From assembly GCA_024224995.1 (NCBI GenBank), contig JAAENB010001331.1:1-31608 (forward strand): 31,608 nucleotides of DNA, given 5' to 3'. The translations under genes were made by a program, and so were the position numbers. Shown one piece after another: positions 1 through 31,608 of this stretch. The notes below the pieces were generated by a model. That model was not told the origin of the DNA. It ran no database searches and saw nothing but the letters and a program-made list of their open reading frames with translations. The stretch comes from a bacterium (lineage in GTDB: Bacteria > Spirochaetota > UBA4802 > UBA5550). Each line of letters begins with the position of its first letter. Positions within the stretch are counted from its first letter, which is position 1.

Positions 1-4
1 TCTT

Positions 5-28
5 CGCGGCGCGTTAGCGCCGCGTTTT
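5..28. terminator. GC-rich hairpin with T-run
   Basis: A perfect 8-bp inverted repeat (CGCGGCGC at 5-12, GCGCCGCG at 17-24) has a GTTA loop and is followed directly by TTTT. This is the form of an intrinsic terminator for a plus-strand gene that ends just outside the window. It lies about 30 bp before rdgB, so it would insulate rdgB from upstream transcription. Confidence 0.6.
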
Positions 29-57
29 CCTGTTTTTAAGCACAGAAAGGCATTATT

Positions 58-642
58 ATGAAACTGGTTATTGCAACAAAAAACAAGAATAAAATCATTG
101 AGATACAAAATAAATTCGCCGGTGTGGAAGGGCTGGAGTTAATTTCCCTGAACGGGTTCGAGAATGTCCCTGATGTAGAAGAAAACGGGGCCACTTTCGA
201 AGAAAATGCTCTTAAAAAAGCCAGGGAAATATCACAATTTACCAATATGCCGGTTCTGGCGGATGATTCAGGCATTGTTGTTGATGCCCTTGACGGCAGA
301 CCGGGGATTTATTCGGCTCGATACGGCCAACCGGAAGCTGTTACTGATGAAGACAGGAACAGGCTTCTTCTTAAAGAAATGGACGGAGTCAAAGAAGAGG
401 GCCGCACTGCCCGCTTTGTATGTGTTATTGCCATTGCCCATCCCGGGGGAGAGGAAAAAATAGCCAGGGGAGAATGCGAAGGAATTATCGCCGCATCCCT
501 GAAAGGAGATCACGGATTTGGATACGACCCCATATTCTTTCTCCCTGAATACGGCAAAACCATGGCGGAAATCCCCCTGGAAGAAAAAAATAAAATCAGC
601 CACCGGGCCAGAGCCCTGGATAAAGCAAAAGACCTATTATAA
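58..642 (+). CDS. rdgB: XTP/dITP diphosphatase (RdgB/HAM1 family)
   Basis: Non-canonical purine NTP pyrophosphatase that hydrolyses dITP, ITP and XTP to the monophosphates and keeps them out of DNA and RNA. The 194-residue length is normal. Family motifs are all visible: the N-terminal TKNKNK substrate loop, FEENALKKA, LADDSG (metal-binding acidic pair), FGYDPIF, and the C-terminal KNKISHRARA. A purine-rich AGAAAGG lies 7 bases before the ATG and supports this start. The stop codon TAA shares one base with the ATG of nth (TAATG), so the two genes are probably translationally coupled into a small nucleotide-pool and base-excision repair unit. Confidence 0.95.
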   Translation: MKLVIATKNKNKIIEIQNKFAGVEGLELISLNGFENVPDVEENGATFEENALKKAREISQFTNMPVLADDSGIVVDALDGRPGIYSARYGQPEAVTDEDRNRLLLKEMDGVKEEGRTARFVCVIAIAHPGGEEKIARGECEGIIAASLKGDHGFGYDPIFFLPEYGKTMAEIPLEEKNKISHRARALDKAKDLL

Positions 643-1274
643 TGACAAAAGACTTATCAAACAAAATAATACAAATACTTGCTGATCATTACGGAGCAAT
701 AGAACCGGCACTCGATTTTATCAGCATTTACCAGCTTACGATTGCCGTAGTTTTATCTGCTCAAACTACGGACAAACAGGTAAATTCCGTTACCCCGAAA
801 CTGTTTGAGCGCTATCCCGATTTCCGGAGCCTGTCAAAAGCCCCTCTTGAACAAGTGGAAAAAATTGTAAAAAGCACGGGATTTTACAAAAATAAAGCCA
901 AACATATTATTAGTTTATCGAAACGGGTTGTTGAAACGTATAATGGGACAGTGCCCGATTCAATGGAAGAATTAATCACTCTTGACGGAGTGGGAAGAAA
1001 ATCGGCAAATATAATACTTTCAAGCGGGTATAATAAACCGGGAATTGCCGTAGATACACACGTCATCCGGATCTCAAACAGGCTTGGTTATATCGATTCT
1101 AAAAATCCGCTTCATATAGAAAAAAAACTGAATGAAATAATTCCAATAGAAAAATGGAAACTCATCAATCTTCTTTTTATAACCCATGGAAGACAATTGT
1201 GCAAAGCACGAAATCCCCTGTGCGGGAGCTGCCCTATTATTGAGCTTTGTCCTTCGGCAAATAAAAGTCATTAA
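642..1274 (+). CDS. nth: endonuclease III (DNA glycosylase/AP lyase)
   Basis: Base-excision repair enzyme that removes oxidised pyrimidines and cleaves AP sites. The 210 residues match the family size. The helix-hairpin-helix LDGVGRKSA carries catalytic Lys120, and VDTHV carries Asp138, the same numbering as in E. coli. The C-terminal [4Fe-4S] loop has the exact C-x6-C-x2-C-x5-C spacing (Cys187, 194, 197, 203). The start codon overlaps the rdgB stop. Its last 38 bases overlap the 3' end of the convergent gene on the other strand, so the two C-termini are encoded antisense to each other. Confidence 0.96.
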   Translation: MTKDLSNKIIQILADHYGAIEPALDFISIYQLTIAVVLSAQTTDKQVNSVTPKLFERYPDFRSLSKAPLEQVEKIVKSTGFYKNKAKHIISLSKRVVETYNGTVPDSMEELITLDGVGRKSANIILSSGYNKPGIAVDTHVIRISNRLGYIDSKNPLHIEKKLNEIIPIEKWKLINLLFITHGRQLCKARNPLCGSCPIIELCPSANKSH

Positions 1275-2574
1275 AGATCTTAACAACTTCCGGGCTATTG
1301 ATATATAAAGAACTTTTCTTAATTGGATCCATCCCGGTAATTGCCACTAAAGAGACGTAAGCCTTTCGGGAAATAACAGGATTTATATCCGTTAACAGGT
1401 CTACCAGGTATGGAATTGATTCATATTTTTTCGACTCTGCTGCTACCTGCAAACCCCATAAGCGAAAATCCAGGCTCCCTTTGTTAAGCCTCATAAAAAA
1501 ATCATCCACATGCTCCTGGTGTAATTTTGACATATATTTCGTAAAATTACCGGCTTGCAGCAATTCACTCCCTGAGCCTTCCGCTTTTACCTCCGCAAAT
1601 ACCATCAACTTATTATATGAAAGAGTCACCGCTCCCTCTCTGCTTAGAATATATCCCGAAACCAGTTCAGCAGTGCTCACCCGGCCGGAAGTAAGCAATT
1701 TTTCCCACTCTTCATTCGAAAGAACTATATCTTTTTTATATTTTTGTGAATAATAAATCAAATCCTCTATTCTTCCGGGATGGGCCTTATGAAAGACCAT
1801 TGCCTCCAGCCCTTCAAGGGGAAAAGAATATCCTATTCTTAATAATGTGGACGCGGACAGCTCCTGGGCAAAAGAGGCGAAGTCCGAGAACCGGTATACG
1901 CAATAATAAATACCAAAAACAGAAAAATAAATTGATGCCCCCATCAAAATAGCAATTACCATAGATTTAATAATCACCTTTTCTGCAAAAAAGAATTCAT
2001 AGATCAGGAAATAAATAATTATTACAAGCTTTAGAATCTTTACCCCGGTTATAACAATTCCATCCTGGAAATACATATATATCAATTTGTCCAGGATAAA
2101 CAGGTAAAAGACTGATGTTGCCAGGAAGAGGGGGATAGTAACCTTAGGGTCTTTTTTAATTCTGAGTATAAGGAGAAGGACAACCGAATATATGACAATA
2201 TTCAAATTTCTTCCGTTTAACAAGTTAAGTATGGCGTCTAACGGCCAATTACCGGTTCCCAAATAATTAATCAGGGTAAAACCAACTATTGCCAGATAAA
2301 TTATACCAATAGGTGCGATGCGGGTTAATAAAAATAATATGTAATTTCCCCGGAATCCGTATTTCGCTTTATACGTACGCTTGAGTAATCCTATATCAAT
2401 TATTGAAAAATTATAGATAAGGTAAAATGAAAATACAAAAAGATAAACCCTGACAATTAATGAAATCCCTTCCCACTGATAATTCAGGTTAAATATAATA
2501 TTTACGGCAAAAAGTAGAAACAGTATAACAATAAATGTTGATATTTTTCTTAACTGTTCACGCAATATAGCCAT
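1237..2574 (-). CDS. multi-pass membrane protein with C-terminal HEAT-like segment, unknown function
   Basis: Not recognised as a named family. About the first 235 residues are strongly hydrophobic, with roughly six to eight predicted membrane spans starting at residue 13, separated by short Lys/Arg-containing loops. The remaining ~200 residues are soluble. Near residues 385-425 a helical segment (ESIPYLVDLL, then VISRKAYVSLVAITG) resembles a HEAT/armadillo-type repeat, suggesting a protein-binding cytosolic tail. The start lies 17 bases inside the end of prmC, so it is probably the last gene of the prfA-prmC unit and translationally coupled. A role in translation is not implied by the sequence. 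The 3' end overlaps nth by 38 bases. Confidence 0.8.
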   Translation of the reverse strand: MAILREQLRKISTFIVILFLLFAVNIIFNLNYQWEGISLIVRVYLFVFSFYLIYNFSIIDIGLLKRTYKAKYGFRGNYILFLLTRIAPIGIIYLAIVGFTLINYLGTGNWPLDAILNLLNGRNLNIVIYSVVLLLILRIKKDPKVTIPLFLATSVFYLFILDKLIYMYFQDGIVITGVKILKLVIIIYFLIYEFFFAEKVIIKSMVIAILMGASIYFSVFGIYYCVYRFSDFASFAQELSASTLLRIGYSFPLEGLEAMVFHKAHPGRIEDLIYYSQKYKKDIVLSNEEWEKLLTSGRVSTAELVSGYILSREGAVTLSYNKLMVFAEVKAEGSGSELLQAGNFTKYMSKLHQEHVDDFFMRLNKGSLDFRLWGLQVAAESKKYESIPYLVDLLTDINPVISRKAYVSLVAITGMDPIKKSSLYINSPEVVKIFNDFYLPKDKAQ

Positions 2575-3412
2575 TTCTCTTTAACACTCCAACCCGCGGC
2601 AAACCCGCATAATCATTTAATATTGATACTCTATATCCGCATTCCTCACCGGTTTTAATTATAAAATCTTTCATATCTGCCCCTGTTTCCAGCAGCAAAG
2701 TCCCATTCTCCACCAGGTAGTTCTCCGCCTGGTGAATGATATTTTTTGTTATTTTTCTTCCATTCTCTTCACTGAATAATGCCCCGGCCGGTTCAAAATT
2801 CAACTCTTTTTGCAATGTTTCCTTTATACCGGGGTCAATATATGGAGGATTTGAAACTATTACATCAAATACAGCTGTTTTCATTGCCTCAAAAGGGGCA
2901 AACAGGTCTCCGGAATAAAATAAAATTGAATCCCTCCCAATAAGCCGTTCCGCGTTTTTCCGGGCCACATCCAATGCTTTAACTGATATATCAGCTGCAA
3001 TCACCTCAAGATCCGGACGGTTGTGCTTGATAGAGACCGCGATTATTCCCGAACCTGTCCCCAGGTCGAGCAGGGTTCCGTTCTTTTTCGTCTCTTTAAC
3101 AGCAAGATCAACCAGCATTTCTGTTTCGGGACGAGGGATCAATACATGCTTATTTACTTCAAATTCAAGAGAATAAAACTCTTTTGTCCCGATAATATAA
3201 AACAATGGCTCAAAATTCAACCTTCTTTTAAGCAATTCTTCTATTTTATGAATATCAACACCAACGACTTCTTTTTCTCTTTGAGTTACTAACTGGTATC
3301 GCTCCATACCAAGAACATACGCAATTAGCAATTCCGCGTCCAAAACCGGGTTCTCGATTCCCCCATCCTGCAAGTTCTTGATTGATTTTTTTAATAGCTC
3401 GGAGATTAGCAT
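2558..3412 (-). CDS. prmC: peptide chain release factor N5-glutamine methyltransferase
   Basis: S-adenosylmethionine-dependent enzyme that methylates the Gln of the GGQ motif in release factors RF1 and RF2. The 284 residues fit the family. An N-terminal helical domain is followed by IPRPETE (family signature near the substrate site), the SAM-binding glycine loop LLDLGTGSGIIAVS, and the catalytic NPPY motif in VSNPPYIDPG. It lies directly downstream of prfA, its substrate gene, a common arrangement. The prfA-prmC spacer holds a repeat hairpin (see 3420-3490) that might affect expression. The 3' end overlaps the start of the next gene. Confidence 0.95.
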   Translation of the reverse strand: MLISELLKKSIKNLQDGGIENPVLDAELLIAYVLGMERYQLVTQREKEVVGVDIHKIEELLKRRLNFEPLFYIIGTKEFYSLEFEVNKHVLIPRPETEMLVDLAVKETKKNGTLLDLGTGSGIIAVSIKHNRPDLEVIAADISVKALDVARKNAERLIGRDSILFYSGDLFAPFEAMKTAVFDVIVSNPPYIDPGIKETLQKELNFEPAGALFSEENGRKITKNIIHQAENYLVENGTLLLETGADMKDFIIKTGEECGYRVSILNDYAGLPRVGVLKRNGYIA

Positions 3413-3419
3413 AGAAATA

Positions 3420-3490
3420 AGTTTGAAGCTTCAAGTTTGAGGTTTCAAGTTCAAAGACTCTTAAAACTTGAAACTTGAAACATCAAACTT
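3420..3490. repeat. heptamer repeat forming a long hairpin between prfA and prmC
   Basis: Seven-base units run AGTTTGA, AGCTTCA, AGTTTGA, GGTTTCA, AGTTCAA from 3420. They face an inverted copy: 3433-3451 pairs with 3472-3490 with a single mismatch over 19 bases and a 20-base loop. The right arm ends on the first base of the prfA stop codon (complement of TAA at 3490-3492). The same heptamer type recurs near 23510 and 26955. No T-run follows, so it is not a typical terminator. It is more likely a dispersed repeat, with possible effects on mRNA stability. Confidence 0.75.
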
Positions 3491-4560
3491 TATTTCCCCA
3501 TTCCTTTTAGCTGTTTTTCTACTGAATATTTCTGCATGGCTTCGATTATTTCTTCTATTTCTCCGGTCATTACAGCTTCCAGTGAATAAAGGGAAAGATT
3601 TATTCTGTGATCGGTTACCCGCGATTGAGGATAGTTATAGGTCCGGATCTTCTCGCTTCGGTCTCCGGATCCAATCTGGGACTTTCTCAGTTCCGAATCC
3701 TTTGCCATACGTTCCTTGCTGGCCTTTTCCAGGAGCCGGGCTCTGAGCACCCGTAATGCCTGAGCCTTATTCTTATGCTGGGACTTTTCATCCTGGCAGG
3801 TAGAGACTTCTCCCGTTGGGACATGGGTAATCCGGACTGCGGAATCTGTTGTATTAACCGACTGTCCTCCATGCCCGGAAGACCGGTAGAAATCTATCCT
3901 CAAGTCCGCGGGATCAATCTCTATTTCATCCTCTTCCGCCTCAGGAAGCACTACCACCGATACCGATGATGTATGAATCCTCCCTCCTGATTCAGTTTCA
4001 GGAATCCGCTGTACCCGGTGTACGCCGGACTCAAACTTTAACTTGTCCCAGGCTTCTTCACTCTTAAATGATATACTCACCTGCTTATAGCCGCCTACTT
4101 CGGTTTTGCTATCATCAAAAATTTCAAACTTCCATCCTTTTTTATCCGCGTACCGGGTATACATCCGGAACAGGTCTGCCGCGAAAATACCCGCCTCATC
4201 ACCCCCGGTTCCGGCCCGGATCTCCATGATTACCTCTTTACCTGAGTTGGGATCCTTTGGCAGGAGCATGATTACCAGTTTTTCACTGCATTCCTCGACT
4301 TGAGATTCCAGTTCTTCTATCTCAACCCGGAGCATTTCCTTCATCTCTTCATCTTTTTCTTCTTCAATAAGCTCCTTTGAGTCTTCCAGTTCCTTTTTTA
4401 ATTTTTTATACTCTTCAAATTCCTGCATTACCGGTGTAAGAGCTGAGTGTTCTTTAGTTAGTGCCCTGAATTGATTCTGGTCGGATATTATCTCAGGACG
4501 GCTCATATCCTCTTCAATTTTCCGGAATCTCTCGTGTATTTGTTTTAATTTATCTTCCAT
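3490..4560 (-). CDS. prfA: peptide chain release factor 1
   Basis: Class I release factor recognising UAA and UAG. The 356 residues are the usual length. The GGQ loop (SSGHGGQSVNTTDSAVR) that triggers peptidyl-tRNA hydrolysis is intact. The codon-recognition tripeptide reads PET in QRIPETESGGRIHTS, which fits the RF1 P-x-T signature rather than the SPF of RF2. The N-terminal third is a charged coiled coil, as expected. UGA is not read by RF1, which is consistent with the in-frame TGA of fdhA in this window being recoded. The first gene of a unit with prmC and the membrane/HEAT-like gene. Confidence 0.97.
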   Translation of the reverse strand: MEDKLKQIHERFRKIEEDMSRPEIISDQNQFRALTKEHSALTPVMQEFEEYKKLKKELEDSKELIEEEKDEEMKEMLRVEIEELESQVEECSEKLVIMLLPKDPNSGKEVIMEIRAGTGGDEAGIFAADLFRMYTRYADKKGWKFEIFDDSKTEVGGYKQVSISFKSEEAWDKLKFESGVHRVQRIPETESGGRIHTSSVSVVVLPEAEEDEIEIDPADLRIDFYRSSGHGGQSVNTTDSAVRITHVPTGEVSTCQDEKSQHKNKAQALRVLRARLLEKASKERMAKDSELRKSQIGSGDRSEKIRTYNYPQSRVTDHRINLSLYSLEAVMTGEIEEIIEAMQKYSVEKQLKGMGK

Positions 4561-4607
4561 TTTGTTTGCCTCTGTTTAATTATGCCCTGTGAGGTCGATA
4601 TCAGTAC

Positions 4608-4640
4608 AAAAAAGAGCGGTATTATACCGCTCTTTTTTAT
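4608..4640. terminator. bidirectional hairpin terminator downstream of tRNA-Arg
   Basis: Inverted repeat AAAGAGCGGTA (4611-4621) and TACCGCTCTTT (4625-4635) with a 3-base apex, flanked by A-run and T-run. It lies 5 bases past the 3' end of the minus-strand tRNA and 50 bases before prfA. It therefore most likely ends the tRNA transcript, and prfA needs its own promoter in 4561-4607. Confidence 0.8.
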
Positions 4641-4644
4641 TATG

Positions 4645-4718
4645 CGCTCCCGAGAGGACTCGAACCTCTGGCCAATAGTTTAGGAAACTACTGCTCTATC
4701 CACCTGAGCTACGGGAGC
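4645..4718 (-). tRNA. tRNA-Arg (anticodon CCT)
   Basis: Read on the minus strand, 74 nt fold into a full cloverleaf. The acceptor stem GCTCCCG pairs with CGGGAGC, the D stem GCTC with GAGC, and the anticodon stem GTAGT with ACTAT (one G-U). The anticodon loop TTCCTAA gives anticodon CCT (reads AGG). The T arm is AGAGG-TTCGAGT-CCTCT. The discriminator base is G. The 3' CCA is not encoded (CAT follows), so the cell needs a CCA-adding enzyme for this tRNA. Confidence 0.96.
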
Positions 4719-4753
4719 GAACTGATCCGGACAGGCTTGCTAATATAATCGCT

Positions 4754-5395
4754 CTAAGCGTACATATTTTTACGTTTGGATGTTACAATACGTTGGAAAT
4801 CCCGTATATTCCGTACATTGATCCTGTCGCTGTATAGTTCAATTTTGTCAAGCTGGCTTAAATGTGTCAATACTTTTTGTACTTCCTGTTCTTCCATTCC
4901 CGCCCAGCTTGCCACTTGCTGCATTGTTACATGGAGGGTAATTTCGTTTTGCAGATCGAGATGAGGATCTTCCTCCGCAAGCATATTTATTACATCCATT
5001 ACCTTGGTTTGCGGTTCATCAAGAAGAAGAATCATCAGTCTTCTTTTGGCATCATAGATCCTTTTTGAAAATATCAACAAAAGCTTATATGCCAGCTGCG
5101 GCTGTCCCTGTAATAACGCGTCAAAATTATCACGGTGAAATTTCATTGCCCGTACGTGGTCCACGGCGATTGCCGTTGCAGACCTGGGTTTGTCTTCCAG
5201 TATGCCCATCTCTCCCAATACGTCACCGGTACTCATCACATCCATTGTCCGTTCCCTGCCATTGATCATTTTTACAATTTTGACCTGGCCGGACTGAATA
5301 AAATAGAACTCATATCCCGGTTCATATTCACAAAAAATCATTTCATTGGGTGAGTATTCAACACCAAATTTTTCAAAAAGTTTCTCATCCAGCAT
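4754..5395 (-). CDS. Crp/FNR-family transcriptional regulator
   Basis: A 213-residue one-component regulator. Residues ~15-115 form a cyclic-nucleotide-binding beta-roll. The phosphate-binding cassette GEMGILEDKPRSATAIA keeps the Gly-Glu and Arg-Ser-Ala residues that contact cAMP or cGMP in classical CRP, so real nucleotide binding is plausible. A dimerisation helix follows (~115-140). The C-terminal winged helix-turn-helix (~155-205) carries MQQVASWAGMEEQEVQKVL, the expected recognition-helix position. No Cys cluster of the FNR type is seen. It lies 26 bases downstream of another cNMP-binding protein in the same direction, so the two are probably co-expressed. Target genes are unknown. Confidence 0.88.
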   Translation of the reverse strand: MLDEKLFEKFGVEYSPNEMIFCEYEPGYEFYFIQSGQVKIVKMINGRERTMDVMSTGDVLGEMGILEDKPRSATAIAVDHVRAMKFHRDNFDALLQGQPQLAYKLLLIFSKRIYDAKRRLMILLLDEPQTKVMDVINMLAEEDPHLDLQNEITLHVTMQQVASWAGMEEQEVQKVLTHLSQLDKIELYSDRINVRNIRDFQRIVTSKRKNMYA

Positions 5396-5421
5396 AATTA
5401 TATTTCTTCCTGTAATTATAT

Positions 5422-6654
5422 CTACACGTTTTCAAGTTCTCTTGTTTTCCTGAGCGCGTCCTGGCTCAACTTATCCTTTGGCGCTAATGAGGCCACTTTT
5501 TTATAATACGACAATGCCTTACTCCCCTGGCCCACGGACTCAAACACCGCGCCTATCTGAAAAAGAGCGTTTTTTACATTTGCCGAACCGGGGAAGCCTT
5601 TTATAAAGCCCGAAAAAGACTGCAATGCTTCTTTTTGACTTCCCATTTCAAACTGGCATCTTCCTATTTCATAACTTGCCTTTTCATATATATCGCCCAA
5701 CTCTTCCACATTCCCGGATTCTAAAATCCGTTTGTATATATCCAGGGCATAAGAGTAATTTCCTGTTGAATAATGCTCCATTGCCTCATCGACCATACCG
5801 GACGGGTCACTGTCTTCTTCTCCGGGCTCATCAAAGGAAAAATCATCCATTGTTTCCGAACTGTCATCTGCAAGAAAATCATCCATTTCATTGGAAAGTT
5901 CGCTCTTTTCTCCTCCCCCGCCGCCGTCATCATTAAAATCAAACATATCTCCCGAATCAGCAGGCTCATCTATGGAAAAATCATCCATATCCGACATTTC
6001 ATCGCCTATTCCGTCACTCATTCCCGGAGATTGTATGGGGTCCTCTCCTCCAAATGAGCTATCAAAATCCATACTGTCACTGTTGCCTGCTGCCGGCACT
6101 GCCTGCCCTGAAGCAATTGCTTTTATCCTTTTCATTGCTACCGGCGAGTATTCCGTATCGGGATAATATTCCATGTATTTCTTAAAAACATATTCCGAAT
6201 GCTCCAATTGGCCCGCATTATAATAATATTCCCCGAGTTTAAAAAGTTCAACATCAGGATTTACCGTATCTGTTTCTCCAAGAACCGAACGAACCATCTT
6301 ACCGATCCGCCGCAGCTGGTTGCTGAATACCCGGAGCATCTTCCTCACCACATTTACATTTCTGAGGATTAAGCGCTCAAAGTCGGCCAGTTGGAAGATC
6401 AAAACCACGGTTTCTCCTATAACCTGGGCTGTTTCTTCCCTGGGATATCTTCCAAGAGCCGATTTCACTCCAAAAAACTCTCCGTGACGCACATCTTCTT
6501 TTACCTCTTCTCCGGTATCCAGCTTGATGTAGGTGAGCACGACTCTTCCCGATTTCAGTATATAAATATACTCACTTTTGTCGCCTTCAAAATATATAAT
6601 GGATCCCGATTTATAGACCCGTGGGATAACCCCTGTTGGCGAATTCCCTGCCAT
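5422..6654 (-). CDS. cyclic-nucleotide-binding-like protein with acidic linker and TPR repeats
   Basis: 410 residues in three parts. Residues ~10-130 form a cNMP-binding-type beta-roll, but the phosphate cassette (GEFFGVKSALGRYPREETA) lacks the canonical Arg-Ser-Ala, so ligand binding may be altered or lost. Residues ~135-175 contain one TPR-like helical pair. Residues ~190-290 are an acidic, low-complexity linker in which an MDDFS-[IF]-DEP unit recurs. Residues ~290-410 form TPR repeats typical of protein-binding scaffolds. There is no DNA-binding domain. cNMP-TPR proteins of this kind are familiar from spirochaetes (established in general terms; not checked here). With the Crp-like gene downstream it may form a signalling pair. 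Confidence 0.82.
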   Translation of the reverse strand: MAGNSPTGVIPRVYKSGSIIYFEGDKSEYIYILKSGRVVLTYIKLDTGEEVKEDVRHGEFFGVKSALGRYPREETAQVIGETVVLIFQLADFERLILRNVNVVRKMLRVFSNQLRRIGKMVRSVLGETDTVNPDVELFKLGEYYYNAGQLEHSEYVFKKYMEYYPDTEYSPVAMKRIKAIASGQAVPAAGNSDSMDFDSSFGGEDPIQSPGMSDGIGDEMSDMDDFSIDEPADSGDMFDFNDDGGGGGEKSELSNEMDDFLADDSSETMDDFSFDEPGEEDSDPSGMVDEAMEHYSTGNYSYALDIYKRILESGNVEELGDIYEKASYEIGRCQFEMGSQKEALQSFSGFIKGFPGSANVKNALFQIGAVFESVGQGSKALSYYKKVASLAPKDKLSQDALRKTRELENV

Positions 6655-6683
6655 TGCTCCTCCCTGATTTTCTTAAAAACTAC

Positions 6684-7913
6684 TTAGAACTCAAACTCTA
6701 CCGGCAAAAAAGGGTATTCTTTTTTAAACCCCACTGCCCTGCTTATTCGTGTCAAAAGCCCGATTACATCTCCGATAATTACTTTAGGTCTTCCCTTTAA
6801 TATAATTTCCTGGTATTCTATTTCTAATGATTCGAATAAGTCGGCAAATTCGATATCTCCGTATGCCGGTTTCCCATCAATGACTACCAGCATTATATCT
6901 TCCAGGTCCGCTGAGACTATTGAGCTCACCGGTGATATTCCATTGTCCCTGAATACGGTGATATCGGCAAGATTGCCTTTTTCTATCTTTCCGATATTAT
7001 CCTGATGAAAGGCTTTTGCCGCGTTCTCTGTTACCATCTTAAATATTGTCTCATCCGGGAGTTCTTCCTCATAGGTATCTTCATAATGGACTTTATCAAA
7101 ACGCATTTCGTAAAGAAGATTTTGCCCCCCTGACATTGGTGAATCGGTCCCGATGCAGACATTGATCCCTTTGTTCAGAAGCATCTTTATATCTGCTGTT
7201 TTATCAAACATAAAAACATTGGAATCCCCGCACCACACCACTGATGCGCCGCTTTTCTTAATCTTCTTCATATCCGCTTCAGTGAATGCTATTCCATGCA
7301 CCAGTACTGAGTATTCCCCCAGTCCTCCTTCCTGCTCCAGGATATCCACACTTCGTATGGTTTCCCTGTCGAACCCTTCTGAGATATGAGTGATAAAAGG
7401 AATTTTTTTCTTTTCCGCCAGCTGGTACTCTATATTAATGCCGTCTCCCCAGGACAGGGGGAACGGCGCTACTGAATGAGCCAGAGTATAGCTCCTGATC
7501 GCTTTCATGGGCAGCGTATCATAATACTGCTTTGCCACAAAATGAGGAATATGATCCGACACGGTTGTTACGCCGGAAACCAGGTTCCTGTAGGCACCAA
7601 GCAAATACAGGTCTCTGCTCTCTATCTGCTGCCGTTCAACATACAGGTTTGAACTCTTCAGGTCATTGTCCCAGGGCAGCCAGTTCTCATATGGTCCGTC
7701 CCCTATCTTGGGATAATATGTTCCCAGGAGGTGATCATGAGCGTTTATCAGGCCCGGAGCTACAATTCCATCCTCTATTTCTATGGAAACAGAACTTTTT
7801 ACTGCTTCCTTAGTGACCTGCCCTATTTTTCCCTTGCTAATGAGAATATTCTTATTCTTTCCCTTGTTGCCGGGTGAATAGAGTGTCGCTCCCTGTATTG
7901 ACCAATTTTTCAT
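6684..7913 (-). CDS. amidohydrolase-superfamily metal-dependent hydrolase/deaminase (ATZ/TRZ-like)
   Basis: A TIM-barrel amidohydrolase of the chlorohydrolase/cytosine-deaminase-like branch. Metal and catalytic motifs appear in order: GLINAHDHLLG (first HxH), THISEG (strand-5 His), VLVHGIAF (strand-6 His), and IGTDSPMSGGQNLL (strand-8 Asp). These support an active hydrolase or deaminase, but the substrate cannot be inferred. I chose the ATG at 7911-7913 (MKNWSIQGAT) because AAGGA stands 8 bases before it and family proteins start near here. The frame stays open to an ATG at 8018, which would add 35 residues unlike the family. The gene precedes the two cNMP genes, with 29 bases separating it from the TPR protein's start. 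Confidence 0.85.
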   Translation of the reverse strand: MKNWSIQGATLYSPGNKGKNKNILISKGKIGQVTKEAVKSSVSIEIEDGIVAPGLINAHDHLLGTYYPKIGDGPYENWLPWDNDLKSSNLYVERQQIESRDLYLLGAYRNLVSGVTTVSDHIPHFVAKQYYDTLPMKAIRSYTLAHSVAPFPLSWGDGINIEYQLAEKKKIPFITHISEGFDRETIRSVDILEQEGGLGEYSVLVHGIAFTEADMKKIKKSGASVVWCGDSNVFMFDKTADIKMLLNKGINVCIGTDSPMSGGQNLLYEMRFDKVHYEDTYEEELPDETIFKMVTENAAKAFHQDNIGKIEKGNLADITVFRDNGISPVSSIVSADLEDIMLVVIDGKPAYGDIEFADLFESLEIEYQEIILKGRPKVIIGDVIGLLTRISRAVGFKKEYPFLPVEFEF

Positions 7914-8158
7914 TCTTAATATCCTTTTTCTTCCCTGCTCTTCACCCGAATCCGGGCATAGCTCCGCTGCCTCTTTTATAATACCGGAAATCGTCCCCGT
8001 CAAGTAAAATATACCCATACCGGGCGCACTTCCCGTTTTATATTATCGGGGAGGAATATAGAAAAATTCAGTATGTTTTTATTATAAATCCCTTGCTTTT
8101 TATTGTTCATTGTATTATTTTAAATTAGTCAGTTTCCTGGCCCGGAGAATTATAAATT

Positions 8159-9526
8159 ATGACCATTAAATGCCCAAATTGCCATAAAGATGTAGATGAA
8201 GTCCTCATATGCGATATATGCGACGCTCCGTCATGCTGCGAAGAATGCGTTGATGACTACGAGCACATTTGTATCAGCTGCGACAACCTGTTGTGCAAAA
8301 AACACGCCAAAGAAGGGAAATGTAACTCATGTGAGCTGCAATATTGCCCTGACTGCATAGAATCCTGTCCAAACTGCAAATCCGCGGCCTGTCCCGACTG
8401 CCTCATGACTTGTGAAGAATGCGGCAAGGAAGGCTGCCTTAGCTGCCTCAAAGAAAACGCGGACGGAGACTATCTCTGCGAAAAATGCCGTAGTGAGGAA
8501 AAATCCTGTCCAAACTGCAGATCCGTAACCAATGACCTCACTACCTGTGATTTTTGTGAAACCGAAATCTGCTGTGACGACTGCTACCAGGATTACGAGC
8601 TGTATTGCTCGGAATGCGAAAAAATGCTCTGTAAAAAACACGCGAAAAAAGGGGTTTGCAGCTACTGTGAAGAGCAATTCTGCTCCGACTGCTTGAAAAA
8701 ATGCTCGGTTTGCGGCAAACCGACATGCACCAATTGCCTGGATTCATGCACCTATTGCGATAGTGAATGCTGCCCCGAATGCCTGCAAACGGATGATGAA
8801 GGAGATACCGTTTGCACTTCCTGCACTGAATCGGAGGAGGAAACAGATGAGTCCGAAGAAGAGGAAGTAACGTTCATGGAGGTCTCTGAAGACGAAGAAG
8901 AAGAGGCTGAGGAAGAGGAAGAGGAATACGAGGAGGAAGCAGAAGAAGAAATCCCCGAAGGATGCCCTCATTGTTCAAGCACCAAAGGGCACCGCATCGA
9001 CTGCGGTTTATGCTCCACACAAATCTGCTGCGACAAGTGCAAAAGGGACTACCAGTATAAGTGCAAATCTTGCAGGAAGCTGCTCTGCGAAGACCATGCT
9101 GAAGAAGGAAAGTGCCCTGCCTGCGGCAAGCAGTACTGTAACCACTGCACAGTAACCTGCGACTTCTGTGGAACTGTTGTCTGTTCCAAATGCCGTAATA
9201 AATACAGCTATAAAGGACGTGCCGGATGTCCCATTTGCGATGGGAAAGAAAAGAAAGATGATGTTGATATCCATAAAGAAGATCCCGTAACTCCTTTACG
9301 GGAAAGCCGGGAGGCCGCAAGCTCTCTGTCGGGCAGTTCATTAAGAAGCAGTTCGAGAAGCAGTTCGAGAAGCAGCTCGAGAAGCAGCTCAAAAAGTTCT
9401 TCAAAAAGCAGTTTCAGCAAAAAATCGAAAACTCAGGAGACGGGCGGCTCAAGCATGACTACAGTAATTGTGTTCATTATGGTAGTAACGGCAATTGTTT
9501 TGCTGGCAGCTAAAATTTTTAAATAA
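8159..9526 (+). CDS. cysteine-rich triple-module protein with acidic linker, Ser/Arg tract and C-terminal membrane anchor
   Basis: 455 residues, not assigned to a named family. About 70 cysteines lie in three homologous modules (~5-110, 117-222, 269-360). Each starts with CPNC or CPHC and carries pairs of C-x2-C knuckles, a doubled Cys (CC) motif and one C-x2-H (CKKH, CKKH, CEDH), which resembles B-box/RING-like or tandem zinc-ribbon folding. Between modules 2 and 3 is a linker (~223-267) made almost only of Glu/Asp. Residues ~388-424 are a Ser/Arg then Ser/Lys tract, and residues 433-451 are one hydrophobic span ending in AKIFK. With no signal peptide this predicts a tail-anchored inner-membrane protein with a metal-rich cytosolic head. 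GGAG lies 11 bases before the ATG. It stands alone between divergent and convergent neighbours and a terminator follows. Confidence 0.85.
   Translation: MTIKCPNCHKDVDEVLICDICDAPSCCEECVDDYEHICISCDNLLCKKHAKEGKCNSCELQYCPDCIESCPNCKSAACPDCLMTCEECGKEGCLSCLKENADGDYLCEKCRSEEKSCPNCRSVTNDLTTCDFCETEICCDDCYQDYELYCSECEKMLCKKHAKKGVCSYCEEQFCSDCLKKCSVCGKPTCTNCLDSCTYCDSECCPECLQTDDEGDTVCTSCTESEEETDESEEEEVTFMEVSEDEEEEAEEEEEEYEEEAEEEIPEGCPHCSSTKGHRIDCGLCSTQICCDKCKRDYQYKCKSCRKLLCEDHAEEGKCPACGKQYCNHCTVTCDFCGTVVCSKCRNKYSYKGRAGCPICDGKEKKDDVDIHKEDPVTPLRESREAASSLSGSSLRSSSRSSSRSSSRSSSKSSSKSSFSKKSKTQETGGSSMTTVIVFIMVVTAIVLLAAKIFK
9344..9415 (+). repeat. 12-bp tandem repeat coding for the Arg/Lys-Ser-Ser-Ser tract
   Basis: Six in-frame 12-bp units follow AGAAGCAGTTCG at 9344, 9356, 9368, 9380, 9392 and 9404. 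The first four differ at one or two positions and the last two have drifted to AAAAGTTCTTCA and AAAAGCAGTTTC. The unit encodes Arg-Ser-Ser-Ser. Near-identity at DNA level points to slippage or recent expansion, so copy number may vary between strains. Confidence 0.85.
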
Positions 9527-9560
9527 GAATTCCCTTTTTCATACATATAAAAAAAACAAA

Positions 9561-9590
9561 AAAGGGGAGGCATTTGCCTCCCCCTTTTTT
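9561..9590. terminator. bidirectional terminator between the Cys-rich gene and fdhB
   Basis: GGGGAGGC (9564-9571) pairs with GCCTCCCC (9576-9583) around an ATTT loop. An A-run precedes it and a T-run follows, so it works in both directions. It separates the two convergent transcription units, the plus-strand Cys-rich gene and the minus-strand fdhAB operon. Confidence 0.88.
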
Positions 9591-9620
9591 ATACTACTCA
9601 GTGATTAATCTCACCTGCTG

Positions 9621-10436
9621 CTATACATCCTTTGTCAATGACCTGGACATTTTGTATGCCATTCTATTAAGAGATGGTATACCGAATGTAAAAGATGAAA
9701 GAAGCGCGTAAGTATCTTTAATCGCTTCCGCCTTTGCCATATCAATGGCTACGGCATCTTTGCCTTGAGGAAGATCAAAAGTCTTTGGCCTGGTCTTCAG
9801 GATTGTAAGAACCCTGAGTCCGCCAAATTCTTTTTCACCGTAAATATTCACTTCGGGGTATTTCCCCACAACCTTCTTCACTCTTTCTTTAGCCTGCTTT
9901 AATAAGGCAGGACGATGTCCGAAAGAAAGTGCCCCCGTAGGACAGGTTGTTACACATGCAGGAATATCCCGTGAAGTAAAAGTACAAACGTTGCACTTAT
10001 GGGCTTTTCCCTTTTGCACGATATCCGCGCCCATGTCATTAACAATTTTCTTTTCACTGACATACGGAACCGCGTATACACATGAAGATTCACAAGCGCC
10101 GCATCCAATGCATTTTGCCTGGTCAATGATCGTCCAGCCGTCTACTTTAGAGATAGCTTTTTGCGGACAAACCCTGACACAGTTTGCTTCTTCACAGTGG
10201 TAGCACTTCTTATGCATAATGTTCCATACAGGACGATCGGTTCCAACCTTTTCAAGTTTGGAGAACTTGACATGATTCCAGGTTATCGCGGAAAGTTCAG
10301 CAGGATTGGTATACTCGGTCCCTTCGAAGCCCTTAGTCTCCTGGCCCGGTAGTCCGTTCCACTCTTTACAAGCAACCTGGCATCCCCGGCATCCCGAACA
10401 TTTTGTTGTATCTACTAAAAATGTTTTATCTGACAT
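9621..10436 (-). CDS. fdhB: formate dehydrogenase iron-sulfur (beta) subunit
   Basis: Electron-transfer subunit with four [4Fe-4S] clusters. The ferredoxin-type motifs are CSGCRGCQVAC (Cys13, 16, 19, 23), CYHCEEANCVRVC, CIGCGACESSC, and a split cluster CNVC plus CVTTC. The 271 residues are close to FdnH/FdoH, but no clear C-terminal membrane helix is visible, unlike E. coli FdnH. No cytochrome b (gamma) gene follows, since a terminator does. This suggests a two-subunit enzyme of the Desulfovibrio type, passing electrons to a soluble or separately encoded acceptor. The ribosome site TAGGAGG overlaps the fdhA stop codon TAG, so expression is tightly coupled. The protein has no signal sequence and would be co-exported with the Tat-signal subunit. 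Confidence 0.93.
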   Translation of the reverse strand: MSDKTFLVDTTKCSGCRGCQVACKEWNGLPGQETKGFEGTEYTNPAELSAITWNHVKFSKLEKVGTDRPVWNIMHKKCYHCEEANCVRVCPQKAISKVDGWTIIDQAKCIGCGACESSCVYAVPYVSEKKIVNDMGADIVQKGKAHKCNVCTFTSRDIPACVTTCPTGALSFGHRPALLKQAKERVKKVVGKYPEVNIYGEKEFGGLRVLTILKTRPKTFDLPQGKDAVAIDMAKAEAIKDTYALLSSFTFGIPSLNRMAYKMSRSLTKDV

Positions 10437-10446
10437 ATCTTACCTC

Positions 10447-13437
10447 CTATACCTTTTCAATGTCTACCAGGAATGCTTTAAATTCCGGTATCATTGTATT
10501 AGCATCACCGATGTGAGGCGTAAGTTTGTTTGCCGTACCGCCTTTTTTAGCACAGCCATCACCAAAATGCCAGACCATTCCAACCATTTCAACCATCTTG
10601 CCATGGATCTTATAGGGCTGAACCCGCTCTGTTACCAGGGCGATAGATTCAATGGAACCACGTTTTGAACTGATTTTAACTTTGTCGCCATTCTTAATTC
10701 CCTTCTTTTTGGCAAGGGTTGGGCTTATTTCACAGAACATGTCAGGTACCAGCTCTGTTAACCAGGGCAGGTTCCGTGTCATTGCACCGGCCTGCCAGTG
10801 CTCTGTCATCCTGTAAGTTGTTCCAACATAGGGGAACTGGCTCGCGTCGCCATACTCTCCCCTGGTTGTAGGAAGAATAACCGTAGCAGGATTAACCTTC
10901 TGTGAATTCATTTTATTCGTTGTGGGACTTTCCATTGGCTCATAGTGTTCAGGTAAAGGGCCATCTTTAAGATTTTTAGCAAACAGACGTCCAAGGCCTT
11001 CGTTAAGCATAATAAAAGGATGCTTTGTTCCGGGCTTCCATCCGCCATCGGGAACATCACCAACCCACTTGTCTCCGTTCCACTTGATTACGGGCTTCGC
11101 GGGGTTCCAGGGATTACCTTTCAGGTCAACACTTGCCCTGTTGTAAATAATCCTTCTGTTAACCGGCCAGCACCATGACCAATTAGGATACATTTCAAGC
11201 TTGTTCGGAGCGTCTTTAAGACCTCTTCGAGCCATGTTGTTACCGTCTCCATTATAGCTTCCGCTATAGAGCCAGTTTCCACATGCTGTTGTTCCGTCAT
11301 CCTTAAGCTTGGTAAAATTCTTAACCAGCTTGCCCTGCTCCCCGGTTTTTTTCCAGGTATAACCATTAATCTCTTTAGCGACCAGGTGCGGATCACACTC
11401 TTTTTCGTCTTTATGAGTATAGTTCCAGTTGGCTTTGAGGATAGGTTCGGCAAGTTTTCCGCCTTCTTTCGCGTAGAGCTTTCTTATTTCAAGAAAAAGC
11501 TCGTTTATGAAATCAAGGTCGGTCTTTGCAACTCCAGGAGGATTCTGAGCTTTATATCTCCACTGAGCCCATCGTCCTGAGTTGGAAACACTTCCTTCTT
11601 TTTCAACGGAAGAAGCCATTGGAAGAAGAAATACCTCGGTCTTAATTGCCTTTGGGTTGGCTCCGGGACGCTTCCAGAATATGGAAGTATCTGTTTCCCA
11701 GATATCCGCGCAAATAAGGAAATCGAGTTTTTCAAGAGCTTTGGCTTCTTTATCAGCGTTTGGTCCGCCAACTATTGGGTTTGTACCCATGAGGAGGCCG
11801 CCCTTGTGCTTCCCGGCATACATATCTTCAAATAATACAATATGAGGATATGGCTTGCTTGACTTGGGAACCCAATGAAAACCAAAATCATTCTCTTTTG
11901 TTGCCGCGTCTCCATACCATGCTTTCAAGAGGCTTGTTGTATACTTGGGATAATGCTGCCACCAGTTCGCACTCTTTGGATCTTTTGTTTTTGGAGTAAC
12001 TCTATCTAAGTATTCAGCCAACGATCCATCAACGGGCTTGGGTATTTTTAAGTAACCGGGCAGAATGTGGTATAAGATACAATGGTCTGTTGACCCCTGT
12101 ACATTAGACTCACCTCGAAGCGCGTTAATTCCGCCCCCTGCCATACCAACGTTACCCATAAGAAGCTGCAGCATGGCATAGGTCCGGATGTTCTGGGTTC
12201 CTATGGTATGCTGTGTTGTTCCCATTGCGTACATAATGGTAGCAACTTTATCCTTCTTGTGAGTGCTGACATACATTTCAGCAATTTTTTTAAACGTATC
12301 TACCGGACACCCGGTAATATCTGATACTACCTTTGGAGTATATCTTTTTATGTTCGTCTTCATCAATTGATATACACAATTTGGATCTTTGAGCGTCTTA
12401 TCACGCTTTGGTATACCCTTGTCGTCTTTCTGGTATGCCCAGGTGGAATTATCATACTCTCCACCATTTGCTCCCTTTTGGTATCCTGAGAAAAGACCGC
12501 TAACCTCATCAAAGCTATACTTTGGATTAACCAGCAATGAAGCGTTGGTATACTCAACAACATAATCCTTCTGAATTAAGTCTTTCTCAAGAGCATACCA
12601 GATAATACCGTTCATAAAAGCAATGTCTGTTCCCGGTCGTAAGGGTGCATAGACATCAGCCATTGAAGAAGTTCTGGTATACCGCGGGTCAACACTGATA
12701 AGTTTTCCGCCGTTGTCCAATGACTTCTGGACATACTTAAAAGAAATAGGGTGATTTTCGGCAGCGTTACTACCGATGATCATAATTACGTCTGCGTACT
12801 GGATATCATTCCAGTGATTAGTCATGGCTCCACGGCCAAATGTATTCGCCAAACTGGCGACAGTTGCGCTATGTCAAATACGGGCCTGGTGCTCTAAATA
12901 TGATATACCCATTATCCTGGCGAATTTGGACCATACATAGCACTCTTCATTATCAAGAGCAGCTCCGCCAAGACCAAATAAACCATCGGTTCTATTGACG
13001 ATCTTACCCTTTTCATCTTTTTCTATCAGAGTATTATCACGGGCATCTTTAATATGACGAGCCATTTTTGGAATGGCTTCTTCCCATGACATCTCCCCCC
13101 ATTCAGTTCCGTTTGGTTTCCGGTACTGTACCTTTTTTAGTCTCCGGTCAATTGGGTTAACTGCGACTTGATAAAGCGCGTTACCTTTTGAACAAAGAGT
13201 CCCTTTGTTGATTGGATGATCCGGATCGCCTTCTACGTTGATGACCTTTCCGTTCTTTGCAGAAACGATGAGGCCGCAGCCAACGCCGCAATAAGGACAA
13301 ATAGTTGTACTTTCTTTTGCGCCTTGAAGTTTATCCGGTGTCTTTTTACATCCTGTGAGAAATGACATCCCACCAAAAAACGCTCCCGCAGTTGTCACGC
13401 CGGACAACTTCAGGAAATCTCTTCTGGTTACAGGCAT
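10447..13437 (-). CDS. fdhA: formate dehydrogenase catalytic (alpha) subunit, selenocysteine-containing
   Basis: Molybdopterin (or tungstopterin) enzyme oxidising formate to CO2. The true product is 996 residues and reads through an in-frame TGA at 12874-12876, which encodes selenocysteine 188 in the context HQARI-U-HSATVASLANTFGRG, aligning with the catalytic Sec region of E. coli FdnG. Without recoding the gene would look like a 187-residue and an 801-residue fragment. The N-terminus has a twin-arginine motif RRDFLK and a hydrophobic stretch ending in LTGC (Cys30), a possible lipobox. One [4Fe-4S] cluster is bound by Cys47, 50, 54 and 82. AGGAGG lies 6 bases upstream of the ATG. fdhB follows 10 bases later. 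selA, selB, selC and selD and Fdh accessory genes are not in this window. Confidence 0.94.
12846..12876 (-). promoter_or_regulatory. selenocysteine codon with candidate bacterial SECIS hairpin
   Basis: The TGA codon is the complement of TCA at 12874-12876. Thirteen bases further along the message is a perfect 6-bp stem TCGCCA/TGGCGA with a GTT apical loop (12846-12860). Bacterial SECIS elements are small hairpins just downstream of the UGA with G and U in the apical loop, read by SelB. Position and size agree. Stem bulges were not modelled. Confidence 0.75.
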
Positions 13438-13540
13438 AAAAATCCTCCTGAATTTTTTTTCCCACTATACACATAGCGGCCATTTATATAACCAAAAATC
13501 TAATTGATCTGTGATTCATATAAATAATTGATTCACGTTA

Positions 13541-13562
13541 TTTTTAAAATCTCATATGTCAA
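13541..13562 (-). promoter_or_regulatory. candidate sigma-70 promoter box for fdhAB
   Basis: On the minus strand TTGACA (complement of 13557-13562) is a perfect -35 box about 120 bases before the fdhA start. The best -10 after a 16-base spacer is TAACGT, a poor match, so an activator may be needed. The rest of 13438-13587 is AT-rich and shows no clear gene or sigma-54 motif. Confidence 0.3.
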
Positions 13563-13587
13563 GGATTAATCCGGGAAGGGACCATGA

Positions 13588-13944
13588 TTAATTAGAGAAT
13601 ACTATTCTTTTCTGCAGCGCGTCAATCATTTGAGGGAATTCCCCTACATACTGCTCTATTTTTTCAATATAAAAAACACGGGCACTCTCTTTTATACCTT
13701 CACCATATGTGATAAAATTCACAAGGTCAAATTCTTTTCCAATTGTCTTTACCTTGTTTCCAAAAACCAGGACCTCATCAATGACCACGACCCTTTAAAG
13801 CCGTTCATACAGGGGAAAAATTTCTTTTTTTATTCCGCGCAATACGGAAAGTGAGGAATCCGTATCATTTTTTAATACACCCTGCTCATAAAGAACGCGC
13901 AGCATCTTCTGTCTCAGGCCTGTCCAACTCTTTTGGAGAGGCAC
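13588..13944 (-). pseudogene. decayed ORF of unknown family
   Basis: Two open stretches lie in the same minus frame, separated only by a TAA at 13795-13797. The first runs from about 13944 (MLRVLYEQGVLKN, then LRGIKKEIFPLYERL) and the second from 13788 to 13588 (VVVIDEVLVFGNKV, then MIDALQKRIVFSN). Immediately upstream another frame reads IIILPSGSLSASPKELD until a TGA at 13886-13888, so a frameshift probably joins it too. The pieces read like genuine protein but I do not recognise the family. It lies between fdhA and the RloB/ATPase operon in the same direction. It could be a remnant of an accessory gene, or two short unrelated ORFs. The rest of 13945-14013 shows nothing definite. Confidence 0.4.
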
Positions 13945-14013
13945 TCAAGGAGCCTGAAGGAAGTATAATAATGCTTTGATTGTATTGGAAATTTAAGGGT
14001 AAGTCAAGACTAT

Positions 14014-14640
14014 TTACAAATATTTATTCAACTCTTCCACTAAAAAGTGTACTGTTGTTGAAGGGTTTGACCTTCCGGGATTTTTAGACGGATAATTCTT
14101 TAATAATTTTTTTGCTCTTGAAATAGCGGTTTGCTGCTTTTCTATAAGTTCTTCATACATATCTTCACTATTCTTCTTATATTTATCCCCCAAATGCTTC
14201 TCGAGTTTTATAATATAATCTTTTCGACTGATTGCCGAATCAAAATAGATAAAATGCAAAAGATACCAGAGTTCAAATGATTCGTTTGAATACGCTGTGT
14301 TAAAGCCATTCCTCTCTGCGAGTCCTATAGCTTTGTTAAAGTTATCAACCGGGAAGGAATCACGGTCAAAAACACACCATACCTGGTCAAATTTATCACC
14401 CCCCTTTTTTTCCTCTTCATTTATTTCAATAGTTTTTTCCACCAGGCTAACTGTATTATACCCTAATCCCTTAATATTTATCACTGCTGATGATGACACC
14501 CGGAAGGATTCAAAATATTTAGGCTCGGTTTTCTCCCCCTCGCAAACAATCAGGATTCTCTCTTTCGGGCAACCTCTTTCCCCATAGGGCCGGCTAAAGG
14601 TGTCTCTCTTTCTTTCCCAATGCTTACTTTTCTTTGCCAC
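14014..14640 (-). CDS. rloB: RloB family TOPRIM-like protein (putative nuclease effector)
   Basis: 208 residues with RloB-family marks. ILIVCEGEKTEPKYF carries the TOPRIM-type Glu (residue 34), VWCVFDRDSFP holds an acidic DxD pair (92, 94), then SNESFELWYLLHF and the C-terminal NPSTTVHFLVEEL, both typical of RloB. This layout parallels OLD and PARIS TOPRIM nucleases, which bind Mg through a Glu and a DxD motif. The start lies 17 bases inside the end of the upstream ATPase gene, so the two are translationally coupled and likely one complex. In related systems (AbiL of Lactococcus; AriA-AriB of PARIS) the partner acts as a toxin released on phage infection. This role is inferred, not shown. Confidence 0.85.
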   Translation of the reverse strand: MAKKSKHWERKRDTFSRPYGERGCPKERILIVCEGEKTEPKYFESFRVSSSAVINIKGLGYNTVSLVEKTIEINEEEKKGGDKFDQVWCVFDRDSFPVDNFNKAIGLAERNGFNTAYSNESFELWYLLHFIYFDSAISRKDYIIKLEKHLGDKYKKNSEDMYEELIEKQQTAISRAKKLLKNYPSKNPGRSNPSTTVHFLVEELNKYL

Positions 14641-15877
14641 TCATTGCTCCAATTAATTCGGAAGGATCGCCAATAAAAGGAATAGCTCCGTATTTACCAA
14701 GAATATAATCTTTAGCAAAAGAAGCATCTGCTCTAACCTTATAGTCACTAAGAGAATACAGGTCTGTTGCTCCATACCTGTCTTTTTCAGTAAACCATAG
14801 CTGGTCTCGCCTGAATAATTTATTACTTAACAAATTTGTATCATGAGTTGCAAAAATCAATTGAGCATTATTCGGATTATATTCTTTTGAATTAAATAGT
14901 TGTATTATAAATTTTGTCATCAAGGGATGGAACCGTGCGTCTAGCTCGTCAACAAATAAAATCTTCCCTTCTTCTAACGTATCAAGGATTGGACCCGCCA
15001 TAGCGAATATCTTTTGTGTTCCCTTAGATTCAACATCAAAATTAAACGCAACGTCTCCCCGTTTCTTATTCTTTTTATCATATTTTTGATGAAGACTTAA
15101 CAAAATATTATCCTGCGACTCATCATTAGGAGCTTCATTTTTTTGAAGCACAATACCATAAATTCCCAAATCGGCTATTTTCAATAACTCAAATAATGCG
15201 TCCCGGAATATTGGATCATCAGTTCTCGCCAGAGTATAATCCAAATAACCCGCGTCATCCAATCCTGATATTATGTTTAAATCCAGAAACCAATTCATGA
15301 TTTTTGTTGAAATTTCTCCATTAAATTGAGCCGCAACTGATAAAAACAAAGCATTATCTCTTGTTTTATCAATCAGGCCCTTCCCTTCTTTAAAATAACT
15401 GCCCAATTCAATGTTGTTTTTTTCACGAACAAAGAGCTTCGCTTCTTTTCCTTTTGGGGAGTAAAAAAGCCACTCATTATGCACTTCCGAGACATCAATC
15501 TCAAACCCATATCTATATCGTACATCCTCATGAATAAAAATAATTTCAAAAAGAGATGGTTCAAGCTCATTTTTGTCGTTTAACATAAACCTGGAAACAG
15601 GTATTTCTTCAAAAGCCTGGGTATTCTTAGATGAATTTATAACAAATAATTTCATAAAAGCTATCGCCTTTAGCAGGTTACTCTTTCCGCTGGCATTAGC
15701 TCCATAAACAGCGGCGCTTTTTAACAGGGGTAATTCTCCCGCTCGCTGACTTTCCGGAAACCTGGCAAGAAAAATATTTTCATCGCCAAACTCTTTAATT
15801 GGAGTAGAAGCAACCATGCTAAAAGTCGTCAAATCCCTGAAAGATTTATAGTTATTTACATTAAATTCAATGAACAT
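14624..15877 (-). CDS. rloA: AAA15/RloA-type ABC-like ATPase, sensor partner of RloB
   Basis: 417-residue SMC/ABC-like ATPase. Walker A is GANASGKSN (59-67), the signature-like ESKGTQK is at 283-289, Walker B ILFVDELD at 306-313 with the catalytic Glu311, and the switch His345 in FATHD. The N-terminus MFIEFNVNNYKSF is the usual beta-strand opening of AAA15/AAA21 proteins. The middle (~75-270) is an insertion that in OLD-like ATPases forms a dimerisation or coiled-coil arm. It is the first gene of a two-gene operon with rloB. A weak GGGA lies 8 bases before the ATG. A long AT-rich hairpin precedes it (15907-15951). Best read as an AbiL/PARIS-like defence ATPase; a role in R-M-linked Rlo loci is the alternative. 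Confidence 0.87.
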   Translation of the reverse strand: MFIEFNVNNYKSFRDLTTFSMVASTPIKEFGDENIFLARFPESQRAGELPLLKSAAVYGANASGKSNLLKAIAFMKLFVINSSKNTQAFEEIPVSRFMLNDKNELEPSLFEIIFIHEDVRYRYGFEIDVSEVHNEWLFYSPKGKEAKLFVREKNNIELGSYFKEGKGLIDKTRDNALFLSVAAQFNGEISTKIMNWFLDLNIISGLDDAGYLDYTLARTDDPIFRDALFELLKIADLGIYGIVLQKNEAPNDESQDNILLSLHQKYDKKNKKRGDVAFNFDVESKGTQKIFAMAGPILDTLEEGKILFVDELDARFHPLMTKFIIQLFNSKEYNPNNAQLIFATHDTNLLSNKLFRRDQLWFTEKDRYGATDLYSLSDYKVRADASFAKDYILGKYGAIPFIGDPSELIGAMSGKEK

Positions 15878-15906
15878 ATTTATTCCCGGAGTAGTAGAAT
15901 ATAAAA

Positions 15907-15951
15907 AATAGACTTAAAATATGAGAATTTTTCTCATATTTTAAGTCTATT
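15907..15951 (-). terminator. 21-bp perfect AT-rich hairpin upstream of the ATPase/RloB operon
   Basis: Bases 15907-15927 pair perfectly with 15931-15951 around a 3-base loop. On the minus strand the stem is followed by TTTTT, so it can terminate transcription coming from the 16010-16606 gene and isolate the operon. A further GTAGAAT/ATTCTAC pair flanks it (15894-15900 and 15949-15955). It could also act as an operator or attenuator for the operon, 30 bases ahead of its start codon. Confidence 0.65.
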
Positions 15952-16009
15952 CTACAACAAAGGTTCAATTTTTCAAGTTTTTTTTCTATATAATATAAAA
16001 TAAATCAAA

Positions 16010-16606
16010 TCAAAACCGGAACCGAAGGCCGACGCCTCCGCTGATTACCAGCTCATCAAGATCAATATAGGTACCATCCGCGTAATAACCGGCCTTCCGG
16101 TAACCGGCTTTTGCGGTAAAAGTGGCAAAATAAGTAAAATAAGTGATCCCTGCTGCCATTTCTACCGTGGGTACCAGCTTGTTGGCAAGGGTATCGTGGA
16201 TAACAAGGGTAAAACCGGCAGTTCCGTCACCAAAAATGTCAAAATCCCCCAATCGCAAGAGATGAACCCGTAATCCCAGGGTTCCGAAGTGATGCGCGAA
16301 ATTTGCGGCGGGGCTGTTTAACGCGAAATGAAGGCCTCCCAGGAGTGACCAGGTATCGGTCAGATAATAATCAAGATCAAATCTCAATCCATACTGGTTT
16401 CCGTCATGAAATTTGGACCAGGTAAAAAAACCGGTAATAACCAGGTTATCCTCAAGTCCAATAAAGGGAACCGGTTTCATATCGGCAGAGGTTGTTGGGA
16501 CGATATATTGCGCCCTTGCGGGTGCGGGGAAAAATACTGATCCTGTCAATATGGTGAGACACAGAACCGCTAGAGCTGTTTTCTTTAGATTATTCATACC
16601 TCCCAT
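16010..16606 (-). CDS. small secreted or outer-membrane beta-barrel-like protein
   Basis: About 198 residues. A Sec signal peptide (MGGMNNLKKTALAVLCL, then PAPARA before Gln) is followed by alternating hydrophobic and polar beta strands rich in Gly, Tyr and Phe. It ends in GGVGLRFRF, the aromatic C-terminal strand typical of outer-membrane barrels recognised by BamA. No enzyme motif is seen. The start is uncertain: the frame opens at 16669, but the signal peptide begins at Met codons 16606 or 16597. I used 16606 because GGAGG touches the 16597 ATG too closely to serve it. The 15952-16009 spacer downstream is AT-rich. Confidence 0.7.
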   Translation of the reverse strand: MGGMNNLKKTALAVLCLTILTGSVFFPAPARAQYIVPTTSADMKPVPFIGLEDNLVITGFFTWSKFHDGNQYGLRFDLDYYLTDTWSLLGGLHFALNSPAANFAHHFGTLGLRVHLLRLGDFDIFGDGTAGFTLVIHDTLANKLVPTVEMAAGITYFTYFATFTAKAGYRKAGYYADGTYIDLDELVISGGVGLRFRF

Positions 16607-16697
16607 CCAATCCCAGGTCTTTAAAGAGTCAAGGATTTTCCCAAAATTATCACAACAACTGCTTGACAAGCGCTAATATTAATATAAAAAAATATTA

Positions 16698-16726
16698 TTG
16701 ATAAAAATACCACACTCTACAATATT
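16698..16726 (+). promoter_or_regulatory. candidate promoter for rpiB and downstream genes
   Basis: TTGATA at 16698-16703 and AATATT at 16721-16726 are separated by 17 bases, a sigma-70-like layout with a moderate -10. The start codon of rpiB follows 43 bases later. The site lies in the AT-rich divergent spacer between the beta-barrel gene and rpiB. Confidence 0.3.
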
Positions 16727-16769
16727 TGTCCCGAAACACCGAAAATATGTATAGTTGGAGAATATAAAA

Positions 16770-17231
16770 ATGAAAATAGCACTTGGTTCCGACCATGCCG
16801 GAATAAAACTGAAACAACTGATACTAGATAAATTTACCGATATTGAATTTGAAGATGTAGGCACCTATACCGAAGAATCAACTGATTATCCCGACTGGAT
16901 ATCCATTGTAGGGACAAAGATTCAAGATGGCGAAGTTGAAGCGGGCATCGTTATATGCGGTACGGGAATTGGCGCTTCAATTGTAGCGAACAAGATAAAA
17001 GGCATACGGGCCGCTCTGTGCCACAACGGCCACCTGGCGGAAATGGCTAAAAAGCATAATAACGCGAATGTTCTGGCCCTGGGCGCACGGGTAATTGGTG
17101 ATGATCTTGCTCTAAAAATTGTAGAGACCTGGCTCACGACTCCTTTTGACGGGGGACGGCACCAGAGAAGACTGGATAAAATTTCAGCACTGGAAGAAAA
17201 CCAGCTGGAAAAATATAATAATAAACACTAA
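16770..17231 (+). CDS. rpiB: ribose-5-phosphate isomerase B
   Basis: Interconverts ribose-5-phosphate and ribulose-5-phosphate in the pentose phosphate pathway. 153 residues, RpiB/LacAB fold. MKIALGSDHAG begins with the substrate Asp-His pair, then STDYPD, then VICGTGIGASIVANK with the catalytic Cys63, GIRAALCHN, and HNNANVLALGARVIG. An earlier TTG at 16755 is in frame, but GGAG at 16757-16760 is well placed for the ATG at 16770. The LamG/FN3 gene starts 12 bases downstream, so it leads a plus-strand unit. Confidence 0.95.
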   Translation: MKIALGSDHAGIKLKQLILDKFTDIEFEDVGTYTEESTDYPDWISIVGTKIQDGEVEAGIVICGTGIGASIVANKIKGIRAALCHNGHLAEMAKKHNNANVLALGARVIGDDLALKIVETWLTTPFDGGRHQRRLDKISALEENQLEKYNNKH

Positions 17232-17243
17232 AGAACGGCAAAA

Positions 17244-18944
17244 GTGAACCTGGCAAAAAAGTATATTAAAATAGTATTATTACTAATAGCGGTCCCGTTT
17301 CTTATATTTCCCGCAAATGAAGTATCAAACACCAGGCATTTTTCCCCTGTTCCCCGGAAATCACTGGTCAATGCCAGGAAGATTTCCTGGAAGGGGGAAA
17401 AAGCCTATATTATATCGGATCTTTCGTACCAGGAAAACAGGGCTCCTGTTGTTACGGATATGATCCTGTCTTTTAATTATCCCGCGGGAAATCTTTTAAA
17501 AGACGATTCCAAAAACTATGCCATAAGAAGCGCGGCCTATACCTTTATCAAAGGAAGGGGCTCCCTGGGAAAGGGGTGCGCCCGGTTCAGGGGAAAGCCC
17601 GCGGGAGTTGTTTCCAACATTGAAAACAACCTGTGGCTGGGGAGATGCGGAGATCTCGGTTCTTTTACGATTGAGTTCCGGTTCCGTGCCCTGTCGACAA
17701 AAGACGGCAGTATTCTTTTTTCAAGGGTTGGGTACCTGTCGGGAGCCAAAAGCGGGATTGAGATATCTTTAAAAAAAGGGCGGATTATATCGAGGTTATA
17801 TAACATCTTCGAAAAAGAAAACGGCCGAACCTACGACATAGCAATGAACAAAGGGCGGATTATTCGTAAAAAAAGATGGTATCATTTTAGCCTTAGTTTC
17901 GACAGGCTTTCCGGGAAACTATGCAAATACATTAACGGCAAAGAAGAAGAGGTTATCTTTGTTTCCCGTTTTAGAGAGCCCTACATTTCCGTGCACGCTC
18001 CTTCTTTTGGCTACAGGAACAAAAAGGGTGATATTATTTGTCTCGATTCTCCAATCGTGAATATAGGAAAAAATTATTCCGGCGATATTGATGAATTCCG
18101 GATTACCTACCTTGACTTTGTTAATCTTGAAAAAGAGACCGAAATTGCTTATAAAAATTACCGGGATCTAAAAATGGACGGGAGAAACCCCGGAAATACA
18201 GAAGGGATTATTACCAGTCCCGTGTACAGATTCCCCGCTACCGGCACAAAAGTAACCCTGTTCAAGTGGAGCGAGGTCCTGCGAAACAACACTTTTATAT
18301 GGATGGAATTCAGGATCGCGGACAACCTTTTTTACCGCAGGAGCAAAAAACCAAAATGGTACAGGATTACCAATAACCAGAGGAACATTTTCTTACAGAA
18401 GCAGCCCGATTCATCATTCCTGCGCGGCAAATATTACCAATGGAGAGCTCATCTCATTTCATCTCCCAACGGCAGGAACTCTCCCATTCTGCATAAGATC
18501 AATCTCGATTACCAGGTAGATATGCCTCCGAAAAAACCCCAATTTCTCGAAGTGGTAAGAGCAGGCAACTCAGTTGTTCGACTCAAATGGAAAAAGAATG
18601 TCGCTTCCGACATACTTGGGTATAAAATTTACTATGGCGTACGGCCGGGTAGATATGACGGGATAATTACTTTTAGAAATAAAAAACGAATTACCAATTC
18701 TTCGGGCAAACCCGGAAATAATTTTATTGAAATAACCCTGAATAATTCAATAATTAATGAAAATAAAAACCGCCGCAAGCGCAGGCTGCTTAACTTTCCT
18801 CTACTGAAAAACACGGTTCTCTATTTCTTTGCCGTGAGCGCCTATGATTCATATAAGCCGGGCACTCCCTACAACCATGAATCAAATCTTTCCGGAGCGG
18901 TTTCCGCCCGTCCTTTTGCCGGATCCGAAATTATTGTAAAATGA
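17244..18944 (+). CDS. secreted LamG-like and fibronectin type III protein, unknown role
   Basis: 566 residues beginning at GTG. The N-terminus MNLAKKYIKIVLLLIAVPFL is a signal peptide. Residues ~100-310 look like a concanavalin A/LamG jelly roll: phrases such as SFTIEFRFRA, RWYHFSLSFDR and GDIDEFRITYLD are typical of its strands. Residues ~325-430 form another beta-rich region (WSEVLRNNTFIWMEFR). Residues ~445-560 resemble a fibronectin type III domain (VVRLKWKKNVASDILGYKIYY). This suggests an extracytoplasmic carbohydrate- or protein-binding surface protein. Its TGA stop overlaps the rhomboid ATG (ATGA), so the two are coupled and might be substrate and protease, which is speculation. Confidence 0.78.
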   Translation: MNLAKKYIKIVLLLIAVPFLIFPANEVSNTRHFSPVPRKSLVNARKISWKGEKAYIISDLSYQENRAPVVTDMILSFNYPAGNLLKDDSKNYAIRSAAYTFIKGRGSLGKGCARFRGKPAGVVSNIENNLWLGRCGDLGSFTIEFRFRALSTKDGSILFSRVGYLSGAKSGIEISLKKGRIISRLYNIFEKENGRTYDIAMNKGRIIRKKRWYHFSLSFDRLSGKLCKYINGKEEEVIFVSRFREPYISVHAPSFGYRNKKGDIICLDSPIVNIGKNYSGDIDEFRITYLDFVNLEKETEIAYKNYRDLKMDGRNPGNTEGIITSPVYRFPATGTKVTLFKWSEVLRNNTFIWMEFRIADNLFYRRSKKPKWYRITNNQRNIFLQKQPDSSFLRGKYYQWRAHLISSPNGRNSPILHKINLDYQVDMPPKKPQFLEVVRAGNSVVRLKWKKNVASDILGYKIYYGVRPGRYDGIITFRNKKRITNSSGKPGNNFIEITLNNSIINENKNRRKRRLLNFPLLKNTVLYFFAVSAYDSYKPGTPYNHESNLSGAVSARPFAGSEIIVK

Positions 18945-19657
18945 TACACGAAGACCGGGATTCCGGTAACGGCTCCGGAAATGAATTTGGTGATGAGTCT
19001 TATTATCCCGATCCTGAGGATTTTCTTCCAACTCCTCCAAAAGAAAAGGGGCCTTTAAGCAAATTTCCTTCAAGCAAGTATCTTTTTTCTGCCATGCTCT
19101 GTTTTGTTATCTTTGTTATTATGGGTTTTTTCTACTGGCAAAAATACCCTGTAGGGCAAAATTTCTGGGTTAGCGGTGAAAGTATATTCCAAAAGCATGA
19201 ATACTGGCGTCTTTTTTCCGCGCTTTTTACTCATGGAGACGGCGTTCATCTTCTCTCGAATATGCCTCTTTTTATTATCTTCGGCTGGTTTTTACGTGCC
19301 TATTTTGGGCCGCTGGTCTTTCCCGGTGCCGCGATTTTTTCCGGCCTTATTAGCAATCTTTTTACTATCGCGGTTTACGAGCCCCGGGTCCGGCTCCTGG
19401 GTGCGTCCGGAATGGATTATGGTATGGTGGCGCTCTGGCTTGTCTTCTATGTCCGGCACGATACCGACCACCGGGTTCCTGTTCGTATTTTCCGGGCAGC
19501 CGGATTTGCCCTGGCCATGCTGGTTCCCACTACCGTACAGTCCACAACCAGCTATACAGCCCATGCTGCCGGTTTTGCTGCCGGGCTGGTTATTGGATTA
19601 CTATTGCTTCCTTTTGTGCGGGTAAATGAGAACCCTTCTCTTACCCGGCCTTCTTAA
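18941..19657 (+). CDS. rhomboid family intramembrane serine protease
   Basis: 238 residues. An acidic N-terminal cytosolic tail (~1-45, rich in Asp, Glu, Pro) precedes about six membrane spans. The catalytic Ser156 sits in LLGASGMDYG and His208 in TAHAAGFAAG, completing the Ser-His dyad. The oxyanion and structural motif HGDGVHLLSNM supplies His103 and Asn107. All active residues are present, so it is likely a working protease that cuts single-span or lipid-anchored membrane proteins. Start and upstream stop overlap as ATGA. The substrate is unknown. Confidence 0.92.
   Translation: MIHEDRDSGNGSGNEFGDESYYPDPEDFLPTPPKEKGPLSKFPSSKYLFSAMLCFVIFVIMGFFYWQKYPVGQNFWVSGESIFQKHEYWRLFSALFTHGDGVHLLSNMPLFIIFGWFLRAYFGPLVFPGAAIFSGLISNLFTIAVYEPRVRLLGASGMDYGMVALWLVFYVRHDTDHRVPVRIFRAAGFALAMLVPTTVQSTTSYTAHAAGFAAGLVIGLLLLPFVRVNENPSLTRPS
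19619..19647. other. hairpin in the last codons of the rhomboid gene
   Basis: CGGGTAA (19619-19625) and GAGAA (19628-19632) pair with TTCTC (19636-19640) and TTACCCG (19641-19647) with a 2-base bulge and a CCC loop: 12 base pairs. No T-run follows, so it may be an imperfect terminator or an mRNA-stabilising 3' structure. Bases 19658-19789 then hold no gene except an unlikely early start of the next one. Confidence 0.4.
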
Positions 19658-19789
19658 GAATTGCTCTCACCTGTTCAACAGAATATTTGAAAAAAAAATC
19701 AAATAGCCCAAAATTAAGTTGCCAATTTTGATATTTTACCCCTGAATATAACCTACTAACCTATGAATTGTGAAATAAGGAAACACGAG

Positions 19790-20701
19790 ATGAAAAAAGT
19801 ACCATTTCCGGGAAAATCGATACTGCTTTTCACGGTATTTATATGCTCCTGTGCCTCTACAGGGCCAAAAAACAACAGCCGCCTGGAGTCGGAAAATCAT
19901 ATACTCAAAAAAAGGATTGTGCTTATTGAGCGCCAGAACAGTATTATTGAAGAAGAAAATATTGAACGAAAAAAAACGATAAAAAACAGGGAAGCAGCAA
20001 TTGTAAGCCGGAACTCCGAAATAAGCTCTCTTAACAAAAAATACAAAAACGATATGGACCTGGGAAAACGAAAGTACGATAATCTCATGAAAAAAAACAC
20101 CATCCTGGAAAAAAAGAGCAGTGAAAAGATCAAGGAATTAACCGCGTTGAATAAAAAGCTGGAAACCGACCTTGGCGGTGAGATTAAAAAGCTGAATAAT
20201 GAAATTCGCCGGAAAGAAAAAGAATTCGCCGGAACCCTTGAAAAAACCCGTAAAGAAGCCGCTGAAAAAGAGTTTTCCCTCGCGAAAAAAATAGAACAAC
20301 TTAAGCAGGATATCAGCAAAAAGAAAGAAACAATTCTCGACCATGAAAGCAAAATGATGGCCCTTTCCAGGGATATTGCCTCCGGGCAAAAACTGCTGGC
20401 TGAGCAGAAAGCCCTGGCACTAAAACAACAGCAGGAATTCACCAAAAAAATAAAAGAGCTTAACGAAGAGCTCAAAAAACGCCGCCATGAGATTGCGGGG
20501 AAAGACCAGGAAATCACAAAGCTCAAGACCACCTCAAAAAACGAAAAAACGATACTCCTGCAAAAGGTTGATAAACTTAAAAACAATCTTAACGACAAAA
20601 AAACACTCATTAACAACATGGACTCCAAACTCTCAAACCTCAAGGGAGAAGTAAATTCCCTTGAGTCTAAACTAAAAGAAAAATCAACTGAAAAGAAATA
20701 A
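19790..20701 (+). CDS. lipoprotein with long coiled-coil domain
   Basis: 303 residues. MKKVPFPGKSILLFTVFICSC is a lipoprotein signal with Cys after ICS (lipobox-like), then CAST. From about residue 35 to the end the sequence is almost entirely charged (Lys, Glu, Asn) with hydrophobic residues every third or fourth position, i.e. one long coiled coil. No enzyme motif. I chose the ATG at 19790 because AGGA lies 8 bases before it. An ATG at 19763 in frame would put nine polar residues before the signal. The role may be a periplasmic structural or tethering rod. It lies 14 bases before the UshA-like gene and is probably co-transcribed. Confidence 0.82.
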   Translation: MKKVPFPGKSILLFTVFICSCASTGPKNNSRLESENHILKKRIVLIERQNSIIEEENIERKKTIKNREAAIVSRNSEISSLNKKYKNDMDLGKRKYDNLMKKNTILEKKSSEKIKELTALNKKLETDLGGEIKKLNNEIRRKEKEFAGTLEKTRKEAAEKEFSLAKKIEQLKQDISKKKETILDHESKMMALSRDIASGQKLLAEQKALALKQQQEFTKKIKELNEELKKRRHEIAGKDQEITKLKTTSKNEKTILLQKVDKLKNNLNDKKTLINNMDSKLSNLKGEVNSLESKLKEKSTEKK

Positions 20702-20715
20702 AGTAAAAAGATAAC

Positions 20716-23010
20716 ATGAATAAAGTAAAATCCCAGGCAGCAACGATCATCAGGAAATTAGCCCTGGCTTTCCGGAACAGGAGCCACGGATGGCGACGCC
20801 CATGCACAATACACGACGTATTATTACATGGGTGGAGGAAAGCCAGGGCTAATTTCCGGCTGCACCCCCGCCATAGAAACAGGCAACTTTCGCAATTTAT
20901 TATCACCCTGCTTCTTCTCCCGGGAACTCTTTTCGCCCAGGATCTTACCCTGGTTTTAACCACAAACCTTGAAGGGAATTTCTCCCCGCAAATAGAGAAC
21001 CAGGAAAAAAACGATCCCTTAATTCTGCTGGGACAATCGATTGAAGCGGAAAAACGAAAAACTCCCCTGCTCTGGCTCGACCTTGGCAATGCTTTCTACC
21101 CCGGAGTCCTGTCCAAATACAGCGGCGGCAGGGCAATGATTGATTTTTTTAACGCCTTCCAATGCCGCTCCACCCTGGTATCGTCCAAAGACCTGAGAAT
21201 TGGCGCCGACTCTCTGGAGTTTTTGCAAAAAAAAAGCCAGGCCGCTTTACTTTCCGGTAATATCATCAACGAAAACAAGAGCGGAAAAAAGAATCCTTTT
21301 AAACCCTATTTTATACACCAGGGAGGCGCGGAAAAAATAGCCTTTATTGCCCTCTCTTCAAATAAAATATTGTTTAATATCGCGGAAAAAGATGTTTTCA
21401 AGATCCGTCTTGAACAGCAGGAAAAAGCCCTGGCTAAAATACTTGAAGAGTTGAAAAACAAGGGCATAAGCCGCAGAATTCTCCTTTCCGGTCTTGAGTA
21501 TTCCGAAAACATCACCCTGATAAATAAATTCAAAGAGATCGACCTGGTAATATGCGGCGGAGATAACCAGGGAAAAGTTCTTGAAGGAAAAATACTCAGA
21601 ATGGACCTGGAAGGCGGCCGGTCCATAATTTCCCTCACTGCTCCGGCAGAATACTACCTGCTTCACCTCTCCCTGGGCCAAAACTTTGGAATAGTTCAAA
21701 TAACTCCAAAGAAAACAAAGAATTATGCTGATATAAAAACTGACAGGTATCGTGATTTTATTAAGCGCATAACAATATGGAAAAAACAATCCGGCGATGC
21801 CGCAGGCAGGATAATCGCCAAAACAGAAGGAAAGACCTTTGAAATTGATTATAAAAAGATAGCCCGCCTTTTCCGCCACCGGTACAACGGGGAAGCGGCC
21901 ATTATTAAAAAAGACGCCATACGCTCTTTTAAAGAAAAAGAAAATATTAAACGGATTTCCCTGCTTTCTTCTATCAACGATAATTATACGGTTTTTGTGT
22001 ATAAACTGACGGGCTCGCAGCTGCAAACCGTGCATGGAGCTCTTCCTGAATTTTATTTTGATGGTTATGAAAATAGTAAAATTCAGGACTACGCGCTCAC
22101 TTCCTCACGGTTTTATTCGATAGTTTCAACACAATCGGTATTTGAACGGGTAGAAACGATTTTGGGCACCACTGTTCCCTATGAAAATACCTGGAAAGAT
22201 ATCCCGGAGCTCATAACAGAAGATTTAACGGGGAAAGAAGAAAAGGTCTTGTACCGTAAGGATTTTGATTATCTCGATGGGCGGTTCCGTTCAACTATTG
22301 ATATTTTTCTCTCGGGTTTTTATGAAAATTCCTATGTAAAAAAAGGAGATTCCATAAGCGCGCCAGCGGGGCAGGCATCGGAATCATTTAAAAAGTGGGG
22401 CACTGAAAGCAAAATAGACCTTACGATATATAACGACCTGCACAAGATCGTTATCACCCCGTATATTAATTACGCGAAGCAGGAAGATATTTATCTCAAC
22501 AACCTGCTGAGGGGAACACTTTTTTATAAACTGAATATCGATTTCCCCGCAGCACCATATCACAAGTCACAGGTCGATTCCGTGGTTGCCGAAGTTGAAG
22601 GATTACGGCCAACCCTTATCCGGGAAACGCTGGGGAGCGACATTGAAACCGAATACATAACCGGAAAGATTGGTATTGGTTTTGAAAAAAAGGTTCATGA
22701 TCCTGTGGAAGACGCCATATACGGTTTTGAAACAATACTAAAATTCAATATTGATTTTTTAAGTTATTTTTCATATTCCCTGAACCTGGACTCATTTCTC
22801 TCACTCACCAGTTCCGAAGAGGAATCATCCAGCGGCGGGTACATAAAAACCGATATTGAAAACGCGCTTTCTTTTAAAGTCAGCGAACTTATAAAACTTT
22901 CTTTCAAGCATAAATGGTATCATTATTATTCGATTAAACTTGAGGAGCATTATTATAACTCCCGGTTTATTACTTCCCTGGATCTCAAGACCGATTTTAA
23001 GCTCTATTAA
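20716..23010 (+). CDS. UshA/5'-nucleotidase-like exported protein with degenerate catalytic motifs
   Basis: 764 residues. Residues ~1-50 are mostly encoded by an inserted palindromic element (20753-20857), then a signal core FIITLLLLPGTLFAQ. Residues ~76-330 follow the UshA-type metallophosphatase fold: LTLVLTTNLEGNF in place of the TNDxHG motif, LDLGNAFYPG in place of DxGD, and VSSKDLRIG in place of GNHEFD. Most metal ligands are thus replaced, so phosphatase activity is unlikely. Residues ~360-510 resemble the 5'-nucleotidase C-terminal domain. Residues ~530-764 are beta-rich with aromatic strands and may be an outer-membrane or barrel-like module. The role may be binding rather than catalysis. 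It follows the lipoprotein gene and overlaps the convergent Nudix gene by 14 bases. Confidence 0.78.
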   Translation: MNKVKSQAATIIRKLALAFRNRSHGWRRPCTIHDVLLHGWRKARANFRLHPRHRNRQLSQFIITLLLLPGTLFAQDLTLVLTTNLEGNFSPQIENQEKNDPLILLGQSIEAEKRKTPLLWLDLGNAFYPGVLSKYSGGRAMIDFFNAFQCRSTLVSSKDLRIGADSLEFLQKKSQAALLSGNIINENKSGKKNPFKPYFIHQGGAEKIAFIALSSNKILFNIAEKDVFKIRLEQQEKALAKILEELKNKGISRRILLSGLEYSENITLINKFKEIDLVICGGDNQGKVLEGKILRMDLEGGRSIISLTAPAEYYLLHLSLGQNFGIVQITPKKTKNYADIKTDRYRDFIKRITIWKKQSGDAAGRIIAKTEGKTFEIDYKKIARLFRHRYNGEAAIIKKDAIRSFKEKENIKRISLLSSINDNYTVFVYKLTGSQLQTVHGALPEFYFDGYENSKIQDYALTSSRFYSIVSTQSVFERVETILGTTVPYENTWKDIPELITEDLTGKEEKVLYRKDFDYLDGRFRSTIDIFLSGFYENSYVKKGDSISAPAGQASESFKKWGTESKIDLTIYNDLHKIVITPYINYAKQEDIYLNNLLRGTLFYKLNIDFPAAPYHKSQVDSVVAEVEGLRPTLIRETLGSDIETEYITGKIGIGFEKKVHDPVEDAIYGFETILKFNIDFLSYFSYSLNLDSFLSLTSSEEESSSGGYIKTDIENALSFKVSELIKLSFKHKWYHYYSIKLEEHYYNSRFITSLDLKTDFKLY
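20753..20857. repeat. 105-bp palindromic element inserted in frame in the UshA-like gene
   Basis: Perfect 21-bp inverted ends: 20753-20773 and 20837-20857 (GGAAATTAGCCCTGGCTTTC plus one base, and its complement). Inside is a nested palindrome with CCCATG/CATGGG and AATAC/GTATT arms. The length is exactly 35 codons, so the reading frame is kept. It lies between the start codon and the signal-peptide core. No transposase and no clear target-site duplication is seen. It resembles in kind the Rickettsia palindromic elements, which insert in frame in genes. Confidence 0.85.
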
Positions 23011-23488
23011 ATTTATCCAGCCAGTCCTTTACAATAAGGCCGGTGCCGAAATTCCAGGGACGCAGCTTTTCCGGGGGGATCAGTTTATATTCTGCCAGTT
23101 CTTCTCCCAGTTTAATTTCTCCCGAGGTTTTTATACAATAGGCAATAAGCAGCTGGTTTGCCTCAAAAAGCGAGTAAAGCCCCATAAATGAGTCAATTTC
23201 GGCATCCAGGCCCACTTCCTCTTTAACCTCACGGACAATACCGGTTTCCGGGGTTTCGTTCTTTTCAAGAAAGCCCGTAATAAGCCCAAAGACTTTTTCC
23301 GGCCAGGCATTGTTCCTTGCCAGGAGAACAGCTCCATCATGTTCGATCATGGCAGTTACCACCGGAACCGGGTTGTCCCAGTAAACATAAGCGCAAGACT
23401 CCGCAGTACAGGCAAGCCTGTCCCGGCCGTCTATCTCTTTTGAAACCAGTTCTTTACCGCATAAAGGACAAAAGCTGAATTGTGTCAT
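22997..23488 (-). CDS. Nudix hydrolase with zinc-ribbon (NudC-like)
   Basis: 163 residues. N-terminal zinc ribbon C-P-L-C and C-T-A-E-S-C (NADH pyrophosphatase type), then a perfect Nudix box: GFLEKNETPETGIVREVKEE with following VGL, spacing G-x5-E-x7-REVxEEVGL. Substrate probably a dinucleotide or nucleoside diphosphate derivative such as NADH, but shorter than E. coli NudC (257 residues), so it may lack the N-terminal half. The start ATG lies near heptamer repeats (23510). The last 14 bases overlap the UshA-like gene on the other strand. Confidence 0.88.
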   Translation of the reverse strand: MTQFSFCPLCGKELVSKEIDGRDRLACTAESCAYVYWDNPVPVVTAMIEHDGAVLLARNNAWPEKVFGLITGFLEKNETPETGIVREVKEEVGLDAEIDSFMGLYSLFEANQLLIAYCIKTSGEIKLGEELAEYKLIPPEKLRPWNFGTGLIVKDWLDKFNRA

Positions 23489-23509
23489 TTTTTTATCTCC
23501 TTTGGGGAT

Positions 23510-23537
23510 AGTTTGAAGTTTGAAGTTAAAAATTCAA
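23510..23537. repeat. heptamer repeat (AGTTTGA type) upstream of the Nudix gene
   Basis: Four consecutive 7-base units AGTTTGA, AGTTTGA, AGTTAAA, AATTCAA begin at 23510. A TTCAAACT inverted copy lies at 23601-23608. Same type as the repeats at 3420 and 26955. The rest of 23538-23644 holds nothing I can name. Confidence 0.6.
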
Positions 23538-23644
23538 CAATTTTTATTTTTTTGCAACCCGGAACAGAATTACCTGTCGTTATATGTGTACGCAGGAAAT
23601 TTCAAACTTTCTTGAGAAAAAAGACCATGATAAAGGAACAATTT

Positions 23645-23734
23645 ATGATAGGAATGATTATAGCAGTAATATACCTTACCTGTGTATGTATTGGCATACA
23701 CATTATGACAGAATTAAGCAATATATCTCAATAA
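23645..23734 (+). CDS. possible 29-residue single-span membrane peptide
   Basis: A short ORF (MIGMIIAVIYLTCVCIG, then polar tail) with one hydrophobic span. AAAGGA lies 7 bases before the ATG, which is better than any site upstream. An ATG at 23627 would add six residues, and the frame is open further to 23480. It precedes the sigma-factor cluster. The 80 bases to the next gene contain AAGGAG before its TTG. Coding status is uncertain because it is so short. Confidence 0.4.
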   Translation: MIGMIIAVIYLTCVCIGIHIMTELSNISQ

Positions 23735-23814
23735 TGGGTTGATATACAGAGCATAATAGCTAATATTGGAAAAAAAATAGTAATTATGTCGATACTATTA
23801 TAAGGAGAAACCCA

Positions 23815-24168
23815 TTGCAGCCAACACCATCAGCAGCAGCACAAGTAATTGTAACAATAATACCTCTTGTAGGGATTGTAGCAGGGTGCACAGTAATATT
23901 TTTTTCCCTGTTATGGAATTATAAACAAAAATTATTGATGATAGAAAAAGGGCTGGTAAAGCAGAAGGCATTCGATCTGGACGCGTTCAGCCTTTTTTCC
24001 GGAATTATATTATTCAGCATTGGTTCCAGCCTGGTTACTTTTTTTATCATCAAAGAGGGATTTACGTACGGAGTCTTAGGCGGGTTAATACCCCTTTCCA
24101 TTGGATTTGGACTTATTCTGTATTTTGTTATACGGCAGAAAATGAATAACAATAACAATGAAAAGTGA
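23815..24168 (+). CDS. two- or three-span small membrane protein (DUF6249-like)
   Basis: 117 residues starting at TTG with AAGGAG 7 bases upstream. A first span (~12-32) is followed by the basic segment NYKQKLLMIEKGLVKQK, then two further spans (~55-78, 82-105) and an Asn/Lys tail. The span then MIEKG pattern resembles DUF6249 proteins, which are often next to ECF sigma genes. The last 11 bases overlap the sigma-factor gene, so it belongs to the same regulatory cassette. Function unknown. Confidence 0.65.
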   Translation: MQPTPSAAAQVIVTIIPLVGIVAGCTVIFFSLLWNYKQKLLMIEKGLVKQKAFDLDAFSLFSGIILFSIGSSLVTFFIIKEGFTYGVLGGLIPLSIGFGLILYFVIRQKMNNNNNEK

Positions 24169-24721
24169 CAAAACTCCCGATGAAGTAATTGTTAAAAGAA
24201 TACTTAATGGAGATACTGACAGTTTTACGATCATTGTTGACCGTTATCAGAAGATTGTTTTTAGCATAGGCATGAGATTCTTTAAAAACGAAGATGATTC
24301 TTATGATTTTGCCCAGGAAGTATTCATCAAGGCGTACCGGAAAATGGACTCTTTTAAAGAGCGGTCGCCTTTTCGTTTCTGGTTAACCAGGATTGCCTAT
24401 AATCACGGCATCAATAAAATAAAAGCCGGGAAAGAAGAGATCAAGCTTCCGGAAGAGGCTTTAGAGGGTGAAGAAAAAAATCCCGAAATGCTTCATTCGG
24501 AATCTGAAGTAAAAGAAGTTTTATTAAACGCGATTGATCAATTAAGTGAAAATTATAAAATCTGTGTTGATTTGTACTTCTTTTTGGGATTATCTTATAA
24601 ACAGATCAGTACTATTACCGGTTATCCCGTTAATACGATCAAATCGAATGTATTTAGAGCCAAGCAGGCTCTCAGGGATAGCTTAAAGGGAACAATAGCA
24701 GAGGAATATTATGAAGTGTAA
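24158..24721 (+). CDS. ECF-type RNA polymerase sigma factor
   Basis: 187 residues with sigma-70 region 2 (YQKIVFSIGMRFFKNEDD, DFAQEVFIKAYRK, FRFWLTRIAYN) and region 4 (LSENYKICVDLYFFLGLSYK, then TGYPVNTIKSNVFRAKQALR). Region 3 is absent, as in extracytoplasmic-function sigmas. It starts 11 bases inside the membrane protein gene and ends 11 bases inside the anti-sigma gene, so all three are coupled. It would direct RNA polymerase to stress or envelope promoters; an autoregulatory promoter was not identified. Confidence 0.93.
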   Translation: MKSDKTPDEVIVKRILNGDTDSFTIIVDRYQKIVFSIGMRFFKNEDDSYDFAQEVFIKAYRKMDSFKERSPFRFWLTRIAYNHGINKIKAGKEEIKLPEEALEGEEKNPEMLHSESEVKEVLLNAIDQLSENYKICVDLYFFLGLSYKQISTITGYPVNTIKSNVFRAKQALRDSLKGTIAEEYYEV

Positions 24722-25199
24722 CAAAGCCATAGAGCGCTTTCTCGAATTGGACAATTATACCGCTTTGCCGTTTTCAATACGGCTCCATACCACTTTTTGT
24801 CCAAAATGTGAAAATGAGATATTTTCTTTACAGGAAAAATTTAATTCTCTTCATAATGCTGTTCCCTTTAAGCCGGAATTCGATATCACCAATAGCGTAA
24901 TGAGTGAAATTGCGCTGCTTGAAACAAGTTACGAGCACAATGTTTCCAATTTAAAATGGTTCTCAGTTGGAGCAATAATTCTGGGCAGCATCTTTCTTAT
25001 TCCTTTTAGCAACAATCTTTCCTGGCTCAGAGTATATTTTGGCGCGAACCTGGAAATTCCCCTCAGCATTGTTATGGGACTTGCCATCAGTGTCTATGCC
25101 GTTCTCTTCATAGGTTCCCACCTTGAAGAGCTCAAAAAAACAAGCCGGAACCTTGAAAAGGTACGGTTTATTGGAAGGTTCTTCCGGGCGCGGACTTGA
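24711..25199 (+). CDS. membrane-anchored zinc-binding anti-sigma factor (ZAS-type)
   Basis: 162 residues. The N-terminal cytosolic part has the ZAS signature His-x3-Cys-x2-Cys (HTTFCPKC) preceded by a short helix, as in anti-sigma factors that sequester ECF sigmas. Two membrane spans follow (~84-103, 117-136), then a basic tail. It directly follows and overlaps the sigma gene, which is the usual pairing. Signal release may come from membrane or redox stress. Bases 25200-25268 hold no gene. Confidence 0.82.
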   Translation: MKCNKAIERFLELDNYTALPFSIRLHTTFCPKCENEIFSLQEKFNSLHNAVPFKPEFDITNSVMSEIALLETSYEHNVSNLKWFSVGAIILGSIFLIPFSNNLSWLRVYFGANLEIPLSIVMGLAISVYAVLFIGSHLEELKKTSRNLEKVRFIGRFFRART

Positions 25200-25268
25200 A
25201 CCGTTGTGTATAGTTTGCACCCTTTTTTATATTGACCTCAATAAATGCTTCCTTTAATAATGTAAACT

Positions 25269-26081
25269 ATGGAAAATTCAACTGAAATTAAGCTTAACAA
25301 TCTCAAGGAGATTCTCTCCTCTATGGGCAGCCTTATAGTGGCCTATTCCGGGGGGGTGGACAGCACCTTCCTGGTTCATATCGCCCATAATGTTCTCAAG
25401 AATAAGCTGCTTGTGGCAACGATCAATTCGGAGTTATTTTCTTCCCATGAGATGTCTATGGCAAAAAGCGGTCTTAATAACATAAATATCGAACATTTGA
25501 TAGTTCCCGCTCATGTTCTTTCTATTGAAGAGGTTGCGTCAAATCCAAAGGACCGCTGCTATCACTGTAAAAAAGAGGTTTTTACCCGTATCAGGGAGCT
25601 GGCCGATTCCCGCCTTATCAAATATATTGCCGATGGCTCCAATTTCGACGACAGGGGCGATTACCGGCCCGGAAAAAAAGCATTGGAAGAGCTTGGCATC
25701 CGGAGTCCTCTTGATGAGGCACAGCTCACCAAGGATGAGATCCGTGTCCTGTCAAAAGATATGGGTCTGGATACCTGGGACAAACCGGCTATTCCCTGCC
25801 TGGCTACCCGGATCCCCTATGGGACCAGGATCACAGAAGAAAAACTGACCCGGATTGAAACCGCGGAAAAATATATTCATACCCTGGGTATAAAAAACGT
25901 GCGGGTACGGGATCACGGCGATATCGCCAGGATCGAAGTCCCGGCTAACCAGATGACCCTGATAATTAATCCTCCTGCTGCTCACCGCATAGCTGCTGAA
26001 CTAAAGGATCTGGGTTTTGTATATATTGCTCTGGATATTGAAGGATACAAAATGGGAAGTTTAAATAGAGGAATTACATAA
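25269..26081 (+). CDS. larE: ATP-dependent sulfur transferase LarE (nickel-pincer cofactor)
   Basis: Adenylates the pyridinium-dicarboxylate precursor and transfers sulfur to make the nickel-pincer nucleotide cofactor of LarA-type racemases. 270 residues: PP-loop SGGVDST (27-33), RCYHCKK with Cys97 and Cys100, and PCLATRIPYG with Cys177, which aligns with the sacrificial Cys176 of Lactobacillus plantarum LarE. The extra Cys pair could fit the iron-sulfur type of LarE seen in some anaerobes (established for the family in general terms; this protein is untested). larB follows after a GC-rich inverted repeat. Confidence 0.93.
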   Translation: MENSTEIKLNNLKEILSSMGSLIVAYSGGVDSTFLVHIAHNVLKNKLLVATINSELFSSHEMSMAKSGLNNINIEHLIVPAHVLSIEEVASNPKDRCYHCKKEVFTRIRELADSRLIKYIADGSNFDDRGDYRPGKKALEELGIRSPLDEAQLTKDEIRVLSKDMGLDTWDKPAIPCLATRIPYGTRITEEKLTRIETAEKYIHTLGIKNVRVRDHGDIARIEVPANQMTLIINPPAAHRIAAELKDLGFVYIALDIEGYKMGSLNRGIT

Positions 26082-26159
26082 GCCCCCCAACCCCCAAAGG
26101 GGGCGCAAGAGATCTTGCCCGGAATTTTGTTCTTTCGCCCCCTTTGGGGGCTGGGGGCT
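26081..26159. repeat. GC-rich inverted repeat between larE and larB
   Basis: Left arm 26081-26104 and right arm 26137-26159 are near-complementary over 23-24 bases (CCCCCAAAGGGGGC core in both). Each arm is itself palindromic. It starts on the last base of the larE stop codon. No T-run follows. Probably a dispersed palindromic repeat that may still affect larE/larB transcription balance. Confidence 0.75.
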
Positions 26160-26201
26160 CGCAAATGAAGTGTCTTAAAAAGAAAATTCTAAGGAAAAAA
26201 A

Positions 26202-26975
26202 ATGGATAAAGAGAAATTATATAAACTCCTGGAAGGAGTTAAAGACCAGTCAATAGATATAGATACGGCGCTTCATTCATTGAAGTCCCTTCCCTACGAC
26301 GACCTGGGATTTGCCAATATCGACAATCACCGGGCTCTGCGGCAGGGTTTCCCTGAAGTAATTTTCTGCCAGGGGAAAACCCTTGAGCATATACGGGGTA
26401 TCGTTGAACGATTATCGGCCCAGCATACTCATATCATCGGAACCAGGGCAGGGAAAGAGGTGCATGAGAATTTAAAAGAGGTGCGGGACGATGTGGAATA
26501 TAGTGAAATTGCCCGTTTTATTCGCGTGGGTAAAGTCCCTCTGCCCGTGAACAATAAAAAGATCCTGGTTATTACCGCAGGCACTTCCGATATTCCTGTT
26601 GCCGAAGAAGCTGCCTTAACTGCCGAGTCCATGAGCAACAAAGTTGAACGTCTTTTTGACGTGGGTGTAGCAGGCATTCACCGGCTCTTTGGCAGGATGG
26701 AGACCCTGCATGAAGCCAGTGTAATAATTGTTGCCGCGGGAATGGATGGGGCACTGCCCAGTATTCTTGGCGGGCTGGTGGATGTACCGGTTATTGCGGT
26801 TCCCACCAGTGTGGGGTATGGAGCCAGTTTCGGTGGGATTTCGGCCCTCCTTACGATGCTGAATTCGTGCGCGCCCGGAGTGGTTGTTGTTAATATAGAT
26901 AATGGATTTGGCGCGGGGTATGCGGCTTCTATGATAAACCAGGGGAAAGAAGACAGTTCGAAGTTCGAGGTTTAA
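26202..26975 (+). CDS. larB: nicotinic acid adenine dinucleotide carboxylase/hydrolase LarB
   Basis: First enzyme of nickel-pincer cofactor synthesis: carboxylates NaAD at C5 and splits off AMP. The C-terminal half has the PurE-like fold: TAGTSDIPVAEEA, AAGMDGALPSILGGL, and TSVGYGASFGGISALLTML. 257 residues. AAGGA lies a few bases upstream of the ATG. The last residues SSKFEV and the TAA stop are encoded by a heptamer repeat (26955-26989), so the native C-terminus was probably different. larC and larA are not in the window. Confidence 0.92.
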   Translation: MDKEKLYKLLEGVKDQSIDIDTALHSLKSLPYDDLGFANIDNHRALRQGFPEVIFCQGKTLEHIRGIVERLSAQHTHIIGTRAGKEVHENLKEVRDDVEYSEIARFIRVGKVPLPVNNKKILVITAGTSDIPVAEEAALTAESMSNKVERLFDVGVAGIHRLFGRMETLHEASVIIVAAGMDGALPSILGGLVDVPVIAVPTSVGYGASFGGISALLTMLNSCAPGVVVVNIDNGFGAGYAASMINQGKEDSSKFEV

Positions 26976-26989
26976 GGTTCGAAGTTGGG
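26955..26989. repeat. heptamer repeat forming the end of larB
   Basis: Five 7-base units: AGTTCGA, AGTTCGA, GGTTTAA, GGTTCGA, AGTTGGG, starting at 26955. The larB stop TAA (26973-26975) lies in the third unit. The same unit type occurs at 3420 and 23510. Confidence 0.75.
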
Positions 26990-27003
26990 AGATAAAAAAA
27001 GGA

Positions 27004-27029
27004 AGAGACGCCGGGGTGGCGTCTCTTTT
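27004..27029. terminator. bidirectional terminator after larB
   Basis: AGAGACGCC (27004-27012) pairs with GGCGTCTCT (27018-27026), loop GGGGT, with an A-run before and TTTT after. It separates larB (+) from the convergent collar-domain gene (-). Confidence 0.88.
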
Positions 27030-27046
27030 AGATACAGGTCAAGTTA

Positions 27047-28663
27047 TTAGTACTTGATGATGTAGTTAACGTAAGCGTTTACCGGCCTGGTTTCTTTCGC
27101 GGTCCGGGGAACTCCATTGGTTCCATCCGATTCCGGATCCGTTACTTGAAATCCGGCTGTAGTTTCATTAGCACCCTCAGATCTAAGACCAGGACCTGCA
27201 CCATCTTTGTACACAACAACAACAGGATCGTCCAAACCATCAGAAGTATTTTTATGTTTGTGATAATGGCCCTGGAAAGCATCGCCCTGGTAAGAACCGA
27301 CTGCATCATCCGGATTTCCTATATATCCACCAGCATTATCCAACTGGTACGAATAAGAATAAGGACCAAATTTATCAAAAAACCAACGTGAATATCTATT
27401 ATTAGCATTAGGATCTCTACCAGTACCATTATCAACACCTCTTAAAAATACACCTCTTAGATCTGGAAGATTAAAATTCTCATCATCAACAGAACCCCAT
27501 GCCGTACTAATAGCCTCCCAGAGTTTTTCATACTTCCCGGTTCTCTCTAACGACCTTCCGTCACAAAGTTCCCATCCATCAGGCGCATCATCTTCGGTAA
27601 CCACACCGGCAAAGGGAACAATAGTTCCCGGAGGAGCGGACTCAAGGAATTTCGTGTCAACAGTGTTTGATAAGTCACTGATACTTGAAACATTATCCAG
27701 AATTCCATCAGCCAGGTTTGCAACCACTGTGGCTCCGGTGCTGTCTTCAACTTCAAGACTGAGGTTTTTGAACGTAAGGGTTTTTGTGCTGCCATCAAGG
27801 GAAACACTTCCAAACGTGGTATCCAGGTCATCAACCGTGGAGTACATATCAGTAACACGGGTATCCATATCCAGGGTATCCATATAAATATCAACCCCGG
27901 TAAAGGTAATCAGATCAGTGCCGGTAGCCCTGGTAACATCTTTAAACAGGTCCTCAAAATAACCGACCCGCCCTTCATGACCGGTCATGTCGGCAGTGAC
28001 AGCGCCTTTTTTAATATTAACAGCCACATCATTAAAATTAACAGCAGGAGTGCCGGTTCCTTTGTTAAAGTTAGTGTTTACATTGTTAAAGGAAGCAGAG
28101 CCGTTTGTATACGTAAGTGCGTTACCGGAAAAATCAACAGCTCCACCGGAAAAATCGATATTGCCGTTATTAAAAGCAACAGACCCGTTTGTATACGAAA
28201 CCGCAGCATTACTAAAAGCAGCGGAACCGCTATTAAATCCAAGGGCCATATTGTTAAACGTAACAGCTGTAGCAGCAGAGCCCCGGTTCAGCACCAGGTT
28301 CACCCCATTAAATGTAATAGTATTCGCGTCTGTCCTGATAAGCCCGGCAAGAAGATCATTTATGGGTCTCAGATCTTCACCCCGTTCCCCTGAAATTGTT
28401 TCATGAAGAGCCTCCATATCACCGGTAACCTGCGTACCCTGGTTTTTTAAAGCAGCCCTCAAATTTAAAATTTCCTGCTTTAAAATCTTGATATTCTTAT
28501 CTATAGCAGAAAAACTGAAATTATCCTCCAGGTCTTCCAATGACCCCTCCTCGGTTTTCTCTTCCGAATTACTGTTATTGCGAAGTCCCTCTTCACACCC
28601 TGCAAAAGCCAGGGTGAAACCAAACAAAAAACATACAAGTCCCAGGTTAATAAATCGTCTCAT
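27047..28663 (-). CDS. lipoprotein with 14-residue beta repeats and phage-tail-collar-like domain
   Basis: 538 residues. MRRFINLGLVCFLFGFTLAF then AGC is a lipoprotein signal (Cys23). A coiled coil follows (~50-75). Residues ~115-220 carry seven 14-residue repeats (consensus x-[AV]-x-F-N-N-x-x-[VLI]-x-[FY]-x-x-G), a beta-solenoid or trimeric-fibre-like stretch. Residues ~345-410 (PFAGVVTEDDAPDGWELCDG, then FNLPDLRGVFLRG) match the tail collar domain found in phage tails and in microcystin-dependent (Mdp) proteins. No phage genes are nearby, so it is a cell-surface protein rather than a prophage relic. The start at 28663 follows GGAGG by five bases. A frame extension to 28675 is less likely. 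Confidence 0.82.
   Translation of the reverse strand: MRRFINLGLVCFLFGFTLAFAGCEEGLRNNSNSEEKTEEGSLEDLEDNFSFSAIDKNIKILKQEILNLRAALKNQGTQVTGDMEALHETISGERGEDLRPINDLLAGLIRTDANTITFNGVNLVLNRGSAATAVTFNNMALGFNSGSAAFSNAAVSYTNGSVAFNNGNIDFSGGAVDFSGNALTYTNGSASFNNVNTNFNKGTGTPAVNFNDVAVNIKKGAVTADMTGHEGRVGYFEDLFKDVTRATGTDLITFTGVDIYMDTLDMDTRVTDMYSTVDDLDTTFGSVSLDGSTKTLTFKNLSLEVEDSTGATVVANLADGILDNVSSISDLSNTVDTKFLESAPPGTIVPFAGVVTEDDAPDGWELCDGRSLERTGKYEKLWEAISTAWGSVDDENFNLPDLRGVFLRGVDNGTGRDPNANNRYSRWFFDKFGPYSYSYQLDNAGGYIGNPDDAVGSYQGDAFQGHYHKHKNTSDGLDDPVVVVYKDGAGPGLRSEGANETTAGFQVTDPESDGTNGVPRTAKETRPVNAYVNYIIKY
28004..28321 (-). repeat. seven 14-residue (42-bp) in-frame repeats
   Basis: Repeats such as SAAFSNAAVSYTNG, SVAFNNGNIDFSGG, AVDFSGNALTYTNG and SASFNNVNTNFNKG are contiguous, and two further copies stand off by four residues (SAAT, TGTP). 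DNA identity is modest, so the array is old, but short similar units could still recombine. Confidence 0.75.
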
Positions 28664-28792
28664 TGTGTCCTCCATAATAGTTGTTGTAGTTATAATAAAA
28701 ATTAATCATAAGCCGGTGATTCTCCTGTTACGGGGGGCACTTTCTTTTTCATACAGCGTAGTCACTTGCCTATAATAAGAGTAATGCAATTC

Positions 28793-28910
28793 CCGGGGCT
28801 GAAGGGACAAATTTTTTAATTTTTTTTTAAATTTCTTAGACGAGAAGGAACCAGGGAGATTTTTCTCTCAATTTCGCAAATTTTATCTTGTCAAAACTGA
28901 CCAGCCCCGG
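28793..28910. other. 118-bp segment closed by a 9-bp inverted repeat, possible structured RNA
   Basis: CCGGGGCTG (28793-28801) and CAGCCCCGG (28902-28910) pair perfectly, and further in GACAA/TTGTC (near 28806 and 28889) extends the closing stem across an internal loop. The interior is A/T-rich with a possible GAGAA/TTCTC stem. No coding potential is seen. It could be a structured leader, small RNA or another palindromic repeat. Confidence 0.4.
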
Positions 28911-28958
28911 TATTGTGTACATATATATAAAAAGTTAAAACATTATGGAGGGTACCCT

Positions 28959-29007
28959 AAAATGGGTAAGGTGAACCGGTTTACCAGGAAAACGGTTTCC
29001 CCATTTT
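28959..29007 (+). promoter_or_regulatory. imperfect leader hairpin before the AraC gene
   Basis: AAAATGGG (28959-28966) and GAACCGGTTT face AAAACGGTTTC and CCCCATTTT (28989-29007) with bulges. It ends 28 bases before the start codon, so it would fold in the 5' UTR or serve as an operator. Low confidence. Confidence 0.3.
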
Positions 29008-29034
29008 GGAACTCTAAAAACCAGGAATCCATTA

Positions 29035-30663
29035 ATGTTTAAAAAAAGAGTAATATTTCGCGGTTTATTCTCTATTATCGCGATAACTGCCGTTTTCACG
29101 GGAACACTTCAAGCAGCTCCCCGGCTAATAATAAAAGATTTCGACAACAAGATAGACTTTACCAACCAAAAAGTCCTGCTAATTCAAAAAGGAGACAATT
29201 CCCGGTACAAAGAACCGGGTTATGACGACTCCGGGTGGGAGCCTGTTACAGTCCCCTCGAATTGGAACAAACTCTACCCGGAATGGACCGGCATTTGCTG
29301 GTACCGGCTCCATATAGCATTCCCGGAGCAGCTGCCTCACAAATCCCTGGGAATCCGCCTGGGTATAATAATCGATGTGGATGAGGTCTATTTTAACGGA
29401 AAACTGATAGGTAAAAGCGGAACATTTCCCCCGCTGCAGCAGTCATCCTATGATAAAAAGCGGGTATACGAGATCCCAACAGCACTAATAAAGCCGGGTG
29501 AAGATAATATTCTGGCAATCCGGGTAGCGGGAATTTTTCCCTATGCCAATGGGCTCATAAAAGGCAAATTCTGCATAGCATCCATGCAGAGCCTGCAAAA
29601 AAATTACCTGGTAAAAGAATTTTCCGACCTTTTTTTTATAATATTTTACCTGGGAGTGAGCATCTATTTTGGCCTGTTTTTTTTAAAAGGAACTACGGGC
29701 AAGGAATTCTTATACTTCTCATTACTGTCCCTGAGCTCGGCAATCTACCTGTTTTTAAGAACGCAGATAAAATATTTCATTTCCGATGATTTTTTACTCT
29801 TAAAACGCATAGAATATCCGTTTCTTATACTAACCTTTTCCTGCGCCATGGAATTCTTTACGTTCTATTTTAAAAAACGGCACACCATCATACATTACGC
29901 CTATTATTCCATAGCGGCAATATGCCTGCTCCTGGTATTTTTTACCAATGATTTTGTATTCTGGCACTATATTCTGCATTACATAATCCAGCCTTCCTGG
30001 ATTATTCCAGGATTTTATTTTTTATATACATTGTTGTATGAGTCCAAAAGAACAAAGGAAGCACGGTATATTCTTGGTTCTCTGGGACTGCTGGCACTGG
30101 CGGCCATAAACGATCTCATGGTTTCGAGATTTTTGTATAATTTTGTCCGAATATCTCACTATGCCTTTGCTTTTGTAATCCTGGGGATAACTATCATCAT
30201 GCGGAACCGTTTTGTGAGCCTGTACCAGGAAGTGAGAGACCTGAAGAAGAAAGAAGAGCAGCATCAGAACAATAAAAAAAAGACCCAAAAAACCGCAATT
30301 ACTTCCTATTCAAAGGACAGGATAGAAGAAGCTCTCTCCATAATCCATGAAAAGTACAATACCGACATATCCAGGGAAGATATAGCCCGGATGATCGGGT
30401 TTAATCCCGATCACCTGGGAAAAGTTTTTAAGGGATATACGGGCAAGAAGATCAGTGATTATATCAATGAAGTAAGAGTAAAAGACGCGGCAGAACAGCT
30501 GCTTAAAACAGACGAAACCATTATAAAAATAGCCTATTCCGTTGGGTTTGAAAGCCTCTCTACCTTTTACCGGGTCTTCCAAAAAGTAGTGGGAGAATCC
30601 CCCAGTAATTACCGGGAGGGGAATAAGGTAATCGGTGGCCCAGGAGGGCCAGGTAATCAGTAA
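29035..30663 (+). CDS. membrane-bound AraC-family regulator with extracellular beta-sandwich sensor and 7TM domain
   Basis: 542 residues. Signal peptide (1-28). Extracellular domain ~40-190 like the sugar-binding domain of glycoside hydrolase family 2 (GWEPVTVPSNWN, WYRLHIAFP, DVDEVYFNGKLIGKSG). Seven hydrophobic spans (~198-395), i.e. a 7TMR-DISM-like core. A charged coiled coil (~398-420), then an AraC/XylS double helix-turn-helix (~430-530: DISREDIARMIGFNPDHLGKVF, cut here as two motifs, and IKIAYSVGFESLSTFYRVF). This would couple an outside ligand, perhaps a sugar, directly to transcription from the membrane. The last codons and stop come from a palindromic element (30625-30740). Target may be the adjacent lipoprotein or phosphatase genes. 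Confidence 0.87.
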   Translation: MFKKRVIFRGLFSIIAITAVFTGTLQAAPRLIIKDFDNKIDFTNQKVLLIQKGDNSRYKEPGYDDSGWEPVTVPSNWNKLYPEWTGICWYRLHIAFPEQLPHKSLGIRLGIIIDVDEVYFNGKLIGKSGTFPPLQQSSYDKKRVYEIPTALIKPGEDNILAIRVAGIFPYANGLIKGKFCIASMQSLQKNYLVKEFSDLFFIIFYLGVSIYFGLFFLKGTTGKEFLYFSLLSLSSAIYLFLRTQIKYFISDDFLLLKRIEYPFLILTFSCAMEFFTFYFKKRHTIIHYAYYSIAAICLLLVFFTNDFVFWHYILHYIIQPSWIIPGFYFLYTLLYESKRTKEARYILGSLGLLALAAINDLMVSRFLYNFVRISHYAFAFVILGITIIMRNRFVSLYQEVRDLKKKEEQHQNNKKKTQKTAITSYSKDRIEEALSIIHEKYNTDISREDIARMIGFNPDHLGKVFKGYTGKKISDYINEVRVKDAAEQLLKTDETIIKIAYSVGFESLSTFYRVFQKVVGESPSNYREGNKVIGGPGGPGNQ

Positions 30664-30740
30664 TCGGTAAAGAACAGACTCGTAGAGACGTTGCATGTCT
30701 CTACGGCTTCTTCTTCTCTTAACCGATCACCGATTACCTT
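30625..30740. repeat. 116-bp palindromic element ending the AraC gene
   Basis: Perfect 13-bp inverted ends AAGGTAATCGGTG (30625-30637) and its complement (30728-30740). Nested inside are GTAATCG-type heptamers, a 6-bp TGGCCC/GGGCCA hairpin (30636-30651) and a central 9-bp CGTAGAGAC/GTCTCTACG hairpin (30681-30705). The left arm encodes the last residues KVIGGPGGPGNQ and the TAA stop. No T-run follows the central hairpin. Confidence 0.85.
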
Positions 30741-31051
30741 ACTTTTACCCCACTTTTTCATTCCCAGATCAAGATTTATCTGATATTGGGAAGACAATCG
30801 ACTACATAATATGATAAATTATTAATACCAGCCGGACGGTTTTAGTTTTTTTACGGCATGGTTAAACAAAGTTCTCAATAAATTAACAAATAATTTATAA
30901 AAAACACAAAAATACAGAATAGAGAGCTTAGCAGGAAGTATTAATTTCATAAATAATCATAAGGGAGTTAATATACTCTCTCATGAGAAACAACATGAGA
31001 GAGCTATTTTTATTAACTCCTTGATTTAAAACAAAATCAGAGGAGAAACTC
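30664..31051. other. 388-bp intergenic region before the metallophosphatase gene
   Basis: The first part is the rest of the palindromic element (to 30740). From 30741 to 30960 the sequence is AT-rich with no supported gene. A structured hairpin (30963-31022) precedes the ribosome site of the phosphatase gene. An antisense ORF in 30928-31134 (68 residues) is probably a shadow. Confidence 0.5.
30963..31022. promoter_or_regulatory. two-tier hairpin in the 5' region of the phosphatase gene
   Basis: Inner arms CTCTCTCATG (30976-30985) and CATGAGAGAG (30994-31003) pair perfectly. Outer arms GAGTTAATA (30965-30973) and TATTAACTC (31011-31019) also pair perfectly. It ends about 20 bases before the AGGAG ribosome site at 31041, so it could be an operator, an attenuator or an upstream terminator. 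Confidence 0.55.
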
Positions 31052-31608
31052 ATGACACTAAAAAAATCTTTTATTTTCTTTACAAGCTTATTCTTTTTGT
31101 TAAGCTTTTCTCTAACACTTTTTGCCGGGTCCAATGATGACCCTGAGAGCGGTTTTCATATCACCCCGACATTACAGGTTGTAACAGACAATTCCGTAGG
31201 GATTATGTGGGAATCCTATAATTCCGATACCGGTACCATCAAGGTTTCAACCAATTCCAATATGAGCGGAGCCATTACTCTGAGCTCATCTTCATCAAAA
31301 ATCCATAAAGTTACGGTAAACGGTCTTTCCGAGAATACCCGTTATTATTATACGGTTTCCACGGACGGCGCTGCCACTTCAACAAAATCCTTTGTTACCA
31401 CACTGCCAAAAGGTGACACATCATCTTTTAGATTTATTGTTTATGGTGATACAAGACTTGCTCCCTGGTACGAAGATATTGTTGCCAAATACGGTGACAA
31501 TGACGACCATCTTCCCGTATGCCAGAGCATGATGAGTTATTCTCCCGACTTTCTCCTTCATGTTGGAGACTTTGTCTATTCCGGTAAAGATATGGACGAT
31601 ATATACAA
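31052..31608 (+). CDS. secreted purple-acid-phosphatase-like metallophosphatase, 3' partial
   Basis: Signal peptide MTLKKSFIFFTSLFFLLSF, then residues ~35-120 form a fibronectin type III-like N-terminal domain (VGIMWESYN, LSENTRYYYTVS) as in purple acid phosphatases, followed by a metallophosphatase core: FIVYGDTR (Asp metal ligand) and LLHVGDFVYSGKD (second Asp). The GNHE motif would lie beyond the window. AGAGGAG lies 5 bases before the ATG. The gene is cut at the window end after 185 complete codons, so substrate and full architecture are unknown. It may belong to phosphate scavenging or surface remodelling. Confidence 0.85.
   Translation, partial: MTLKKSFIFFTSLFFLLSFSLTLFAGSNDDPESGFHITPTLQVVTDNSVGIMWESYNSDTGTIKVSTNSNMSGAITLSSSSSKIHKVTVNGLSENTRYYYTVSTDGAATSTKSFVTTLPKGDTSSFRFIVYGDTRLAPWYEDIVAKYGDNDDHLPVCQSMMSYSPDFLLHVGDFVYSGKDMDDIY

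What the first reader, a model, noticed from the sequence alone, without database searches (positions are those of the whole stretch)
20753..20857. In-frame 105-bp palindromic element in the N-terminus of an exported protein gene
Perfect 21-bp inverted ends and nested palindromes span exactly 35 codons between the start codon and the signal-peptide core. The inserted residues (RKLALAF near one end, RKARANF near the other) mirror each other. In-frame palindromic elements are known from Rickettsia; finding one here, in the n-region of a signal peptide, is unusual and raises the question of whether the protein is still exported.
Basis: partly seen in the sequence, partly recalled or inferred. Interest (0 to 1): 0.75.

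Follow-up and report, generated by a model that had tools for sequence, protein, structure and literature searches.

The report
In-frame hairpin element in spirochaete gene
A 105-base palindromic insertion sits in frame near the start of a gene for an exported protein in an uncultured spirochaete, and its central hairpin matches a family of small structured elements found between genes, and sometimes in frame inside ordinary genes, in this phylum.

Summary
The 21-base inverted arms are perfect (20753-20773 / 20837-20857), span 105 bases, and lie in frame in a 764-codon gene between its only standard start codon and the signal-peptide core. All 83 homologues found have shorter N-termini, so this is an insertion. 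No second full copy was found; the window's own genome is not held. The new result is the core. GAGCCACGGATGGCGA (20781-20796) is a hairpin motif (with N in the loop) in 33 of 392 spirochaete genomes: 73 matches, 30 of them in two genomes, against 2 for the reversed control. Many matches belong to a covarying two-hairpin module with ANGGA loops and G-A/G-A flanks, resembling Rfam TwoAYGGAY and CsrA sites. In Turneriella-like relatives such elements sit in frame inside conserved genes (MoxR ATPase, acetoacetyl-CoA synthetase, probably MurA and LepA); a 97%-identical MoxR homologue lacks the insert. Best reading: a small palindromic mobile element carrying a CsrA-like hairpin, inserted in frame as Rickettsia palindromic elements are. 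Mobilising enzyme and CsrA binding are unproven: 20 Y1-transposase loci had no element beside them. The window copy has one canonical and one shortened loop, and its core match was also what led to the family.

The parts
20716..23010 (+). Host gene, 764 aa: exported protein with a distant 5'-nucleotidase/UshA-like domain
   Evidence: ORF; 83 homologues; weak UshA/NadN/SoxB matches over residues 107-286, far below cut-offs; PDB nucleotidases by profile; no Pfam match at E up to 0.001
19763..20701 (+). Upstream gene, 312-aa lipoprotein-like coiled-coil protein; conserved neighbour of the host gene
   Evidence: tblastn match in 28 of 38 fetched orthologue loci
20753..20857 (+). Whole palindromic element, 105 bases, 35 codons
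   Evidence: G+C 53% against 42% for the gene after it
20753..20773 (+). Left arm of the perfect 21-base inverted repeat
20837..20857 (+). Right arm of the perfect 21-base inverted repeat
20781..20796 (+). Core hairpin GA-GCC-ACGGAT-GGC-GA (ANGGA loop, G-A/G-A flanks), shared with other spirochaetes
   Evidence: 16-mer with N in the loop: 73 matches in 33 of 392 genomes, 2 for the control; best hit of model R1 in the window, E 0.026 (partly circular)
20797..20834 (+). Second hairpin CGCCCATG...CATGGGTG with an inner AATAC-ACGAC-GTATT stem-loop; loop ACGAC starts 27 bases after ACGGA and looks like a shortened ANGGA loop (tentative)
   Evidence: fold and spacing; in the 23 hairpin pairs the spacing is 21-34, 26 in 7 of them

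Best explanation
A small non-autonomous palindromic (MITE-like) element carrying an ANGGA-loop hairpin module inserted, in frame, into the n-region of the signal peptide of a nucleotidase-like exported protein in an uncultured spirochaete. It persists because one frame through it has no stop, the insertion lies outside the folded domain, and the start codon stays predicted to be unpaired. Shown: the palindrome, the frame, the absence from homologues, the recurrence and covariation of the core motif in the phylum, and in-frame insertion of related elements in conserved genes of relatives. Inferred: that the window copy belongs to this family, that it moved as an element (by whatever enzyme), that the protein is still exported, and that the hairpin can bind CsrA.
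For: Insertion: homologue N-termini measure 25-87 residues to the point where the query has 105 (83 homologues); none of the 38 orthologue loci holds an exact copy of the 12-base core GCCACGGATGGC. Family: GAGCCANGGATGGCGA in 33 of 392 genomes, 73 matches (my sum of the table; 30 in G131 and G337) against 2 reversed controls. 21 of 59 distinct instances have perfect flanking arms of 5 or more bases, against a mean of 1.2 and maximum of 5 in 200 shuffles. Covariation score on 14 sequences 0.421 against 0.158 shuffled, 0 of 500 as high. In-frame behaviour of relatives: a MoxR-like ATPase insert absent from a 97%-identical homologue, with other inserts at the same site in P0093, P0096, P0099 and P0100 (33 of 142 homologues aligned), and an acetoacetyl-CoA synthetase insert (27 homologues aligned). 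In three Turneriella-like genomes 21 of 26 examined elements lie in an ORF of 150 or more codons, against 2 of 17 in eight other genomes. In-gene sites with domain support include enoyl-CoA hydratase, MurA, LepA, IleRS, an Lhr-type helicase and peptidase M3. Long inverted ends around the same module occur elsewhere: 17 and 23 bases in two G012 copies (of nine loci examined; five share the end sequence), and 18 bases, span 96, around two ANGGA hairpins in G161.
Against: No second copy of the full element or its arms: window, plasmids, phages, viral contigs, 392 and 46 overlapping spirochaete genomes (3 of 392 gave only 21-30-base matches). No target-site duplication. With 2 mismatches allowed, the core is at control level in the 15 relatives G001-G015 (19 against 18, my sums) and in excess chiefly in G016, G017 and G019; the exact core is in 2 of those 15. 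Relatives in the family of G001 lie mostly between genes, unlike the window copy. The window copy fits R1 over one hairpin only (20 of 64 positions), and 1 base pair closes its G-A/G-A step. The long-ORF contrast has no control for ORFs that are long by chance in G+C-rich DNA.
Confidence: 0.7

Rival explanations
1. The element is a selected cis-regulatory site: CsrA (or a similar protein) binds the ACGGAU hairpin in the mRNA near the start codon and controls translation of the operon's second gene; mobility is incidental.
For: ANGGA loop with G-A/G-A flanks; PMC4333381 (passages) reports a tandem G-A and CsrA-motif matches for TwoAYGGAY. csrA found in 24 of 26 spirochaete genomes. GGA occurs 6 times on the coding strand of the element and 2 times on the other. 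In-gene relatives are sense-oriented at 13 of 17 sites (my tally; binomial two-sided p about 0.05, worked by hand).
Against: The hairpin lies about 70 bases inside the coding region, not over the start, and predicted pairing at the start is the same with and without the element (mean unpaired 0.862 and 0.863). Four in-gene relatives are antisense, and several G131/G337 copies lie antisense upstream of an ORF. None of the 38 orthologue loci has the exact core.
Confidence: 0.15
2. The palindrome arose in place by template switching (an inverted duplication around a hairpin), not by insertion of a mobile element.
For: The arms are perfect, known only from this site, and leave no target-site duplication. 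Arm sequences differ between relatives, and in L146 they include what looks like the start of the neighbouring gene.
Against: Does not by itself explain the exact 16-base core shared with unrelated spirochaete loci, nor an N-terminus longer than in all 83 homologues.
Confidence: 0.11
3. Ordinary N-terminal divergence or a wrong start codon: the palindrome lies before the true start and is not translated.
For: N-termini of homologues vary (25-87 residues), and no clear ribosome-binding site precedes 20716.
Against: No ATG/GTG/TTG in frame between 20716 and 20960. Most fetched orthologues also start soon after the upstream stop in their frame. A 21-base perfect repeat is beyond chance.
Confidence: 0.04

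Closest known systems
Rickettsia palindromic elements (RPE)
   Same: Short palindromic elements inserted in frame in unrelated protein genes (about 150 bp, passages of PMC10969869)
   Different: Different phylum and size (105 bases); no sequence comparison with RPE families was made; here the shared feature is an ANGGA hairpin core
TwoAYGGAY RNA (RF01731)
   Same: Two hairpins with AYGGAY loops, G-A/G-A step, outer stem; the spirochaete relative L086 scores below threshold (30.2 bits, gathering 43)
   Different: The window element gives no RF01731 match at E up to 10; second loop not AYGGAY; lies in a coding sequence
CsrA/RsmA binding hairpins (CsrB/RsmZ type)
   Same: ANGGA in hairpin loops, in pairs 21-34 bases apart in relatives; CsrA consensus recalled
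   Different: Binding untested; coding position; several relatives antisense to their gene
MITE and REP elements (REP mobilised by Y1/RAYT transposases; details recalled)
   Same: Short, inverted ends, dispersed copies in relatives (G012, G131, G337)
   Different: No transposase assigned: 0 of 20 fetched Y1-transposase loci had an ANGGA hairpin of 5 or more pairs or an R1 match; no target-site duplication in the window

Membership tests
Rickettsia palindromic elements | Sequence similarity to one of the described RPE families | not tested
   RPE sequences were not fetched
Rickettsia palindromic elements | Palindromic, in-frame insertion in a protein gene absent from orthologues | tested here: met
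Rickettsia palindromic elements | Multiple copies in the same genome | not testable with these tools
   own genome not held; single copy in the 31.6-kb window
TwoAYGGAY RNA RF01731 | Match to the covariance model at the gathering score | tested here: not met
   no RF01731 match in 20700-20920 at E up to 10; 0 of 26 spirochaete genomes over the cut-off, 12 of 26 below it at E up to 1, 0 of 14 control genomes
TwoAYGGAY RNA RF01731 | Two hairpins with AYGGAY loops | tested here: not met
   first loop ACGGAT fits, second reads ACGAC
Spirochaete two-hairpin ANGGA family described here (model R1) | Core GA-GCC-ANGGAT-GGC-GA | tested here: met
   exact 16-mer at 20781-20796; circular in part, as the family was found with it
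Spirochaete two-hairpin ANGGA family described here (model R1) | Second ANGGA hairpin 21-34 bases away and a closing stem | tested here: inconclusive
   hairpin at spacing 27 but shortened loop; closing stem is the 21-base palindrome, not adjacent
MITE | Terminal inverted repeats | tested here: met
   21 bases, perfect
MITE | Target-site duplication | tested here: not met
   none found
REP/RAYT system | Elements flank a Y1 (RAYT) transposase gene | tested here: not met
   0 of 20 loci in 8 genomes; no Y1 match among the 10 window ORFs scanned
CsrA site | Binding by CsrA | not testable with these tools
   -
CsrA site | GGA in the loop of a short hairpin | tested here: met
   GCC-ACGGAT-GGC

The most novel reading that the evidence does not exclude
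A class of translatable mobile elements in spirochaetes seeds CsrA-binding hairpins inside messenger RNAs: palindromic cassettes carrying TwoAYGGAY-like double hairpins insert in frame into ordinary genes, so that transposition at once adds a peptide loop to the protein and a CsrA site to the mRNA. The window element is one such cassette, in a signal peptide.
Probability: 0.26. Interest if true: 0.86.

Novelty: new variant of a known kind. Interest (0 to 1): 0.7.

Why it matters
In-frame palindromic elements are best known from Rickettsia, and PMC10969869 (passages) says it is conceivable that other prokaryotes have the same route of protein evolution. The spirochaete cases give one, with near-empty-site evidence (a 97%-identical MoxR homologue without the insert) and insertions in or beside domains of housekeeping proteins such as LepA and MurA. 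The conserved ANGGA hairpin makes a direct test possible: are these parasites that merely tolerate translation, or do they carry regulatory RNA sites into genes? It would also bear on TwoAYGGAY, which PMC4333381 (passages) treats as a family of unknown function.

Tried and rejected
Full-element searches: phages with the 105-mer (none); plasmids with 20700-20880 (8 records, 25-base matches to 20720-20744, outside the element); viral contigs with the arm and a 25-mer (none); 20 relatives, 392 and 46 genomes. The 27 hits whose context was printed and the 3 were short matches, most of them in unrelated sequence; their pile-up over the core led to the motif. Viral contigs with the 16-mer: 12 matches; L109 shows the two-hairpin form (which left out the other 11).

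REP/RAYT mobilisation: Y1 transposases in 23 of 26 genomes, but 0 of 20 loci had an element beside them; set aside. Target-site duplication: none. Rfam miRNA matches to the window (mir-3119, 26.5 bits, gathering 80) reflect a long hairpin and were ignored. csrA presence cannot discriminate (24 of 26). R1 was built from 14 sequences found through the window's own 16-mer or its variants, so its window hit is partly circular; L126 in that set has no clear first hairpin. The comparison of 26 and 17 elements used 43 of the 45 placements (one near-duplicate and L184 dropped); the 26 are of the 32 matches that one search lists for G016, G017 and G019, and L209 counts though it lies at the first codon. 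The 17-site orientation tally merges orthologous sites, includes sites at gene ends, and L190 was joined to the MoxR site by likeness, without its own domain search. One search had no chance control. On rechecking I added the mismatch result, which weakens the case in the nearest relatives, and lowered the main odds from 0.72 to 0.70 and the novel reading from 0.27 to 0.26; the two main rivals rose by 0.01 each.

Not in print: searches listed no paper whose title or abstract start describes such elements in spirochaetes; only open-licence papers are held.

Full report
What is there. The window gene 20716-23010 encodes 764 aa. Between its start codon and the hydrophobic signal-peptide core lies a 105-base segment with perfect 21-base inverted ends. 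Shuffled windows gave at most 15 (200 shuffles). Only one sense frame and one antisense frame through it are free of stops, and the gene uses that sense frame. No ATG, GTG or TTG lies in frame between 20716 and 20960, so translation from a standard start must pass through it. Its G+C is 53%, against 42% for the gene after it.

It is an insertion. A protein search gave 83 homologues besides the window's own protein. Counted to the same aligned residue, their N-termini are 25-87 residues long and the query's is 105. A genome scan gave 38 orthologue loci, by record title spirochaetes and Desulfobacterota relatives. The upstream lipoprotein-like gene was recognised in 28 of 38, and none of the 38 holds an exact copy of the core 12-mer. 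The protein is distantly related to 5'-nucleotidases. The source is an uncultured spirochaete by its best named matches; no genome is held for it.

The core is a family signature. Full-length searches found no second copy. However, chance-level matches in relatives piled up on one stretch. The pattern GAGCCANGGATGGCGA occurs in 33 of 392 genomes of the phylum; my sum of the table is 73 matches against 2 for the pattern read backwards. Two genomes (G131, G337) account for 30 of them, those read being copies of one form mostly between genes. Among the instances collected, 21 of 59 have perfect flanking arms of 5 or more bases, against 1.2 expected by shuffling. A second hairpin with an ANGGA loop often lies nearby: 23 such pairs, 21-34 bases apart, 26 in 7 of them. 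On 14 aligned examples the pairs covary well beyond shuffled and slid controls. One example, L086, matches TwoAYGGAY below threshold. A paper reports that TwoAYGGAY has a tandem G-A step and CsrA-motif matches (PMC4333381, passages). csrA is present in 24 of 26 genomes tested. A result that weakens this for the nearest relatives: with 2 mismatches allowed, G001-G015 show 19 matches against 18 controls (my sums), and the excess lies chiefly in G016, G017 and G019.

Relatives sit in frame inside genes. A model of the two-hairpin form (R1) finds matches in 12 of 20 relatives at E up to 0.1, 6 of 13 in the family of G017 at E up to 0.001 and 7 of 20 in the family of G001 at E up to 0.01; some of these genomes supplied sequences to the model. 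In the Turneriella-like genomes G016, G017 and G019, 21 of 26 examined elements lie in ORFs of 150 or more codons; in eight other genomes 2 of 17 do (my count for the elements; no control for chance ORFs). Homologue alignments show true in-frame insertions: about 18 residues net in a MoxR-like ATPase, missing from a 97%-identical homologue and replaced by other inserts, some in tandem, at the same site in four more of the 33 homologues aligned; and an insert in acetoacetyl-CoA synthetase. Profile offsets suggest others within or beside domains of enoyl-CoA hydratase, MurA, LepA (roughly 50-60 extra residues, by my reading of the offsets, where three elements stand 54 bases apart), IleRS, an Lhr-type helicase, peptidase M3 and MazG. 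By my tally 13 of 17 distinct in-gene sites are in sense orientation.

Long inverted ends around the same module also occur. In G012, of nine loci examined, five share an end sequence, and in two of these the other end is complementary over 17 and 23 bases. In G161 an 18-base perfect palindrome of span 96 encloses two ANGGA hairpins. The window element, with 21-base ends, one canonical hairpin and a second hairpin whose loop ACGAC starts 27 bases later, fits this architecture but not fully.

Mechanism. I judge it most likely to be a small palindromic mobile element that landed in frame in a tolerant part of the protein. What moves it is unknown: an obvious candidate, Y1/RAYT transposases, is common (23 of 26 genomes), but none of 20 such loci in 8 genomes had an element beside it. 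The start codon's predicted accessibility is unchanged by the element, so expression need not suffer. CsrA binding is suggested by the loop but not shown.

Against this reading: no second copy, no target-site duplication, relatives in the family of G001 mostly between genes, control-level mismatched cores in the nearest relatives, and a core match that was used to find the family it is then said to belong to.

Literature. Rickettsia palindromic elements were read about in passages of PMC10969869, and TwoAYGGAY in passages of PMC4333381 and PMC2864571. All other papers were seen in search listings only. The CsrA consensus and the details of REP elements are recalled.

Noticed in passing
window 15907-15951: A second perfect 21-base inverted repeat with a 3-base loop, between ORFs; simple hairpin
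   Followed up: no
window 26084-26157: G+C-rich 27-base inverted repeat (93%), terminator-like, just after the ORF 25269-26081
   Followed up: no
window 9344-9403: 12-base tandem repeat (AGAAGCAGTTCG) near the 3' end of a 455-codon ORF (8159-9526) whose DNA also holds longer internal repeats
   Followed up: no
L162 (genome G017, contig C2): Six GGCCATGGATGGCC hairpins 53 bases apart, with an ACAGGATGT-type or like hairpin between those printed, resembling a CsrA sponge array
   Followed up: partly
L130-L157 (several genomes, mostly G131 and G337): Near-identical copies of one core-bearing element, several lying antisense just upstream of an ORF
   Followed up: partly
P0099 and P0100 (MoxR-like ATPases): Two to three tandem copies of the insert peptide at one site, suggesting expansion after insertion
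   Followed up: no
spirochaete genomes: Numerous Y1-transposase matches in frames of about 200 codons (RAYT-sized, recalled), up to 10 matches per genome, with unknown partner repeats
   Followed up: partly
window 19763-23010: Two-gene unit (coiled-coil lipoprotein-like plus nucleotidase-like protein) conserved between Spirochaetota and Desulfobacterota, neither with a Pfam match
   Followed up: partly
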